Below, one piece after another: positions 1 to 64,000 of a stretch of 64,000 nt of DNA. The position numbers were made by a program, and so were the translations under genes. The stretch is from Lachnospiraceae bacterium MA2020 (GTDB taxonomy: Bacteria > Bacillota > Clostridia > Lachnospirales > Lachnospiraceae): positions 124,001 to 188,000 of the forward strand of contig JQKK01000007.1 of the NCBI GenBank assembly GCA_000746015.1. The letters run 5' to 3'. Under the pieces are notes generated by a model. That model made no database searches, was not told the origin of the DNA, and saw only the letters and a list, made by a program, of their open reading frames with translations. Within the stretch, counting starts at the first letter, position 1, and each line of letters starts with the position of its first letter.

Positions 1-23
1 AACATGAGTTGGAGGAATTGAGT

Positions 24-1856
24 ATGAGTCGTTTGACTATGGAGTCTAACCAGATCCAAAAGCACCTGGATGAGCTTTACAGAAATATGTCACGACGTAT
101 TTATGCCAGTCCACCGGGTACTTGTCCGGTTGACATTTCACTAAGTTTCTTAAGAATGAGCCATGCTCAGACTTGTGGAAAATGTACTCCGTGCAGAGTC
201 GGCCTCGGTAGGCTCGCTGAAATGCTTGAATCTGTACTGGATGGTGAGGCAGATATTACAATAATTGACAAGATAGAGAAAACTGCCCAAGCTATTGCAA
301 GTACAGCTGACTGTGCTATAGGTACAGAGACAGCAAAAGGTATCCTATTAGGAATAAGGGGCTTTAGAGATGACTACATCGAGCATATTACCAAAGGAAG
401 GTGCATATGTGGCCTAAAGCAGTCTGTCGCATGTGTAGATCAATGTCCTGCCCATGTTGATATTCCTGGCTATATTGCATTGGTAAAAGCCGGGTTATAT
501 GGTGATGCTGTCAGACTTATACGAAAAGACAATCCATTCCCATCTGTATGTGCATATGTATGTGAGCATCCATGTGAGGACAGATGCAGACGCTCAATGA
601 TGGATGATGCGGTAAATATATGCGGTATCAAGCGTTATGCAGTAGATCATGCATCTACTACGGAAATTCCTGTTTGTGCTGAAAAAACAAAAAAGAAGGT
701 TGCTATCGTAGGAGGAGGACCGGGCGGACTGACTGCTGCCTATTATCTTACTATAATGGGACATTCCGTTACTGTTTATGAGCAGAGGCATAAACTTGGA
801 GGAATGTTGAGATATGGTATACCGGATTATCGCCTGCCTCAGGATATTCTTGATAAGGATATTAATCATATTATAGAGACTGGAGTAAACACAAAGCTTG
901 ACACTACGGTTGGTACAGATATTACTGTAGACGAGCTTAAGCAAAAATATGATGCAGTCTATCTGTCAGTTGGTGCACATGGTGACAGAAAGCTAGGTAT
1001 TGAAGGAGAAGATGCGCCTAATGTTGTCAGTGCTGTAGAAATGCTTCGTAGCATTGGCGAAGGTGAAAAAATAGATATGCACAACAAAAACGTCGTAGTA
1101 GTAGGCGGCGGAAATGTTGCGATGGATGCGACAAGAACATGTCTGCGCCTTGGAGCTAAGCATGTCACATGTGTATATAGAAGACGTGTCGAGGATATGA
1201 CTGCTCTGATGGAAGAAATTGAGGAGGCCAAAGCGGAGGGTGTAGAGATATTACCACTGTTTGCACCTGCGCGTGTTGAAAGAAATAAGAAAGGTATTGC
1301 AACCGCTTTGTGGGCTCAGCCTCAGATAATATCTTATATTGGCTCAGATGGTCGAGCCGGTATACGTAAGTCGGATCTTGATGAGGTCAGGATTGAAGCT
1401 GATTATATAATAGTTGCTATTGGACAGCAATCCTTGCTAAGACCTTTTGAGGATCATGGTATCACCACAAAGCGAGGAAGGATACAGGCCGAGAATTCAA
1501 GCTTTGTAGAAGGAAGCGGAAATGTTTTCGCCGGAGGTGATGCAGTATCGGGGCCTGCAACAGTTATATTAGCTGTTGCTGCAGGCAAAGTTGCTGCGGC
1601 AAATATTGACGAATTCTTAGGATACAATCATAGGATATCTGTTGATGTTGAGATACCGTTGCCTGATCTTACTACAAGTCCTGCCTGTGGAAGAGTAAAT
1701 ATTAAAGCAAAGAACATAAAAAATATTGAAGGTAATTTTGAACTTGCCAGCATAGGTATGACTGACGAGGAGTGTGCACAGGAATGCAGCCGCTGTCTCA
1801 GATGTGATCACTTTGGATACGGTGGTTTCAAAGGAGGGAGGCTCGCAGAATGGTAA
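24..1856 (+). CDS. NuoF-type Fe-S / GltD-type NAD(P)-FAD oxidoreductase chimera, hydrogenase partner
   Basis: A 610-residue protein predicted to pass electrons between NAD(P)H and the hydrogenase encoded directly downstream. Residues 50-125 resemble only the C-terminal [4Fe-4S] part of NuoF/HydB (CGKCTPCRVG, with a fourth Cys in TADCAIGTE); the FMN/NADH-binding part of NuoF is absent. From about residue 130 it is a GltD/NfnB-like dithiol oxidoreductase: a Cys-rich N-terminal Fe-S region, an FAD-binding GGGPGGLTAAYY loop and a second dinucleotide loop GGGNVAMDATRT. A further Cys group (CSRCLRC) lies near the C-terminus. I chose ATG 24 because GGAGG lies 8 nt upstream; an in-frame TTG at 9 overlaps that ribosome site. 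It overlaps hydA by 7 nt, so the two are probably translationally coupled. Upstream hydrogenase subunits may lie outside the window. The exact electron partner is inferred from context. Confidence 0.85.
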   Translation: MSRLTMESNQIQKHLDELYRNMSRRIYASPPGTCPVDISLSFLRMSHAQTCGKCTPCRVGLGRLAEMLESVLDGEADITIIDKIEKTAQAIASTADCAIGTETAKGILLGIRGFRDDYIEHITKGRCICGLKQSVACVDQCPAHVDIPGYIALVKAGLYGDAVRLIRKDNPFPSVCAYVCEHPCEDRCRRSMMDDAVNICGIKRYAVDHASTTEIPVCAEKTKKKVAIVGGGPGGLTAAYYLTIMGHSVTVYEQRHKLGGMLRYGIPDYRLPQDILDKDINHIIETGVNTKLDTTVGTDITVDELKQKYDAVYLSVGAHGDRKLGIEGEDAPNVVSAVEMLRSIGEGEKIDMHNKNVVVVGGGNVAMDATRTCLRLGAKHVTCVYRRRVEDMTALMEEIEEAKAEGVEILPLFAPARVERNKKGIATALWAQPQIISYIGSDGRAGIRKSDLDEVRIEADYIIVAIGQQSLLRPFEDHGITTKRGRIQAENSSFVEGSGNVFAGGDAVSGPATVILAVAAGKVAAANIDEFLGYNHRISVDVEIPLPDLTTSPACGRVNIKAKNIKNIEGNFELASIGMTDEECAQECSRCLRCDHFGYGGFKGGRLAEW

Positions 1857-3580
1857 ATCTTACTATAAACAACAAGAAAGTAAGTGTGCCTGAGGGTACA
1901 ACTATTTTGAATGCAGCAAGGTCAGTAGGCGTGCATATACCTCATTTATGCTACTTAAAAGATATAAATGAGATAGGAGCATGCAGGTTATGCTGTGTTG
2001 ATGTAGAAGGTGAGGATAATCTTGTCCCTGCATGCAACAATCATGTTCGTGATGGCATGGTGATATATACAAATACTGCAAGAGCAAGGGCTTCAAGAAA
2101 AATGAATCTTCAGCTGATTCTTTCAGAACATGACTGCAAGTGTGCTACGTGTTCCAGAAGTGGCAATTGCCAGCTTCAAAAGCTTGCAAATGACTATGGT
2201 ATAATTGAAAATCCTTATGGTGAACATTTGCTTCCACCTAAGCTTACAGAGTGGAACAGCACTTTTCCACTTATCAGAGATGCAAATAAATGTATAAAAT
2301 GTATGAGGTGCATTCAGATATGTGAAAAAGTACAGACAATGAATATCTGGGATCTTGAGTCTATCGGAAGTCGCACAAGAGTTGGTGTATCAAATAATCA
2401 GAAGATAGAAGAATCAGATTGTACTCTTTGCGGTCAATGTATCACTCATTGTCCTGTAGGAGCTTTGAGGGAACGTAATGATATTGACCAAGTATTGAGG
2501 GCTGTTGAGGATCCTGATGTAATAACTGCAGTACAGATTGCTCCGGCTGTAAGAACTGCTGTTGGTGAGGCATTTGGACTTCCTCCATCAAAAGCTACAG
2601 TAAATGTCATAGCATCAATGCTGAAGACAATCGGATTTGATTATGTATTTGATACAAGCTATGCGGCTGATCTTACGATCATGGAGGAAGGCACAGAGTT
2701 CCTTCATAGATTAAAGAAGGGTGATATGGCAAAGTATCCTATGTTTACAAGCTGCTGCCCGGGATGGGTTAGCTTTATTAATAGTCAGTTTCCAGAGCTT
2801 GTGGGGCAGCTTTCGACGGCAAAGAGCCCACAGCAGATATTTGGAGCTGTATTGAAGACATATTTTGCAAAGAAACTAGACATAATGCCTGAAAGATTAT
2901 GCAGTGTTTCTATAATGCCTTGCGTAGCTAAAAAAGCTGAATGTATGCGACCTGAGATGTGTCGTGAGGATGGTACACCGGATGTAGATTATGTTCTGAC
3001 TACCAGGGAGCTTTTAAGACTCATTAAATCAGAACGTATATCGACAGTTCGTGTAGAAGGAGTTCCTTTTGATGAGATAATGGACGACTATACAGGAGCA
3101 GGAGTAATTTTTGGAACTACTGGTGGTGTTATGGAAGCAGCACTTCGTAGTGCTTACTATATGGTAGTAGGAAAAAATCCTGAGCCGGATGCATTCCAGG
3201 AAGTCAGAAAGAATCCTAACGAAAAGGATGTTACATGGAGAGAGAAGACGTTTAATCTTGCTGGTACAAAGATCAATATCGCTGTAACAAGTGGTCTTGG
3301 TAATGCAAGGAAACTGTGCGAAGCTATTTTGGCTGGTGAAGTCAAGTATGATTTTGTAGAAGTTATGGCATGTCCTGGCGGTTGCGCAGGAGGTGGTGGA
3401 CAGCCGATTCATTGCGATGATGTAGAAAGGGCAGATGAAAGAGGCAGAGTATTGTATGATATAGATAGAAATATGCCATTACGTTTCTGTCATGAGAATA
3501 AGGCCATAAAGAAATTGTATGAAGAAGAACTTGATAAGCCGTTTAGTGAGAAAGCAGAGCAATTGCTGCATGTTCATTAA
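1850..3580 (+). CDS. hydA: [FeFe] hydrogenase catalytic subunit (group A, multi-cluster)
   Basis: A 576-residue cytoplasmic iron-only hydrogenase that reversibly reduces protons to H2. Domains in order: plant-type [2Fe-2S] ferredoxin (C34, C45, C48, C62); His/Cys-ligated [4Fe-4S] (H94, C98, C101, C107); a 2x[4Fe-4S] ferredoxin (C148/151/154/158 and C191/194/197/201); then the H-cluster domain with its three signatures TSCCPGW (300-306), MPC..K..E (357-364) and E.MACPGGC.GGGGQP (504-519). All H-cluster cysteines are present, so it should be active. A strong AGGAGGG site precedes ATG 1850 and the start overlaps the preceding gene. Presence beside a NAD(P)-binding subunit fits an NAD(P)H-linked or electron-bifurcating enzyme used to dispose of fermentation electrons. 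A terminator follows. Confidence 0.97.
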   Translation: MVNLTINNKKVSVPEGTTILNAARSVGVHIPHLCYLKDINEIGACRLCCVDVEGEDNLVPACNNHVRDGMVIYTNTARARASRKMNLQLILSEHDCKCATCSRSGNCQLQKLANDYGIIENPYGEHLLPPKLTEWNSTFPLIRDANKCIKCMRCIQICEKVQTMNIWDLESIGSRTRVGVSNNQKIEESDCTLCGQCITHCPVGALRERNDIDQVLRAVEDPDVITAVQIAPAVRTAVGEAFGLPPSKATVNVIASMLKTIGFDYVFDTSYAADLTIMEEGTEFLHRLKKGDMAKYPMFTSCCPGWVSFINSQFPELVGQLSTAKSPQQIFGAVLKTYFAKKLDIMPERLCSVSIMPCVAKKAECMRPEMCREDGTPDVDYVLTTRELLRLIKSERISTVRVEGVPFDEIMDDYTGAGVIFGTTGGVMEAALRSAYYMVVGKNPEPDAFQEVRKNPNEKDVTWREKTFNLAGTKINIAVTSGLGNARKLCEAILAGEVKYDFVEVMACPGGCAGGGGQPIHCDDVERADERGRVLYDIDRNMPLRFCHENKAIKKLYEEELDKPFSEKAEQLLHVH

Positions 3581-3588
3581 TGTTAATA

Positions 3589-3617
3589 AGGCTTGGGAAT
3601 GATTTCCTGAGCCTTTT
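3589..3617 (+). terminator. Rho-independent terminator after hydA
   Basis: An 11-bp stem (arms 3589-3599 and 3604-3614, two G-U pairs, 4-nt loop) is followed by TTTT, 8 nt after the hydA stop. Confidence 0.75.
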
Positions 3618-3758
3618 GCATGCCGTCATATATAAATCTAAAATATAAGGTAAGTGTATTTATTTATGTGCTTATTATAATTTTTTACAAATAAAGGTTA
3701 GAAAAAGGTATTTATGATAGAATCGATATATTAAATGTCATTGAAAAGGAGTTGTAGT

Positions 3759-5534
3759 ATGAAAAAATTACTATGTATAATGCTGACAGGTATTATGATC
3801 ATGTCTTTATCAGCATGCTCAAGTACTAAGGATAGCGGTGAGGATGGTATAGCGTCTATTCAGGAAAGCACTGAGTCATCCCAGAAAGAAGAGTCAGAGA
3901 GTGTGAATGAAGGTGCTGAAAGTACTGATAATGCTGAAGGTTCTATGGAATCTGCATCAAGTGAGGAGACAACGCCAGAAAATTTTGTATCCTCAGAAAA
4001 TGGCAGTCCGGTTTATATTATGGCGAAGAAAGGCTATTATGAGACTGCAGATGATGATAATAATACTCTTCTTTATAAGGGATATGATGATGAATTATTA
4101 TTAACTGATGAGAGCAAGAAAAAGTTTCCTCAATTAAACGACAAGCTTGTCGAAATATTTAATTTAAGACGTGAAGAAGCAGATAGAGCTGCAAAGGAAG
4201 GAAAAGAAAACGCTGCAACAGATCTTGAGTCCGGATATTTAATGGGAAACTATTCTGATACAAGGGATGTATGCCTGCAGCGAGCTGACAGCAAGGTATT
4301 AAGCTATTACTTGAACTATTATACTTACACAAATGGTGCCCATGGATCATATGGGATCAGCCCTTACACTATCGAAGTAGAAACTGGTAAGGAACTGGGA
4401 TTGGAAGACATTCTAAAAATCGATAAGGATGAATTTGCCGGGATTGTGAAGGATAAAATCCTTGAGTCAGCTAAATCTGATGAAGTAACAGAATTTACTG
4501 ATCTTGATGATACTTTGTCACGCTATAGGTATAGTATTACTGAAGAAGAGGCCAATAGTACTGATTATGATAATGCTGTGTATCCATATACCTGGTATCT
4601 TGCAAATGATGGACTACATGTATATTTTGAAATTTATTCAATAGCATCTTATGCTTATGGGGATACAGATATTGTAATTGGCTATGATGAGAAGCCAGAG
4701 ATATTTAATTTTGACTATATTCCAGGGCAGGGTTTAGGATTCGTGAGTTATCTTGGAAACCTCTATGATAAAAAGATTGATATTGATAATGATGGTAAAT
4801 TAGAAAAAATATCTATGACATATGAATATGACGGAGATGATTATTCAGTATATAAGTCATTTGGACTTGACGTAGACGGTGTAAAAGCTGAGTTTAAGGA
4901 TGGAGATATCTATGCCGAGGATAATAATTTCAGATACTATCATGTAAGAACAGCGGATAATCGCAATTATATCTATGCCATGATAGATGATATGAATGAC
5001 TATTACAGAGTTTATGTTTTTGATTTGAATAATGATACTGTTAAAACAGTAAAAAATGGAGAAGAGAGTTGCCTGTGGTTCAATAAATCCTATGTACACA
5101 ATAGTATAGCTGATGAGTATGGTGAAATATGTCCGACAGATCCTAATAGCATGTTTTTTGCAAAAGTATTCAACCTGCTTGGAACCACTATTGCTGTTGG
5201 AAAGTATAATGTTGGATCAGACGGCAGACCGGAATTACAAAACGACATTTTTATGGTTACAAGTGATCTTGGAAACAATATAAAGCTTAAAGAATCAATG
5301 GAGTTTGACATTGTTGATGAAAGTGGAAACATCGTATCTCAGAAAGAAACTATTTCATCAGGAAGTTCTGTAAAACCTCTGTACATAAGAATCATAGATG
5401 GAAAGAATGTTCTTGATTGTAAGCTTGATGATGGACGAATTGCAAGGATTAATTTTACAAACGAAAATTATCCTATAGAAATTGACGGAAAATCAGTAGA
5501 AGATCTTTTTGAAGATCTGGTATTTGCCGGATAA
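3759..5534 (+). CDS. Lipoprotein with DUF4163/DUF3298 (RsiV/PdaC-like) region
   Basis: A 591-residue predicted lipoprotein. The N-terminus is a lipoprotein signal (MKKLLC, hydrophobic core, lipobox LSAC), followed by a Ser/Glu-rich linker of about 50 residues. The middle part (roughly 130-310, with TYTNGAHGS and a strand ending in DIVIGYDE) has the pattern of the DUF4163-DUF3298 pair found outside the membrane in RsiV and PdaC, which in RsiV senses lysozyme. The C-terminal half is unrecognised and contains a DIDNDGKLE loop resembling a calcium-binding EF-hand/dockerin loop. ATG 3759 is chosen because AAAGGAG lies just upstream and because the signal peptide starts there; an in-frame ATG lies at 3735. 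It stands alone and ends at a shared terminator. Ligand and function are unknown. Confidence 0.75.
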   Translation: MKKLLCIMLTGIMIMSLSACSSTKDSGEDGIASIQESTESSQKEESESVNEGAESTDNAEGSMESASSEETTPENFVSSENGSPVYIMAKKGYYETADDDNNTLLYKGYDDELLLTDESKKKFPQLNDKLVEIFNLRREEADRAAKEGKENAATDLESGYLMGNYSDTRDVCLQRADSKVLSYYLNYYTYTNGAHGSYGISPYTIEVETGKELGLEDILKIDKDEFAGIVKDKILESAKSDEVTEFTDLDDTLSRYRYSITEEEANSTDYDNAVYPYTWYLANDGLHVYFEIYSIASYAYGDTDIVIGYDEKPEIFNFDYIPGQGLGFVSYLGNLYDKKIDIDNDGKLEKISMTYEYDGDDYSVYKSFGLDVDGVKAEFKDGDIYAEDNNFRYYHVRTADNRNYIYAMIDDMNDYYRVYVFDLNNDTVKTVKNGEESCLWFNKSYVHNSIADEYGEICPTDPNSMFFAKVFNLLGTTIAVGKYNVGSDGRPELQNDIFMVTSDLGNNIKLKESMEFDIVDESGNIVSQKETISSGSSVKPLYIRIIDGKNVLDCKLDDGRIARINFTNENYPIEIDGKSVEDLFEDLVFAG

Positions 5535-5553
5535 GTTTTCTTACAGCAAATTA

Positions 5554-5581
5554 AAACCTCCGACGTGATTGTCGGAGGTTT
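5554..5581. terminator. Bidirectional terminator between lipoprotein gene and mscL
   Basis: A perfect 11-bp inverted repeat (5554-5564 / 5571-5581) with loop GTGATT lies between two convergent genes. A-rich sequence on one side and T-rich on the other allow it to act on both strands. Confidence 0.75.
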
Positions 5582-5591
5582 AATAGTATGA

Positions 5592-5990
5592 TCATTTCTG
5601 TTTTTTAAGTTCTTCGAGAATCTGGGCAAGAAGCTCTTCTGATGTAGGTGCAGGTGGCTCGGCAGCTGCTTCCTCGGCTTCCTTTTTCTTTGTAAGATCA
5701 AGAAGCTTGTTGAGAGCCTTAAGCATGCAGAACAAAACTAATGCCATAAGGATAAAGTTGATTACTGCAGAGATAAATGCGCCAATGTTGAGACTTACAG
5801 TAGGAGTAAGCTTGATCACGACATCACTGAAATCCATCATGAACAACAGTCCGATGATCGGATTGATGATGTTGTCTGTGAGAGCTGTTACGATGTTCTG
5901 GAATGCAGCACCGATGATGACACCGACTGCCATGTCCATTACGTTACCCTTGAGGGCGAATGCTTTGAATTCCTCAAAAAACTGCTTCAT
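5592..5990 (-). CDS. mscL: Large-conductance mechanosensitive channel MscL
   Basis: A 132-residue MscL, the homopentameric stretch-activated pore that releases solutes on hypo-osmotic shock. The start MKQFFEEFKAFALKGN and the first membrane helix with MAVGVIIGAAF are typical of the family; a second membrane helix (FISAVINFILMALVLFCM) is followed by a charged cytoplasmic helix rich in Ala/Glu. Length matches the family. AGGAGG lies 10 nt before the ATG. It is transcribed alone, convergent with the upstream lipoprotein gene and in the same direction as metA. Confidence 0.95.
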   Translation of the reverse strand: MKQFFEEFKAFALKGNVMDMAVGVIIGAAFQNIVTALTDNIINPIIGLLFMMDFSDVVIKLTPTVSLNIGAFISAVINFILMALVLFCMLKALNKLLDLTKKKEAEEAAAEPPAPTSEELLAQILEELKKQK

Positions 5991-6065
5991 ATGTATTTTC
6001 CTCCTTTATATATCCAGCCCCTTATGGGCCTGCGATCATAGTGGAAATTGATTATATAAAAAACT

Positions 6066-6974
6066 TTAAAGAATATATGGTGTTGTCTGGTAAACATAGT
6101 AGTTAAGCCAATTGGTATATATGATGTTGGCATGGCTTCTCCATGATAACCTTGGACGGTTGTCAGGATCGTTATCAGGATAATAGTTTTTAGGCATTTC
6201 GACATCGTCAAGTCCTTTAGCAGTATCGCGACGGTATTCATTGTCTAAAGTAACACGGTCGTATTCCGGATGTCCCATTATAAATATCTGCTTACCGTCT
6301 TTTGTCATACAAAGATAAACACCAGCTTCATCTGACTCTGCAAGTACATCAATGTAAGGGCATGAATGGATATCACTTGCAGCAACTTCTGTATGACGGG
6401 AGTGAGGTGCAAAGAAAATATCATCACATCCTCTTACAAGAGGAATTTTCCTATTAAGAACTCTCTGCGCATAAATGCCGGAGAGCTTCTTTGGAAGAGT
6501 TCGTTTAGGAAGATTGTAGTGATAGTAAAGGGCGGCCTGAGATCCCCAACAGATATGAAGCGTACTTGTAACATGTGATTTGCTCCATTCAAAAATCTCA
6601 CAAAGCTCATCCCAATAGTCGACTTCATTATACTCCAGTTTTTCAACAGGTGCACCTGTAATGATCATTCCATCGTATCGATGTTCTTTAATTGTATCGA
6701 AAGTAACATAGAACTGGTTTAAGTGATTGGCAGAAGTATTAGTTGAAACATGACTTTTTACCATAAGGAAGGTTATATCAATCTGCAAGGGTGTATTAGA
6801 AAGAGCTCTAAGCAGTTGCAATTCTGTATCTTCTTTAAGAGGCATCAGATTAAGTATAACAATCTTCAGCGGTCGGATATCCTGATGGATGGAGCGGAAT
6901 TCATCCATAACGAAGATGTTTTCTCTTTCAAGCTGTTCCTTTGCTGGCAGATTGCTTTGGACTTTAATTGGCAT
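6066..6974 (-). CDS. metA: Homoserine O-acyltransferase MetA (predicted acetyl-CoA type)
   Basis: A 302-residue MetA-family enzyme that activates the homoserine hydroxyl for methionine synthesis. The catalytic Cys is C142 in HICWGSQA, and H235 and E237 in GHPEYD complete the triad. Residue 111, which sets donor choice in this family (Glu for acetyl-CoA, Gly for succinyl-CoA), is Glu within TGAPVE, so I predict homoserine O-acetyltransferase activity in spite of the common succinyltransferase name. GGAGG precedes the ATG. Divergent from the arginase-like gene. I found no SAM riboswitch or T-box in the 101-nt gap upstream. MetH is encoded about 4.5 kb away. Confidence 0.95.
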   Translation of the reverse strand: MPIKVQSNLPAKEQLERENIFVMDEFRSIHQDIRPLKIVILNLMPLKEDTELQLLRALSNTPLQIDITFLMVKSHVSTNTSANHLNQFYVTFDTIKEHRYDGMIITGAPVEKLEYNEVDYWDELCEIFEWSKSHVTSTLHICWGSQAALYYHYNLPKRTLPKKLSGIYAQRVLNRKIPLVRGCDDIFFAPHSRHTEVAASDIHSCPYIDVLAESDEAGVYLCMTKDGKQIFIMGHPEYDRVTLDNEYRRDTAKGLDDVEMPKNYYPDNDPDNRPRLSWRSHANIIYTNWLNYYVYQTTPYIL

Positions 6975-7037
6975 TATGTATCCTCCACTACATGTTTTCT
7001 AAATTTATACATCATATATTAGCATAAATTAAGGCAG

Positions 7038-7066
7038 TTGTGAAACCTTAATTCGTGTGATAAAAT
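7038..7066 (+). promoter_or_regulatory. Sigma-70 type promoter for the arginase-like gene, possibly giving a leaderless mRNA
   Basis: TTGTGA (7038-7043), a 17-nt spacer and TAAAAT (7061-7066). A start site about 7 nt beyond the -10 box falls at about 7073, only 3 nt before ATG 7076, and no Shine-Dalgarno sequence is visible. Confidence 0.5.
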
Positions 7067-7075
7067 TACTATTAT

Positions 7076-7759
7076 ATGTATAATATTATATTTAACTTTA
7101 CAGGGCTTTATGAAGAAATGAATTTCGGCCCGGCAGACTTTATTACTCATGATCTCAAAGGCATGAGAGGTACTGAATTGTATATTGATGAAGAAGCTGA
7201 GGAGAAGCTCTTGTGTCTCATAGGTGAATACAGTATAAATGGTATCCATCTATTAGATAATGGTAATTATCACTATGTCACAAGGCTTTTCCTTCACCAT
7301 ATCAATGAGGATTTTGACCTTATCTACTGTGATAATCATAGTGATGATCAGGCACCTGCCTTTGAGGGAATTAAGTCCTGTGGATCCTGGGTAATGGACG
7401 CTAGAAAGGAACTGGCTCATAGGATGAAGAGTACATGCTGGATCAACGGTAAAGGAGAAGCCGTTATATATGGTGTACCTTCAAAAGACAGACCTGTATA
7501 TCTGTCTATAGATAAAGATGTGCTGGATAAGACAGTTGCTCCGACAAATTGGGATCAGGGTGAATTGAAGCTGGATTCATTACTTGAGTTGATCGAAAGA
7601 CTGCTGGATGGTCGCACTTTGATTGGCGTAGATATCTGTGGCGAATGTCTTTATGAGAATGGCAGGGCAAGCAGTGAAGATATCATGACAAACGAGAAAG
7701 TGGACAATTATTTAATAAAATACTTCTTTCAAAAAATTAAGGCGGAAAATCATGGCTAA
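7076..7759 (+). CDS. Arginase/ureohydrolase-family protein
   Basis: A 227-residue protein of the arginase/agmatinase/deacetylase fold. It keeps a recognisable set of metal ligands: His in GNYHY, DNHSD (the DxHxD motif), and SIDKDVLD (the SxDxDxxD motif), followed by GVDICGE. It is shorter than true arginases (about 300 residues), so the substrate cannot be named; it may hydrolyse a guanidino or amide compound. There is no ribosome-binding site before ATG 7076, and a good promoter lies so close that the mRNA may begin at the start codon. An internal ATG (codon 15) also lacks a ribosome site and would remove a family-like N-terminal strand. Its last 8 nt overlap the penicillin-binding protein gene, implying co-transcription. 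Confidence 0.75.
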   Translation: MYNIIFNFTGLYEEMNFGPADFITHDLKGMRGTELYIDEEAEEKLLCLIGEYSINGIHLLDNGNYHYVTRLFLHHINEDFDLIYCDNHSDDQAPAFEGIKSCGSWVMDARKELAHRMKSTCWINGKGEAVIYGVPSKDRPVYLSIDKDVLDKTVAPTNWDQGELKLDSLLELIERLLDGRTLIGVDICGECLYENGRASSEDIMTNEKVDNYLIKYFFQKIKAENHG

Positions 7760-10124
7760 AAAGAAAAGAAAAAGAAAAAAATCATATGCAGGTCTGTTTT
7801 TCAGTACCTTCATAAAGGTAATGCTTATTTTTGTACTTATCGGTCTTATAGGTGGATGCTTTATTGGAGTGTCATTATACAATAAGTATTATAAGACTTA
7901 TGACAAGGAAGCAAAGGCTGTTGTATATAATGGATCAAGCAAGGATTTTAAGAAAAATGAACCTACATACATTTACGACAGTGAAGGTGATGTAATAGCT
8001 AAGCTCAGAGGTGATGGAGATACAACTTATCTTACATATGACAATATTCCTGAGACTGCGGTAAATGCTTTTATTGCTATCGAGGATAGAACATTCTGGA
8101 CAAATCCGGGATATGATGTTCAGGGTATTATCAGAGTATTAGTAAGATACGTAAAGACAAAAGGTGTTGAGCAGCATGGAGCTTCTACGATAACACAGCA
8201 GCTTGCAAGGAATGTATACCTTACTCAGGAAAAAAAGATTGAAAGAAAAATTAAAGAAATCCTGATTGCAAAGTATTTAAATAAAAAATACTCAAAGAAA
8301 GAGATAATGGAGTATTACATAAATAATGTCTATTTTGCAAATCAGTACTACGGATTGGAAGCAGCTTCAAAGGGATATTTTGGAAAGAAGGCTTCACAGC
8401 TTAGTCTTTCACAGATTGCATATCTTTGCGCTATACCGAACAGACCTGCTTACTATGACCCTATCAAGTATCCAGATCACGCTATCAAAAGACGTGATAA
8501 GATACTTGGAGATATGAAAGAAGAGGGGCTGATATCAGAAAGCGAATATGAGCAGGCTGTAAATGAAACTATTGAGCTTGCAGAGCAGAGAACGGCTGAA
8601 TTAAATGACTATCAGGCTACGTATGCCATGGATTGCGCAGTGCGGTATCTCATGGGCCTTGAGGGATTTGAATTTAAATATCATTTTGACTCAAGTGATG
8701 AGTATGGTGCTTATACTTATGAGTATGAAGACAAGTATGATGAGATAAAAGGTTTACTTCATACTAATGGATATAAGATATACACTACTCTTGACAGTAA
8801 GGCTCAGGATAGTCTTCAGAATGCACTGGATGAAGTACTTTCATTTGATGAAGAAACTAATGCAGAAACAGGAGCGTATGCACTTCAGGGAGCGGTCACA
8901 GCTGTCGATAATATAAATGGTAAGGTAATTGCTGTTGTAGGAGGCAGGACTGATCCAACAGGATCATCATCTACATATACTCTTAACAGAGCTTATCAAA
9001 GTTATAGACAGCCGGGATCAAGTATAAAACCTATAGTAGTTTATACCCCGGCACTTGAGCTTGGCTATGCACCGGGTTCTTTGGTAGAAAACATCGATGT
9101 AAAAAAAGCAAAGACGATGACTGCAATGCAGGCACTTTGCCAGGTAGGTACACCTATGACAATGCGCACTGCCGTTGAAAAGAGCCAAAATGGTTGTGCA
9201 TGGCAGGTATATGCCAATATTACTCCAAGTGTCGGGCTTGCGCACATTACAGAAATGGAGTATCAAAAGATCGTACCGGCTGATTACACACTTGCAACTG
9301 CGCTTGGTGGTTTTACAAATGGCGTGACAACGGTTGAGCAGGCTTCTGCATACTCTACACTTGCAAACCATGGAGTATACCGGGGACAGACATGTATAGC
9401 TTCTATCAAAAATAATAATGATGAAGAATTATATGTTGAGAGTGAGGATAAGCAGGTTTATACTTCAGAAGCAGCTGATACCATGGTTGACATCATGAAA
9501 GGTGTTGTAAAGAATGGTACGGCTAAATCTATGAAATGGTATGATTCGAGCAAGATAGAAGCAGCCGGAAAAACAGGAACTACAAATGGCTCAAAGGATG
9601 GCTGGTTTTGCGGGATAACCCCATATTATAGTGTTGCGGTATGGGTTGGCTATGATTCGCCAAGAGAATTGTCAGGTCTTTATGGAGCATCATATCCGGC
9701 ATCGATATGGAAGGCAGCAATGCTTTCACTTACTGATGGATATGAGGCAAAGTCATTTGAGCTTCCCGGAGCTATGAAGGAGAATGGATACTCTGAAAAA
9801 TATTTACCGGGACGCGAAGGTACAGAAGAACTAATAAGTGGATATACGGTAGCAAACTACCGGCAGGATAGAGAGACCGGTGAAGCGATAAGAGCATGGA
9901 ACGCTCAGTTATCTGCTGCAGTTGACGCGGGAACTCTTACTTCGATTAAATTGGAATGTGACAGACTACTTAATACATTAGTAGATAAAACGTATGCAGC
10001 AATGTTGTTATCTGAAACTAATACGGCATATGCTACAGGATATGCTAATATAGCAGCTCTGACTGTTCCAGCAGTTACACCTGATATTACCGGAGGGGTG
10101 ACCGGTGGGGTTGTAGCTCAATAA
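7752..10124 (+). CDS. Class A penicillin-binding protein (PBP1A type)
   Basis: A 790-residue bifunctional peptidoglycan synthase. It has a short, very basic cytoplasmic tail (KKKRKRKK), one membrane anchor (about 14-42) and a GT51 glycosyltransferase domain with E111 in IAIEDRTFW and the HGASTITQQLARN motif. The transpeptidase domain has S423 and K426 (SxxK in PGSSIKP), SQN (478-480) and KTGT (607-610). All catalytic motifs are intact, so it should polymerise and cross-link murein outside the membrane. The C-terminal 100 residues are low-complexity and Ala/Thr-rich. The start overlaps the arginase-like gene. The order PBP, zinc-ribbon membrane protein, sortase suggests a cell-envelope operon. 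Confidence 0.95.
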   Translation: MAKKKRKRKKSYAGLFFSTFIKVMLIFVLIGLIGGCFIGVSLYNKYYKTYDKEAKAVVYNGSSKDFKKNEPTYIYDSEGDVIAKLRGDGDTTYLTYDNIPETAVNAFIAIEDRTFWTNPGYDVQGIIRVLVRYVKTKGVEQHGASTITQQLARNVYLTQEKKIERKIKEILIAKYLNKKYSKKEIMEYYINNVYFANQYYGLEAASKGYFGKKASQLSLSQIAYLCAIPNRPAYYDPIKYPDHAIKRRDKILGDMKEEGLISESEYEQAVNETIELAEQRTAELNDYQATYAMDCAVRYLMGLEGFEFKYHFDSSDEYGAYTYEYEDKYDEIKGLLHTNGYKIYTTLDSKAQDSLQNALDEVLSFDEETNAETGAYALQGAVTAVDNINGKVIAVVGGRTDPTGSSSTYTLNRAYQSYRQPGSSIKPIVVYTPALELGYAPGSLVENIDVKKAKTMTAMQALCQVGTPMTMRTAVEKSQNGCAWQVYANITPSVGLAHITEMEYQKIVPADYTLATALGGFTNGVTTVEQASAYSTLANHGVYRGQTCIASIKNNNDEELYVESEDKQVYTSEAADTMVDIMKGVVKNGTAKSMKWYDSSKIEAAGKTGTTNGSKDGWFCGITPYYSVAVWVGYDSPRELSGLYGASYPASIWKAAMLSLTDGYEAKSFELPGAMKENGYSEKYLPGREGTEELISGYTVANYRQDRETGEAIRAWNAQLSAAVDAGTLTSIKLECDRLLNTLVDKTYAAMLLSETNTAYATGYANIAALTVPAVTPDITGGVTGGVVAQ

Positions 10125-10159
10125 CGTTCTTTAAGCAAGGATGCGAAAGGAGAATGCTT

Positions 10160-10609
10160 ATGAGAAAATTAAATAGGATGGTTATGCAAATGATGACAGG
10201 AAGATATGGCACCGACCGCTTCACAAGCTTTTTAATGGGCTTTGCGGTATCGATGATGTTCGGAGCCATATTTTCTAGAAGCTTTACATTGATCCTTATT
10301 TTTGAAATATTGATGTCTTTAACGATCTGTTATTGTCTTTACCGTATGTTTTCTACAAATCATGCAAGAAGAGCAGGAGAAAACCTGATCTACTTGAAGT
10401 ATAGAACTAAGGTAAAGTGCTTATTTGAGCGTTTTAATCATAAGTTTTCTGAATGGTGGAAGATCATTAATAATATTGATGATCCTGATGTGCCATACAG
10501 GATATTTATCTGCCCAAAGTGCAGGCAAAAGATAAGGGTACCGAAGGGGAAAGGTAAGATTGCAATAAAATGCCCTAAGTGCAGTAAAGAATTTATCAAA
10601 AAGACTTGA
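10160..10609 (+). CDS. Small membrane protein with C-terminal zinc ribbon
   Basis: A 149-residue protein of unknown function. Two hydrophobic segments (about residues 24-45 and 46-62) suggest a membrane hairpin. The C-terminus carries CPKC and a second CPKC about 20 residues later, a rubredoxin-like zinc ribbon likely facing the cytoplasm. ATG 10160 is preferred to ATG 10154 because the AAAGGAG sequence is 8 nt from the former and too close to the latter. It lies 35 nt after the PBP gene and 25 nt before the sortase gene, so it is probably in the same operon. I recognise no named family beyond the ribbon. Confidence 0.75.
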   Translation: MRKLNRMVMQMMTGRYGTDRFTSFLMGFAVSMMFGAIFSRSFTLILIFEILMSLTICYCLYRMFSTNHARRAGENLIYLKYRTKVKCLFERFNHKFSEWWKIINNIDDPDVPYRIFICPKCRQKIRVPKGKGKIAIKCPKCSKEFIKKT

Positions 10610-10634
10610 TAGAAATGTCGGTGGGGGTTATTCT

Positions 10635-11447
10635 ATGGAGAAGAGAACGCTGGCTCGTGCAATCTGCCTTATCATAGCTATTGGGTGCTTTGGTTATATA
10701 GGTTTTTATACCTATCAGAAAAATCGCACAGCGAAAAAGTTTGATGCTCTGTCAGAAATCAATACGTATAATTTTGATAATGATGAACCAATTTCTACTA
10801 CTGTAGAGATCAAGAAAGGTGGCAAGAGTGGATCAAGCTCTGAAAAAAAGTTATTTGTACTAAAACAATATAGAGGAATATATAAGAAAAATCCTAATTT
10901 CATCGGATGGTTAAAAATTGATGATACTAAGATAGATCTGCCGGTTATGAAGTCAACTACCGGCAATGGTCAATATTATCTGGATCATAATTTTAATCAG
11001 CAGGAAGACAGAAACGGTACTCTCTTTATGGATGATGCATGTGATGTTGTTGAGCCATCTGAGAATTGGATAATTTATGGTCATAATATGCATTCGGGAG
11101 AGATGTTTGGAGACCTTGATAAGTATAAATCAAAGGATTTCTGCGATAAGCATCCCTATGTGCAATTTGATACAATATATGAGACCGGTCTTTATCAGGT
11201 CATGTTTGCGTTTCAGGCTCATGTTTATACTGAGGCTGAAGTTGCATTTAAGTATTATCAGTTTATAAATCCTGCATCAGATGCAGAATTTAATTCTGGA
11301 ATGCAGGAGATGAGGAACTCGTCGTTGTATGATACAGGAGTAGATGCTGTTTATGGTGACAGACTGCTTTTATTATCTACATGTGATTATGATGAAGCTA
11401 ACGGCAGATTTGTTGTAGTCTGCGTTAGGAAGGATGTATTGAAATGA
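10635..11447 (+). CDS. srtB: Class B sortase
   Basis: A 270-residue membrane-anchored transpeptidase that attaches surface proteins to the cell wall. An N-terminal signal anchor (about 8-27) is followed by a variable linker and the sortase barrel. The catalytic residues are H150 (IIYGHNM), C250 (LLLSTCDY) and R258 (GRFVVV), and the insertion between the His and Cys strands is typical of class B. GGGGG before ATG 10635 serves as ribosome site. The stop overlaps the metH start (ATGA), an odd functional pairing. No protein with an obvious C-terminal sorting signal is encoded in the window, so its substrates are elsewhere. Confidence 0.9.
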   Translation: MEKRTLARAICLIIAIGCFGYIGFYTYQKNRTAKKFDALSEINTYNFDNDEPISTTVEIKKGGKSGSSSEKKLFVLKQYRGIYKKNPNFIGWLKIDDTKIDLPVMKSTTGNGQYYLDHNFNQQEDRNGTLFMDDACDVVEPSENWIIYGHNMHSGEMFGDLDKYKSKDFCDKHPYVQFDTIYETGLYQVMFAFQAHVYTEAEVAFKYYQFINPASDAEFNSGMQEMRNSSLYDTGVDAVYGDRLLLLSTCDYDEANGRFVVVCVRKDVLK

Positions 11448-14020
11448 CTAGAAATGAATTTCTTGAACTTACTGAAGGCAGTTTAATCTACCTCGATGGC
11501 GCTACCGGTTCCAATCTTCAAAAAGCCGGCATGCCCATCGGGGTTTGTCCTGATTTATGGATCAGCGAAAATCCAGAAGCACTGATCAATCTTCAGCTTG
11601 ATTTCCTGAGGGCTGGAACAAGGATCGTTTATTCTCCGACCTTTACTGCAAACCGTATCAAGCTTGCAGAATTCCAATTAGAAAATCGTTTAGAAGAATT
11701 AAATACTACTCTTGTTGGCTTGTCTAAAGAGGCGATCAGACGCTTTAGGGAAGAAAATCCTGATGCGCCAAAGTGCTATGTTGCAGGTGATATCACCATG
11801 ACTGGCGTACAGCTCAAACCTGCAGGACCTATGGAGTTTGAAGAACTTATAGATATATATAAGCAGCAGATAAAAGCTCTTGAAAAAGCAGGTGCGGATC
11901 TGATAGTTGTTGAGACTATGATGAGCCTTGCAGAGACCAGAGCGGCAGTAATTGCATGCAAAGAAGTGTCAGATCTTCCGATCATTGCCACAATGACATT
12001 TGAGGGAGACGGCAGAAGCCTTTTTGGAACCGATCCTGTTACCGCGCTTATTACACTTCAATCGCTTGGAGTATCTGCCTTTGGAGCAAACTGTTCGACC
12101 GGACCGGATAAGATGATACCGCTTGTCAAGAATATGAGCAAATATGCTAATATCCCGATAATATGCAAGCCTAATGCCGGTCTTCCGGAACTTGATGAAA
12201 ATGGTAACACTGTGTATAACGTTACTCCGGAAGATTTTGGAAAAATGATGATCGATGTTGTCAATGCCGGTGCATCTATCGTGGGAGGATGCTGTGGAAC
12301 AACACCAGATCATATAGCCGAGCTTGTAAAAGCAACCAGGGAAATGAAGCCGGTTGAAGTTCAAAAGGAAGATGTATATGCACTTACTTCCGAAAGGCTT
12401 ACACATACATTTGGACTTAGTGACAGATTTTTCATCGTAGGAGAGAGAATTAATCCTACAGGAAAAAAGGCTCTTCAGGCTGAGCTCAGAGAAGGAAAGT
12501 TTGACATTGTCAACGATTTTGCTGAAGCTCAGGAAAAGAACGGAGCTAAAGTTCTCGATGTAAACATGGGAATGAGCGGAGTTGATGAAGGTGAGCTGAT
12601 GCTTAAGGCTATAGAGGAAATATCCGGTATTACAAAGCTTCCTTTGTCAATCGATACAAGTCACGTTGAAATAATGGAAAAAGCTCTTAGAAATTATCAT
12701 GGAAGAGCTCTGATGAATTCTATATCTCTTGAAAGTGCCAAGTGTGAGCCTATGCTCAGACTTGCAAAGAAATATGGCGCTGCTTTTGTTCTTCTTCCTT
12801 TGTCCGATGAGGGTATTCCAAAGGATTTTGAAGAGAAAAAACACTGCATAAAAGGTGTCTTGGATAAGGCATTGGAAATTGGACTTACCAAGAAGGATAT
12901 AGTAGTTGATGGTCTTGTTGGAACTGTAGGTGCTGACAGCAGTGCAGCACTTCAGGTAATAGAGACGATTAAATATTGTAAGGAAGAGCTCGGGCTCGCA
13001 ACTATATGCGGACTTTCAAATATTTCATTTGGTCTTCCTGAAAGAATTTTTGTAAATACAGCTTTTTTGACACTTTCCATTCAAGCAGGACTTACAATGG
13101 CTATAGCCAATCCAAATCAGGACATGCTTGTGACAGCTGCGCTTGCTACAGATCTTTTGCTTAATAAAGATGGTGCAGATCTTCCTTATATCGATAGGAT
13201 GAATGATTATAAAGAAGAACATGCGGATGATGTGGTTGTAAAGAAAGATGACATTGCAGACTTGCTTGATGCAGCGTCTGGTCTTGCAAAGGCTGCAGGT
13301 AAGGATTTTTTTAAGGGAAGGAAGGTGTCTGGTGCGTCTGGCAGGAAAAAGGCATCTTCCGAAAAATCAAATAAAACTGGTTCAAGCGGTGAACAAGATG
13401 CTATATTTCAGGCTGTACTAAAAGGTAAGAGGGAACAGATCGTAGATGCAGTAGATGCTTCTATAGCTGCAGGCAGAAGTGCAGATGATATCTTAAATGT
13501 TTCTTTACTGCCGGCAATAAATGAGGTTGGTGTTCTTTTTGATAAGAAGAAGTACTTTTTGCCTCAGCTTATAGCCAGTGGTGAGGCTATGAAGAACGCT
13601 GTTACACGTATAGAACCGCTTCTTATGGCAGGACGGGACAGCTCTGAACAGATGCCGGTGGTTGTTATAGCAACAGTTAAAGGTGATATCCATGACATTG
13701 GTAAAAATCTTGTAGTACTTATGATGAAGAATTACGGATTTGAAGTACATGATCTTGGAAAAGATGTTCCGAAAGAGGATATCGTAAAGGCTGCCAAGGA
13801 ACATAATGCTGATATTATCGCATTGTCTGCACTCATGACTACTACGATGCGTGAAATGAAAAATGTCATAGACTATGCGCATGAAGAAGGACTCGACTGT
13901 CATTTCATGATAGGCGGGGCTGTAATTACGCCTGAATATGCAGATGAGATTCATGCAACATATTCGTCTGATGCAGCTGATGCTGTGAGAGTTGCAAAGC
14001 AATTACTTAATGTTTCATAA
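11444..14020 (+). CDS. metH: Cobalamin-dependent methionine synthase, lacking the reactivation domain
   Basis: An 858-residue MetH that transfers the methyl group of methyltetrahydrofolate through cobalamin to homocysteine. Order: homocysteine/zinc domain (zinc ligands C217, C283, C284 in ANCSTG and GGCCGTT), pterin-binding domain (from about 320, ERINPTGKKAL), a Lys/Ser/Gly-rich linker (about 620-650), helical cap and cobalamin-binding domain with D748-H750-G753 (DIHDIGKN). The protein stops after this domain, whereas the E. coli enzyme (about 1,230 residues) continues into an S-adenosylmethionine-binding reactivation domain. In clostridia such short forms usually rely on a separate reactivation protein, which I do not see in the window. 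It overlaps the sortase gene by 4 nt. Confidence 0.93.
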   Translation: MTRNEFLELTEGSLIYLDGATGSNLQKAGMPIGVCPDLWISENPEALINLQLDFLRAGTRIVYSPTFTANRIKLAEFQLENRLEELNTTLVGLSKEAIRRFREENPDAPKCYVAGDITMTGVQLKPAGPMEFEELIDIYKQQIKALEKAGADLIVVETMMSLAETRAAVIACKEVSDLPIIATMTFEGDGRSLFGTDPVTALITLQSLGVSAFGANCSTGPDKMIPLVKNMSKYANIPIICKPNAGLPELDENGNTVYNVTPEDFGKMMIDVVNAGASIVGGCCGTTPDHIAELVKATREMKPVEVQKEDVYALTSERLTHTFGLSDRFFIVGERINPTGKKALQAELREGKFDIVNDFAEAQEKNGAKVLDVNMGMSGVDEGELMLKAIEEISGITKLPLSIDTSHVEIMEKALRNYHGRALMNSISLESAKCEPMLRLAKKYGAAFVLLPLSDEGIPKDFEEKKHCIKGVLDKALEIGLTKKDIVVDGLVGTVGADSSAALQVIETIKYCKEELGLATICGLSNISFGLPERIFVNTAFLTLSIQAGLTMAIANPNQDMLVTAALATDLLLNKDGADLPYIDRMNDYKEEHADDVVVKKDDIADLLDAASGLAKAAGKDFFKGRKVSGASGRKKASSEKSNKTGSSGEQDAIFQAVLKGKREQIVDAVDASIAAGRSADDILNVSLLPAINEVGVLFDKKKYFLPQLIASGEAMKNAVTRIEPLLMAGRDSSEQMPVVVIATVKGDIHDIGKNLVVLMMKNYGFEVHDLGKDVPKEDIVKAAKEHNADIIALSALMTTTMREMKNVIDYAHEEGLDCHFMIGGAVITPEYADEIHATYSSDAADAVRVAKQLLNVS

Positions 14021-14053
14021 CGTATAAATAATTTTTGGGAGGATCTTTAGTTA

Positions 14054-15685
14054 ATGATAGGTGCAGACGCAATCGTAAAGTGCCTCGAAAAAGAAGGCGT
14101 TGATACAGTATTTGGCTATTCCGGAGTTGCAATAGACCCTTTTTGGAATAGTATTTTAGAGACAGATATCAAGACTGTTCTCGTGCGTACAGAGCAAAAT
14201 GCAGCTCATGCTGCCAGTGGATATGCACGTACACGTGGAAAGGTAGGAGTATGCGCTGTGACAAGTGGTCCCGGCGCTACAAACCTTTTGACGGGTATAG
14301 CCACGGCTTATTCTGACTCTATTCCGCTTGTCTGTTTTACAGGACAGGTTGATTCTGAGCTTATCGGTTCAGATGTATTTCAGGAGGCTGATGTTATCGG
14401 AGCCGCTGAATCATTTGTTAAGTACAGTTATCTTGTTCGAAATGTAAAAGATATTCCACGTATTATTCATGAAGCTTTCTATATAGCAAGTACCGGAAGA
14501 CGTGGGCCGGTGCTTATTGATCTGCCTGCCGATATACAGCTTTCTCGTATCGGTGATTTCACTTATCCTACTGAGCCGCCAAAGCTCAGAACTTATAAGC
14601 CTACAGTAAAAGGTAATACACTTCAGATAAAAAAGGTTATAAAAGTGCTTGAAAACGCCAAGAAACCACTTGTTTGTGTTGGTGGAGGTGTTCATCTTTC
14701 AGGCGCTAAAAATGAGTTACAGAAATTTGTTGAGAAGCATAGATTGCCTGTAGTTTCAACAATGATGGGCCTTGGAATACTCCCGACTGAGCACCCTATG
14801 TACTATGGAATGGTTGGAAATAATGGTGCAGTTACAGCTAATCATGCCATGAAGGAATGTGATGTCCTCCTGATGGTGGGAGCACGAGTTGCAGACAGAG
14901 CTGTATCTGCTCCGGATCTTACATTTGAAGGAAAAGTCCTTATCCATATGGATGTGGATCCTGCGGAAATAGGCAAGAATGTTGGTCCGACTATACCTAT
15001 TGTCGGTGACGCAAAGCATATCTTTGAAGAGTTCATGGGACAGTCTTTCTATTGCTCACATGAAGAATGGATAGCATCTCTTAATAATTATAAAATGGAT
15101 TTGAAGATAGAAAGACCTGAGGCAAAAGGCTTTGTGGACTCTCCGAAATTTATAAAAATGTTATCCGGAAAAATGAAGGATGATGCTATTTATGTAGCTG
15201 ATGTCGGTCAAAATCAGTTGTTTTCTTGTCAAAATGCAATAATTCGCGAAGGTAAATTTTTTACTTCAGGTGGTATGGGAACAATGGGATATTCTATTCC
15301 GGCTGCAATTGGTGCAAAGCTTGCAGATCCTGAAAGACAGGTGGTTGCAGTATGCGGTGATGGAGCTTTTCAGATGTCAATGATGGAGCTTGCTACAATG
15401 AATCAGTATAAATCACCGATAAAACTTGTAGTTATGCGCAATCATTATCTTGGTCTGGTACGAGAGCATCAGCACTTTGTATATCATGATGATTACAGTA
15501 TGGTTGATCTCGGGTTCGATCCAGACCTTGAGATGCTTTCGAAGGCATATCACGTTAAGTATATTAGATGTGAAAATATGGAAGGCATGGAAGAAAAAAT
15601 CGATGATTTCCTTACAGGAGATGAAGCCTGCATTATGGAAGTACTCAACGATCCTATGGAAACTGTTGCTGTAAAGAAAGCATAA
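14054..15685 (+). CDS. ilvB: Acetolactate synthase large subunit
   Basis: A 543-residue thiamine-diphosphate enzyme making acetolactate/acetohydroxybutyrate, the first common step of valine, leucine and isoleucine synthesis. The N-terminal domain carries the catalytic Glu E47 (VRTEQNAAHAA), the middle domain the FAD-binding region, and the C-terminal domain the TPP/Mg motif beginning GDGAFQ (about 434) and ending in N about 28 residues later. It is slightly shorter than typical IlvB (about 560-590). GGGAGG precedes ATG 14054 by 11 nt. The adjacent small-subunit gene supports the acetolactate synthase assignment over other TPP enzymes. No T-box or leader attenuator is visible in the 33-nt gap after metH. 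Confidence 0.92.
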   Translation: MIGADAIVKCLEKEGVDTVFGYSGVAIDPFWNSILETDIKTVLVRTEQNAAHAASGYARTRGKVGVCAVTSGPGATNLLTGIATAYSDSIPLVCFTGQVDSELIGSDVFQEADVIGAAESFVKYSYLVRNVKDIPRIIHEAFYIASTGRRGPVLIDLPADIQLSRIGDFTYPTEPPKLRTYKPTVKGNTLQIKKVIKVLENAKKPLVCVGGGVHLSGAKNELQKFVEKHRLPVVSTMMGLGILPTEHPMYYGMVGNNGAVTANHAMKECDVLLMVGARVADRAVSAPDLTFEGKVLIHMDVDPAEIGKNVGPTIPIVGDAKHIFEEFMGQSFYCSHEEWIASLNNYKMDLKIERPEAKGFVDSPKFIKMLSGKMKDDAIYVADVGQNQLFSCQNAIIREGKFFTSGGMGTMGYSIPAAIGAKLADPERQVVAVCGDGAFQMSMMELATMNQYKSPIKLVVMRNHYLGLVREHQHFVYHDDYSMVDLGFDPDLEMLSKAYHVKYIRCENMEGMEEKIDDFLTGDEACIMEVLNDPMETVAVKKA

Positions 15686-15701
15686 GGAGGGCGTGACATA
15701 A

Positions 15702-16190
15702 ATGAATATGAAAAAGATATATTCGGTACTTGTAGAAAACCGCTCTGGTGTGCTTTCTAAGGTATCGGGACTTTTCGCAAGGAGAAGTTTCAATATTGAT
15801 TCACTTGCCGTTGGCGAGACTGAAAATAAAGATATTTCATGTATGACCATTGTTTCAAGTGGTGATGAAAGAACTCTCGAACAGATTGAAAAGCAGTTAA
15901 ATAAAAAGCTTGATGTCATTAAGATAAAAACTTTTGAAGAACAGATGTCTGTCAGCAGAGAGCTGATGTTAATAAAAGTCAAGTATAATAAGTCAAACAG
16001 ACGTGAGATCATGGAGACATGCGAGGCTATGAAGGCTGATATTGTCGATATGTCAAAAAGCTTTATGATAATTCAGATATGTGATACTCCTGAGCGTACA
16101 GACCTTATGATTAAGCTTTTGTCAGGTATTTCTATTGTAGAAATGGCTCGTACAGGAACCTTGGCTCTTCAAAAATGTATTTATCAATAA
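15702..16190 (+). CDS. ilvN: Acetolactate synthase small (regulatory) subunit, copy 1
   Basis: A 162-residue regulatory subunit. The N-terminal ACT domain (YSVLVENRSGVLSKVSGLFARR, here quoted in pieces: NRSGVLSKVSGLF) would bind valine for feedback control, and the C-terminal ALS_ss_C domain follows (RELMLIKVK, TGTLALQ). AAGGAGGG lies upstream and the gene starts 16 nt after ilvB, so it is the partner expressed with IlvB. An in-frame ATG at 15708 is a possible alternative. A weak terminator separates it from a second, diverged small-subunit gene. Confidence 0.92.
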   Translation: MNMKKIYSVLVENRSGVLSKVSGLFARRSFNIDSLAVGETENKDISCMTIVSSGDERTLEQIEKQLNKKLDVIKIKTFEEQMSVSRELMLIKVKYNKSNRREIMETCEAMKADIVDMSKSFMIIQICDTPERTDLMIKLLSGISIVEMARTGTLALQKCIYQ

Positions 16191-16196
16191 TACAGT

Positions 16197-16225
16197 TGTT
16201 TTTCTGAGGAAAACAGAAGTTTTTT
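16197..16225 (+). terminator. Probable terminator after first ilvN
   Basis: A 7-bp stem TGTTTTT / GAAAACA with loop CTGAG is followed after a few bases by TTTTTT (16220-16225). The stem is weak and AT-rich. Confidence 0.4.
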
Positions 16226-16258
16226 AATATTGGTTGCGTACAATGTTAAAATTAGTCG

Positions 16259-16287
16259 TTGACAAAATTCGATTCGAGGCTTATATT
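16259..16287 (+). promoter_or_regulatory. Consensus sigma-70 promoter for second ilvN and ilvC
   Basis: Perfect TTGACA (16259-16264), 17-nt spacer, TATATT (16282-16287). The predicted start is near 16294, giving a leader of about 50 nt before ATG 16347. This separates the second small subunit and ilvC from ilvBN transcription. Confidence 0.75.
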
Positions 16288-16346
16288 ATCATTTATATAC
16301 TGTTATAAGTTAAAACATTAAAGCGTTGAAAGGTTGAAAAGATAAA

Positions 16347-16847
16347 ATGCATAAAAAAGTTTTTCAGCTTATAGTAGATAATACATCTGGTGTACTTAGC
16401 CGTATCGCAGGTCTATTTTCAAGGCGTGGTTATAATATCCATTCAATTACAGCAGGTGTGACAGCAGATCCAAGATTTACCCGTATTACTATTGTTACAG
16501 AAGGCGACGATGAAATACTTGAGCAGATTGAGAAACAGCTTAGAAAGCTTGTAGATGTCAGAGATATCAGAGAGCTTGTTCCTGATAATTCGGTTTACAG
16601 AGAGCTTTGCATGATAAAGGTAGAAGTTGATGCCGTTAAGCGTCAGGGTATTATTTCGATCGCAGATATATTTAGGGCAAAGATAATTGATGTTTCTGCT
16701 GATTCTCTTATGATCGAGATGACCGGTGATCAGAGCAAGATTGATGCATTTATAGCGCTTCTTGGTGACTATCGTATCCTTGAGATAGCACGTACCGGTA
16801 TTGCAGGCCTCCAAAGAGGTACAGACGGAGTAGTCTGGTTTGATTAA
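16347..16847 (+). CDS. ilvN: Acetolactate synthase small-subunit paralogue, copy 2
   Basis: A 166-residue ACT-domain protein of the IlvH/IlvN family: NTSGVLSRIAGLFSRR in the ACT domain, LEQIEKQLRK at its end, and a C-terminal domain starting RELCMIKVE and ending with ARTGIAGLQRG. It clearly resembles the first copy but differs at many positions, so it is an old duplication, not a recent one. Its own TTGACA/TATATT promoter and position 52 nt before ilvC suggest expression with ilvC. It may regulate the same IlvB differently or serve another large subunit elsewhere. The ribosome site (GAAAGG) is weak. Confidence 0.9.
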   Translation: MHKKVFQLIVDNTSGVLSRIAGLFSRRGYNIHSITAGVTADPRFTRITIVTEGDDEILEQIEKQLRKLVDVRDIRELVPDNSVYRELCMIKVEVDAVKRQGIISIADIFRAKIIDVSADSLMIEMTGDQSKIDAFIALLGDYRILEIARTGIAGLQRGTDGVVWFD

Positions 16848-16896
16848 GATATAACATAATTGTTATAAATATATTTACTTAAGATAAGGAGATTAA

Positions 16897-17931
<1,035 letters not shown>

Positions 17932-17971
17932 TAATTCTGTATACTTTTACAAACAATAGTTTGCGATTAAA

Positions 17972-18007
17972 AGCCACATGTGATAGAATGAATCATGTGT
18001 GGCTTTT
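17972..18007 (+). terminator. Terminator after ilvC
   Basis: A 12-bp stem (17972-17983 / 17993-18004, two G-U pairs) is followed directly by TTTT. It lies upstream of the chosen uppP start and argues against translation from ATG 17995. Confidence 0.8.
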
Positions 18008-18084
18008 ACTATGCAATGAAAGATCATATTTTCTTCCATTGTAAAAGTAAATTATACGTAATTATAATTCGGAGGCGAAGTAAC

Positions 18085-18939
18085 TTGAGTATTTTACAGG
18101 CAATTTTTTTGGGTGTCATTCAGGGATTGACAGAGTTTCTTCCGGTATCTTCATCCGGACATCTTGCAATTTTTCAGAACCTTTTCCATATAGGTGAAGG
18201 TACACAGGATTTATTTTTATTTGATATCCTGCTTCATTTAGGTACATTGATAGCTATTTTTGTCGTATATCATAAAGATATATGGAAGATGATAGTTGAG
18301 ACATTTGGAATGATCGGTGATATTTTTGCAAACATTGGTCATGTTATAAAGAAAGAAGAAACAGTAAAGGTCATACACACAGGATATCGTAAATTTGTTG
18401 TGATGGTTATCATTTCTACTATCCCAACCGGTATATTGGGAATTTTGATGAAGGATATTTCTGAGGCAGCAGGTAAGACACTTATCATGCCTGGTATATT
18501 TCTTCTCATCACTGCCGGTTTGTTGTTTGTAGCGGATAGGGCTCCGGAGGGAAATAAGACTCCAAAGACCTCAACATATCTCGATTCTATAATCGTTGGT
18601 ATTACACAGGGTCTTGCCACTCTTCCGGGAATTTCGCGTTCCGGTACCACGATAACAACATTGCTTCTTTGCGGATTTGAAAAGAAGTATGCAGTAAAGT
18701 ATTCATTTATCATGTCTATACCTGCAGTACTTGGTGCCTGCGTTATGGAGATCAAAGATGCAATAGGTATGAAATTTGAAATTTCTTATCTTGTAGGTCT
18801 TGTAGTATCTGCAGTTGTTGGATATATAGCTATTAAGACTATGCTTGTTGTAGTACGTAAAAAGAAGTATATAGTATTTTCTATTTATTGCTTGATTGCA
18901 GGTTTAGTTGCAATCATTGGTAATTTTTTCATTAAATAA
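18085..18939 (+). CDS. uppP: Undecaprenyl-diphosphatase UppP/BacA
   Basis: A 284-residue integral membrane phosphatase that recycles undecaprenyl pyrophosphate to the lipid carrier for peptidoglycan synthesis; over-expression in other bacteria gives bacitracin resistance. The two signature regions are present: QGLTEFLPVSSSGHL near the N-terminus and LPGISRSGTT in the middle, with about seven further hydrophobic segments. I choose TTG 18085 because GGAGG lies 9 nt upstream and MSILQAIFLG is the family-typical start. An in-frame ATG at 17995 would place the terminator hairpin of ilvC inside the coding region. Transcribed alone, so it probably has its own promoter between 18008 and 18070. Confidence 0.93.
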   Translation: MSILQAIFLGVIQGLTEFLPVSSSGHLAIFQNLFHIGEGTQDLFLFDILLHLGTLIAIFVVYHKDIWKMIVETFGMIGDIFANIGHVIKKEETVKVIHTGYRKFVVMVIISTIPTGILGILMKDISEAAGKTLIMPGIFLLITAGLLFVADRAPEGNKTPKTSTYLDSIIVGITQGLATLPGISRSGTTITTLLLCGFEKKYAVKYSFIMSIPAVLGACVMEIKDAIGMKFEISYLVGLVVSAVVGYIAIKTMLVVVRKKKYIVFSIYCLIAGLVAIIGNFFIK

Positions 18940-18965
18940 CTATTAGAGTTGATATTTGGGATTCA

Positions 18966-19040
18966 TTCATATCATATGTAAAGATATACATTACATATGA
19001 TATGAAAGGTCAAAACTGTGATTTAATGGCAGTTTAGACC
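18966..19040 (+). repeat. Two consecutive inverted repeats upstream of ftsK
   Basis: First, a perfect 16-bp AT-rich inverted repeat, arms 18966-18981 and 18991-19006 around a 9-nt loop. Second, immediately after it, an 11-bp repeat with one mismatch, arms 19008-19018 and 19030-19040. Neither is followed by a T-run, so they are poor terminators. They could be an operator pair or a structured leader for ftsK. Confidence 0.6.
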
Positions 19041-19076
19041 AAAACATTAAAATAGGGGAATTGGTAGTAGGATTTA

Positions 19077-22019
19077 ATGGCAACATCTAAGAGAAAGAGA
19101 AAATCTAATAAAAACACACAAACCGAGCAGGTTAGTCTTACAAATGAACTTTTACTGCTGGGTCTTTTTGCGTTTTGTGTGATCCTTATCTTAGGGAATT
19201 TTGGCATGTCATCCATCTTCGGAGATATTGTCAATTCTTTCTTTTTTGGTATTTTAGGACTAATGGCCTATGTTTGGCCTTTCTATCTATTTATAGGTAT
19301 TTGTTTTTATCTTGCCAACAGGGAAAATACTAAGGCGCTTACCCGTCTTTTAGCATCTTTTATCGTATTTATCGATCTTGGAATGCTTATGCAGTGTCTC
19401 TTTGAAGGCGACTTTAAGGATGGTGCATATATGACTCTTTATGAGTATGCAGCTGAAACTCATAAGGGTGGCGGAGCTTTGCTTGGAGGTATGTTTGAGA
19501 TTCTTAAAGAAGCGATTGGCAATGGCGGAACAATACTATTGATATTGCTGATACTGATAATTTGTGCCGTATTGATAACAGGCAGATCTTTTGTTAAAGA
19601 AGTAGAGAAAAGCAGCCGCAAGGTTGCTAGACGTACTGCTGATGAAGGCAGAAGGTGGCATGAAGAACGTGTTAAGGAAAGAGAATATAAACAGGAACGT
19701 AAACGTCAGTTAAGAGAGCAGCAGCTCGAAGAGGAGCGAAGACTTGAAGAGGAAAGACTTGAGCAGCTTGAACGAGAGGAGAGAGCCAGAAAGCTTCTTG
19801 CTAATAATACAGTAGGTGGTGATAGTACACCATATCCGGCTGACGATAATTATGATATAGCATCTCACAATTATAGCTATGAGGAAACACCAATTGTAAA
19901 TAATGATAGTTATTATGAGTATCAGGAGTCTGTTTCAGATAAAAACAGAGCTTCAGGAGAAGTTTATTCTCCGTTTGCAGTTAGTCCTGAGCTTCGTGTA
20001 AAGCCTGTCGTTAAAGAAGACAGCGAGATGCATGAGATAGTAATGGATGATGTTCCTTTGGAGGATGAATATGAGGAGCAAGATACTGAAGAAAATGAAT
20101 ATGATTATGTTGAAAGTGTTCAGAAAACTGAGCGTTCTTTTGATGATATTGATATTTATAAAGAGGATGAAGTAGAAATCCCCGGATTTAATGAAAATGA
20201 TATAGATGTTAAAGATAATTATGTTGAGGCAGAAATAAAAAATAACATCGAAGAATTACATGAATCACCAAAACTTGTATCAAAAGATATAAAAAGGGAA
20301 AATGATTCTACACATAGAATTGTAAAAGAAACTGTCAGAGAGGAAGTTTCTGTACCTGAAAAGAAGGTAAGCGAGCATGCAAAGCGTAAGATTGCTTCTA
20401 TAAAAGAAGCGAGAGAAAAGGAAGCTCAGGAAGTAGTTGAAGATTTTTCTGATTATGAGATCCCACCTATTGAGCTTCTTGAAGAAGGTAAGGCTGTTCA
20501 GCAGGATTCGGCTTTTAAGATGCAGGAAACTGCGGCTAAACTTCAGAGCACGTTAAAGAGCTTTGGTGTTAATGTACGTATGACAGAGACTATACAGGGA
20601 CCAACCGTTACGCGATATGAGATGCAGCCTGAGCAGGGTGTCAAGGTAAGCAAGATACTAGGTCTTATTGATGATATCAAGCTTAGTCTTGCTGCTACAG
20701 ATATACGTATTGAGGCTCCTATTCCTGGAAAAGCTGCTATCGGTATAGAGGTTCCAAATGAAAAGAACGTTACGGTAAAGCTTAGAGATATTGTTGATAC
20801 AAAAGAGTTTAAAACAGCAAAATCAAAGCTTTCGTTTGCACTTGGTAAAAATATCGGCGGTGAACCGGTTGTATTTGATATCGCCAAGATGCCGCATTTG
20901 CTTATAGCTGGTGCTACTGGTTCAGGTAAGTCAGTTTGTATTAATACTATTATCATGAGCATACTTTATAAGGCTAATCCGGATGAAGTTAAAATGATCA
21001 TGATCGATCCAAAGGTAGTTGAGCTTTCAGTATATAATGGTCTGCCTCATCTGTTAACTCCGGTAGTAACCGACCCACAAAAAGCTGCAGGTGCACTTAA
21101 GTGGGGCGTTGCTGAAATGATGAGACGTTATAACCTGTTTGCAAAATTAAAGGTAAGGGATATGAAGGGTTATAACAATAAGATAGCGAAGCTTAATGCT
21201 GAGGGTGAGACTGATGAAGAAGGTAATCCATATAAGAGGATGCCTCAGATAGTAATCATCGTAGACGAGCTTGCTGATCTTATGATGGTTGCAAAAAATG
21301 AAGTTGAGACTTCTATCTGTCGTTTGACACAGCTTGCACGTGCGGCAGGTATTCACCTTATTATTGCGACACAGAGACCTTCGGTAGATGTCATTACCGG
21401 TCTTATCAAGGCAAATATGCCTAGCAGGATTGCCTTTGCAGTGTCTTCAGGTGTTGATTCAAGGACTATTCTTGATATGAATGGCGCAGAAAGACTGCTC
21501 GGAAAGGGGGATATGCTTTTCTATCCGCAGAGCTTTAATAAGCCGGAGAGAGTGCAGGGCACATTTGTCACTGATGAAGAAGTGCAAAATGTTGTTGACT
21601 ATATACTTGAAGAAATGGAAGAAAGTGGCAGTGTTGCAGAGGATATAACTTCAGAAATTGAGGCTGCAGCAGTTGCCGAAGTTAGTAAAGGTAATAACAC
21701 AGAAACTCCTAAAGAGTCTCCTCGCGATGACCGTGACCAATATTTTGAGGAAGCGGGCCGCTTGATAATAGAGAAGAAAAAGGCATCAATTGGAATGCTT
21801 CAGCGTGTGCTGCAGGTTGGATTTAACAGGGCAGCAAGGATCATGGATTCGCTCGCAGAAGCAGGTGTCGTCAGCGGAGAGAATGGTACAAAAGCACGTA
21901 CTGTACTCATGACAATGTCTCAATTTGAAGCATATCTGTCGGGAGAGGTGCCGGAGGAAGATGTAGAAGCAGAAGATTCTGCTGATGAATACTATTCTGA
22001 GGGTGCAGAAGATACTTGA
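19077..22019 (+). CDS. ftsK: DNA translocase FtsK/SpoIIIE
   Basis: A 980-residue membrane-anchored DNA pump that clears chromosome ends from the septum during division or sporulation. Four hydrophobic segments (about residues 22-175) are followed by a long basic coiled-coil (about 185-240) and a very acidic linker rich in Glu, Asp and Tyr (to about 460). The motor has Walker A GATGSGKS (about 612) and Walker B IVIIVDELADLMM (about 730). The C-terminal winged-helix gamma domain (AGRLIIEKKKASIGMLQR) recognises chromosome orientation sequences; an acidic tail follows. The length is above the SpoIIIE norm (about 790) because of the linker. ATG 19077 has only a weak ribosome site. FtsK and SpoIIIE roles cannot be separated by sequence. 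Confidence 0.95.
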   Translation: MATSKRKRKSNKNTQTEQVSLTNELLLLGLFAFCVILILGNFGMSSIFGDIVNSFFFGILGLMAYVWPFYLFIGICFYLANRENTKALTRLLASFIVFIDLGMLMQCLFEGDFKDGAYMTLYEYAAETHKGGGALLGGMFEILKEAIGNGGTILLILLILIICAVLITGRSFVKEVEKSSRKVARRTADEGRRWHEERVKEREYKQERKRQLREQQLEEERRLEEERLEQLEREERARKLLANNTVGGDSTPYPADDNYDIASHNYSYEETPIVNNDSYYEYQESVSDKNRASGEVYSPFAVSPELRVKPVVKEDSEMHEIVMDDVPLEDEYEEQDTEENEYDYVESVQKTERSFDDIDIYKEDEVEIPGFNENDIDVKDNYVEAEIKNNIEELHESPKLVSKDIKRENDSTHRIVKETVREEVSVPEKKVSEHAKRKIASIKEAREKEAQEVVEDFSDYEIPPIELLEEGKAVQQDSAFKMQETAAKLQSTLKSFGVNVRMTETIQGPTVTRYEMQPEQGVKVSKILGLIDDIKLSLAATDIRIEAPIPGKAAIGIEVPNEKNVTVKLRDIVDTKEFKTAKSKLSFALGKNIGGEPVVFDIAKMPHLLIAGATGSGKSVCINTIIMSILYKANPDEVKMIMIDPKVVELSVYNGLPHLLTPVVTDPQKAAGALKWGVAEMMRRYNLFAKLKVRDMKGYNNKIAKLNAEGETDEEGNPYKRMPQIVIIVDELADLMMVAKNEVETSICRLTQLARAAGIHLIIATQRPSVDVITGLIKANMPSRIAFAVSSGVDSRTILDMNGAERLLGKGDMLFYPQSFNKPERVQGTFVTDEEVQNVVDYILEEMEESGSVAEDITSEIEAAAVAEVSKGNNTETPKESPRDDRDQYFEEAGRLIIEKKKASIGMLQRVLQVGFNRAARIMDSLAEAGVVSGENGTKARTVLMTMSQFEAYLSGEVPEEDVEAEDSADEYYSEGAEDT

Positions 22020-22078
22020 AAATGAATGAATAAACCTTAAATGTTCATTCTATGTAATTTTTGGGAGGAATCATCTAA

Positions 22079-23749
22079 ATGAAGTCTGACATTGAGATCG
22101 CAGAAGCAGCAGTTTTAAAGCCTATCAGAGAGATAGCTGCACCGTTTGGTATCACAGAGGATGACCTTGAGCTTTATGGCAAGTATAAGGCAAAGCTTTC
22201 TGAGGAATATCTTGAGAAGATTGAATCTAATCCAGATGGTAAGCTTATCTTGGTTACTGCAATCAATCCAACTCCTGCAGGAGAAGGAAAAACAACTACT
22301 ACAGTCGGTCTTGGACAGGCATTTGCCAAGCTTGGCAAAAAGGCTGTAATCGCACTTAGGGAGCCTTCACTTGGACCATGCTTTGGTGTAAAGGGTGGTG
22401 CTGCAGGCGGCGGTATGTCCCAGGTTGTTCCTATGGACGAGCTTAATTTGCATTTTACAGGTGATTTTCATGCTATCACATCGGCTAATAACCTTTGTGC
22501 AGCAATGCTTGATAACCATATTCAGCAGGGAAATGAGCTAAAGATTGATACCAGACAGATTGTATTAAAGAGATGTCTTGACCTTAACGACAGAGTTCTC
22601 AGAAATGTTGTTGTAGGAATGGGAGCCAAGGCTGATGGTTATGTACGTGAAGATCATTTCTGCATTACAGTTGCATCAGAAGTAATGGCTGTTTTCTGTC
22701 TTGCAAATGACATGAAAGACCTGAAACGCAGACTTTCAAAGATGGTTATTGCATATAACGTAGACGGCGAGCCTGTAACTGCCGGTGATATAGGTGCAGT
22801 TGGTTCGATGGCTGCTCTTCTTAAAGATGCCATAAAGCCAAATATCATACAGACACTTGAGCATACAATGGCAATAGTACATGGTGGACCTTTTGCCAAT
22901 ATTGCACATGGATGTAATTCCGTCAGAGCAACAAAGGCTGCTATGAAGCTTGCTGACTATGTTATCACAGAGGCAGGTTTTGGTGCTGACCTTGGTGCTG
23001 AGAAGTTTTTTGATATTAAATGCCGTAAGGCTGATCTCAAGCCAGATGCAGTTGTACTCGTTGCAACAATCCGTGCGCTTAAGTACAATGGTGGTGTAGC
23101 TAAGGCTGACTTAAATGCTGAGAATCTTGATGCACTTAAGAAGGGAATTGTTAACCTTGAAAAGCACATAGAGAATCTTCAGCAGTTTGGTGTTCCTGTA
23201 ATAGTAACTCTTAATGCATTCGTAAGCGATACAGATGCAGAGAGAGCATTTGTAGAAGATTTCGTTCGAGCAAGAGGATGTAACTATGCTTACTCTGAAG
23301 TATGGGAAAAAGGCGGAGAAGGCGGAGTTGCTCTTGCAGAAAAGATTCTTGAGACAGTTGAGAATGAAAAGTCCGATTTTGCTCCAATTTATGACTTGAA
23401 TCTGTCATTGAAGGAAAAGATCGAGGCTGTGGCTACTAAGATTTATGGTGCTGCATCTGTTTCATATGAAAAGGCAGCTGAGAATACGTTAAAGAGGCTT
23501 ACAGATCTTGGTTTTGGTGATCTCCCGGTTTGTATGGCAAAGACACAGTATTCTCTTTCTGATGATCCTTCACTTCTTGGAAGACCGGAAAACTTTGATA
23601 TGCATGTAAGAGATGTTTATGTTTCTGCAGGTGCGGGATTTGTAGTAGTTCTTACAGGTAATATCCTTACAATGCCTGGACTTCCAAAGCACCCGGCAGC
23701 ATTGGATATTGACGTGAATGAAGAAGGACGTATTGTTGGATTATTCTAA
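22079..23749 (+). CDS. fhs: Formate-tetrahydrofolate ligase
   Basis: A 556-residue enzyme that joins formate to tetrahydrofolate using ATP. The P-loop [12 protein letters not shown] (about 62-73) and the conserved [18 protein letters not shown] region are intact; length matches the family. GGGAGG precedes ATG 22079. The next gene, folD, starts 16 nt after its stop, so the pair feeds formate into the one-carbon pool for purine, methionine and formyl-Met-tRNA synthesis. The neighbouring MetH uses the same folate pool. The window alone does not show a full Wood-Ljungdahl pathway, so acetogenesis is not implied. Confidence 0.97.
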
Positions 23750-23765
23750 TAAATGAGGTTTGACA

Positions 23766-24611
23766 ATGAAGATTATTGACGGAAAAGTTATTTCTCAGGC
23801 TATTAAAGATGAGGTTAGGGATAAGATTGTTAAGGGTAATATCAAGGCATGTCTTGCAGTTATCCTTGTAGGTTCTGATCCTGCATCTGGTGTGTATGTA
23901 AATAATAAAAAGAAGGCATGTGAATATTGCGGAATAAAGTCTCTTTCATACGAGCTTCCGGATTCTTCAACTGAAGAAGAAGTTTTGGCGCTTATTGACA
24001 AGCTCAATAAAGATGATGAAGTGACGGGTATTCTTTGTCAGCTTCCGCTGCCTTCTCATATTAATGAGGATAAGGTTATTGATGCTATATCTCCATTAAA
24101 AGATGTCGATGGTTTTTCAAAGCTTTCAGTTGGTGCACTTTCAATAGGTGCACCCGGCTTTGTTTCATGTACTCCTGCAGGTATCATTCAGCTCCTTAAG
24201 CGTTCTGATATTGCTATATCCGGCAAGAGATGTGTTGTTATGGGCAGAAGTAATATCGTAGGCAAGCCTATGGCTATGCTTCTCCTTAGAGAAAATGGCA
24301 CAGTAACAGTTACACATTCCAAAACTGAGAATATAAAAGAGATTACAAAAGAGGCTGATATTCTTGTAGTTGCAGTAGGAAAGCCGGAAATGGTTGATGC
24401 AAGCTATGTGAAAGATGGAGCTGTTGTCATCGATGTGGGTATACACAGACTTGATCCGGAGAAGAATAATGGGCGTAAGCTTTGCGGTGATGTAAAGTAT
24501 GATGAAGTGTCAAAGGTAGCGTCTGCAATAACACCTGTTCCGGGTGGAGTTGGCCCTATGACGATAGCTATGCTTATGTACAATACTCTGGAGGGTGCTC
24601 TTAGGTCATGA
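23766..24611 (+). CDS. folD: Bifunctional methylene-THF dehydrogenase / methenyl-THF cyclohydrolase
   Basis: A 281-residue FolD that interconverts methylene-, methenyl- and formyl-tetrahydrofolate. Family signatures are the catalytic Lys/Tyr region (YVNNKKKACEYCGI), CQLPLPSHI, KDVDGF, the Rossmann loop GRSNIVGKPM and the C-terminal TPVPGGVGPMT. ATG 23766 is chosen over the upstream in-frame TTG 23760 because the GAGG ribosome site is correctly spaced from it. The stop overlaps the next gene by 4 nt. Confidence 0.96.
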   Translation: MKIIDGKVISQAIKDEVRDKIVKGNIKACLAVILVGSDPASGVYVNNKKKACEYCGIKSLSYELPDSSTEEEVLALIDKLNKDDEVTGILCQLPLPSHINEDKVIDAISPLKDVDGFSKLSVGALSIGAPGFVSCTPAGIIQLLKRSDIAISGKRCVVMGRSNIVGKPMAMLLLRENGTVTVTHSKTENIKEITKEADILVVAVGKPEMVDASYVKDGAVVIDVGIHRLDPEKNNGRKLCGDVKYDEVSKVASAITPVPGGVGPMTIAMLMYNTLEGALRS

Positions 24612-26044
24612 AATGTCCGAGGTGTGAAAGTGAAATACCTGAAGGATATATGTATTGTTTCAAATGCGGTTATGCGATTCAGATAGTTCCGGACTACGAT
24701 GTTGACGTAGAAAAGAGCATGGATGAATCGCGTGACCGTATTGCAGGCAGTATGGGAAATATGTTTAACGAAGGCCATGCAGAGGAAACAATCGAGATTC
24801 CTGTGGTAAATAAAGAAGTTCAGGCTGTCAGAAAGACCAGAATCGTATTGATAATTCTGGCAGCCTTTGTTTTTCTTGCGCTTCTTTTTGGCTTTAATGC
24901 CTATAATAAATCCAATTCTTATGATGGTCTTGTTGAACGTGCTGCTAATGCTTATGACGAAGAAGAGTATGAAGAAGCTGTAATTTTATTAGAAAAGGCA
25001 ATGGCTAAAGAGGAAAAAATAGATAATGATTCCCTTTTATTATATGCCCAAAGTCTGCTTGGAAATGAAAATTATTCAAAAGCCGTAGAATATTATCTTA
25101 AACTACTTGGCAATGATGATCCTAGTGCCGATATATATAGTGGGTTGATAGAAGCATATCGTGAAATGGGCGAATATAAGAAAATAAACGCTCTGTTGCT
25201 GGGATGTCCTGATGAAACACTTTTCAATATGTTTAAGGGATATATGACATTGCCGCCTCAATTTTCTGTCAAATCCGGCACATATTCAGAGGATCTGACG
25301 GTTGAAGTTACCAGCTATAACGAGGGTGCCATATATTATACATTTGACGGAAAAGATCCCAGTTCTACATCCGGAAGATATACGAAGCCATTTGAATTCA
25401 AAGGCGAAGGAAAGCATTTTATAAAGGCTATATTTATCAATAAGTTCGGGATGCAAAGTGAAATTTCGACTGCTACATATATGATTTCATATGATATTCC
25501 GGATGACCCGGAAGTATCTCCTGAGTCGGGCGGTTATCTATATCCGTCATACATCTCTGTTGATGTGCCCGAGGGTATGAAGGCATATTATACTACCGAT
25601 GGTACTGAGCCGGATGAAAACTCATCAGAGTATACTCAGAAGCTTCCTATGAGGATAGGAGATACTACGTATTCATTTATTCTTGTTTCAGATAAGGGTG
25701 TTTCAAGTAATGTTGTAACAAGAAAGTATTCGTTGGGAATATTTAATCCCACATGTACAAAAGAAGACGCAGTAAATTATGTTACTGCTTCGTTGGTTGC
25801 AACTGGAGCACTACAGGATATTTATGGTACAGTTCCAGGTATTCAAGGAAATTATAGATATATCTGCGAAACTGCTGCAAAAGAAGGAAACAGAGTATAT
25901 TATCTTATAGATGAGTATTTCCAGGAACCCGGGAAAAAGATGACCTCAACAGGTACAGTATATGCCGTTGATGTTTCAAGCTGTATGCTTTATCGAACCA
26001 AACGTGGACCTGATGGTGAATTTTATTTTTCACTTTTTTACTGA
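24608..26044 (+). CDS. Zinc-ribbon / TPR / CHB_HEX_C repeat membrane protein
   Basis: A 478-residue protein of unknown function. The N-terminus is a zinc ribbon (CPRC at 3-6 and CFKC about 15 residues later), followed by a linker and one membrane helix (about 78-98). Next come TPR-like helices (about 105-200, with EEYEEAVILLEKAM and NYSKAVEYYLKLL) and two copies of a beta-rich module (YYTFDGKDPSS and YYTTDGTEPDE) resembling the chitobiase/beta-hexosaminidase C-terminal domain. A further C-terminal domain (about 380-478) is unrecognised. Topology is probably ribbon inside, TPR and beta modules outside. The ATGA overlap with folD implies co-transcription, though a functional link is not evident. 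Confidence 0.7.
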   Translation: MKCPRCESEIPEGYMYCFKCGYAIQIVPDYDVDVEKSMDESRDRIAGSMGNMFNEGHAEETIEIPVVNKEVQAVRKTRIVLIILAAFVFLALLFGFNAYNKSNSYDGLVERAANAYDEEEYEEAVILLEKAMAKEEKIDNDSLLLYAQSLLGNENYSKAVEYYLKLLGNDDPSADIYSGLIEAYREMGEYKKINALLLGCPDETLFNMFKGYMTLPPQFSVKSGTYSEDLTVEVTSYNEGAIYYTFDGKDPSSTSGRYTKPFEFKGEGKHFIKAIFINKFGMQSEISTATYMISYDIPDDPEVSPESGGYLYPSYISVDVPEGMKAYYTTDGTEPDENSSEYTQKLPMRIGDTTYSFILVSDKGVSSNVVTRKYSLGIFNPTCTKEDAVNYVTASLVATGALQDIYGTVPGIQGNYRYICETAAKEGNRVYYLIDEYFQEPGKKMTSTGTVYAVDVSSCMLYRTKRGPDGEFYFSLFY

Positions 26045-26068
26045 CATTTTTTTATGGGGGGATAAATA

Positions 26069-26968
26069 ATGTCTTTATTAAGTCGTGCGATAAGGCGTGT
26101 ATATACTCGTAAGGATGCGCTAAGGGACAGTGGTCTTAAGACACCCGATGATATCATAAGATTTGATAATATTCCTTATGATGATAAGCATAAGGAGTGG
26201 AATCTGTTGGATGTGTACAGACCAAAATATTCTGAAATATCAAAGCTTCCGGTCATAATTGTCGTTCATGGTGGTGCATGGGTTTATTCGACGAAAGATA
26301 CCTATCAACATTATGCCATGAGTCTTGCGCAGCGCGGATTTGCCGTCATAAATGCGTCCTATAGACTTGCTCCGGAATATAAATTTCCGGCGCAGCTTGA
26401 AGATGTAAATTCATATGTGCATTGGATGTATAAACATGCCGATGAGTACGGATTTGATACAGATAATATATTTATGGTAGGGGATTCTGCAGGAGCTCAT
26501 ATAATGGGGCTATATCTTGCAATATGCTTAAATGAGAGATATGCTCGCAATTTTACTTTTGAACATCCAAAAGGTTTTATGCCAAGGGCGGTTGCATTTA
26601 ATTGTGGAGTATATAACATATTTAGACGAGGCAGAAAAATAACTGATTTAAAGGTCAAGCAGCTTGTAAGAGATCTTTTGGAACATGATGGTGATGATGA
26701 TGAGATCAAACTTACTAATCTTACTGATCATATAACATATAGATTTCCTCCTGCATATATTATTACAAGTAATGGAGATTACTTAAAGCATCAGGCACCT
26801 GTTCTTACATATGCTTATGATAATTGCGGCATTGAGTATATCTTTAAAGAATTTGGTGATGAAAACAATAAACTGCTGCATGTATTTCATGTCAACGTAA
26901 AGACAGAATTTGCAAAAGAATGTAACGATGCAGAAGTAGAGTTTTTTAAAAGTAAGACAGTAAAATAA
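26069..26968 (+). CDS. Alpha/beta hydrolase (esterase/lipase family)
   Basis: A 299-residue serine hydrolase of the hormone-sensitive-lipase/BD-FAE type. The oxyanion-hole motif is VVHGGAWV, the nucleophile Ser is in GDSAGAH, and the C-terminal LHVFHVN supplies the catalytic His; an Asp in NGDYLKH is a candidate acid. No signal peptide is visible, so it is cytoplasmic. GGGGGG before ATG 26069 acts as ribosome site; the gene follows the zinc-ribbon/TPR gene by 24 nt. The substrate is unknown, but small acyl or acetyl esters are usual for the family. Confidence 0.87.
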   Translation: MSLLSRAIRRVYTRKDALRDSGLKTPDDIIRFDNIPYDDKHKEWNLLDVYRPKYSEISKLPVIIVVHGGAWVYSTKDTYQHYAMSLAQRGFAVINASYRLAPEYKFPAQLEDVNSYVHWMYKHADEYGFDTDNIFMVGDSAGAHIMGLYLAICLNERYARNFTFEHPKGFMPRAVAFNCGVYNIFRRGRKITDLKVKQLVRDLLEHDGDDDEIKLTNLTDHITYRFPPAYIITSNGDYLKHQAPVLTYAYDNCGIEYIFKEFGDENNKLLHVFHVNVKTEFAKECNDAEVEFFKSKTVK

Positions 26969-26990
26969 TATAGTTTGACTGAAAAATTAA

Positions 26991-27021
26991 TTGAGGCCGT
27001 CATTCGACAGCCTCAATTTTT
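26991..27021 (+). terminator. Terminator after the esterase gene
   Basis: TTGAGGC / GCCTCAA outer stem (26991-26997 / 27010-27016) with an inner GTC-ATTC-GAC hairpin is followed by TTTTT. Confidence 0.8.
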
Positions 27022-27030
27022 AATTGCATA

Positions 27031-27210
27031 TTATCTGAAAATCATTGTTAAAAGTATCATTGGGATTTTAGAAAGCTCTTTAACGAATTTATTATTGTTC
27101 TCTTCGCACAATTCGTAGAAATCTTCACAATATCCATATCTTTCATCCTTCATCCAGGATGGCTCATGGTTATATGTTGCTGTAAAATCTTCAAAACCTG
27201 TTCTTATCAT
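27031..27210 (-). CDS. Small hypothetical protein, 59 residues
   Basis: A short reading frame with acidic, aromatic-rich sequence (FEDFTATYNHEPSWM, then CEDFYELCEEN) and a hydrophobic C-terminus (IPMILLTMIF). GGGGG lies 8 nt before ATG 27210 and a TATAAT lies just upstream of that on the same strand, which is why I call it real, although no convincing -35 box is visible. An in-frame ATG at 27225 overlaps the ribosome site. It is convergent with the esterase gene. No family recognised. Confidence 0.45.
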   Translation of the reverse strand: MIRTGFEDFTATYNHEPSWMKDERYGYCEDFYELCEENNNKFVKELSKIPMILLTMIFR

Positions 27211-27261
27211 AATAATTACCCCCATATATTATAAAAAATAATCTTATTGTTTCTGTTGATA

Positions 27262-27290
27262 TTGTTATTTTACCACTATCAGACTATAAT
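27262..27290 (+). promoter_or_regulatory. Promoter for the pucR-like gene
   Basis: TTGTTA (27262-27267), 17-nt spacer, TATAAT (27285-27290). The leader of about 125 nt can form an imperfect long hairpin (GAAAT..GTGC pairing with GCACATTTC near 27320-27366). Confidence 0.5.
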
Positions 27291-27423
27291 TCTACATGCT
27301 GCAATCAACAATTTATAATTGAAATTTGTGCTCTGAGTACATATAATTATTATAAGCACATTTCGAAAATGCACTGTATATTATTGCTCTGAATTTCAAA
27401 TGGATTTGTCAGGAGGCATTATT

Positions 27424-28581
27424 ATGGGATTTACGATAGAGGACATGCTGACTATCTCAAGGGATAAATATTCAATGAAGCTTGTTGCCGGGGAAAAAGG
27501 TTGGTCCAATTCTATAAGCTGGCTTATTATGATGGAAGAGCTCACAATTACCAAGAATTTTTCTGGTAAAGAACTGGCAGTTACAACTGGGCTCGGCTTT
27601 AAGGATATGACAAAGCTTAAAGAGCTTATAGATGTTCTCATTAAGTCTAATTCGTCAGGCTTAATTATAAATACAGGATGCTATATATATGATATACCAG
27701 AAGATATAAAAAAGATTTGTGACGAAAGTGATTTCCCTTTATTGACTGTTCCATGGGATGTTTACTTGGTTGATATGATAAAGGATATAAGTATACGCGT
27801 TTTTTTGCAGGGATCAACGGATGAACAGATATCAAATGCGTTGATAAAGGCGATAGAATTACCTTCTGCAGTAGATACTTATAGAAATGATCTGCTTCAA
27901 TATTTTGATACAGATGGAACATTTCAGATATTTTTGCTAACAACAGGAAATTTGGATTCTATGGATACGGTTGAGCGAAAGAGACTTGCATATAGACTTC
28001 AGCTGTATATTAATAACATTACTCACAATGGACATTTTTTCTACTATGATTCTTATTTTGTCCTTGTAATGAATGCTGTTGAAAAGCCTATAGCTAAGGA
28101 CATCATTACAGAATTTGTTCAAAAAGCAGAAAGACGAATGCCGGAAAATAAGGTGTTTATCGGCGTTGGAAGTCAGGTTACGGATATTTCAAATCTGCAT
28201 ATCGCATATAAAAGAGCAAAATCGGCAGCTATTATGGCAGAAAAATGTAAAAGAGAAATAGTACGATTTGATGATATGGGTATATTCAGAATACTAATGT
28301 CGGTAGAAGATAAGCAATTACTCAAAGAAATTAGTGAGGAGTTATTGTCTCCGCTTATTGAGCGAGATAAAGACCGTAATTCGAATTATATAGAGACTCT
28401 TGATAGTTATTTGAGAAATGATGGAAGCATACAGGCGGTTTCTGCTGAAATGTTTACACATCGTAACACTGTAATATATCGAATTAAGAATATTAAGAGT
28501 ATACTTAATACGAATTTTGATACGTTAGATGAAAAAATGCAATATCATATAGCGTGCTTAATATGGAAAAACAGGGATTGA
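27424..28581 (+). CDS. PucR-family transcriptional regulator
   Basis: A 385-residue regulator. Residues 1-125 match the PucR N-terminal ligand domain (FTIEDMLTI, SISWLIMMEEL, GKELAVTTGLGF), which in relatives responds to purine-related metabolites. The C-terminal helix-turn-helix (HTH_30/CdaR type) includes AVSAEMFTHRNTVIYRIKNIK. ATG 27424 is chosen for the AGGAGG 9 nt upstream; an ATG at 27400 lies before that site. The MATE pump gene follows by 42 nt and is a possible target, but no purine catabolism genes are nearby. Confidence 0.9.
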   Translation: MGFTIEDMLTISRDKYSMKLVAGEKGWSNSISWLIMMEELTITKNFSGKELAVTTGLGFKDMTKLKELIDVLIKSNSSGLIINTGCYIYDIPEDIKKICDESDFPLLTVPWDVYLVDMIKDISIRVFLQGSTDEQISNALIKAIELPSAVDTYRNDLLQYFDTDGTFQIFLLTTGNLDSMDTVERKRLAYRLQLYINNITHNGHFFYYDSYFVLVMNAVEKPIAKDIITEFVQKAERRMPENKVFIGVGSQVTDISNLHIAYKRAKSAAIMAEKCKREIVRFDDMGIFRILMSVEDKQLLKEISEELLSPLIERDKDRNSNYIETLDSYLRNDGSIQAVSAEMFTHRNTVIYRIKNIKSILNTNFDTLDEKMQYHIACLIWKNRD

Positions 28582-28623
28582 TAAATACTTTGATGTAGTT
28601 TTGAAAGGAGTCAAAGAATCTTT

Positions 28624-29961
28624 ATGACTAAAAGTATGACCGAGGGAAATCCTCTGAAATTAATTGTAACGTTTACATTACCTTTATTGATGGGTAATAT
28701 TTTTCAGCAGATGTACAATCTGATCGATGCAGCTATAGTTGGCAGGACTTTGGGAAGTAGTGCACTTGGAAGTGTTGGTTTATCGAGCAGCGTACAGTTT
28801 TTAGTGCTGGGATTTTGTATTGGAAGTTGTGTAGGATCATCAATACCGGTTGCTCAGAAATTCGGAGCGAAGGACCTTAGGGGCATGCGTTCTATGATTT
28901 ATCACGGAGCAGTATTAACTGTTATTTTTTCAATAGTTCTTACGGTAAGTTGTGCGCTTTTATGTAGTACGATCCTTCATATTCTTAAAGCACCGGATGC
29001 GTTATTTTCTGATGCCTATTCGTATCTGCTTGTGATTTTTTTAGGTATACCTTTTACTATGCTGTATAATTTTCTTTCCGGAATATTAAGAGCTGTAGGA
29101 GATAGCAGAACACCATTTTATTTTCTTGCGTTGTCAGCAGTCTTAAATATAGCATTGGACTTCTTTTGCATTCTTGTCCTGGGCTGGGGATGTGCAGGAG
29201 CAGCTATCGCAACTGTAGTATCACAGGGGATAAGCGGACTTCTTTGCCTGATACTTATAATTAAAAAGTTTGAAATACTTCATTTATCGAAAGATGATAT
29301 GGAATGGAATGGTAAAAATGCTTTTGCAATTTTATCAATGGGAGTACCAATGGGGCTCCAATATTCTATTACTGCGGTTGGAAGTATGATGATGCAATCA
29401 GCAAATAACGGACTGGGTACAATTGCGGTTTCCGGATTTGCTGCAGGCATGAAGATCAAGCAGTTTGCTATGTGTCCATTTGATGCCATTGCCTCAGCTG
29501 TCTCTACCTTTGTTGGACAAAATTATGGCGCAAAGAAGATGGACAGAGTGAGAAAGGGTATAAAACAGGGCATGACGTTAGGCGTTCTCTATGGAATTTT
29601 TATCGGTGTCATACTTATGATATTTGGAAGAAACCTTAGTATGCTCCTTGTGGATGCATCAAGTACTGAGGTTTTGGATGCTTCAGGAAAATATCTTTGG
29701 TGTCTTGGACATTGTTATTGGGCACTTGGTATCTTAAATGTATCAAGGATGTCTGTGCAGGGACTAGGATTTGCCGGTAGAGCAATTTTTTCTGGAATAA
29801 CTGAAATGCTTGCGAGGGGAATCGTAAGTGTTATCTTTGTTCCTATATGGGGCTTTGATGCAATTTGCTGGACTGATCAGTGTGCGTGGGTATCAGCCTG
29901 CTTTTATATTTTCCCTATGTTGTTATATTGCATAAAGAAAATTGAAAATAATATGCATTAA
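28624..29961 (+). CDS. MATE-family efflux transporter
   Basis: A 445-residue integral membrane protein with about 12 hydrophobic helices in two repeated halves. It has typical MATE features: an N-terminal TLPLLMGNIFQQMYNLIDAAIVG, and the equivalent in the second half GVPMGLQYSITAVGSMMMQ. It would export cationic compounds using a Na+ or H+ gradient. AAAGGAG lies 13 nt before the ATG. It follows the PucR-like regulator and is probably co-transcribed with it; the exported substrate is unknown. Confidence 0.92.
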   Translation: MTKSMTEGNPLKLIVTFTLPLLMGNIFQQMYNLIDAAIVGRTLGSSALGSVGLSSSVQFLVLGFCIGSCVGSSIPVAQKFGAKDLRGMRSMIYHGAVLTVIFSIVLTVSCALLCSTILHILKAPDALFSDAYSYLLVIFLGIPFTMLYNFLSGILRAVGDSRTPFYFLALSAVLNIALDFFCILVLGWGCAGAAIATVVSQGISGLLCLILIIKKFEILHLSKDDMEWNGKNAFAILSMGVPMGLQYSITAVGSMMMQSANNGLGTIAVSGFAAGMKIKQFAMCPFDAIASAVSTFVGQNYGAKKMDRVRKGIKQGMTLGVLYGIFIGVILMIFGRNLSMLLVDASSTEVLDASGKYLWCLGHCYWALGILNVSRMSVQGLGFAGRAIFSGITEMLARGIVSVIFVPIWGFDAICWTDQCAWVSACFYIFPMLLYCIKKIENNMH

Positions 29962-30056
29962 GATATATTTTTGATAAAATACTACAAAAGAAGGATAGTT
30001 TTGTGATATAATTTTGTTATAAGACACAAAACAATATACAAATTGTGGGGGATAAC

Positions 30057-30899
30057 ATGGCAGACTTTTTTGTTTGGGATGATTCCTATGCGGTTGGTAT
30101 ACCGATAGTAGATGACCAGCATAAGGAATTATTAAAATATGGGAATAGATTTTCTGAATTGATCGCTACTGGAGGTGTTGGATTAAAATCCGAAGAACTT
30201 GAATCTGAATTTCAAAAGTTTAGAGAGTATCTTACTTTTCATTTTAGAAGTGAAGAAAAAGTCATGGAGGAGATTAAGTATAATAATCTCGGAGCGCACA
30301 GACGTGAGCATAATGCAATACTTGAAAAAGTAGCTGCTTATAATACTGAAAAGATTAAATCAGATCCAGTTTTTGCTCTTACTGAGATCCGTTCTTTACT
30401 TCAAAGTATCCTCTATGATCATGTTATGGAGACAGATTCTGCTCTGGGAAAGGCATATCGCAGGTACAACAAGCTTTTTAAGCATATGGAGGAGGCAAAG
30501 CGCAAGATCAGAGAAGAAAATGAACGCAAATTTGGTGTTCTGATCAAAGAGCTTGATGTTGCATTTTGTTATCTAAACTGGGATCAGTCTCAGAAAGGGC
30601 ACTGTGTGATCGTATCAAAGGAGAAGACTTCAAATCTGGTAAGACTTTCTACTCTTGAAAAGAACACATTGATGGCAGAACTTTATAGAGTAATGCTGAT
30701 AGTTCAAAAGAGCTTTAAGCCGGATGATCTGCAGGTTGTATATGCCGGAGATATAGATGGACAGTTAGCAATACATATTATTCCAAAGTATAAAGATATG
30801 GAGACATTTGGACAAATAACACCGCCTAAGACGGACTGTGAAAAGCTATCTGATGAAGAATACAAAAAAATCATCGATCAGTTTTTGGAAAACTTTTAA
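30057..30899 (+). CDS. Bacteriohemerythrin fused to a degenerate HIT-like domain
   Basis: A 280-residue two-domain protein. Residues 1-145 are a hemerythrin four-helix bundle with all seven di-iron ligands: H22, H62, E66, H81, H85, H122 and D127, so it should bind O2 or sense oxygen/iron. After a charged helix (about 146-160), residues 163-248 read like a histidine-triad (HIT) domain: KGHCVIVSKEKT (compare GHxLVIPKxH), an amphipathic helix, KPDDLQVVYAGDIDGQ and AIHIIPKY. In the H-x-H-x-H motif the first two positions are Gln236 and Ala238 and only H240 remains, so nucleotide hydrolase/transferase activity is unlikely. ATG 30057 follows GGGGG; an in-frame GTG at 30045 overlaps that site. Stand-alone gene. 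Confidence 0.85.
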   Translation: MADFFVWDDSYAVGIPIVDDQHKELLKYGNRFSELIATGGVGLKSEELESEFQKFREYLTFHFRSEEKVMEEIKYNNLGAHRREHNAILEKVAAYNTEKIKSDPVFALTEIRSLLQSILYDHVMETDSALGKAYRRYNKLFKHMEEAKRKIREENERKFGVLIKELDVAFCYLNWDQSQKGHCVIVSKEKTSNLVRLSTLEKNTLMAELYRVMLIVQKSFKPDDLQVVYAGDIDGQLAIHIIPKYKDMETFGQITPPKTDCEKLSDEEYKKIIDQFLENF

Positions 30900-31013
30900 A
30901 TATGATAAAATTCTAAAAATAATATAAAAAAAACCTTACCAATTTGACTGCAAACATGGTATTATATGCTTTGTGCGTAAAACACAGTATTTTTTTAAGG
31001 AGGCTTATAATCT

Positions 31014-32363
31014 ATGTCTGCGGCACAAATTGCGGCACTCGTCATCTTTATAGGTATGTTTATCCTCATCGTTACAGAAAAGATTGAGAGACATATCGTA
31101 TCGTTGGTATGTGCATTATTAACTTTAGTTTTGGTTTTTGGAGTATTCATGCATAGCGGAGAGGCTATCTTGAATTCGCTTGCGATCAAGAGTTTCATTG
31201 AACCATCATTTTGGTATAGCGCAGCTGAGAGTTCAGAGAATTCTTCAGGTATCAACTGGGCTACTATCATTTTTATCGCGGGAATGATGATAATGGTAGA
31301 GGGAATGGGAAAGGCTGGCTTCTTTAGATGGCTTTGCCTTAGACTTGCAAAGGCTGTTGAATACAAGGTAGTACCGTTGTTCCTTGCTTTCATGATAATG
31401 TCAGCAATCCTTGCTATGTTTATCGATAGTATCACTGTTATTCTTTTCCTTGCAGCTGCTACTATTGAGCTTGCAAAGCTTTTGAAGTTCAATCCTGTAC
31501 CACTTATTCTTTCTGAGATTTTCTGTGCAAACCTTGGAGGATCGGCCACAATGTGTGGTGATCCGCCAAACATCATTATCGGAACATCTCTTGGATATTC
31601 TTTTGCAGACTTTTTAACAAATACCGGTCTTATGGCATTGGTATCACTTGTTTTTGTAATTATTTACTTCTATTTCTGCTTTAAGAACAAGCTTGTTTCA
31701 AAGGCTGACAGTTCTACAGTTTATCCTGATCCTAAGGATGCTATCACTGATGTAAAGGCATTTACTATCAGTGCAGTTATCTTCTTTGTAGCAGTAGTGC
31801 TTCTTGTTACACATGCTCAGACAGGTCTTACTGTTGCTACGATAGGTCTTTTCATAGGTGTAGTTACACTTCTTACTTCTGGAAAGGATGCAATGGTCCT
31901 TCTTAAGAAGGTAGATTATGATACACTTCTTTTCTTTATTGGACTTTTCGTAGTAGTATCAGGACTTGAGGAGACAGGTATACTTGAAATCATCGCTGGT
32001 TTCATCGCTGATATTAGTGGAGACAATGCAAAGATGACAGTAGCTATAGTAATGTGGGTATCAGCTATTGCCAGTGCATTTGTTGATAATATTCCTTTTG
32101 CAGCAACAATGATTCCTGTTATCAGAGTTTTGGCTGAGACAACAGGATGTTCATTACCAGTCCTTTCATGGGGACTTGCTGTAGGAACAGATATAGGTGG
32201 AAGTGCAACACCTATCGGAGCATCTGCAAACGTTGTAGGTATTTCAGTTGCAGCTCGTGAAGGTCATACTATTGGCTGGATCAGATATTGCAGCTATATG
32301 GCTCCGGCTACGATCATAGTAATCCTTATTTCTATGGTTTGTATTTTTGTACGATACTTCTAA
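31014..32363 (+). CDS. ArsB/NhaD (SLC13-like) family permease
   Basis: A 449-residue integral membrane transporter with about 11-12 helices. The first helix region (IFIGMFILIVTEKIERHIV), the paired half-repeat motifs (IFCANLGGSATMCGDPPNII and VGTDIGGSATPIGASANVV) and the IASAFVDNIPFAATMIP region are characteristic of the ion-transporter superfamily containing ArsB, NhaD and citrate/dicarboxylate carriers. The substrate could be Na+/H+ or an organic anion. No arsenic-resistance genes lie nearby, so an arsenite role is not favoured. AAGGAGG precedes the ATG and a cytidylate-kinase-like gene follows 24 nt downstream. Confidence 0.9.
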   Translation: MSAAQIAALVIFIGMFILIVTEKIERHIVSLVCALLTLVLVFGVFMHSGEAILNSLAIKSFIEPSFWYSAAESSENSSGINWATIIFIAGMMIMVEGMGKAGFFRWLCLRLAKAVEYKVVPLFLAFMIMSAILAMFIDSITVILFLAAATIELAKLLKFNPVPLILSEIFCANLGGSATMCGDPPNIIIGTSLGYSFADFLTNTGLMALVSLVFVIIYFYFCFKNKLVSKADSSTVYPDPKDAITDVKAFTISAVIFFVAVVLLVTHAQTGLTVATIGLFIGVVTLLTSGKDAMVLLKKVDYDTLLFFIGLFVVVSGLEETGILEIIAGFIADISGDNAKMTVAIVMWVSAIASAFVDNIPFAATMIPVIRVLAETTGCSLPVLSWGLAVGTDIGGSATPIGASANVVGISVAAREGHTIGWIRYCSYMAPATIIVILISMVCIFVRYF

Positions 32364-32387
32364 TTATTAGAAAAAGGGGGAGAGTAA

Positions 32388-32987
32388 ATGGAAAAGCAGT
32401 TGATCATTTCTCTTGGTCGTGAATATGGAAGCGGTGGACACGATATTGCTGAAGAACTTGCAAAGCGTTTTGGCCTTCCACTTTACGACAGCAATCTTTT
32501 GGAGGAGATTGCGCGTAACAACAGTGTGGATCATGATGAGCTCAAAAAGTATGATGAGCGCCCGAGGATGCCTTTCTTTACAAGAAAGGTTCGCGGTCAT
32601 TCCAATTCTTTGGAAGAGACTATCGCTTACATGCAGTTTGAGTACATGAAGAAGATGGCAGAAAGAGGAGACTCTTTTGTTATCGTTGGCAGATGTGCGG
32701 AAGTAAAGTTAAAAGAGTTCCCATGTCTTGTTTCAATATTTGTTTTGGCTGATGCTGAGGCGAAGATTGAGCGAATTATGAAAAAGTTCGATCTTACTCG
32801 TGAAGCAGCAAAAGCTCAGATAAAGAAAGAGAATTACAACAGAAAAGCTTACCACAATTTCCACTGTCCTGTTAAATGGGGAGACTCAAGAAACTATGAG
32901 TTGTCAATTAACAGTAGTAAGCTCGGATATGAAGCTACAACAGATATGATTGAAGCTTATGTCCGTAAGAGATACGAAAAAATGTAA
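32388..32987 (+). CDS. Cytidylate kinase-like family protein
   Basis: A 199-residue P-loop protein of the cytidylate-kinase-like family (Pfam Cytidylate_kin2). The N-terminal loop ISLGREYGSGGHDIA takes the place of the classic GxxGxGKS, followed by an acidic-aromatic stretch LYDSNLLEEIA and the FVIVGRCAEVKLK strand. True CMP kinase motifs are relaxed, so the phosphate acceptor is unknown. GGGGGAG precedes ATG 32388; it is probably co-transcribed with the permease and ends at a strong terminator. Confidence 0.85.
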   Translation: MEKQLIISLGREYGSGGHDIAEELAKRFGLPLYDSNLLEEIARNNSVDHDELKKYDERPRMPFFTRKVRGHSNSLEETIAYMQFEYMKKMAERGDSFVIVGRCAEVKLKEFPCLVSIFVLADAEAKIERIMKKFDLTREAAKAQIKKENYNRKAYHNFHCPVKWGDSRNYELSINSSKLGYEATTDMIEAYVRKRYEKM

Positions 32988-32997
32988 TTAGAAGATG

Positions 32998-33027
32998 GCA
33001 TCCTGCATTTTTTGCAGGATGCTTTTT
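32998..33027 (+). terminator. Terminator after cytidylate-kinase-like gene
   Basis: A perfect 10-bp stem (32998-33007 / 33013-33022) is followed by TTTTT. Confidence 0.85.
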
Positions 33028-33030
33028 CAA

Positions 33031-34215
33031 TTATTTGAGTTGTCTGAGTAGGATTTTTTCAATCTGCTTTGCCCTTTCTGCCCAGGTATGATGCGCATAA
33101 GCTTCATTATATCCGGAATCTGCAATAGATTCTGCTAAGGATGGATCATTGATCAGCTTTGAATATGCTTCAAGTATGGAATCAGTATTTTTGAGATCAT
33201 AAAATGCTATATTTTCCATATTATTAAATTCTCTGTCGAGAGCAGATGAATGGTCTGAGAGTGAAACTGCTCCATTTAGCATTGTGTTATATACCCTGTC
33301 ATGTGTGCCGTCTTTAAACCATGGCATCACGTTTAACACTACTTTTGACTGTGCTATTGCATCAAGGCATGCTTGAGAACTGACCTGTCCGTGTTGCTCT
33401 ATATTTTCAATATGTTTGCATGGAATTTCATTAAACCCGCTGCCAAATGTAGCTATTTTGAAGCCGGCATCTGCGAGTTTTGAAATCAATACTTCTCTGA
33501 AATAATTTCGTACTTGCAGATCGCAGGCAACAAGATTTGCATTACATTCTCTTAGATAGTCATCTGTTACGCTATCACCAAATTCGTCGCGTATCATCGT
33601 TTCTGCCATTTCTTCTATAGTAATATCGGGCGAAGCTATAACTCTGTCTCTGATTTCATGGTAAAAATCTATTACCGCTCTTTCCATATTTTTATAGTGT
33701 TGTTCAAAATTTTTAGGATTAGTGTAATTACCGGTAAATATAATGTCATATCTACGTTTGCTGAATGGTATAGGCTCAACTATATCATATATTGAAGTAC
33801 CGCCAAGTTCGACATAATCATCAGCTGTAATATTAGGATAAAAACGGTTCATATACTTAAGATGATTATTATCTATGCTTATCTGCACATATTTATCTGG
33901 GATGTGACGGAAAAACTTATGATAATAATAAGGATGATCAATCACCATATTTACAAATGGGATCTGATTTTCATTCCAAAAGACAGGTTCACGTCCATCA
34001 CAAAGAAAATCATCATCGATCAAACCATGAAAATTAAAAGAAAAAGCTACAGTATTACCTTTTTCAATAAAATTTTGCATTTTGAAATATGAATTTATGT
34101 CATCAAGGCAATCATATATAAATGTTTCATGCCCCATAATATTAAAGGCTTTTTCGAGCTGGAGAGAGAAGAATTCCTGGGTTTCGATTGTGTTAGAAAA
34201 AAGAATGATTTTCAT
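33031..34215 (-). CDS. CgeB-like glycosyltransferase family protein
   Basis: A 394-residue cytoplasmic protein resembling the CgeB/Glyco_trans_1_2 family (GT-B fold). Visible features are an N-terminal sugar-transferase-like Rossmann half (MKIILFSNTIETQEFFSLQ), the mid-region RRYDIIFTGNYTNP, and a C-terminal half with VLNVMPWFKDGTHDRVYNTMLNGAVSLSD, the latter typical of this family (quoted here from residues about 285-315). It may glycosylate a surface protein or spore/flagellar component; no acceptor is evident. GGGGG precedes the ATG. Stand-alone, convergent with the kinase-like gene. Confidence 0.75.
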   Translation of the reverse strand: MKIILFSNTIETQEFFSLQLEKAFNIMGHETFIYDCLDDINSYFKMQNFIEKGNTVAFSFNFHGLIDDDFLCDGREPVFWNENQIPFVNMVIDHPYYYHKFFRHIPDKYVQISIDNNHLKYMNRFYPNITADDYVELGGTSIYDIVEPIPFSKRRYDIIFTGNYTNPKNFEQHYKNMERAVIDFYHEIRDRVIASPDITIEEMAETMIRDEFGDSVTDDYLRECNANLVACDLQVRNYFREVLISKLADAGFKIATFGSGFNEIPCKHIENIEQHGQVSSQACLDAIAQSKVVLNVMPWFKDGTHDRVYNTMLNGAVSLSDHSSALDREFNNMENIAFYDLKNTDSILEAYSKLINDPSLAESIADSGYNEAYAHHTWAERAKQIEKILLRQLK

Positions 34216-34301
34216 TGTATTGCCCCCTCATTTATGACTAATCATACTATTTATTTAGAATTTTTGCAAGAATTGCTTAGAATATTTGTTCGAGAAAATG
34301 C

Positions 34302-34331
34302 TTTACAAAGGAAGGGATTTTATGGTAGAAT
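34302..34331 (+). promoter_or_regulatory. Candidate promoter for parE
   Basis: TTTACA (34302-34307), 18-nt spacer, TAGAAT (34326-34331), leaving about 60 nt of leader before ATG 34400. Confidence 0.4.
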
Positions 34332-34399
34332 TTTGTTTGTGTTTTTGGGTGTTTATGCTTTATGCGTGAACACTAGTTTGAACGGAGGATTATGATCAT

Positions 34400-36322
34400 A
34401 TGGCTGACGAGATAAAATATGATGCCGGTAGTATTCAGGTATTAGAAGGATTGGAGCCTGTTAGGCTCAGACCGGGTATGTACATTGGAAGTACCGGTTC
34501 TAAGGGATTAAACCACCTTATTTATGAGCTTATGGACAATTCTGTCGATGAGCATCTTGCTGGCTTTTGCAATAATATATGGGTTACACTTGAAGCTGAT
34601 GGTTCTGCAACTGTAGAAGACGATGGTCGAGGTATACCTGTAGGCATGCATGAGAAAGGTGTTTCAGCAGAGCGAGTAGTATTTACCACACTTCATGCGG
34701 GAGGTAAATTTGATTCATCAATTTATAAAACGTCCGGAGGATTGCACGGTGTTGGATCTTCAGTAGTAAATGCTCTTTCAGAGTGGCTCGATATTGTAGT
34801 TAATCGTGAAGGTCTTATATCACATGATCATTATGAAAAGGGACGTCCTACTCTTGATCTTGTAAATGGTCTTTTGCCTACACTTGGTCGTACAAAAAAG
34901 ACAGGTACAAAGATTAATTTTAAACCGGATGCAGAGATTTTTGATACAGTTCGTTTTAAATCAGAAGAGATAAAGAGCAGACTTCACGAAACATCATATC
35001 TTAACCCGGGTCTGACTATTTATTTCAGGGATTTCAGAGGTCCTGTCATCGAAGAACAGACCTTCCATGAGCCGGATGGCATTACGGGTTTTGTTCGTGA
35101 CATGAATAAGAATAAGGAAATAGTTACTCCTGTAATTTATTTTAAAGGTGAATCTGAGGGAATTGAAGTTGAGTGTGCTTTTCAGTATGTAAATGAATTC
35201 CATGAAGATATTCTTGGCTTCTGTAATAACATATACAATGCTGAAGGCGGTATGCACATTACAGGATTTAAGTCTACATTTACAACTGTAATGAACAGCT
35301 ATGCACGTACAATAGGTGTGCTTAAGGAAAAAGATTCTAATTTTAACGGAGCAGATATCAGAAACGGTATGACAGGTGTCATATCTGTAAAGCATCCGGA
35401 TCCAAGATTTGAAGGTCAGACAAAGACTAAGCTTGATAACCAGGATGCAGCTCGTGCTGTAGGTAAGGTTACAAGTGATGAGATACAGCTTTATTTTGAC
35501 AGAAATCTTGATACTTTGAAGCTTATCCTTTCTTCAGCAGAGAAGGCAGCCAAGATACGTAAGAGTGAGGAAAAGGCAAAGACAAACATGCTTACAAAGC
35601 AGAAGTTCTCTTTTGACTCAAATGGTAAGCTTGCCAACTGCGTATCAAGAGATGCAAAGCAGTGTGAGATATTCATAGTAGAGGGAGATTCTGCAGGAGG
35701 TTCTGCTAAAACTGCCAGAAACAGAATGTATCAGGCAATACTTCCTATTCGTGGTAAGATCTTAAATGTTGAGAAGGCATCAATTGATAAAATACTTGCA
35801 AACGCTGAGATAAAAACTATGATCAATGCCTTCGGATGCGGATTTTCCGAAGGGTATGGACAGGATTTTGATATTACAAAGCTTCGTTATGATAAGATTA
35901 TAATTATGGCCGATGCCGATGTAGATGGTGCTCATATTGCAACCTTGCTGCTAACACTTTTCTACAGATTTATGCCGGAGCTTATTTTTGAAGGACATGT
36001 TTACATTGCAATGCCTCCACTTTACAAGGCTCAGCCGGCTAAGGGGCAGGAAGAGTATCTTTATGATGATAAGGCGCTTGCTGCATATCGTGCAAAGCAC
36101 AAAGGTCCATTTACGCTTCAGCGATATAAGGGACTTGGTGAAATGGATGCAGAGCAGTTATGGGAGACAACTCTCGATCCTGAAAGAAGACGCATGAAAC
36201 AGGTTTCTATTGAAGATGCAAGATTGGCTTCATCTACAACGGAGCTTCTCATGGGAAATGATGTGCCGCCTAGACGTGAATTTATTTATGATCATGCCAA
36301 GGAAGCTCTTTTGGATATTTGA
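34400..36322 (+). CDS. parE: Topoisomerase IV subunit B-like (type IIA topoisomerase ATPase)
   Basis: A 640-residue ATPase subunit. GHKL ATP-binding motifs: ELMDNSVDEHLAGF, EDDGRGIPVG and YKTSGGLHGVGSSVVNALS. The TOPRIM domain has EGDSAGGSAK, PIRGKILNVEKA, the Mg-binding DADVDGAHI and QRYKGLGEMD. GGAGG lies 11 nt before ATG 34400. ParE is preferred to GyrB because the downstream A subunit lacks a GyrA box and because gyrBA normally lies near dnaA, which is not here; sequence motifs alone do not separate the two. The stop codon is immediately followed by a palindromic terminator. Confidence 0.85.
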   Translation: MADEIKYDAGSIQVLEGLEPVRLRPGMYIGSTGSKGLNHLIYELMDNSVDEHLAGFCNNIWVTLEADGSATVEDDGRGIPVGMHEKGVSAERVVFTTLHAGGKFDSSIYKTSGGLHGVGSSVVNALSEWLDIVVNREGLISHDHYEKGRPTLDLVNGLLPTLGRTKKTGTKINFKPDAEIFDTVRFKSEEIKSRLHETSYLNPGLTIYFRDFRGPVIEEQTFHEPDGITGFVRDMNKNKEIVTPVIYFKGESEGIEVECAFQYVNEFHEDILGFCNNIYNAEGGMHITGFKSTFTTVMNSYARTIGVLKEKDSNFNGADIRNGMTGVISVKHPDPRFEGQTKTKLDNQDAARAVGKVTSDEIQLYFDRNLDTLKLILSSAEKAAKIRKSEEKAKTNMLTKQKFSFDSNGKLANCVSRDAKQCEIFIVEGDSAGGSAKTARNRMYQAILPIRGKILNVEKASIDKILANAEIKTMINAFGCGFSEGYGQDFDITKLRYDKIIIMADADVDGAHIATLLLTLFYRFMPELIFEGHVYIAMPPLYKAQPAKGQEEYLYDDKALAAYRAKHKGPFTLQRYKGLGEMDAEQLWETTLDPERRRMKQVSIEDARLASSTTELLMGNDVPPRREFIYDHAKEALLDI

Positions 36323-36356
36323 GTTAACATAAATTTATTATGTTAACTGTACTTTT
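36322..36356 (+). terminator. Palindromic terminator after parE, copy 1 of a three-copy palindrome
   Basis: Perfect 11-bp arms (36322-36332 / 36338-36348, AGTTAACATAA) with a 5-nt loop, followed within a few bases by TTTTTT. The left arm begins at the last base of the parE stop codon. The same arms recur near 49603 and 60083. Confidence 0.65.
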
Positions 36357-36358
36357 TT

Positions 36359-36399
36359 GTATATTGCAAATAAAACTTTTAGTTGCAATATACTATAAT
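36359..36399 (+). promoter_or_regulatory. Inverted repeat and -10 box upstream of parC
   Basis: A perfect 11-bp inverted repeat (36359-36369 / 36383-36393, arm GTATATTGCAA) ends exactly at a consensus TATAAT (36394-36399). A good -35 box is not visible. The arrangement suits a repressor operator covering a promoter for parC. Confidence 0.45.
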
Positions 36400-36423
36400 A
36401 CATGAAAGGCTGATTGACTGTAT

Positions 36424-38670
36424 ATGGATACAAAACAGGAAAATGTTATTATTTCAGAGTATTCTGAGATAATGCAGCAGAATTACATAGATTATGCGAT
36501 GTCGGTAATAGTTGCGAGAGCCTTACCAGACGTCAGAGATGGGCTTAAGCCTGTTCAGCGTCGTACACTCTATGATATGAGTGAGCTTGGAATAAGACAT
36601 GACAGACCATATAGAAAATGTGCGCGTATAGTTGGTGATACAATGGGTAAATATCACCCCCATGGTGATTCTTCTATATATGATGCACTTGTAGTTATGG
36701 CGCAGGGATTCAAAAAGGAACTTCCGCTCATCGATGGACATGGTAATTTTGGTTCTATTGAGGGCGATGGAGCCGCTGCCATGCGATATACTGAGGCAAA
36801 GCTTCAAAAGATAACAGAGGAAGCTTTTCTTGCAGACCTCGATAAAAATACCGTTAATTTCGTTCCTAACTTCGACGAAACAGAGAAGGAGCCTGAAGTT
36901 TTACCTGTAAAGATACCTAATTTTCTTATTAATGGATCTGAAGGTATTGCCGTAGGTATGGCTACCTCAACTCCTCCTCATAATCTTGCAGAAGTTATTG
37001 ATGCTGAGAAGGCTTATATCAAAAATCATGATATTACTACCGAGCAGCTTATGGAGATAATGCCGGGTCCTGATTTTCCGACAGGCGGAATGGTTATCAA
37101 TAAGAGCGAGCTTATAGATATCTATAAGAGCGGTGCAGGTAAGATCAAAATCAGAGGTAAAGTTGTAGTTGAGCCAATTAAGGGTGGTAAGAAGAATCTG
37201 ATCATCACTGAGATTCCTTACACAATGATAGGTGCCGGCATTTCAAAATTTATGCAGGATGTAGCTCAGCTTGTAGAGACAAAAAAGACTTCTGATATCA
37301 CTGATATATCAAATCAGTCAGATAAAGAAGGTATTCGTATCGTGATCGAGCTAAAAAAGGATGCGGATGCTGAGAATATAAAGAATCTTCTATATAAAAA
37401 GACAAAGCTTGAAGATACTTTCGGAGTAAATATGCTTGCCGTTTGCAATGGCAGACCTGAAACAATGGGGCTTAAGCAGATATTGGCTTCACATGTGGCT
37501 TTCTTATATGAAGTTAATACTCGTAAGTATACTGCGCTTCTCAGTAAGGAGAGAGACAGAAGGGAAATACAGGAAGGTCTTATAAAAGCTACTGACTGTA
37601 TTGATACGATAATTGCAGTTCTCAGAGGATCAAAGAAACGTGAGCAGGCGCTTCACTGCCTTATGACGGGAGATACTTCTGAGATTACTTTCAAATATGA
37701 AGAGGCAAGGAAAGAAGCTTCGGAGTTACGTTTTACTGAGAAGCAGGCTAATGCGATTCTTGATATGCGTCTTTACAGACTTATCGGACTTGAGATCGAC
37801 GCATTAAATAAGGAATACAATGAAACATTAAAGAAGATTGCACAGTATGAGGACCTCCTCAGTAATCCTTCTTCAATGAATAAGGCTATTATCAAAGATC
37901 TTGACAGATATAAAAAGGAATATGGAGTAGAGAGAAAGACTTCTATCGAAGATGCAGAAAAGGCTGTGTTTGAAGAAAAGCCTATAGAAGAGATGGATGT
38001 TATGTTCCTTATGGATAGATTTGGATATGCAAAGACTATAGACATTTCTACTTTTGAAAGAAATAAAGAGGCTGCCCTCTCTGAAAACAGATATTGTATA
38101 TTGACAAAAAACACCGGAAGAATATGTCTGTTTACTGTTAATGGAATAGTACATAATATCAAGGTTTCAGACCTTCCATTATGTAAGTTCAGAGACAAGG
38201 GAGTTCCAATTGATAATATAAGTAATTTTGATAGTACAAGTGAAAACTATATCTTTGTTGAGTCAATGGATTGTGTTCTCAGATCAAAGTTACTGTTCCT
38301 TACTAAGAAAAGTATGGCAAAGATAGTTGATGGATCAGAGTTTGATGCTACTAAGAAAACAGTGGCAGCAACTAAACTTGCAGATGATGATGAGCTTCTT
38401 ATGATCACGCCTATTGATGATGAGCAGCGACAGATCCTAATTGTCACTAATGATGGATTTGCATTACGATTCAGCATTGATGAGATACCTGAAAAGAAAA
38501 AGAACGCAGTAGGTGTACGTACTATGAAGCTGCAGGGTAATGATAGCCTTGAAAACGCTTATCTAATGAACTATGGTGATGAACGCAGCTTTGAATTTGG
38601 TGGAAAAGAGTATCTTATGACATCCATTAAGACAAGTAAAAGGGATGGAAAAGGAACTAAAATAAGATAA
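36424..38670 (+). CDS. parC: Topoisomerase IV subunit A-like
   Basis: A 748-residue DNA-cleaving subunit that with ParE decatenates daughter chromosomes. The breakage-reunion domain has the active-site Tyr in AAAMRYTEAKL and the quinolone-determining stretch HPHGDSSIYDALV, where the Ser and Asp positions altered in resistant strains are both wild type. A coiled-coil arm and a C-terminal beta-pinwheel follow. The GyrA box (QRRGGKG-like) that lets gyrase wrap DNA is absent, which is why I call ParC. Only GAAAGG-like sequence precedes the ATG. Although 101 nt from parE, a terminator and a palindrome intervene, so the two may be separately transcribed. Confidence 0.85.
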   Translation: MDTKQENVIISEYSEIMQQNYIDYAMSVIVARALPDVRDGLKPVQRRTLYDMSELGIRHDRPYRKCARIVGDTMGKYHPHGDSSIYDALVVMAQGFKKELPLIDGHGNFGSIEGDGAAAMRYTEAKLQKITEEAFLADLDKNTVNFVPNFDETEKEPEVLPVKIPNFLINGSEGIAVGMATSTPPHNLAEVIDAEKAYIKNHDITTEQLMEIMPGPDFPTGGMVINKSELIDIYKSGAGKIKIRGKVVVEPIKGGKKNLIITEIPYTMIGAGISKFMQDVAQLVETKKTSDITDISNQSDKEGIRIVIELKKDADAENIKNLLYKKTKLEDTFGVNMLAVCNGRPETMGLKQILASHVAFLYEVNTRKYTALLSKERDRREIQEGLIKATDCIDTIIAVLRGSKKREQALHCLMTGDTSEITFKYEEARKEASELRFTEKQANAILDMRLYRLIGLEIDALNKEYNETLKKIAQYEDLLSNPSSMNKAIIKDLDRYKKEYGVERKTSIEDAEKAVFEEKPIEEMDVMFLMDRFGYAKTIDISTFERNKEAALSENRYCILTKNTGRICLFTVNGIVHNIKVSDLPLCKFRDKGVPIDNISNFDSTSENYIFVESMDCVLRSKLLFLTKKSMAKIVDGSEFDATKKTVAATKLADDDELLMITPIDDEQRQILIVTNDGFALRFSIDEIPEKKKNAVGVRTMKLQGNDSLENAYLMNYGDERSFEFGGKEYLMTSIKTSKRDGKGTKIR

Positions 38671-38705
38671 TAATTGTAAATTAGTAAAATTGTTTACAAT
38701 AAGTA

Positions 38706-38734
38706 TTCAACTTGTATCAATATAATGGTATAAT
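38706..38734 (+). promoter_or_regulatory. Candidate promoter for rsmD-coaD
   Basis: TTCAAC (38706-38711), 17-nt spacer, perfect TATAAT (38729-38734), about 50 nt before rsmD. The -35 match is weak. A small ATTGTAAA/TTTACAAT repeat lies just upstream. Confidence 0.4.
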
Positions 38735-38787
38735 TGTATTAAAACAGATTCAATGCAGTGCATTGGAAATATGAAAGGAATTTTTGA

Positions 38788-39348
38788 ATGAGAGTAATAG
38801 CTGGCAGTGCAAGAAGGCTTAGACTCAAGACTTTGGACAGTCTCGATACAAGACCTACACAGGATATTATAAAGGAAACTCTTTTTAATGTCATTCAGGT
38901 CGAAGTTCCGGGAAGTCGTTTTTTGGATTTGTTTGCCGGAAGTGGTGCAATAGGTATTGAGGCGTTAAGCAGAGATGCGCGTGAAGCTGTCTTTGTTGAA
39001 AATAACAGAAAGGCAGTTGCTATAATAAATGATAATCTTGCTTTTACTCATCTTGCAGACAGAGCAAGTGTGATGACCGGCGATTGCATGGTAGCGCTTC
39101 AGCAGCTTGAACGTAAGGAAAAATTTGACATAATCCACATGGATCCTCCATACAATATGGAGCTTGAGAAAAATGTTCTGACTTACCTTGCAACATCCAA
39201 GCTTGCGGATGAGGATACACTTATTATAGTAGAAGCTTCTCAGGAAACTGACTTTGATTATCTCAGCGACCTTGGTTACGAGATAGTAAAAGATAAAATT
39301 TACAAGAGAAACAGACATCTCTTTTTAAGAAAGTCTGAAAACAACTAA
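38788..39348 (+). CDS. rsmD: 16S rRNA (guanine966-N2)-methyltransferase
   Basis: A 186-residue SAM-dependent methyltransferase acting on assembled 30S subunits. The N-terminal MRVIAGSARRLRLKT, the SAM motif FLDLFAGSGAIGIEALSR and the catalytic MDPPYN are family signatures, and the length is typical. AAAGGA precedes ATG 38788. The coaD gene follows after 23 nt, a gene order seen widely in Firmicutes. Confidence 0.95.
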   Translation: MRVIAGSARRLRLKTLDSLDTRPTQDIIKETLFNVIQVEVPGSRFLDLFAGSGAIGIEALSRDAREAVFVENNRKAVAIINDNLAFTHLADRASVMTGDCMVALQQLERKEKFDIIHMDPPYNMELEKNVLTYLATSKLADEDTLIIVEASQETDFDYLSDLGYEIVKDKIYKRNRHLFLRKSENN

Positions 39349-39371
39349 GAAAGACGAGAATTTGACCTATC

Positions 39372-39869
39372 ATGGCAAAAGCACTTTATCCTGGATCATT
39401 TGATCCTGTGACATTTGGACACATTGATATCATCAAGAGAGCTGCGGATATATTTGATGAGCTGACAGTAGCTGTGCTCAACAACAAGAGTAAAAAGCCG
39501 TTGTTTTCTGTAGATGAACGTGTTAGTATGTTAAAGGAAGTCTGCAAAGACATTCCGAATGTCCACGTTACATCATACTCCGGTCTTCTTGCTGAATATG
39601 CTGAGGAGAGCGGCACAGATGTTATCATACGTGGCCTTAGAGCTATCACAGATTTTGAGTATGAATTGCAGATGGCTCAGACAAACCACAAATTAAGCCC
39701 GTCTGTTGATACAGTATTCCTTACAACAAGTCTGGAGTATGCATATCTTTCATCTTCAACTGTAAGGGAAGTCGCGGCCTATGGTGGTGATATACACCAT
39801 TTTGTACCAGAAGCAGTAGCTAAAAAGGTATATGAGAAGGCAGGGGAAAAATACAATGGCAACCAGTAA
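39372..39869 (+). CDS. coaD: Phosphopantetheine adenylyltransferase
   Basis: A 165-residue nucleotidyltransferase catalysing the penultimate step of coenzyme A synthesis. The N-terminal [15 protein letters not shown] contains the T/HxGH ATP motif, and later [18 protein letters not shown] and [11 protein letters not shown] are conserved. Length matches the family. The ribosome site is weak. The 3' end overlaps the start of the following coiled-coil gene by 14 nt. Confidence 0.96.
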
Positions 39870-40554
39870 AATTGAACAGATCATTGATGAGATCGAGGAG
39901 TATATTGACAGCTGTAAATATGCAGCGTTTTCAAGTACAAATATCCTTGTTAATAAAGAGGAACTTGAGAGTCTTTTAGAAGAACTTAGAAGAAAGACTC
40001 CTGATGAGATCAAGCGTTATCAGAAGATTATCAGTAATAAAGAAGCCATCATGGATGACGCTCGTAAGAAAGCTGACAGCATGGTAAAGCAGGCAACTGT
40101 TTATACAGAGCAGATGGTTGATGAGCATACAATTATGCAGCAGGCATATGCTCAGGCAGGTGAGATCGTAGAGCAGGCAAGACAGCAGGCTCAGCAGATC
40201 ATTGACAATGCTTCTGCTCAGGCAAATGAGATTCAGTATTCAGCAATGCAGTATACTGATGATTCTCTTGCAAGTATTCAGGCAATACTTGGACAGTCTA
40301 TTAATGAGACACAGGAGCATAATGCTCAGTTGGTTGATTCTCTTAATCAGATTCTTAACGTTGTAAATATGAATCGTGCAGAGCTCCATCCGGAAGAAGG
40401 CATAGCTCAGGATGAGGCAATTGCCGACAGAGCTGAGGCTGAAAGAGCTGAAGCCGAGAGAATGTACCAAAATAGTGAAATGGCAAATGCTCAGAATGAG
40501 GAGACAGCTCCTCAGGTTGAAGCAGCAACCGAAGAAACAGAACAGGTAAAGTAA
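39856..40554 (+). CDS. Coiled-coil protein, unnamed, coaD-linked
   Basis: A 232-residue soluble, strongly helical protein. The N-terminus has a helix with [13 protein letters not shown], then a long Ala/Gln-rich coiled coil (about 55-150, with repeated QA and AR pairs) and an acidic Glu/Ala-rich tail. Such proteins are often labelled vacuolar ATPase subunit H-like or DivIVA-like because of coiled-coil similarity, but no V-ATPase genes are here. Position downstream of rsmD-coaD recurs in related clostridia in my recollection. ATG 39856 is chosen because AGGGGAAA lies upstream and the in-frame codon at 39832 lies inside coaD without a ribosome site. Function unknown. Confidence 0.7.
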
Positions 40555-40562
40555 AAGTTTGT

Positions 40563-40588
40563 GAGCCGTCATAGTAATATGGCGGCTC
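40563..40588 (+). terminator. Hairpin before pepD
   Basis: A 9-bp GC-rich stem (40563-40571 / 40580-40588, one G-U pair) lies between the coiled-coil gene and pepD. Only TT follows, so it is a partial terminator or an RNA-processing stem. Confidence 0.45.
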
Positions 40589-40612
40589 TTATGTCAAGGA
40601 GTTATTATTTAT

Positions 40613-42070
40613 ATGGGAGTTTTATCGGAATTAGAGCCAAATAAAGTTTTTCATTTTTTTGAAGAAATAAGCGCTATACCAAGAGGCTCACGCAATACGC
40701 AGGCTGTATCAGATTATCTGGTGCAGTTTGCTGAAGACAGGGATTTAAACTATAAGCAGGACAGCAAGGGAAATGTGATTATTTTTGTTCCGGCAACAGA
40801 TGGCTATGAAGGTGCTGAAACTGTCATGTTGCAGGGACACATGGATATGGTTTGTGAGAAGACAGCTTCTTCTAAGCATAATTTCAGCAAAGATCCTCTT
40901 GATATTAATATAATTGATGATTATATTTTCGCTCGTGGTACAACACTTGGAGCAGACGATGGTATTGCCATCGCTATGTCTTTAGCTATAGTTGATTCAA
41001 CTTATGTTGCTCATCCTCCGCTTGAGCTAGTTTTTACGGTTGATGAGGAAGTCGGAATGGTAGGCGCTAAAGAGCTTGATACTTCATGCCTTAAAGCAAA
41101 GACACTCATAAATCTTGATTCTGAAGAGGAAGGTGTTCTTCTTACAAGCTCTGCCGGTGGGTTGATCGGGAAGATGAGTGTACCGGTAAAGTATCAGAAA
41201 AAGACTGGCGAAAACTATAAGATCATTATCAGTGGATTTACTGGTGGTCACTCTGGTAAGGAGATTGATAAGTATCGAGGCAATGCCAATATTATAATGG
41301 GAAGATTGCTTCATTTTCTTGGAACGAGAGTTGGATTTAATATTATCAGTCTCTCAGGCGGGTTGATGCATACAGCTATTCCACGTGATGCTGATTGCAG
41401 CGTACTTATTTCAAAAGAAGATGCGCCATCATTTGAAGGTCTTATACAGGAATTTGAGCGAACAATAAAGAACGAATATCGTGCAAATGAGCATAATATT
41501 TCAATATACTGCAACGATATGGGTGAGCTCGAAGAAAATGTATTAAGAAAGAAAACTCAGGAAAGACTTATATTCCTGTTAAATACTGTACCGGATGGTG
41601 TACAGAAGATCAGCCAGGAAGAAGCAACAGTAGGACTTGTACAGACATCTCTCAATATTGGTATTATGAGACTTGATGAAACAAGATTTTACCTTGAGGG
41701 TACCATCAGAAGTTCAATTACATCTGAAAAATATGCACTTTCTGATAAACTTAGATATCTTTCAGAAACTATTGGCGGGTCATACGAAGAAGACGGTGAC
41801 TATCCGGCATGGGAGTTTAATGAAAACTCACAGATAGTAACTAAAGCACGTAAGATATTTAAGCAGCTTTTTGGTAAGGAGCCAAAGATCACAGGAATGC
41901 ACGCAGGACTTGAGTGTGGCATTTTTTATTCCAAGATAAAGGATCTCGATATTGTTTCAATCGGACCTGATATTCTTGACATTCATACTCCATCTGAGAA
42001 GCTTAGTATTTCCTCTACGCTTCGAACATGGAATTATTTAATTACGATTTTGAGGTCAATGCAACCATGA
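40613..42070 (+). CDS. pepD: Aminoacyl-histidine dipeptidase (beta-Ala-His / Xaa-His dipeptidase)
   Basis: A 485-residue M20-family metallopeptidase that cleaves a broad range of dipeptides in the cytoplasm. Zinc-site motifs are LQGHMDMVCEK, TLGADDGIAIAM, VDEEVGMVGAKEL and NLDSEEEG, and a dimerisation domain with FTGGHSGKEID lies in the middle. Length agrees with PepD. AAGGAG precedes ATG 40613. It starts a run of tightly overlapping genes to recU; its stop overlaps the HAD gene start (ATGA). Confidence 0.93.
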   Translation: MGVLSELEPNKVFHFFEEISAIPRGSRNTQAVSDYLVQFAEDRDLNYKQDSKGNVIIFVPATDGYEGAETVMLQGHMDMVCEKTASSKHNFSKDPLDINIIDDYIFARGTTLGADDGIAIAMSLAIVDSTYVAHPPLELVFTVDEEVGMVGAKELDTSCLKAKTLINLDSEEEGVLLTSSAGGLIGKMSVPVKYQKKTGENYKIIISGFTGGHSGKEIDKYRGNANIIMGRLLHFLGTRVGFNIISLSGGLMHTAIPRDADCSVLISKEDAPSFEGLIQEFERTIKNEYRANEHNISIYCNDMGELEENVLRKKTQERLIFLLNTVPDGVQKISQEEATVGLVQTSLNIGIMRLDETRFYLEGTIRSSITSEKYALSDKLRYLSETIGGSYEEDGDYPAWEFNENSQIVTKARKIFKQLFGKEPKITGMHAGLECGIFYSKIKDLDIVSIGPDILDIHTPSEKLSISSTLRTWNYLITILRSMQP

Positions 42071-42720
42071 AGATAGATTTCGACAAGATTGATGCAGTTA
42101 TTTTTGACATGGATGGTTCTCTTGTAGACTCCATGTGGATGTGGCGTGCGATAGATCAGAAGTTTCTTGAAGACAGAGGCATAGAGTATTCTACACAGGT
42201 TCAGAAAGATCTTGAGGGTCTTTCATTTACAGAGGCGGTGGGATATTTTCAAACTAAGTTTAATCTTGATGAGTCATTTGATAGTATAGCTGATTCTATA
42301 AATGGCATGGCAAAAGATATATATGAATATGGTGTCACATATAAGCCGGGTGCCAGGGAGTTTCTGGAATTTATTAAGGAAAAAGGTATCAAGACAGGAA
42401 TTGCTACAAGTAATTCTAAAGAGCTTGTAGAGGCATGCGATAAAAATCTGGGACTGAGCGAGTATATAGATGAGATTCATACTACAGATGAAGTTGCCAG
42501 AAGTAAGCCTTATCCTGATATATATATTTATATAGCAGAGCTGCTTGATGTAGATCCTATGAGATGTGTAGTGTTTGAGGATATACTTCCGGGAATCTCG
42601 GCTGGACTTGATGCCAGAATGACAGTAGTTGCTGTTGAGGATGAGTATTCAATGGAGATCAAAGATAAGAAAAAGCGTATGGCACATGGCTATATAACAG
42701 ATTACAGGGAGCTTTTATGA
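42067..42720 (+). CDS. HAD-superfamily phosphatase (beta-phosphoglucomutase-like)
   Basis: A 217-residue HAD hydrolase. Motif I is FDMDGSLVDS (nucleophile D14, acid/base D16), motif II TSN, motif III Lys in ARSKPYPD, and motif IV FEDILPG. The inserted helical cap (about 20-90) is of the phosphoglucomutase/phosphoglycolate type. ATG 42067 lies in an ATGA overlap with pepD; reading on from an in-frame ATG at 42028 would add 13 residues encoded inside pepD. The substrate is not predictable from sequence. Confidence 0.88.
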   Translation: MKIDFDKIDAVIFDMDGSLVDSMWMWRAIDQKFLEDRGIEYSTQVQKDLEGLSFTEAVGYFQTKFNLDESFDSIADSINGMAKDIYEYGVTYKPGAREFLEFIKEKGIKTGIATSNSKELVEACDKNLGLSEYIDEIHTTDEVARSKPYPDIYIYIAELLDVDPMRCVVFEDILPGISAGLDARMTVVAVEDEYSMEIKDKKKRMAHGYITDYRELL

Positions 42721-43481
42721 GAAAAGTAATAGCTATAATAACTGGTGCTTCGTCCGGCATGGGACGCGAATTTGTACGTGTTATTGCTACTAAATACAGC
42801 TTTTTGGATGAAATATGGGTTATCGCGCGTAGAATTGAAAGACTCGATTCTATGCGCGGTACTTTTGGCGATAAAATTGTTCCGATAGCACTTGATCTTA
42901 CTAATAGTAGTTCTATGAAAGTCCTAGCTTCTAAGCTGCATGAAGAAAGACCAAATGTTAAAATTCTGATAAACAGTGCAGGTATGGGAATCATAGGCCG
43001 CTTTGATGAGACTCCGGAAAATGAAATTTCTGATATGGTCACATTGAATGTGAATGCACTGACGTCTGTTACAAGAAATGTCATACCTTATATGTCAAAG
43101 GGTTCTTATATTATAAATATGGCATCTAGTGCAGCTTTTTTACCGCAGCCTAAATTTGCAGTCTATGCTGCATCAAAGTCTTATGTATTAAGTCTTTCAA
43201 GGGCATTGCGATCAGAGCTGGCACCAAAGGGGATTTATGTGACTGCAGTTGCTCCCGGACCGGTAAAAACTGAGTTTTTCGGTAATGCAGAGAAACATCA
43301 TAAGATTGCATTTTATAAGAAGTTTGTGATGGCTGATCCACGCAGAGTGGTTTCACTAGCACTTAAAGATGCAAAGTTACATTCAGACATATCTGTTTAT
43401 TCAGTGACAATGAAGCTTATGATGATACTGACAAAAGTGTTTCCACATAAGTTATTAATTGATATTATGAATCTGTTTTGA
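42717..43481 (+). CDS. Short-chain dehydrogenase/reductase
   Basis: A 254-residue classical SDR. The nucleotide motif is TGASSGMG (9-16), NSAG (86-89), and the catalytic set is S137, Y150 and K154 (YAASK), so it is likely an active NAD(P)H-dependent ketoreductase. The C-terminal tail is hydrophobic (LMMILTKVFPHKLL), hinting at membrane association, as in the DltE/YqjQ subgroup. It starts in an ATGA overlap with the HAD gene. Substrate unknown. Confidence 0.87.
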   Translation: MRKVIAIITGASSGMGREFVRVIATKYSFLDEIWVIARRIERLDSMRGTFGDKIVPIALDLTNSSSMKVLASKLHEERPNVKILINSAGMGIIGRFDETPENEISDMVTLNVNALTSVTRNVIPYMSKGSYIINMASSAAFLPQPKFAVYAASKSYVLSLSRALRSELAPKGIYVTAVAPGPVKTEFFGNAEKHHKIAFYKKFVMADPRRVVSLALKDAKLHSDISVYSVTMKLMMILTKVFPHKLLIDIMNLF

Positions 43482-43529
43482 TATTAATTTTATTAATAGG
43501 ATTCAATATATGTTGAAATTGAGGTCACA

Positions 43530-44093
43530 ATGAAACTTGAAAAGGGCGATTTTGGATATTTAAATAGCAGACAAAAGGCGGTTGCTCTTCGCACAGGGGC
43601 AATGTTTGGCTTTACATTACTTCTTGTGATCATGGGCAGAGTCATATTTTCTCAATATGAGAAAGTATTTGTAATATGTGCGATCCTATCAGTATTGCCA
43701 GCTGCTATGTCAGCAGTCAATCTCATAATGTATTTTAGATTTCAGACTGGTAGAAAAGAAATCTATGACGAGATTGAAGTACTTAAAGGGAATGTAAATA
43801 TTCTTTATGATTGTGTTATCACTACTGAACAGAAGTCATACGGTACTAATGCAATTGCTGTTATAAATAAGAATATTATAGCTTTGAGTGAATATGAAAA
43901 TACAGATGTTAATGATCTTGAAAGACATTTTTCATATATGGCAAGAAAAAACGGTTTTAAGAACTGGACAATAAAAGTATTTACAGACTATGGAAAATTT
44001 CGTGAAAGGATCAAGTATCTTGCCGATAAACAGATAGTGCCAAACAGCACAGATAAAGATATGGTAGAACTTGTAAAGGCAATTTCATTATGA
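43530..44093 (+). CDS. Hypothetical membrane protein, two helices
   Basis: A 187-residue protein with two closely spaced membrane helices (about 25-45 and 49-70) and a soluble C-terminal domain of about 115 residues, probably cytoplasmic given the basic flank between. The C-terminal part has a mixed alpha/beta pattern (ILYDCVITTEQ, AIAVINKNIIALSEY). I do not recognise a family. It lies 48 nt after the SDR gene and overlaps the pseudouridine synthase gene by 4 nt. Confidence 0.7.
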   Translation: MKLEKGDFGYLNSRQKAVALRTGAMFGFTLLLVIMGRVIFSQYEKVFVICAILSVLPAAMSAVNLIMYFRFQTGRKEIYDEIEVLKGNVNILYDCVITTEQKSYGTNAIAVINKNIIALSEYENTDVNDLERHFSYMARKNGFKNWTIKVFTDYGKFRERIKYLADKQIVPNSTDKDMVELVKAISL

Positions 44094-45085
44094 AAGCATT
44101 TAATGTTACAAAAAGTGATGAGGGGCAGACCCTCATCAAATACGTTTCAAAGCTTTTAAGTCAGGCACCTATGAGTGTTATACATAAGGCATTGCGTAAA
44201 AAAAATATCGATTTAAATAAGAAAAAGGCATCAGGAAAAGAAATAGTAAAGGCTGGAGATATAGTACAGATCTGGTTTTCTGATGAAACTTTTGATAAAT
44301 TCTTGAGTACTGCTGAAAAGCATTCTTCAAAAAATGATTCTCATGTTGTTTCCAAAAAAGAATTAAATGAATTCAAAAAGAATATTTTATATGAAGATGA
44401 TAATGTTCTTTTTATTAATAAGTGGGCAGGGATATTAACGCAGCAGGATGATTCTGATGGTGCGTCACTTAATGATGTTTTATTGGAGTATCTTTCTGAT
44501 ATGGCAAAAATGCGTACAGTAAAGCCCTCAATATGTAATCGCTTGGATAGAAACACAAGCGGTATTGTTGTTTGCGGTAAAACAACCAAGGGTCTGCAGC
44601 AAATGAATGAGATCATCAAGGACAGGTCAATACATAAATATTACCGCTGCCTTGTGTATGGAAAGCTGCAAGGAGAAGCAGATCTTAAGGCTTTTTTAAA
44701 GAAAGACAGTAAGAGCAATACAGTAAAGATACTTGACCATGAAGAAGATAATGCATACCCGATAGAGACTATCTATAAGTCGCTTGCCTGTTTTGAAATC
44801 CAGGGAATACCGGTTTCATATCTTGAAGTACTTTTAGTAACAGGTCGTCCTCATCAGATAAGAGCTCATTTATCATCGATAGGACATCCTATACTTGGTG
44901 ATACCAAATATGGAAATAAGGATAGTATCAGTACTTCTGATAAGTTAAAGATTAATAGGCAGCTGCTTCACGCTTTTTCGCTTACACTGCCTAGATTTAA
45001 GGGAGAGTTTGCTTCACTTTCAGAGAAGAAAATAGAGGCGCCGCTGCCTAATGATATTCAGACGCTATTGAAAAACCGGAGGTAA
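44090..45085 (+). CDS. RluA-family pseudouridine synthase
   Basis: A 331-residue RNA pseudouridine synthase. An N-terminal S4-like RNA-binding domain (SKLLSQAPMSVIHKALRKKN) precedes the catalytic domain with the active-site Asp in CNRLDRNTSGIVV and the downstream GRPHQIRAHLSSIGHPILGD. It belongs to the RluC/RluD branch by layout; the target uridine in rRNA or tRNA is not predictable. Overlaps the upstream gene by 4 nt and lies 3 nt from recU. Confidence 0.92.
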   Translation: MKAFNVTKSDEGQTLIKYVSKLLSQAPMSVIHKALRKKNIDLNKKKASGKEIVKAGDIVQIWFSDETFDKFLSTAEKHSSKNDSHVVSKKELNEFKKNILYEDDNVLFINKWAGILTQQDDSDGASLNDVLLEYLSDMAKMRTVKPSICNRLDRNTSGIVVCGKTTKGLQQMNEIIKDRSIHKYYRCLVYGKLQGEADLKAFLKKDSKSNTVKILDHEEDNAYPIETIYKSLACFEIQGIPVSYLEVLLVTGRPHQIRAHLSSIGHPILGDTKYGNKDSISTSDKLKINRQLLHAFSLTLPRFKGEFASLSEKKIEAPLPNDIQTLLKNRR

Positions 45086-45088
45086 TAA

Positions 45089-45634
45089 ATGGCAACATGG
45101 AAGTCGAGGGGACTTAGAGGTTCAACCCTTGAGGACCTTATAAACAGAACAAATGAAAAGTATCTTGAAAGCCATCTGTGCCTCATACAAAAAATCCCGA
45201 CACCAATTACTCCAATCGAGTTTGATAAGGGAAGCAGAACCATAAAACTTGCATATTTTGATAAAAAAAGTACGGTTGACTATATTGGGGCAGTACAGGG
45301 AATACCGGTCTGTTTTGATGCAAAAGAGTGTGCGGTTGATACCTTTACGCTTGCCAATATCCATGAGCATCAGGTAGAGTTTATGAGGGAATTTGAGCGT
45401 CAGGGAGGCGTGGCTTTTTTCCTTATTCACTATACCGGCAGGGATATTTTTTATTATCTTACCTTCAGAAAGATGCTGGAGTTTTGGGACAGATGGAAAG
45501 AAGGCGGAAGAAGAAGTTTTAGATTTGAAGAGATAGAAATGGAGTATATTATAGATCCAAGACCAGGGCTGTGGCTTCCATATTTGGACGCTTTGCAGAT
45601 AGACCTTGACAAACGGGCGGAAAAGTCTGTATAA
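45089..45634 (+). CDS. recU: Holliday junction resolvase RecU
   Basis: A 181-residue resolvase that cuts four-way junctions in Firmicutes recombination and segregation. Family features: the N-terminal SRGLRGSTLEDLIN, the metal-binding STVDYIG (Asp), and CFDAKE. The length is slightly below B. subtilis RecU (about 206). CCGGAGG lies before ATG 45089. In B. subtilis recU is beside a class A PBP gene; here it follows rluA instead. The 3' end of this gene contains the promoter of the his operon. Confidence 0.92.
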   Translation: MATWKSRGLRGSTLEDLINRTNEKYLESHLCLIQKIPTPITPIEFDKGSRTIKLAYFDKKSTVDYIGAVQGIPVCFDAKECAVDTFTLANIHEHQVEFMREFERQGGVAFFLIHYTGRDIFYYLTFRKMLEFWDRWKEGGRRSFRFEEIEMEYIIDPRPGLWLPYLDALQIDLDKRAEKSV

Positions 45635-45683
45635 TTACAGAAATTCACTTTAGTAGCAAGGTAGCACATTAACGCACTAAAGT
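45606..45683 (+). promoter_or_regulatory. His operon promoter inside recU, with leader hairpin
   Basis: Perfect TTGACA (45606-45611), 18-nt spacer, perfect TATAAT (45630-45635), overlapping the recU stop. The predicted start is near 45642. The 66-nt leader contains an 8-bp perfect inverted repeat ACTTTAGT/ACTAAAGT (45647-45654 / 45676-45683). Confidence 0.75.
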
Positions 45684-45707
45684 TTAAATCCATTAGGGGG
45701 AAATTCT

Positions 45708-46922
45708 ATGGAAAATCGTTTACTTCATACACCGGAAGGCGTCAGAGATATATATGGCGATGAGATGGCACAAAAGCTTGAATTGGAGCGTATCCTTGAT
45801 AAAAAGATAAAAAGCTTCGGCTATCACCGTATAGAGACTCCGTCATTTGAATTCTTTGATATTTATTCAAATGAGATCGGAACAACTCCTTCACGTGAGA
45901 TCTACAAGTTTTTTGACAGTGAAAATAATACACTTGCGCTCCGTCCTGACTTTACGCCGGGAGTAGTCCGCTCAGCTGTAAAGTACTTTATGGAAGATGC
46001 GCTTCCCAAAAGACTTTGTTATCTCGGCAATACGTTTTCAAACCGTTCAGATCTGCAAGGTAAGCTTAAGGAAGTTACAGAGCTTGGTGTTGAGTTTTTG
46101 GGAGATGCTTCCGTAGAAGCTGATGCTGAAATGATCTATATGGCTGTTGAGCTGCTTAAATCAGTAGGTCTTTCGGATTTTCAGATCTGCATAGGAACAG
46201 AAGAATATTTTAGAGGAATCTGTGAGGCTGCAGGTCTTGACGCAGGTCATCAGGATGCGCTTAGTGAGCACATCCGTAACAAAAATTACTTTGGTGCCAT
46301 GGATGTTATCGATGACATCCGTACAAGTGATGGTATCAGGCAGGCACTTGCTTCATTCTCTGATTTTGTTGGCGGAGTTGAAATACTTGATTCTGCAGCT
46401 TCTTTGGTAAGCGGGATATCAAGAAGTGTATGCGCTATAGAAAGATTAAGAATGCTCTATGAAAGGCTCAAGATTTATGGCGTTGAGTCATATATCAGCT
46501 TTGATCTTGGCATGATTTCAAAGAGAAATTATTATACTGGAGTTGTATTTAAGGCATACACATTCGGCACCGGAGATGCCATTATCCGAGGAGGAAGATA
46601 TGATCACCTTATGGAGAAGTTTGGCAAAAACGGCGCAGCTATAGGTTTTACAGTTGTAGTAGATCAGGTTATGAATACTCTTATTTCTCAGAAGATTGAC
46701 ATCACTGTTGAATATAAGCGTGCATTGATCGTATATGATGGCACTTCATTCGAAAAGGCTGTTCAGTTGGCAGATAAGCTTAGAAACGATGAATTTGATA
46801 CGGAGATACTCCAGCTTGGTTCAGATGTATCGCCTTCACTTTATATTGAGCATGCAAAAGCAACACATGCAACAAAGATTTATCGCATCGAGAATGGTCT
46901 TGAGAAGGAGGTACAATTATGA
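45708..46922 (+). CDS. hisZ: ATP phosphoribosyltransferase regulatory subunit HisZ
   Basis: A 404-residue paralogue of histidyl-tRNA synthetase that lacks the tRNA-binding role and instead activates the short HisG. Class II synthetase motifs are seen (LLHTPEGVRDI; ALRPDFTPGVVRSA; GGRYDHLMEKFG). It is needed because HisG here is the short form. GGGGG precedes ATG 45708 and the stop overlaps hisG by 4 nt, giving stoichiometric expression. Confidence 0.93.
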   Translation: MENRLLHTPEGVRDIYGDEMAQKLELERILDKKIKSFGYHRIETPSFEFFDIYSNEIGTTPSREIYKFFDSENNTLALRPDFTPGVVRSAVKYFMEDALPKRLCYLGNTFSNRSDLQGKLKEVTELGVEFLGDASVEADAEMIYMAVELLKSVGLSDFQICIGTEEYFRGICEAAGLDAGHQDALSEHIRNKNYFGAMDVIDDIRTSDGIRQALASFSDFVGGVEILDSAASLVSGISRSVCAIERLRMLYERLKIYGVESYISFDLGMISKRNYYTGVVFKAYTFGTGDAIIRGGRYDHLMEKFGKNGAAIGFTVVVDQVMNTLISQKIDITVEYKRALIVYDGTSFEKAVQLADKLRNDEFDTEILQLGSDVSPSLYIEHAKATHATKIYRIENGLEKEVQL

Positions 46923-47554
46923 GATATCTTACTTTTGCACTTACAAAAGGCCGTCTTGCTGACAAAACACTTGCAGCTTTAGAGGATATTGGTCTTGGCT
47001 GTAAGGAAATGGAAGATAAAGAGTCAAGAAAGCTTATATTTGTTAATGAAGAAATGAAATTGAAGTTTTTCCTGGCTAAGGGCCCTGATGTTCCGACTTA
47101 TGTAGAATATGGTGCTGCTGATATCGGTGTTACAGGCAAAGATATTATCATGGAAGAAAACCGCAACATATTTGAAGTATTGGATCTTGGTTTTGGCAAG
47201 TGTCGTATGTGTGTATGTGGTCCTGAGAGTGCAAAGGACAAGCTTCAGCACCATGAAATGATACGAGTTGCTACAAAATATCCTCGTATAGCAAAGGATT
47301 ATTTTCACAATAAAAAGCATCAGACGATAGACATGATAAAGCTCAACGGATCGATCGAGCTTGCACCAATAGTTGGTCTCAGTGATGTAATAGTAGATAT
47401 AGTTGAAACAGGCACTACTTTAAGAGAAAACGGACTTACAGTGCTTGAGGAGATTTGTCCACTTTCTGCAAGAATGGTGGTTAATCAGGTATCAATGCGC
47501 ATGGAGTCAGAACGTATAAAGAATATTATTAATGAATTGAAAGAGAGGCTGTGA
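46919..47554 (+). CDS. hisG: ATP phosphoribosyltransferase, short form
   Basis: A 211-residue catalytic subunit for the first step of histidine synthesis (ATP plus PRPP). FALTKGRLADKT, the AADIGVTGKDII strand and the PRPP motif DIVETGTTLREN are conserved. The C-terminal regulatory ACT-like domain of long HisG is absent, in agreement with the neighbouring hisZ. AAGGAGG lies before the ATG within hisZ. Confidence 0.97.
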   Translation: MRYLTFALTKGRLADKTLAALEDIGLGCKEMEDKESRKLIFVNEEMKLKFFLAKGPDVPTYVEYGAADIGVTGKDIIMEENRNIFEVLDLGFGKCRMCVCGPESAKDKLQHHEMIRVATKYPRIAKDYFHNKKHQTIDMIKLNGSIELAPIVGLSDVIVDIVETGTTLRENGLTVLEEICPLSARMVVNQVSMRMESERIKNIINELKERL

Positions 47555-47560
47555 GCTGTA

Positions 47561-48856
47561 ATGGGAATACGCATAATTGAACTTAATGAAGCATCAAAGA
47601 AAAACCTGCTGGCTGATCTTCTTAAGAGAAGCCCGTCAAACTATACAGAGTATGAAGGCACAGTACGAGAGATAATTGCAAACGTTCGTCAAAGAGGCGA
47701 TGCAAGCATCTTTGAGTATGCCGAGAAGTTCGATCATGCGAAGCTTGATAAAGATAGCTTTAAGGTTAGTGAAAGCGAGATTGAGGCCGCATTAAAAGAA
47801 GTCGGTGACGAGCTTTTGGGCGTAATGAAAAAGTCTATGGACAATATTCGTGAGTTCCACGAGTGCCAGAAGCGCCAGAGCTTTTTCACTACCAGAGCTG
47901 ATGGTGCTATCCTTGGACAGAGGATCACACCGATCTCAAGAGTTGGAGTTTATGTTCCGGGAGGAAAGGCTGTCTATCCGTCTTCAGTTCTTATGAATGT
48001 TGTTCCTGCACTAGTTGCAGGCGTTGAAGAAATCATAATGACAACACCATGTGGACCTGACGGAAAGGTTAATTCAAATGTTCTTGCTGCAGCTCACTTG
48101 CTTGGTATTAAAAATATCTATAAGACAGGCGGAGCTCAGGCAATTGCAGCACTTGCCTTTGGAACAGAAAGTATTCCAAAGGTTGATAAGATAGTTGGAC
48201 CGGGAAACATATTTGTAGCTCTTGCAAAGAGAGAAGTCTATGGACATGTTAGTATTGATTCTATTGCAGGTCCTTCAGAGATCATGGTACTTGCTGATGA
48301 AACAGCGAACCCACGATTTGTTGCAGCGGATCTTTTGAGTCAGGCTGAGCATGATGAGCTTGCTTCTGCAATACTTGTCACTACCTCAAAAGAGCTCGCT
48401 GAGAAAGTATCAGAAGAGATCGACGGATTCTTAAAAGTACTTTCAAGATCAGAGATAATAAGTAAATCTCTTGAAAATTATGGATATGCCTTGATCGCAA
48501 AGAATATGGATGATGCTTATGATGTAGTTAATGAGATAGCATCAGAGCATCTTGAGCTTGTTACAGCAAATCCATGGGAGACCATGACAAAGATCAAGAA
48601 CGCAGGTGCCATCTTCCTTGGCAGCTATTCTTCTGAGCCGCTTGGAGACTATTTTGCAGGTCCTAATCATGTACTTCCTACAAATGGCACAGCCAAGTTC
48701 TTTTCGCCTTTGTCTGTAGACGATTTCATTAAAAAGTCTTCAGTGATATCTTTCTCAGAGGAGGCACTTGCAAAGGTTCATAAAGACATTGAGGCATTTG
48801 CTAAGGCTGAGCAGCTTACCGCTCATGCTAATTCAATTGCAGTGAGGTTTGAATAA
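47561..48856 (+). CDS. hisD: Histidinol dehydrogenase
   Basis: A 431-residue zinc enzyme performing the last two oxidations, histidinol to histidine. Signature regions: RVGVYVPGGKAVYPSSVLM, KIVGPGNIFVALAKREVYG, DLLSQAEHDELASAI and the C-terminal GPNHVLPTNGTAKF. Length matches the family. It lies 6 nt from hisG and 2 nt from hisB. Confidence 0.97.
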   Translation: MGIRIIELNEASKKNLLADLLKRSPSNYTEYEGTVREIIANVRQRGDASIFEYAEKFDHAKLDKDSFKVSESEIEAALKEVGDELLGVMKKSMDNIREFHECQKRQSFFTTRADGAILGQRITPISRVGVYVPGGKAVYPSSVLMNVVPALVAGVEEIIMTTPCGPDGKVNSNVLAAAHLLGIKNIYKTGGAQAIAALAFGTESIPKVDKIVGPGNIFVALAKREVYGHVSIDSIAGPSEIMVLADETANPRFVAADLLSQAEHDELASAILVTTSKELAEKVSEEIDGFLKVLSRSEIISKSLENYGYALIAKNMDDAYDVVNEIASEHLELVTANPWETMTKIKNAGAIFLGSYSSEPLGDYFAGPNHVLPTNGTAKFFSPLSVDDFIKKSSVISFSEEALAKVHKDIEAFAKAEQLTAHANSIAVRFE

Positions 48857-48858
48857 TT

Positions 48859-49446
48859 ATGGATAGAATTGTAGAAAAGCGAAGAACTACTAAGGAAACG
48901 GCTATTGATGTAAAGCTTAATCTTGACGGTTCCGGTAAATCATCAATTAGCACAGGGATTGGCTTTTTTGATCACATGCTTGACGGATTTACGCGTCATG
49001 GACTTTTTGATCTTTCTGTAAGTTGTGATGGGGACTTAAATGTAGATTCACATCATACAATAGAAGATTGTGGTATTGTCCTTGGCAGTGCCATAGCTGA
49101 GGCTGTAGGTGACAAGAAGGGAATAAAGAGATATGGCAATTTTATCCTTCCTATGGATGATGCATTGGTTCTTTGCGCAATTGATCTTTCAGGAAGACCT
49201 TACCTTAATTTTGATGTAGATTTTACTTCGGAGAAATGCGGAACTATGGATACTGAAATGGTTAAGGAGTTTTTCTATGCTGTATCATATACTGCGATGA
49301 TGAATATACATATTAAATTGCTTGATGGAACAAATAATCATCATATTTGTGAGGCGATATTTAAGGCATTTGCAAAGGCACTTGATATGGCTGTTTCGTA
49401 TGATTCTCGAATAACAGATGTACTTTCTACAAAGGGTGCTTTATAA
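48859..49446 (+). CDS. hisB: Imidazoleglycerol-phosphate dehydratase
   Basis: A 195-residue monofunctional HisB (dehydratase only, without the phosphatase domain of enterics). Manganese-binding motifs are FFDHMLDGFTRHG, DSHHTIEDCGIVLG and NNHHICEAIFKAFAKAL. It starts 2 nt after hisD. It is the last gene of this partial his operon; hisH, hisA, hisF, hisI and hisC are not in the window. Confidence 0.97.
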   Translation: MDRIVEKRRTTKETAIDVKLNLDGSGKSSISTGIGFFDHMLDGFTRHGLFDLSVSCDGDLNVDSHHTIEDCGIVLGSAIAEAVGDKKGIKRYGNFILPMDDALVLCAIDLSGRPYLNFDVDFTSEKCGTMDTEMVKEFFYAVSYTAMMNIHIKLLDGTNNHHICEAIFKAFAKALDMAVSYDSRITDVLSTKGAL

Positions 49447-49479
49447 TAGTATATAAAAAAGGTAAATGATTTGTATATA

Positions 49480-49530
49480 TATAGAGCCTATACCTGTGAT
49501 ATTTGGGGATAGGCTCTATATTGTTTATAT
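49480..49530 (+). terminator. Terminator after the his operon
   Basis: A 12-bp perfect stem (49480-49491 / 49509-49520, arm TATAGAGCCTAT) is followed by a T-rich tail. Confidence 0.7.
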
Positions 49531-49602
49531 TTTATAAATAAAAACTTTTAAGTGTATTATCAATCATTTCGTCACTTATACCAATATATCTTAATGTTTA
49601 TG

Positions 49603-49631
49603 TGATTAACATAATTATATTATGTTAATCA
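49603..49631 (-). repeat. Palindrome at the recombinase gene stop, copy 2 of three
   Basis: Perfect 12-bp arms (49603-49614 / 49620-49631, arm TGATTAACATAA) with a 5-nt loop. Read on the minus strand the first three bases are the TGA stop of the recombinase gene. No T-run follows, so terminator activity is doubtful. Nearly the same arms occur at 36322 and 60083. Confidence 0.7.
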
Positions 49632-50684
49632 AAACAGTTCTGACAGATTTCTAACAGCCTCTTTTTCCTCTTCGGTACTTGCTACATAGTGAGTTGTTGA
49701 TGTAATAGAAGAGTGTCCCATCAGCTTTTGAACACGCTCGAGGTCGCCTCCTGTGGCTTTTAGCATCGTTTCGGCATAAGTACTTCGTAATTTATGTGGA
49801 GTTATGCGCTTTGATTCTGATGGAATGGCAGCGGTTATGTATTTTTTAACCATAAGCTCTACAGATCTGACGCTAAGTCGCTTGCCGGAACGATTCAAAA
49901 ATACAGCCTTTTCATTATCAAGAGGCTTATATTTATCACGGCAATCGAGATAGGTCTGAAGATATGCACCTGCTGCATCGCTAAAGTATACAACATCGAA
50001 GTTTCCACCTTTTCTGAATACATTTATGCTGTGTTTCTTGAAATTTATATCATCAATATCCATACCAACAAGCTCAGATACTCGAATACCGGTAGAAAGG
50101 AATATCTGTACGATAGCCAGATCACGTTCCCAGTTTTTCTCATGGAATTTAGCTTGACGCTCAGATAAACCCTGACCGGACTCAACAGCATCGACAAATT
50201 GGTTTTTTCCGTCTTTATCCAAGTAAATTACTTCCTTTTTTGGCAATTTGGTACGTGTTATCAGATCTATAGGGTTAGAACTCAGTAATTTTCGAACATA
50301 GAAGTATTTCCAAAAGGTATTGAGGGTCACCATATAGTGTTCGATAGTTGTTTTTGAACATTCTACGTACTTAACGATACCATTTGCATCAACTTGTGGA
50401 TAATTTCTTAAATAATGAAGAAATTCAACGATATCCTTGTCATTTAAGAGATTTAAGTCCTCAAGGGTGATTTCCTTAATAGATTTAGCTTTAAAATACG
50501 AATTTGAGTCATGCAGATAGTTAAAAAACGTTTTTAGCTGGCTTGCATAAGAATATATAGACATAGCTGAAAGACGAATTTCGCGCTCAATAAAATAATC
50601 ATGTACGAAACCAGGAAGAGTTTCGATAATGGCATTAGCTTTTTGACGAACTTCATAGTTTTTTTCTTTTTTGTAATCAGACAT
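49629..50684 (-). CDS. Tyrosine recombinase (XerC/XerD-like integrase)
   Basis: A 351-residue tyrosine recombinase. An N-terminal SAM-like core-binding domain (about 25-135) precedes the catalytic domain with the complete active site: R201 (TGIRVSEL), K225 (FRKGGN), H297 and R300 (HKLR), H324 (MGHSS) and nucleophile Y333 (THYV). It resembles XerD-like chromosomal recombinases more than phage integrases, but has about 50 extra residues compared with XerC/D (about 298). The ribosome site (AAAGAGGTGAACT-like) lies just before the ATG. No prophage genes flank it. It is divergent from the flagellin-like gene across a palindrome-rich spacer, and a palindrome overlaps its stop codon. Confidence 0.9.
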   Translation of the reverse strand: MSDYKKEKNYEVRQKANAIIETLPGFVHDYFIEREIRLSAMSIYSYASQLKTFFNYLHDSNSYFKAKSIKEITLEDLNLLNDKDIVEFLHYLRNYPQVDANGIVKYVECSKTTIEHYMVTLNTFWKYFYVRKLLSSNPIDLITRTKLPKKEVIYLDKDGKNQFVDAVESGQGLSERQAKFHEKNWERDLAIVQIFLSTGIRVSELVGMDIDDINFKKHSINVFRKGGNFDVVYFSDAAGAYLQTYLDCRDKYKPLDNEKAVFLNRSGKRLSVRSVELMVKKYITAAIPSESKRITPHKLRSTYAETMLKATGGDLERVQKLMGHSSITSTTHYVASTEEEKEAVRNLSELF

Positions 50685-51020
50685 AGTTCACCTCAAAGAA
50701 TAAATTTGTAAATAATTGTAGTTATAACTTAAAGTTAAGAATTATAAGGCTATAAATTAGAATATATCAATTATAGCATGTATAATTAAATTTTGCTATA
50801 TATATTCGTAAAATTTATATTATGCGAATATATATCTATATAGCGAAAATCACTCTCCCCTCCAGTTTATAAAATATTCATTTGTAATACTGTATACAGT
50901 GATGTATTCTAATTATATAAATGGATATTATGTCAAAACTAAAATGATATGGCTAAATCCCATGGATGGTTAATTTACATGTAGTTTTAAGCATTTTGCA
51001 TGGGTGAAGGGAGCAAAACT
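50685..51020. other. 336-nt intergenic region between recombinase and flagellin-like genes
   Basis: Very AT-rich. It holds a long imperfect inverted repeat (about 50788-50808 / 50825-50850; perfect core arms TATATATTCG and CGAATATATA, with outer GCTATATA-type arms) and a perfect 12-bp palindrome ACTGTATACAGT (50889-50900). I found no clear sigma-28 type promoter and no small gene with a ribosome site. Confidence 0.6.
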
Positions 51021-51761
51021 ATGAGTGGAATTTCAGCAATTGGTAATTCTTATGGCAGCTACGGTGTATATAATCCAACTCAGGCAAATGCTGCAGATAT
51101 TGCGATAAATGAGCGCCTTAATACTCAGATCGTTGGCAACAATGCTGGTACGGAAAATCTCACTTATGCAAAATCAGCTGCAAATATTACTGATTCTGCA
51201 CTTGGTGACATCACCGATTATCTTCAGTCGATAAGGGAACTTGGTGTTCGTGCTAAAAATGGCACTTTATCTTCTGATGATGTAGCTTCTATACAGGGAC
51301 AGGTTGATCAGTATCTTCAGGGTATCAATGATGTTGCTGATAATACAGTTTTTAATGAGAATCGTCTTCTTGATGGAAGCAAAACTACTTACAATTTTGC
51401 TATTGACAGCAACGGCTCTCAGGTAACATTAAACACACCTGATTCTACAGTCGCATCTCTTGGCTTAAGTGGCCTCGATGTTACAAGCAGTTCATTCTTT
51501 GATGATGTTGACAAGGCGCTTGATACTATTAACAGTGCAAGGTCCTCTGTTGGTGCCCAGTCCAATATTTTTGATCATGCCTGGAAGCAAAACCTTAATT
51601 CTTATGAAAACCTTGTTGCATCAACTGCTGACCCATTGAATGATATTGTAAAAACATATCAGGATCGCCAGAGAGATCAGATGCTTCAGAATGTGAAATT
51701 TATTATGCAGAAAAAGGATGAAGAAAACAAAAAGACAGCATCAATTAATATGTTAGCTTAA
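51021..51761 (+). CDS. Atypical flagellin-like protein
   Basis: A 246-residue protein resembling the helical rod domains of flagellin. Residues about 22-120 (ANAADIAINERLNTQI, SIRELGVRAKNGTLS, NTVFNENRLLDGS) match the N-terminal D0/D1 pattern, and about 165-240 (DVDKALDTINSARSSVGAQSN, then a helix) match the C-terminal D1. The usual start (MxINxNxxAxxAxRxL) is replaced by a Ser/Gly/Tyr-rich segment, and the C-terminus ends in KKTASINMLA instead of the usual flagellin end. It may be a minor filament, cap-like or secreted flagellin variant. ATG 51021 follows AAGGGAG; an in-frame ATG at 51000 lacks one. A strong terminator follows and no other flagellar gene is in the window. Confidence 0.75.
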   Translation: MSGISAIGNSYGSYGVYNPTQANAADIAINERLNTQIVGNNAGTENLTYAKSAANITDSALGDITDYLQSIRELGVRAKNGTLSSDDVASIQGQVDQYLQGINDVADNTVFNENRLLDGSKTTYNFAIDSNGSQVTLNTPDSTVASLGLSGLDVTSSSFFDDVDKALDTINSARSSVGAQSNIFDHAWKQNLNSYENLVASTADPLNDIVKTYQDRQRDQMLQNVKFIMQKKDEENKKTASINMLA

Positions 51762-51779
51762 ATCATAATGTGTTATTAG

Positions 51780-51809
51780 AGCCTTCGGTACATGCCGGAG
51801 GCTTTTTTT
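51780..51809 (+). terminator. Terminator after flagellin-like gene
   Basis: A 9-bp GC-rich stem (51780-51788 / 51795-51803, one G-T pair) is followed by TTTTTTT. Confidence 0.85.
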
Positions 51810-51827
51810 CGTCTTCTTCTCTCCTAT

Positions 51828-51856
51828 TTGACTTTACAAATGTATACTAATATAAT
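51828..51856 (+). promoter_or_regulatory. Promoter for the TetR-type regulator
   Basis: TTGACT (51828-51833), 17-nt spacer, perfect TATAAT (51851-51856), about 40 nt before ATG 51897. Confidence 0.7.
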
Positions 51857-51896
51857 CTTTAAGGGACTAAAAATAACACTAAAGGGGAAATTTTGA

Positions 51897-52466
51897 ATGA
51901 ATGAGCTTGATGAGCGTTACAGCACTGTTGAAAATGCTATATTTGACGCTTTTTTTCTGCTAATTAATGAAAAAGACATGTCTAAAATAACTGTTTCTGA
52001 TCTGGTCAAAAAGACAGGTATCGTCAGGAGTACGTTTTATAACCACTATGAGAATATTCCTGCACTGATCGAAGCTGCTGAGGATAAAACAATTAATGAT
52101 ATCTTTACACTTATGGAGAGTTTTCACCCTAAAAATGATAAAGATGTTTGTAAGTCTTACTTTCTTGCCATAGTAAACTATGCAAAAGTCAATCCTTTTG
52201 TAACTAATCTGCTTGAAAGTCCACGGAGTGATATTTTCTTTGAAAAGATGATGACCATGTTTCATAATTATGTGTCAAATCTTACAAATACAAAAGTCTC
52301 CTTCACTGGATCAAAGGAGACTTTCTCGTATCTTATTGCCTGCACCATCGGAAGCACCATCGGTGTCCTGCATAAGTGGATCGCGGAGGATTTTAAGACT
52401 CCTGCCGATACTGTTGCTGATCTTCTGGCACAGGTATTTATTACCGGAATACTACCATACTTATAA
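51897..52466 (+). CDS. TetR/AcrR-family transcriptional regulator
   Basis: A 189-residue regulator with an N-terminal helix-turn-helix (about 22-60: ITVSDLVKKTGIVRSTFYNHY) and a C-terminal ligand-binding helical domain with the pattern of the TetR_C_33/DhaS-like group. AGGGG lies upstream of the ATG. Its stop is 1 nt from the end of the convergent adenylating-ligase gene, so it may control that operon, although no shared operator was recognised between the two promoter regions. Confidence 0.87.
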   Translation: MNELDERYSTVENAIFDAFFLLINEKDMSKITVSDLVKKTGIVRSTFYNHYENIPALIEAAEDKTINDIFTLMESFHPKNDKDVCKSYFLAIVNYAKVNPFVTNLLESPRSDIFFEKMMTMFHNYVSNLTNTKVSFTGSKETFSYLIACTIGSTIGVLHKWIAEDFKTPADTVADLLAQVFITGILPYL

Positions 52467-52467
52467 A

Positions 52468-54000
52468 TTAAGCTATCTCATCGATCAACGCTTCCTGACG
52501 TTTGATCTTACCGGTAGTATTCCTTTTAAATGGATTCTTACGGATAACCAGTCCGGTCACATGACGATATGTTGGCTGAGACTGGTTATATTCATCAATA
52601 GCCTCCTGAAGCGCCCTTCTGACATCATCATCATCCATACCCTTTGCGAGTGCATACTCCTGATCAGGATAGATCCTTGCTGTAAGTGAATTATTTTCAC
52701 CGGTAACGATTACCTCTGCCGCAAGATCATTGAGGGCAAGCTTATTCTCAATTTCCTCGGGAGAAACATTTTCGCCATTAGACATGATGATAAGATTTTT
52801 AACGCGTCCATTGATAAAGAGGTAACCATCTTCGTCAATATATCCTTTATCTCCGGTATGGAGCCATCCATCCTTAAGAGCGACAGCGGTTTCTTCCGGC
52901 ATCTTGTAATATCCAAGCATTACACTTGATCCACGCACCAGGATCTCACCATTATCAAAGGCAATTTCCACATTAGGAAGAGGTTTGCCGATCGAACCAT
53001 CTTTATAGTTCTCAGGATTATTAGAACTAATAACCGGTGAACATTCAGACATTCCATAGCCTTCATGTATGCTTACGCCATATTCGGCAAATTTTTCAAT
53101 ATAAAACGGATCAAGGTGTGCTCCACCTGTAAATATAATATCCAGATTACCTCCAAATACTGTATCTGCAATAACTTTAGTAGGAATCGATTTGTCAGCT
53201 GAGGCAATCTTTTTATATATGGTCTCGATCATTAGTGGAACCATCAATACAACATTTGGATGGAAAATGCTCATGTTTCTCACCATATGAAGGTATGAAT
53301 CATTTATACATACGACAGAACCAAGTGAAAAGCCCTTAAGCCAATCCATTACGAGACAGAATGCATGGTGTATAGGAAGCACACTCATCATCACTGTGCC
53401 CGGATCAGCATTTAAGATTACTGAATCTACGTTAGCGGCAAGATTACGTTGTGAAAGCATGACACCTTTACTCTTACCGGTTGTACCTGATGTAAATATG
53501 ATTGTTGCTACATCGTTTGCGTTTCTTCCTATCACATCAGGAGAATTAGCTCCATTTTTTATGAGGTCAGCTAAAGTTTCCTTTCCATCCTCTTCTACTT
53601 CCTTTAATATCCAGATTTTTCGGATATTTGAGCATTTTTCTTTGATGAGAGCCACTAATGTTTCATGTTTTGGGCTGAGAAAAACGGCTTCGGAATCAGA
53701 GCGATTCAATAATTCTATAAGCTCATCTGCCGGAAGGTTTGCATCGAGGGGAACTGCGATATTCTGACCGGTTGTTATGGCAAGATAGCTTTCAACCCAC
53801 TCTATAGAGCTTGTTCCAATGAGTGCAATATGCTTACCTGTGAAATAATTAGAAAATAAACCCTTTCGGATAGCAACTATTTTTTCAGCAAGGTCCCCAT
53901 AGCTTCTTTCTTCTATATTCTTTTTATTGAGCCACCTTACAGCAGGCAGATCAACGTAATCTTTTGCGCATTTATCCCATAATTCTCGTATAGTGTCCAT
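52468..54000 (-). CDS. Adenylate-forming acyl ligase (AMP-binding enzyme)
   Basis: A 510-residue ANL-superfamily enzyme that activates a carboxylic acid as an acyl-adenylate. Core motifs are intact: A3 IIFTSGTTGKSKG (167-179), A5 GYGMSECSP (314-322), A7 LHTGDKGYIDEDGYL, A8 NGRVKN and A10 Lys K498 in NTTGKIKR. Third gene of a three-gene operon after an acyl carrier protein (9 nt away) and a condensation-type protein. The likely role is to load the ACP with an acyl or amino-acyl group, in the manner of a split NRPS or fatty acyl-AMP ligase. It could instead be an acyl-CoA synthetase; the fatty acyl-AMP ligase insertion is not evident to me. Confidence 0.88.
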   Translation of the reverse strand: MDTIRELWDKCAKDYVDLPAVRWLNKKNIEERSYGDLAEKIVAIRKGLFSNYFTGKHIALIGTSSIEWVESYLAITTGQNIAVPLDANLPADELIELLNRSDSEAVFLSPKHETLVALIKEKCSNIRKIWILKEVEEDGKETLADLIKNGANSPDVIGRNANDVATIIFTSGTTGKSKGVMLSQRNLAANVDSVILNADPGTVMMSVLPIHHAFCLVMDWLKGFSLGSVVCINDSYLHMVRNMSIFHPNVVLMVPLMIETIYKKIASADKSIPTKVIADTVFGGNLDIIFTGGAHLDPFYIEKFAEYGVSIHEGYGMSECSPVISSNNPENYKDGSIGKPLPNVEIAFDNGEILVRGSSVMLGYYKMPEETAVALKDGWLHTGDKGYIDEDGYLFINGRVKNLIIMSNGENVSPEEIENKLALNDLAAEVIVTGENNSLTARIYPDQEYALAKGMDDDDVRRALQEAIDEYNQSQPTYRHVTGLVIRKNPFKRNTTGKIKRQEALIDEIA

Positions 54001-54009
54001 AAATTATGC

Positions 54010-54249
54010 TTATGCCTCCTGTGGAATTGAATGTAAGAGACTTAGTGCTTCGCCTATTGTACGGATATTTACAACAAGTGATTCATCTAGCTCAATATCA
54101 AATGTGTCCTCAAGCTCACCCATAAATGCCATGAAATCAAAAGAACTGAAGCCAAGATCCTCTCTGAATCGCATTTCGTCAGTCATGTCCTCTGCTGATA
54201 CTTCGCAATACTGTGAAACAAATTCCTTAAACTGCATCTCATTTTTCAT
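54010..54249 (-). CDS. Acyl/peptidyl carrier protein
   Basis: A 79-residue acidic four-helix carrier protein. The phosphopantetheine attachment Ser is S36 in LGFSSFDFM, at the standard position; the usual DSL is SSF here. The C-terminal half (ELEDTFDIELDESLV) is typical of ACPs. AGGAGG precedes the ATG. Sitting between the condensation-type gene (24 nt) and the ligase gene (9 nt), it is most simply the shuttle on which the ligase places its acyl group. It is not near fatty-acid synthase genes, so it is probably not the housekeeping AcpP. Confidence 0.9.
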   Translation of the reverse strand: MKNEMQFKEFVSQYCEVSAEDMTDEMRFREDLGFSSFDFMAFMGELEDTFDIELDESLVVNIRTIGEALSLLHSIPQEA

Positions 54250-54273
54250 AATAAATTACCTCCTCTTCAAAAA

Positions 54274-55659
54274 TCAAACTGCTTCCATGATCTCGCCAAC
54301 GCTGCTTGATGGGTCCTCAATACCTCTGAAAAGTATCCTCATCATGTAGTAATAAAGTATTTCCATATCTTTTTCACCAAGCTTTACTGTCTGGTAATGA
54401 TATGAGAAATTTAAGCCGCCATCTTCAGTATGTGTTACTGTAAGATACATCTTCTTAGTTGCAGCTCCGTTTGCAAACCACTTGGAATGCATTGGAACAT
54501 CCTTTAAGAACGGATTTTCAATCTTTCCTGTCATTGGCTGGTAAGTGAGATAACAGCTTTCGTAAGTAGTATCTTCCGGTGTATTATAGCGTTTTCTCAT
54601 CTCTTCACGTATATATTCAGGATCATAATTACTATGCATATATATGCTGTTCTGAACATTCTGAATTTCATAAGCTGCGTCAAGAAATTCTGTGTCAGCT
54701 GAGATAACTGTACGACAAGGGAACATAATTGTTCTGCTTCCGCCTGATGTCCAGTCATCGTGAGTTGATCGTCTGGCAATAAAGTTTTCTATTGTGATAT
54801 CTTCCTGTCCGTCGTTGACTTTTGAAAGATAAGTTCTTATACCAAGTAGTAATAAGTTAGTCATAGAAAGCTGATGCTGTGTGCAGAAGTCGATCAGAGC
54901 CTTGGTAGCTTCAGGCTCAAGCTTATAGTCTTTTACATCAACGAATAATTCCTTTCTCTCGATGTCAGCGGCACGAAGCTTTGGATTTTTATGCTTTTTT
55001 CTTGCTTCTTCAAGAACTATAGGCCCCTGGATATCTGAGTAAAGCGGCTCGCCTAAAGCATCGAGCTGATCATCCCAAAATTTTTTGTCCTTAGCGAAAC
55101 GCTTTTCGTTTGTGGCTTTTTTGATATCTGATTCCAATACTTTCTCAAAATCTGCAAGATCCTTTGGATAATCGGTTCCAAACTTATAATGTGTGTAGAG
55201 CTGCATGATGTCTTTAACCATTACCATAAGTGCACAGGAATCAACAAGTCTGTGATCCATGTGTACGAAAAATCCATTATATCCGTCCGGCAGCTTTACC
55301 ATGATGAACTCATACATCGGAATATCATCGCCATCAAATGTATTATATGCCCACTGCTGCATAACAGTGTCTGCCTCAGCCAAAGTCATATTTGTAAGGT
55401 CACGTAACTGAATATCTCTTGAATCACCACTGGAAAGATACTGTTTAATAGCTCCCTTCTTGTCGCTCTTAGTAAAGCGAAGCCTTAAACATCCATATCT
55501 TTGTGTCTCAAGCTGCAGACATTTCTTCAAAAGTCCGAAATCCATTTCTGTCTTAAGTGAAGCAACAATACTAACTCCCGACACCTGCTGAGTTCCATAT
55601 TCCCTAATCCATTGATAGTGCATATTCTGAGCTGCTGTCAGAGGATATGTTTTTTTCAT
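54274..55659 (-). CDS. Stand-alone condensation-domain / acyltransferase protein
   Basis: A 461-residue protein of the chloramphenicol-acetyltransferase-like fold shared by NRPS condensation domains, PapA acyltransferases and WS/DGAT enzymes. The catalytic motif HHxxxDG appears as DHRLVDS with H136 and D140, so the general-base His is present while the first His and final Gly differ. No signal peptide or membrane helix. First gene of an operon with an ACP and an adenylating ligase. I infer it moves the ACP-bound acyl group to an amine, alcohol or second acyl carrier, making an amide or ester. The acceptor is unknown. AAAGGGG lies upstream of the ATG. Confidence 0.8.
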   Translation of the reverse strand: MKKTYPLTAAQNMHYQWIREYGTQQVSGVSIVASLKTEMDFGLLKKCLQLETQRYGCLRLRFTKSDKKGAIKQYLSSGDSRDIQLRDLTNMTLAEADTVMQQWAYNTFDGDDIPMYEFIMVKLPDGYNGFFVHMDHRLVDSCALMVMVKDIMQLYTHYKFGTDYPKDLADFEKVLESDIKKATNEKRFAKDKKFWDDQLDALGEPLYSDIQGPIVLEEARKKHKNPKLRAADIERKELFVDVKDYKLEPEATKALIDFCTQHQLSMTNLLLLGIRTYLSKVNDGQEDITIENFIARRSTHDDWTSGGSRTIMFPCRTVISADTEFLDAAYEIQNVQNSIYMHSNYDPEYIREEMRKRYNTPEDTTYESCYLTYQPMTGKIENPFLKDVPMHSKWFANGAATKKMYLTVTHTEDGGLNFSYHYQTVKLGEKDMEILYYYMMRILFRGIEDPSSSVGEIMEAV

Positions 55660-55820
55660 AATTATTTAAAACCCCTTTCAAAATTCTTTAAGATTTTGTT
55701 AAGGATTAAATTAGCACATTAATCTACTAAATCAAATAGGTTATGATAGTTAATGAACAATATCAAACAAATTGACCGAAACATATCGAACAATTAAAAT
55801 AAATGTGTATGATTGAATAC

Positions 55821-55859
55821 AAAAATACGAGTAGGAAAGCTTATTTGCTATCCTACTCG
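55821..55859 (-). terminator. Terminator of the Lys/Glu-rich protein gene
   Basis: A 13-bp stem with one mismatch (55828-55840 / 55847-55859). On the minus strand it is followed by TTTTT (A-run 55821-55825). It ends about 20 nt past the stop of the gene at 55881. Confidence 0.8.
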
Positions 55860-55880
55860 CAATAATGATCATTTTGAATG

Positions 55881-56630
55881 TCAGCCCTTTAAATCAAAGT
55901 GCTGACCTACTTTCTTTTCTTCATCTGACAGGATTGAATCAGAGCGCTTGTTGAAATAGTAATCGGTAATAAGGTTCTTTAACTCATCAACACTATCAGC
56001 GGTGAAAGTCTTATACTTTTCTTCCGCCTTTTTCGCTTCAGCCTTCTTTTCTTCAGCCTTTTTCTCTTCTTTCTTTTTTTCGGCTCGCGCTTCTATCCGC
56101 TCTTTTTGCTTTTCATTAGCGTCTTTAAGTACCGCGAAGAATTTGGCAGTGCCGTCATCAGCTATAGAGATACCATAGTTTACAATATCATCACCCTGGC
56201 CAGAATCCTTGAGGGACTGCATCATTTCGTCAAGCTGTGATACTGCGCTGACAATTACACCTTCTATCTTCTTTCGATAGTTTTCATCCGTAGCCATACG
56301 CTCAATCTTATCGGCATCAATAAGGATGGTTGTTTTATCATCGCTAGCGTATCCATACGGATTTGAATTGACTTTGTCGATCTCGTCAGTACTTACAAGA
56401 ACAAAATCGAGATCAGAAAACTTTTCTTTGAGCTGCTGATAATACTCTTCAGCTTCTTTTGAAAGCTTCACGTTTCCAACGGTTTTACCATAGGCAGTTT
56501 CCTTCATTTCAGGCATCTTATTGATATTTTTAGTGTTGCCGCTCTTGCTTTTACTGGTATTCTTTACATTTGTGTTTGACATGTAAGACGAGTAAACGTT
56601 ATTCATTGTGGTATTGGTACTTATTGACAT
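55881..56630 (-). CDS. Lys/Glu-rich soluble protein, DUF6033-like
   Basis: A 249-residue protein of unknown function. It has a Ser/Asn/Thr-rich disordered N-terminus (about 1-45), a globular part (about 50-170, LDFVLVSTDEIDKV, TTILIDADKIERMATDENYRKKIE), then a highly charged helix of repeated KKAEEKKAE-type units (about 175-205) and a short C-terminal segment. It resembles a Lachnospiraceae family I associate with DUF6033, but that name is from memory. AGGAGG precedes the ATG, with GCCGATAT, a flagellar sigma-factor type -10 box, about 80 nt upstream. It is followed by a strong terminator. Confidence 0.7.
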   Translation of the reverse strand: MSISTNTTMNNVYSSYMSNTNVKNTSKSKSGNTKNINKMPEMKETAYGKTVGNVKLSKEAEEYYQQLKEKFSDLDFVLVSTDEIDKVNSNPYGYASDDKTTILIDADKIERMATDENYRKKIEGVIVSAVSQLDEMMQSLKDSGQGDDIVNYGISIADDGTAKFFAVLKDANEKQKERIEARAEKKKEEKKAEEKKAEAKKAEEKYKTFTADSVDELKNLITDYYFNKRSDSILSDEEKKVGQHFDLKG

Positions 56631-56705
56631 ATCCTTGTCCTCCTATTTCCCTGATAAATCCTTTTATCAGAGCGAAGCAAAAATACACACACTTCTTCAA
56701 ATAGT

Positions 56706-56713
56706 ATATCGGC
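56706..56713 (-). promoter_or_regulatory. Possible SigD/sigma-28 type -10 box
   Basis: GCCGATAT on the minus strand matches the flagellar sigma-factor -10 element, about 75 nt upstream of the gene at 55881-56630. No matching TAAA-type -35 box is seen at the expected distance. Confidence 0.3.
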
Positions 56714-56821
56714 ACAAAATGCAAAAACCATAATAGATATATGACTATTTTTGTGTTATTCTGAGATTATACAGTAAACATTTTTAAGCTTACTGTTATA
56801 GTGAATTTTTGGAGACATCAG

Positions 56822-58681
56822 ATGAGAAGACGTGTACAAAAGAGTATCTCACGATTCTTTACGGAAATGTTTCTTCTATTCCGCAAAAGCTTCATGATGA
56901 TATATAAGAATTTCTTTTTAATTGTGGCTTTTTTGATCATTTATTCAGTGTTTAATATCGCACTAACTTATATGCTGGTAAATTTTCTTACCTCTATTGC
57001 GCTAAAACTTACAGGCTTTACTTACATCGGGCCAGATAACATGCTTAAGTTTATCAGAGCCCCTGGCACTATCTTACTCTTGCTGCTTTTGAGCATATGT
57101 ATGTGTCTTTTGCACATCATGGAAATGTCGAGCCTTATGCATGCATACAGTTTATCGATGACCGGGCGCAAGGCAACACTTAAAGGTATGATAAGTGCTG
57201 GAATACTGTCGAGTGCGAAAACGTTTCATCCAAGGAATTGGTTAATACTTCCATTCATACTTATACTTATGCCATTGTCCGGATTTTTCTCATTCTCGTT
57301 TAATTCTCTGCAGGCCAATATCCCGGGTTTCGTGCAGGAATTTATTAATGAGAATAAGCTTTACCACATTTTGTACCTGGGATTTGACTTTATATTATTG
57401 CTGATAGTTATTACTTATATATACGCGATGAATTTTTACCTGTTGGGGAATAAAAGCTTTAGCGATTCTTGTAAGGAAAGCCGTAAACTTATATCTAAGC
57501 ATCGTATCATTACAGTTTTTTACATGTGGTTTGCAGCGGTTCTTTTTTCAATCATAGTGACAGGTATAACAACGGCGGCTACTACTGTATTGCATGAGCT
57601 GACTACGCTTTCGCCAATAATTAAATCAAAGACGGATGAATTGAGACTTGCGCACTGGATCGTGGTTACAAATGACTTTATGGCATATATCACGGCACCT
57701 GCGATAAATGTAGCATCACTTACTACTCTTTTCTTCCACTATTTAAAAGAAAAGCCTATGATCTCTTTACTAAAGAATGAAGATTACGAAGAAAGAATGC
57801 TTAGCAGACGGTTGGCTTTATCATTGATCGCAGCGCTTATCGGTCTTTTAAGTTTCACACTGTATAATAGCTTTCCGTATTTTTTAGCTCCAAAAAATGA
57901 AGAATTATCTCGTCCTGCGATAGTTGCGCATCGAGGCGATTCGGTCAATGCACCGGAAAATACCCGTCCTGCATTTGAACTCGCGCTTCTTGAGAATGCT
58001 GACTGGGTTGAGCTTGATGTAGAGCAGACATCTGATGGCGAAATTGTAGTGTGCCATGATGACAATCTGCAGCGGATATGTGGTAAAAAGCTGTATGTGC
58101 ATAATCTTACACTGCCGGAAATACGTCAGCTTGATATTGGTTCATGGTTTTCTAAGGATTTTTCGGATGTAAGAATATCGACACTTGATGAGATACTTAA
58201 GCTTTATAAGAATCAGATACCGGTTCAGATAGAAATAAAATATTCCGGATATAATAATCGTCTTGAGGAAAACATCCTTAAAATAGTAAATAAGAATGGC
58301 ATGCATGATCAGGTGATAATCACTTCGCTTAAGTCAAAGCCGTTAAAAAGAATTAAAGAACTTGATCCCACGATGATAACAACTTACTCAATGTTCTTTT
58401 CATGGCAGCATATTGAAGATATACCTTATTCCGACTATTATACTGTTGAGGAAAGCAATATTGATCCTATGCTGGTCTACAATGTACACTCAGCTGGCGG
58501 AAAAATATTTGCATGGACTGTTAATTCAGAAGACAGCGTACAGTATCTTGTAGATTGTGAAGTAGATGGAATTCTTACAGACGATCCAAATATGATGAAA
58601 AAAGCTTTAGAGAATTGTAAATATACATCAGGAATTCAACAGTATTTTAGATTATTTACAGACGCAATGAGAAAGTACTAA
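56822..58681 (+). CDS. Membrane glycerophosphodiester phosphodiesterase
   Basis: A 619-residue protein. The N-terminal half (about 10-345) is a membrane domain with six or more hydrophobic helices, like the GPDPase_memb family. The C-terminal catalytic GDPD TIM barrel starts at about 365 with AHRGDSVNAPENT (H370), followed by ELDVEQTSDGEIVVCHDD and, near the end, FAWTVNSED and GILTDDP, all family signatures. It would hydrolyse glycerophosphodiesters such as lipid head groups or lipoteichoic acid units on the outer face. ATG 56822 is chosen because GGAG lies 6 nt upstream; an in-frame GTG at 56801 lies before that site. Stand-alone gene. Confidence 0.92.
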   Translation: MRRRVQKSISRFFTEMFLLFRKSFMMIYKNFFLIVAFLIIYSVFNIALTYMLVNFLTSIALKLTGFTYIGPDNMLKFIRAPGTILLLLLLSICMCLLHIMEMSSLMHAYSLSMTGRKATLKGMISAGILSSAKTFHPRNWLILPFILILMPLSGFFSFSFNSLQANIPGFVQEFINENKLYHILYLGFDFILLLIVITYIYAMNFYLLGNKSFSDSCKESRKLISKHRIITVFYMWFAAVLFSIIVTGITTAATTVLHELTTLSPIIKSKTDELRLAHWIVVTNDFMAYITAPAINVASLTTLFFHYLKEKPMISLLKNEDYEERMLSRRLALSLIAALIGLLSFTLYNSFPYFLAPKNEELSRPAIVAHRGDSVNAPENTRPAFELALLENADWVELDVEQTSDGEIVVCHDDNLQRICGKKLYVHNLTLPEIRQLDIGSWFSKDFSDVRISTLDEILKLYKNQIPVQIEIKYSGYNNRLEENILKIVNKNGMHDQVIITSLKSKPLKRIKELDPTMITTYSMFFSWQHIEDIPYSDYYTVEESNIDPMLVYNVHSAGGKIFAWTVNSEDSVQYLVDCEVDGILTDDPNMMKKALENCKYTSGIQQYFRLFTDAMRKY

Positions 58682-58698
58682 ACTAATATTTAAATTTG

Positions 58699-58788
58699 AA
58701 AAGATTCTTCGCTAATGCTTAGAATGATATTACTAATTATCATCATATAATTAATTGTCATTCTGAACGAAGTGAAGAATCTTTTTTT
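58699..58788 (+). repeat. Long imperfect palindrome resembling a widespread intergenic repeat; also a terminator
   Basis: Arms AAAAGATTCTTC (58699-58710) and GAAGAATCTTTT (58774-58785) plus inner arms AGAATGA (58721-58727) and TCATTCT (58758-58764), with AT-rich complementarity continuing to the centre. It ends in TTTTTTT and lies between convergent genes, so it can terminate the phosphodiesterase mRNA. The right arm closely resembles the TGTCATTCTGA..GAAGAATCT element that I recall from intergenic regions of many unrelated bacteria. Confidence 0.7.
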
Positions 58789-58813
58789 GCTTAATTGATA
58801 TTATCTTTAAGTT

Positions 58814-59914
58814 TTAAGCTTCAAGCTTTAATTCGCCCTGCTTAACCCATCCAAGCTGCATTACGATAGCGTGAATGATCAGTGAAAGGATAGCCGGAAG
58901 TACAAATGAAATAAGTACAAGACCAATCCAGTCAAAAGCTGTGATTGCTGACTTTGAACCTTCAGCGATATCATTTACCCAGCCGGTATAAACACCGATC
59001 TGACCAACAAAGCCACATGTTCCCATTCCGGAAGAAACCGGTGCTCCATTCATCTTAAGCTTAAATATGCATGTTGCGATGGGACCTGTGATCGCTGATG
59101 CAAGTGTTGGAGCGATCCATACTCTTGGGTTTTTAACTATATTTCCCATCTGAAGCATTGAGGTTCCGATACCCTGAGATAAAAGTCCACCCCACTTGTT
59201 TTCCTTAAATGAAATAACGGCAAATCCGATCATCTGTGCAGAGCATCCTGCTACTGCTGCTCCACCGGCAAGACCTGTAAGACCAAGTGCTGCGCAGATT
59301 GCGGCAGAAGAAATCGGCAATGTAAGTGCCATACCTACAAGAACTGAAACTAAAATACCCATAAGGAATGGCTGAAGCTCTGTTGCCCACATGATGATAT
59401 TTCCAATAGCCATAGCAGCCTTTCCAAGTGGTGGTGCGATAAGCCATGAAAAGAAAACTCCGACTCCTATAGTTACAAGTGGTGTAACAAGAATATCGAT
59501 GCGTGTTTCTTTTGATATAGCCTTTCCGAACTCAGCAGCAAGAATCGCAACAAAAAGAACAGCTAAAGGACCACCTGCTCCACCGAGAGCATTAGCAGCA
59601 AATCCTACGGAAATCATTGAAAACAGGACAAGAGGCGGGCATTTAAGCGCATATCCGATAGCAACTGCCATAGCAGGTCCACTCATAGCAGATGCTATTC
59701 CGCCAACAGTGTATTCTGCTCCACCTACAGTTGCAACAACAGATGTCAAAAACGGGATATGGAACTGAGTGCCTATCGTGTTGATGATCGTTCCGATAAG
59801 CAATGAACAGAAAAGTCCCTGAGCCATGGCTCCAAGGGCATCTATTCCGTACCTTTTTAATGAGATTTCAATGTCTTTACGCTTCAAGAAGCTCTGTAAA
59901 CTATTTTTCTCCAT
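58814..59914 (-). CDS. PfoR-like PTS EIIC-type membrane protein
   Basis: A 366-residue integral membrane protein with about nine Gly/Ala-rich hydrophobic segments, of the PTS_EIIC_2 family (PfoR-like). Typical stretches are TSVVATVGGAEYTVGGIASA, the GGAGGPLAVLFVA segment and APTLASAITGPIATCIF. No IIA or IIB domain or gene is nearby, so phosphotransferase sugar uptake is not shown; PfoR homologues have been described mainly as orphan EIIC-like proteins. ATG 59914 is chosen since AGAGGTGG lies just upstream; an in-frame GTG at 59923 overlaps that site. Transported substrate unknown. Confidence 0.85.
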   Translation of the reverse strand: MEKNSLQSFLKRKDIEISLKRYGIDALGAMAQGLFCSLLIGTIINTIGTQFHIPFLTSVVATVGGAEYTVGGIASAMSGPAMAVAIGYALKCPPLVLFSMISVGFAANALGGAGGPLAVLFVAILAAEFGKAISKETRIDILVTPLVTIGVGVFFSWLIAPPLGKAAMAIGNIIMWATELQPFLMGILVSVLVGMALTLPISSAAICAALGLTGLAGGAAVAGCSAQMIGFAVISFKENKWGGLLSQGIGTSMLQMGNIVKNPRVWIAPTLASAITGPIATCIFKLKMNGAPVSSGMGTCGFVGQIGVYTGWVNDIAEGSKSAITAFDWIGLVLISFVLPAILSLIIHAIVMQLGWVKQGELKLEA

Positions 59915-60073
59915 AATAACCACCTCTATAAGATATAGCTTTATATTTGATTAATCATGTCGGATGTCCGTTTTTGTACCGTCTCAGCTTCGCTATCGAC
60001 GACAAAAAAGGCTCCTGCATCGGTATACAGATGCTGATGTTAGTTTATCAGCTGTCTTGTCAGTTGTCAAGAC

Positions 60074-60113
60074 AAAAAATATGTGGTTAACATAATTAAC
60101 TTATGTTAACCAC
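60074..60113 (-). terminator. Palindromic terminator after aminotransferase, copy 3 of three
   Basis: Perfect 13-bp arms (60083-60095 / 60101-60113, arm GTGGTTAACATAA) with a 5-nt loop. On the minus strand it is followed by ATATTTTTT (A-run 60074-60079), about 30 nt past the gene stop. Confidence 0.75.
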
Positions 60114-60142
60114 TTGCGAATATTATCTATATAATTCCAAAA

Positions 60143-61438
60143 TTAATCTTCTGCCAGAGCTTTAAGATATTTATCAGCTGCTACAAGACGAGCACAAACT
60201 GTAAAGATATCCATTGCAAGCTTAAGATCACCGAGAGAAGGGAATGTAGGAGCAATACGGATATTGCTGTCCTTAGGATCTTTCTTGTATGGATATGTTG
60301 CACCGGCACCTGTCATAGTAACGCCAGCCTTCTTAGCCTTATCTACGATTGCCTTAGCACATCCTTCAGGAGCATCAAAGCTGATGAAGTAGCCGCCCTT
60401 TGGCTTTGTCCAGCTTCCGATACCGCACTCTGTAAGATCTCTGTCAAGAATCTCAAGTACAGCCTCAAACTTAGGTCTGATGATATCTGCATGCTTTCTC
60501 ATGTGCTCTTTCATGCCGTTGATATCACCAAAGAATCTTACATGGCGGAGCTGATTTACCTTGTCATGACCAATTGTCTGATGGCAAAGCTGTGTCTTAA
60601 TATCCTCAAGGTTGTTGCATGATGTTGCGATCGCAGCAATACCACTACCTGGGAATGTGATTTTTGATGTTGAAGAGAACTTGTAAACCATGTCAGGATT
60701 TCCGGCCTTCTTACACTCATGAAGGATTTCGATGAGGTAATCCTGATCATTATCATAAAGGTGATGAATACCATATGCATTATCCCAGAAGATACGGAAG
60801 TCTTTTGCAGCTGGCTTAAGACGTGCAAAACGACGTACTGTATCATCAGAGTATGAGTATCCCTGTGGATTTGAATACTTAGGAACACACCAGATACCCT
60901 TGATAGACTCATCAGAAGAAACAAGTCTCTCAACCTCATCCATATTAGGACCGGTTGGAGTCATATCAACATTGATCATCTCGATGCCAAAGTACTCTGT
61001 AATAGCAAAATGTCTGTCATATCCAGGAACAGGACAGATAAACTTTACTTTATCGAGTTTACACCAAGGAGTATTTCCCATGATACCATGAGTAAATGCT
61101 CTTGAAACAGTATCATACATTACATTAAGTGAAGAGTTACCATAGATAATGATATTTTCAGGCTTGTTTTCCATCATGTCGCCAATGAGTTTCTTGGCTT
61201 CATCAATACCTGTAAGCACGCCATAGTTTCTGCAATCTGTACCGTCTTCACATGAAAGGTCTGCTTCAGAATTGAGTGTATCCATCAAACCCATGGAAAT
61301 ATCAAGCTGCTCACGGCATGGCTTTCCTCTTGCCATATTCAAGCTAAGCTCCATCTCCTGAAATTTCTTGTACTGTGCCTTGAGCTTTACGATTTCCTGC
61401 TCGAGTTCCTGACGGTTCATTTCCTGATACTTTTTCAT
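60143..61438 (-). CDS. PLP-dependent aminotransferase (aspartate aminotransferase-like)
   Basis: A 431-residue fold-type I aminotransferase of the Asp_aminotransf (formerly Aminotran_MocR) group. The PLP Lys lies in SSTSKITFPGSG, with the conserved Asn/Asp/Tyr elements in YSNPQGYSYSDD and FWDNAYGIHHL. The N-terminal coiled helix (QELEQEIVKLKAQYKKFQEME) is usual for this family. No DNA-binding domain is present, so it is an enzyme and not a MocR regulator. AGGAGAG lies before the ATG. The amino donor is not certain; aspartate or alanine are likely. Confidence 0.9.
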   Translation of the reverse strand: MKKYQEMNRQELEQEIVKLKAQYKKFQEMELSLNMARGKPCREQLDISMGLMDTLNSEADLSCEDGTDCRNYGVLTGIDEAKKLIGDMMENKPENIIIYGNSSLNVMYDTVSRAFTHGIMGNTPWCKLDKVKFICPVPGYDRHFAITEYFGIEMINVDMTPTGPNMDEVERLVSSDESIKGIWCVPKYSNPQGYSYSDDTVRRFARLKPAAKDFRIFWDNAYGIHHLYDNDQDYLIEILHECKKAGNPDMVYKFSSTSKITFPGSGIAAIATSCNNLEDIKTQLCHQTIGHDKVNQLRHVRFFGDINGMKEHMRKHADIIRPKFEAVLEILDRDLTECGIGSWTKPKGGYFISFDAPEGCAKAIVDKAKKAGVTMTGAGATYPYKKDPKDSNIRIAPTFPSLGDLKLAMDIFTVCARLVAADKYLKALAED

Positions 61439-61456
61439 TTTGCTCTTACTCTCCTA

Positions 61457-62884
61457 TCAAATGCTGCTTTTTTTGTATCTATATACAAGCTCAACCTCGC
61501 CATTATCAGCTATTTCTAATGAAAGCTGATTTTTGAGTTTGCGCTTGATAAACGAATTAAATTCTTCATTGTTCATCGTTATTCTGGTACGTGCAAGTAC
61601 TTCATTCATTAAATGAATAAGATTTAAATTTAACGATGCTTTGATAGAACGTGCTAACTCTTTCTGTATTGCTGCAAGCTTAATATCCTCGCCGCCTCCT
61701 GCGTAAAAATCATCGATATAGCAGTAAAAAATATCACTTTTAATTAATACTTCCTTTAAGGCATAACTGCATTTGTCATGCTCAACCATAACCATAAAGT
61801 TTGCATCCGGAAGTTCCTCGATAAGTCCCCAGTAATCTGAGTCACTTGATACGAGTACAAATGAATCAACATTATTTGAATAGAACTCCTTACATGTCCT
61901 TGCGGCAACCTTTACATCAGCAAGGGACTTGTTGTCCTTAAGGCGTTCGATCATTATGTATTCTACTCTAAGATCTATAAATGATGCAAGCATTTCCCAT
62001 GCGGAAGCTGCATGAACATCATCGAAAAGTATTATTTTGTCAATTTTCGCGAGTTTATTTTGATCTAGATTACGAATGGCTGCACATAGATTATAAGGGT
62101 CTGAGTTTTCACAGTCAACAATGAATACACATTTTTCACTATTTTCTATAAAAGTGTATATATTAGATTTTGTCTTTTCACTTACATCTGAGACTAAACT
62201 GAGGTTTTGAAATTCATTATTATTCCATTTATATAGCAGAGTAACAAACTTTTTATCGCAGTATAAAATGTTGCCTTCATCCTCTGCAGGCCAGTTCATA
62301 TATACCTGATACGGATAATACTGCATATTTGCATAGTAGAATTCTGCTGCTTTTTTTGTGCCTGATTCTGTAAGACCATTTGGCATAATGAATAGATTTG
62401 CTATATAACTCCACTCAATGCCATCCGGGAAAATATCACGGCAATTATTGATTCTATTTTTTATATTTTCGTTTAAATTAAATAAAAATGGGCTTGGTTC
62501 TTTTAAATTTACGTATATATTGATACCATCGTCAGAAAGCTGCTGCATAGAATTAACGGGCATATACTCCGGCATGGCCATCATACTTCTACCCTCTCTT
62601 TGTATTCCCTGACAGATTTTTAAGAAATTACGTTCTAGTTGTGTTCGTAAGATACATAGATTTCTGATTATTCTTGCTTTTTTCTCTTTTTCAAGTTTAT
62701 TATAAATTTCAATTTTGGGTGGTTCAAAATCTAATTCAAATATTCTTTTAGGAACACCTATCAAATATGCAAATTTTGATATTATCTCATAATGTTCACC
62801 ATGTCTCAAAGTCTCATAATTTGGTAACTCTGGGATAAAAGAGGCTAAGTTTACAGAAAGCCCCTTCATTTTTTCAAGATCCAT
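61457..62884 (-). CDS. NYN/PIN-like domain protein (predicted nuclease)
   Basis: A 475-residue protein. The N-terminal 240 residues are unrecognised and mostly helical. Residues about 250-365 resemble an NYN/PIN-type nuclease: VFIVDCENSDP, then KIDKIILFDD, LADVKVAARTCKEF and VLVSSDSDYWGLI, giving the acidic set D257, D323, D348 and D350 expected for metal-dependent RNA cleavage. A C-terminal helical part follows. Start: ATG 62884 is 1 nt past the phosphatase gene with AAGGAG 12 nt upstream; ATG 62896 would overlap and abut that site. Possible RNA decay or defence role; target unknown. Confidence 0.72.
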   Translation of the reverse strand: MDLEKMKGLSVNLASFIPELPNYETLRHGEHYEIISKFAYLIGVPKRIFELDFEPPKIEIYNKLEKEKKARIIRNLCILRTQLERNFLKICQGIQREGRSMMAMPEYMPVNSMQQLSDDGINIYVNLKEPSPFLFNLNENIKNRINNCRDIFPDGIEWSYIANLFIMPNGLTESGTKKAAEFYYANMQYYPYQVYMNWPAEDEGNILYCDKKFVTLLYKWNNNEFQNLSLVSDVSEKTKSNIYTFIENSEKCVFIVDCENSDPYNLCAAIRNLDQNKLAKIDKIILFDDVHAASAWEMLASFIDLRVEYIMIERLKDNKSLADVKVAARTCKEFYSNNVDSFVLVSSDSDYWGLIEELPDANFMVMVEHDKCSYALKEVLIKSDIFYCYIDDFYAGGGEDIKLAAIQKELARSIKASLNLNLIHLMNEVLARTRITMNNEEFNSFIKRKLKNQLSLEIADNGEVELVYRYKKSSI

Positions 62885-62885
62885 A

Positions 62886-63347
62886 TTATACTTCATCTCC
62901 TTCCAGTTTTTGGAATAATGCAGAAAGACCTTCTACCAGATCATCATAAGTAGCATCAAAATTACCGGTATACCATGGATCGGCGATATCACGTTTTTTT
63001 CCGGCTAATTCAAGAAGTTTATAGATTTTATGATCAGGATCCCCACCTGACATGCGATCGAGATCATACATGTTCTCACTATCCATTCCTAAAATAATAT
63101 CATAGTGAAGATAATCCTGACGAGTAAACAGTCTTGCTTTATGATTACCAATCGGAATACCGACCTCATTCAGTTTCTGTCTCGCACCATAGTGCATACC
63201 GTTTCCAATCTCCTCTCGCGTCGCAGCCGCAGAGTCAATTTCATATCTATCTTCAGCACCGGCCTTTTTAACCATATCCTTAAACATAGCCTCAGCCATT
63301 GTTGATCTACAAATGTTGCCGTGGCAAACAAATAGTACTTTAATCAT
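62886..63347 (-). CDS. Low-molecular-weight protein tyrosine phosphatase
   Basis: A 153-residue cytoplasmic phosphatase. The P-loop VCHGNICRST (C8 nucleophile, R14) lies at the N-terminus and the general acid Asp in DPWYTGNF near residue 122, both intact. In Gram-positive bacteria such enzymes act on tyrosine kinases of capsule synthesis or on arginine phosphate; none of those partners is here. It is upstream of the NYN gene with a 1-nt gap, so they are co-transcribed. The ribosome site is AGGAAATG-like. Confidence 0.93.
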   Translation of the reverse strand: MIKVLFVCHGNICRSTMAEAMFKDMVKKAGAEDRYEIDSAAATREEIGNGMHYGARQKLNEVGIPIGNHKARLFTRQDYLHYDIILGMDSENMYDLDRMSGGDPDHKIYKLLELAGKKRDIADPWYTGNFDATYDDLVEGLSALFQKLEGDEV

Positions 63348-63500
63348 TTCCTAAAACCTCGCATTTTAGCATTAATAATATATATTTTATCATCAGATAG
63401 TTTTCTATTCTATAGGAATGGCATAATTTTATAAATTCAAATTTTGTCTGACATTGCATATTAAGCTGTAATTTAATTGCTTTTTTCTTAAAGTATGGTA

Positions 63501-63596
63501 TTAATAAGTTTGACCGTAGGAAGCCTTGTCTCTAATGCAGTTCTTAAGTTTAGAAGCCAAAAGACTTCTCTGTTTAAACAATTCACCAAACCTCAT
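63501..63596 (-). CDS. Possible 31-residue small protein
   Basis: A short frame starting MRFGELFKQRSLLASKLKN, basic and helix-forming, ending in YGQTY. Support: GGAGCGAGG lies about 9 nt before the ATG and a TATAAT box lies about 30 nt farther upstream on the same strand (near 63630). There is no good -35 box and no recognised family, so it could be chance. Confidence 0.3.
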   Translation of the reverse strand: MRFGELFKQRSLLASKLKNCIRDKASYGQTY

Positions 63597-63689
63597 TGTG
63601 ATGACCTCGCTCCATTTTTGTATCTATATTATAATCTTTTTTGATCAATAATCTAACATAATGTAAAGATATTTTTTACATTTCTTAAA

Positions 63690-63787
63690 TTGACCCTTAG
63701 CCTCATTTTTGATAGTATATTAATAGGCGGTAATTATGTGACTGTTCCCTTTTTTCAATAGCCATCCGACAGCACAGGGATGGGCTA
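63690..63787 (+). promoter_or_regulatory. Promoter and structured leader of the small HTH gene
   Basis: TTGACC (63690-63695), 17-nt spacer, TAGTAT (63713-63718), start predicted near 63725. The 86-nt leader contains a stem TAGCCATCC / GGATGGGCTA (63759-63767 / 63778-63787, one bulged G) directly before the ribosome site. Confidence 0.5.
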
Positions 63788-63810
63788 CTTTCCAACAAGG
63801 AGGAAGTGTT

Positions 63811-63993
63811 ATGAGTGAAAAAGATATGATTCTTGATGCCATGAAAAAAGCCGGAGAACCGCTTAATGCTGGAAAGATTGCAGAGCTTACCGGGCTTGAT
63901 CGCAAAGTCGTGGACAAAACCATGACTGCAATGAAAAAGGACGGCTCTATTGTTTCACCTATTCGTTGTAAATGGGAACCCGCAGAGAAATAA
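63811..63993 (+). CDS. Small winged-helix/HTH protein, 60 residues
   Basis: A 60-residue protein consisting almost wholly of a winged helix: helix (KDMILDAMKKAG), helix (AGKIAELTG), recognition-like helix (DRKVVDKTMTAMKKDG) and a beta wing (SIVSPIRCKWEP). It resembles the minimal transcription-factor-like HTH proteins common in Lachnospiraceae and some archaea. AAGGAGG lies 9 nt before the ATG. It could bind DNA as a dimer or be an adaptor. The gene is complete, ending 7 nt before the window edge. Confidence 0.8.
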   Translation: MSEKDMILDAMKKAGEPLNAGKIAELTGLDRKVVDKTMTAMKKDGSIVSPIRCKWEPAEK

Positions 63994-64000
63994 ATGTTTT

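Follow-up and report, generated by a model that had tools for sequence, protein, structure and literature searches.

A very probable fatty-acid-amide synthase operon with a linked TetR-family regulator in Lachnospiraceae bacterium MA2020

What a free-standing condensation protein, a carrier protein and an adenylating ligase make together, and what switches their genes, are the questions raised by a minus-strand locus at 52468-55659 of the window (the whole 64,000-nt stretch of Lachnospiraceae bacterium MA2020 DNA that was analyzed). The open reading frames and their Pfam matches agree with the original prediction that the three functions, here called C, T and A, lie in adjacent separate genes (with gaps of 24 nt between C and T and 9 nt between T and A), and the coordinates confirm that only 1 nt separates the end of a TetR-type gene from the stop codon of the ligase gene. 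Upstream of C, at a distance of 1.1 kb, begins a gene for a glycerophosphodiester phosphodiesterase. The genes are:

54274-55659, minus strand: C, free-standing OaaC-like condensation protein, 461 aa, with DHRLVDS at residues 135-141
54010-54249, minus strand: T, acyl carrier protein, 79 aa, with attachment Ser36 in DLGFSSF
52468-54000, minus strand: A, adenylating ligase, 510 aa, with fatty acids as probable substrates
51897-52466, plus strand: TetR-family regulator gene, convergent with the trio (PF14278/PF00440)
51828-51856: sigma-70-like promoter of the TetR gene itself, TTGACT-17-TATAAT, from a sigma-70 scan

Sequence comparison indicates that the trio is very probably a fatty-acid-amide (FAA) synthase operon of the CTA, or OaaC-OaaACP-OaaA, kind, to which a TetR regulator of its own is linked. 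C matches PF00668 over residues 2-457 (110.1 bits against a cut-off of 30.6), and no second Pfam family was found in it at E<=0.01. Both its length and its DHRLVDS motif agree with the FAA synthase/CTA class, in which a free-standing C of 300-520 aa carries (D/H)HxxxD with S, A or occasionally G as the next residue. The H136/D140 condensation motif claimed earlier holds, since D135, H136 and D140 do not vary across 19 aligned relatives; DHRL[IV]DS is present in 85 of the 97 rows of a C alignment that left out 30 reverse-orientation loci and rows shorter than 400 aa. The closest solved relative of C is OaaC (PDB 12KH; E=1.2e-171 over residues 2-460), to which it is 52.3% identical over the full length. 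In a tree holding one partial outgroup and OaaC as the sole known FAA enzyme, the 45-row clade that contains the window C has OaaC as its sister (supports 99/95 and 100/98), so that the two share a single 46-row clade (99/95) and C groups with this known FAA condensation protein. The structure model of C (pLDDT 91.6, monomer) has the NRPS condensation fold according to Foldseek; the PapA or WS/DGAT folds considered in the original prediction found no backing, as neither is among the 50 Foldseek hits listed and PF00668 is the only Pfam family in C.

OaaC of Coprococcus eutactus joins ACP-bound fatty acids to the free amines aminovalerate and GABA, carries a DHxxxDS motif, and has the free-standing partners OaaACP and OaaA (PMC13142362). 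The window likewise encodes a free-standing C, an ACP, a ligase and DHxxxDS, a likeness in which only C was compared directly. The OaaC insertion helix at Gln214-His224 (PMC13142362) aligns with about residues 213-223 of the window C, where the model places a helix at 214-222. The FAA synthase/CTA class is described as having a C homodimer that holo- or acyl-ACP opens; the window C was modelled as a monomer. The window trio differs from the OaaC system as described in its linked TetR gene and promoter element. In PMC13060934, CTA operons with T between C and A are reported from 36 species, all Lachnospiraceae. The same paper applies a cut-off of at least 70% identity of C and A to their catalogued counterparts; the window C is 52.3% identical to OaaC, the only one compared. 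The window operon resembles the CTA operon of Blautia wexlerae and other Lachnospiraceae in having the carrier gene placed between those of C and A, in its occurrence in Lachnospiraceae, and in its patchy distribution across species and strains. A compact C-T-A line that activates an acid and couples it to a free acceptor, as first proposed, fits the OaaC homology and the CTA gene order. The accompanying label of "unknown product" no longer suits the class, given that OaaC is nearest to C and that PMC13060934 describes the same three-gene operon in Lachnospiraceae; on the same two grounds, OaaC being a fatty-acid-amide enzyme, a surface sugar as acceptor is not supported.

T matches PF00550 (41.2 bits, cut-off 20.8) and has the carrier serine S36 in DLGFSSF, as identified by inspection of the sequence. 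It is one of seven PP-binding matches in the genome, which removes the earlier reservation that the ACP might be the sole AcpP, and there are two phosphopantetheinyl transferase matches. A matches PF00501 (195.3 bits, cut-off 29.9) and also PF23562. Grouping of the ligase with ordinary acyl-CoA synthetases had been named at the outset as a point against the assembly line, and this is half borne out: the best NCBIfam model for A is a long-chain-fatty-acid--CoA ligase, with a score (241.6 bits) below the cut-off of 476. Since the A proteins of CTA operons are themselves termed fatty acyl-CoA ligases in PMC13060934, this likeness agrees with the known CTA class, and the substrates of A are probably fatty acids.

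The chemistry proposed here is carried over from OaaC, on the strength of the homology, motif and gene order found in the window. A would activate a free fatty acid with ATP and load the phosphopantetheine of T, acyl-T would dock on C, and a small free amine would attack the thioester with His136 of C. The N-acyl amide would leave without a thioesterase, which would not be needed because the acceptor is not protein-bound; Pfam and NCBIfam scans of nine proteins from the 49629-59923 interval found none. The 52% identity of C to OaaC does not fix the amine. The genome has no match to the PF00282 decarboxylase, so any tyramine, tryptamine, phenethylamine or GABA would need an external source or a different route; its three PF01276 matches (two over the cut-off) do not single out an amine. 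According to PMC13060934, CTA-encoding Blautia make more acyl amines, the products of the CTA strains are acyl ethanolamines and acyl dopamine, and amine addition rescues growth from free fatty acids. By analogy with the case argued for Blautia, fatty-acid detoxification is a likely benefit of the trio.

The trio is kept together across relatives, as the original prediction would have it. Counting the window, there are 105 loci whose C has 52% identity or more (101 distinct C proteins). The order C-T-A is found in 97 of these loci, with T between C and A in the window and its relatives; of the remaining eight, seven end too soon and one is rearranged. Such recurrence argues that the grouping is not due to chance. 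Presence is patchy, with 13 of 48 genomes of the genus carrying the trio, two of them by partial matches. The phosphodiesterase neighbor is rare in the genus (6/48 at E<=1e-60, and at most 44% identical outside its own genome), which leaves no conserved flank for an empty-site test.

The convergent gene encodes a TetR-family protein by both Pfam (PF14278, 36.4 bits, cut-off 26.1; PF00440, 24.7 bits, cut-off 24) and structure model (all-helical, pLDDT 75.6, with TetR-family structures heading the Foldseek matches), in keeping with an N-terminal helix-turn-helix and a helical ligand domain. A DhaS-type regulator (PDB 4mk6) is a solved relative, and the best NCBIfam model is the DhaS-type TIGR02366; however, its 30.4 bits lie far under the equivalog cut-off of 129, and EthR leads the Foldseek list. 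Of the 105 loci, 64 have a convergent TetR gene downstream of the trio, at 8-708 nt from A as measured between BLAST ends, and four have one in another nearby arrangement; the gene is absent despite room in two and was not found in the single rearranged locus, while 34 loci are too short to tell. Judged by gene order, the TetR gene travels with the trio.

A second conserved component lies upstream of C:

55708-55813, minus strand: conserved promoter element, about 105 nt (profile match E=8.7e-13, the window being one of the 54 seeds of the profile)
55806-55814, minus strand: inverted half-site AATCATACA, in relatives often TATCAAACA, 22 nt before the operator
55773-55792, minus strand: palindromic operator-like site TGTTCGATATGTTTCGGTCA, matrix score 26.9 bits
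55740-55759, minus strand: second operator-like repeat, degenerate, TGTTCATTAACTATCATAAC, 33 nt beyond the first one, read from sequence
55708-55713, minus strand: likely -10 hexamer TAATTT after TG-C (extended -10), read from sequence

Of the 89 loci whose C reaches 70% identity, 86 carry the element (54/54 seeds and 32/35 others). It has a mean majority-base frequency of 0.72 compared with 0.35 in the 100 nt upstream, and gave no profile match elsewhere in the 1.56 Mb searched; a G-rich block of the relatives is missing from the window's own copy. The operator-like site exceeds 8 bits in 65 of the 89 loci. When the upstream regions are shuffled, 1% of them score 9.6 bits or more, with a maximum of 16.6, and sites of 8-10 bits are therefore weak. 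In its own genome, TGTTCGATATGTTTCGGTCA is the sole mismatch-free match to the operator pattern, and a 17-bit match also lies inside an ORF at 63897-63916. Among 55 loci chosen for an operator site above 16 bits, the half-site spacing is identical in 52, and in 16 the half-site is fully complementary to the left half of the operator, in some with both arms changed. A conserved TGTt..TTAAgTC block marks the degenerate second repeat, for which we infer an operator role. The -10-like site falls in a conserved TgTG.TA...T block with no good -35 and was missed by the sigma-70 scan, which returned nine sites in total against a shuffled mean of 14.1; a promoter-like match on the plus strand (10 of 12, at 55772-55800) overlaps the operator. 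In motif searches of width 20, the coding stretch of C scores 1301 versus 830 for the upstream region because the protein is conserved, and the shuffle controls were plain letter shuffles; these are the reasons for relying on the intergenic contrast and the profile scan.

Each of the 69 loci whose TetR is close (45% identity or more) carries the footprint of this element, as does one of the 18 loci without such a TetR, a contrast that points to the TetR protein as probably binding the repeats upstream of C and leads us to propose that the window TetR controls the trio operon. The link partly reflects shared ancestry, as 16 of the 18 are distant relatives with C below 70% identity; two of these (L144 and L145) have a convergent distant TetR (35-38%) and no recognised footprint. 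TetR and footprint are jointly absent in L077, L085, L147 and L148, and L077 and L085 indicate that the operon can exist without both. The exception, L142, has the footprint and no TetR within 8.2 kb, in a locus cut at 459 nt upstream. An unlikely competing explanation is that TetR is a mere neighbor and that the element is bound by another factor or forms an RNA leader. It draws on the upstream regions of the TetR genes themselves, 67 of 68 of which have no site above 8 bits (the one that does, in L100, belongs to a divergent gene sharing the region upstream of C), and on repeat arms that could pair as RNA; against it stand the split of the footprint between loci with and without a close TetR, the lack of Rfam matches for 55600-55900 even at E values up to 1, the folding of six footprints no better than shuffles (z -1.44 to 0.73), and the -10-like block downstream of the repeats. 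Self-regulation of TetR through the same site was rejected on the same 1/68 count.

For control by TetR, the position of the repeats upstream of the core promoter lends a slight lean towards activation over the alternative, and the signal sensed is perhaps fatty acids. The broader picture, in which a large Lachnospiraceae clade shares a single-target TetR, operators spaced by 33 bp (roughly three turns of DNA) and a weak extended -10, with TetR probably an activator sensing long-chain fatty acids or the amide product, is tentative, its chances falling a little short of even. If true, production of the host-active acyl amines would be an induced fatty-acid defence, switched by a readable signal. 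The enzymes belong to an already known kind. No description of CTA-operon regulation was found in the literature searched, a scope outside which lies Chang et al. 2021, reportedly the founding work on OaaC-type fatty-acid-amide synthases. The term "TetR" is absent from the main text of PMC13142362, as are "TetR", "regulator" and "promoter" from that of PMC13060934, and a term search of PMC12479983 found no TetR regulator (the word matches being parts of other words).

Two further explanations concern the product. That the trio is a stripped-down NRPS making an N-acyl amino acid or short peptide is very improbable. The fold of C, the other condensation-domain proteins of the genome and the acceptance by OaaC of the omega-amino acids aminovalerate and GABA (PMC13142362) speak for it, as opposed to the single ligase of fatty-acid type and the lack of a thioesterase among the nine proteins scanned; according to the introduction of PMC13142362, enzymes of the class do not take proteogenic or nonproteogenic amino acids, yet OaaC uses aminovalerate. 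Three single-function proteins also depart from the canonical multidomain architecture with amino-acid adenylation and a release domain. The NRPS starter condensation domain of RzmA has the same fold as C (among the listed Foldseek hits) and also takes an acyl donor, but is about 15% identical to C and sits in a large assembly line with a carrier-bound amino-acid acceptor (PMC13142362 and general knowledge). Slightly less probable still is that the acyl group goes to a lipid amine, glycan or polyol, giving a lipid of the membrane or cell envelope in place of a free amide. The phosphodiesterase gene upstream of C and the fatty-acid-ligase likeness of A could be cited for this. Against it, 80 loci, many of which are short, gave no phosphodiesterase match at E<=1e-5, C is near to an enzyme using small soluble amines (PMC13142362), and presence in the genus is patchy.

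Fatty acid amides, the preferred product class, target human G-protein-coupled receptors and affect the release of gut hormones (PMC13142362 and PMC13060934). The conserved regulator and operator make the switching of CTA operons testable: knowing the TetR ligand would reveal the signal and probe the idea of fatty-acid detoxification. Judging by record titles, many of the 80 named loci derive from the rumen or other animal guts, which extends the FAA class past the human gut.

ORF calling and a reading of the sequence confirmed the three genes, the gaps between them and the adjoining TetR gene as the original prediction gave them, in the following setting:

49629-50684, tyrosine recombinase gene beyond the TetR gene (closest model XerS, 212 bits versus a cut-off of 267)
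51000-51761, short flagellin gene, also beyond the TetR gene (only the N-terminal domain recognised)
51897-52466 (+), TetR gene, convergent with the trio
52468-54000 (-), adenylating ligase (A)
54010-54249 (-), carrier protein (T)
54274-55659 (-), condensation protein (C)
55708-55813 (-), promoter element upstream of C
55773-55792 (-), operator-like palindrome
55881-56630, DUF6033 protein, directly 5' of the operon promoter

Pfam identifies the trio as condensation protein, carrier protein and adenylating ligase, each above its curated cut-off; the best curated model for A is a long-chain fatty-acid ligase, at a score below that model's cut-off. Since the genome holds seven carrier-protein and five condensation-domain matches, neither T nor C is the sole one of its kind, as the original prediction required of the carrier.

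The enzymes are a new representative of an already described class. In a sequence search against solved structures, C matched 12KH chain A over residues 2-460 (E=1.2e-171), and the second-best of the 11 matches reached only E=0.00079. This structure is OaaC, the fatty acid amide (FAA) condensation enzyme of Coprococcus eutactus, which according to the preprint (PMC13142362) works with a free-standing ACP and a ligase to couple fatty acids bound to the ACP with free aminovalerate or GABA, carries the motif (D/H)HxxxDS, and is a homodimer opened by holo- or acyl-ACP. The window's C is 52.3% identical to OaaC and matches this motif with DHRLVDS; DHRL[IV]DS is found in 85 of 97 aligned C rows (30 reverse-orientation loci and rows shorter than 400 aa excluded). 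In a tree of 62 C rows (58 different), with a single known FAA enzyme and a single partial outgroup, OaaC is sister to a 45-row clade containing the window (support 99/95 and 100/98). The structure model of C (pLDDT 91.6) matches NRPS condensation domains, and the PapA and WS/DGAT folds, also considered originally, are absent from the 50 matches listed for it. By analogy, the trio would follow the enzyme steps of OaaC.

Scanning genome contigs with C, we kept the best 80 of 177 relatives, labelled mostly Lachnospiraceae, Eubacterium or Butyrivibrio. Counting the window, 105 loci (101 distinct C proteins) have a C at least 52% identical, and in 97 of them the trio is indeed conserved together, sharing a strand and the order C-T-A; seven end too early to show it in full, and one (L129, longer as L150) is rearranged, with A and T encoded on the strand opposite C. 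At E<=1e-20, C is matched in 17/48 genomes of the genus, 55/397 of the family (13 at >=52% identity) and 35/392 of the order. Within the genus, 13/48 genomes reach at least 55% identity (two partial) and four more 24-26%; the best match is 77% in the genus sample and 80% among the best 80 of 177 relatives. The operon is thus accessory, in line with PMC13060934, which uses the name CTA operon, taken from Chang et al. 2021, and reports it, from a survey of 7,781 isolate genomes, in 36 species, every one in the Lachnospiraceae; presence varied between species and between strains. According to the same paper, acyl ethanolamine production was higher in Blautia encoding CTA, and these made acyl dopamine when fed. 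Most Lachnospiraceae tested there were inhibited by free oleic, linoleic and linolenic acid, and some amines restored growth under free fatty acids, findings from which the authors derive their detoxification argument. The paper's main text contains neither the word "knockout" nor the word "mutant".

A TetR homologue lies downstream of A and convergent, 8-708 nt away, in 64 of the 105 loci, and is near the trio but otherwise arranged in four (two of one species). It is missing despite sufficient room in two (L077, L085) and was not found in the rearranged locus; 34 were not judgeable. Among the best 80 of 177 loci, the DUF6033 protein has no match at E<=1e-5, nor do the remaining neighbours tested, save a weak recombinase (L062) and an aminotransferase (L058).

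A palindrome search upstream of C yielded a TGtCcGAtAcgTaTCgGaCA-like motif, far above letter-shuffled sequence. Among loci whose C reaches 70% identity, 65/89 carry a site above 8 bits, against 1/15 at 52-70% and 0/21 below 42%; with a threshold of 14 bits, 60 sites remain in 1,431,679 bases of loci, every one upstream of C. An extra match of 17.0 bits in the window falls within an ORF (63897-63916), probably by chance, and the window's genome has one match to the operator pattern without mismatch and two with three mismatches (reversed pattern, one). An alignment of the 55 loci whose site exceeds 16 bits gave a longer element, comprising an inverted half-site, the palindrome, another repeat 33 nt further along, a G-rich block, which the window's copy lacks, and an extended -10-like block. 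A profile built from 54 of these matches upstream of C in 86/89 loci at C >=70% (54/54 seeds, 32/35 others), 3/13 at 52-70%, 0/6 at 34-42% and 0/2 at 24-26%; 12 more matches are the reverse strand of the same regions, and no further match was found at E<=0.01 in 1,556,739 bases (20 kb of the window included).

All 69 loci whose TetR is at least 45% identical carry the element, as does one of 18 with room but without such a TetR (L142, upstream cut short; Fisher 3.6e-17, a value that ignores shared ancestry). Another 23 were not judgeable, 19 of them with the element. C identity is below 70% in 16 of the 18; at C >=70% only, the element occurs in 68/68 loci with the TetR versus 0/2 without. Both are missing from L147 and L148, whose C groups with the window's (98/84). 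In two of the 18, a distant TetR (35-38%; L144:9840-10508, L145:10346-10912) occupies the corresponding convergent position, and the profile recognises no element; these TetRs may use another operator. Neither the TetR link nor the element turned up in the literature searched, which did not cover the founding 2021 paper.

We infer the direction of the proposed control by the TetR, leaning slightly to activation, because, as we read them, the repeats stop immediately 5' of the -35 position, a sigma-70 scan misses the core promoter, and the best curated model for the TetR is DhaS, named an activator. Fold matches of the TetR structure model (pLDDT 75.6, moderate only) include EthR as well as entries for FasR and FadR whose titles mention bound acyl-CoA; given the latter and the detoxification idea, a fatty acid or acyl-CoA would be our guess as first candidate ligand.

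Other condensation loci were seen in the same genome and in relatives:

L173:3205-6810 (-) and L174:2859-6458 (-), own contigs C21 and C15, two ~1200-aa proteins (54% mutual identity) with ligase, carrier and condensation domains in a single chain, order A-T-C (Pfam on a 1078-aa part of one)
L160:4491-7856 (+), genus relative, carrier gene first, a separate T-A-C trio
L175:3175-9199 (+), own contig C2, another NRPS-like locus

The ligase parts of the L173 and L174 proteins score 304 bits each against the window's A, and this type is matched at E<=1e-150 in 9/299 family genomes. The distant C protein (24-26% identical) adjoins a ligase in four genus genomes; in L160, the one read, its motif is NHMLADG. 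L175 encodes a condensation protein of 535 aa, a protein of 1018 aa that matches both ligase and condensation domains, and one of 441 aa whose sequence looks like that of a membrane transporter.
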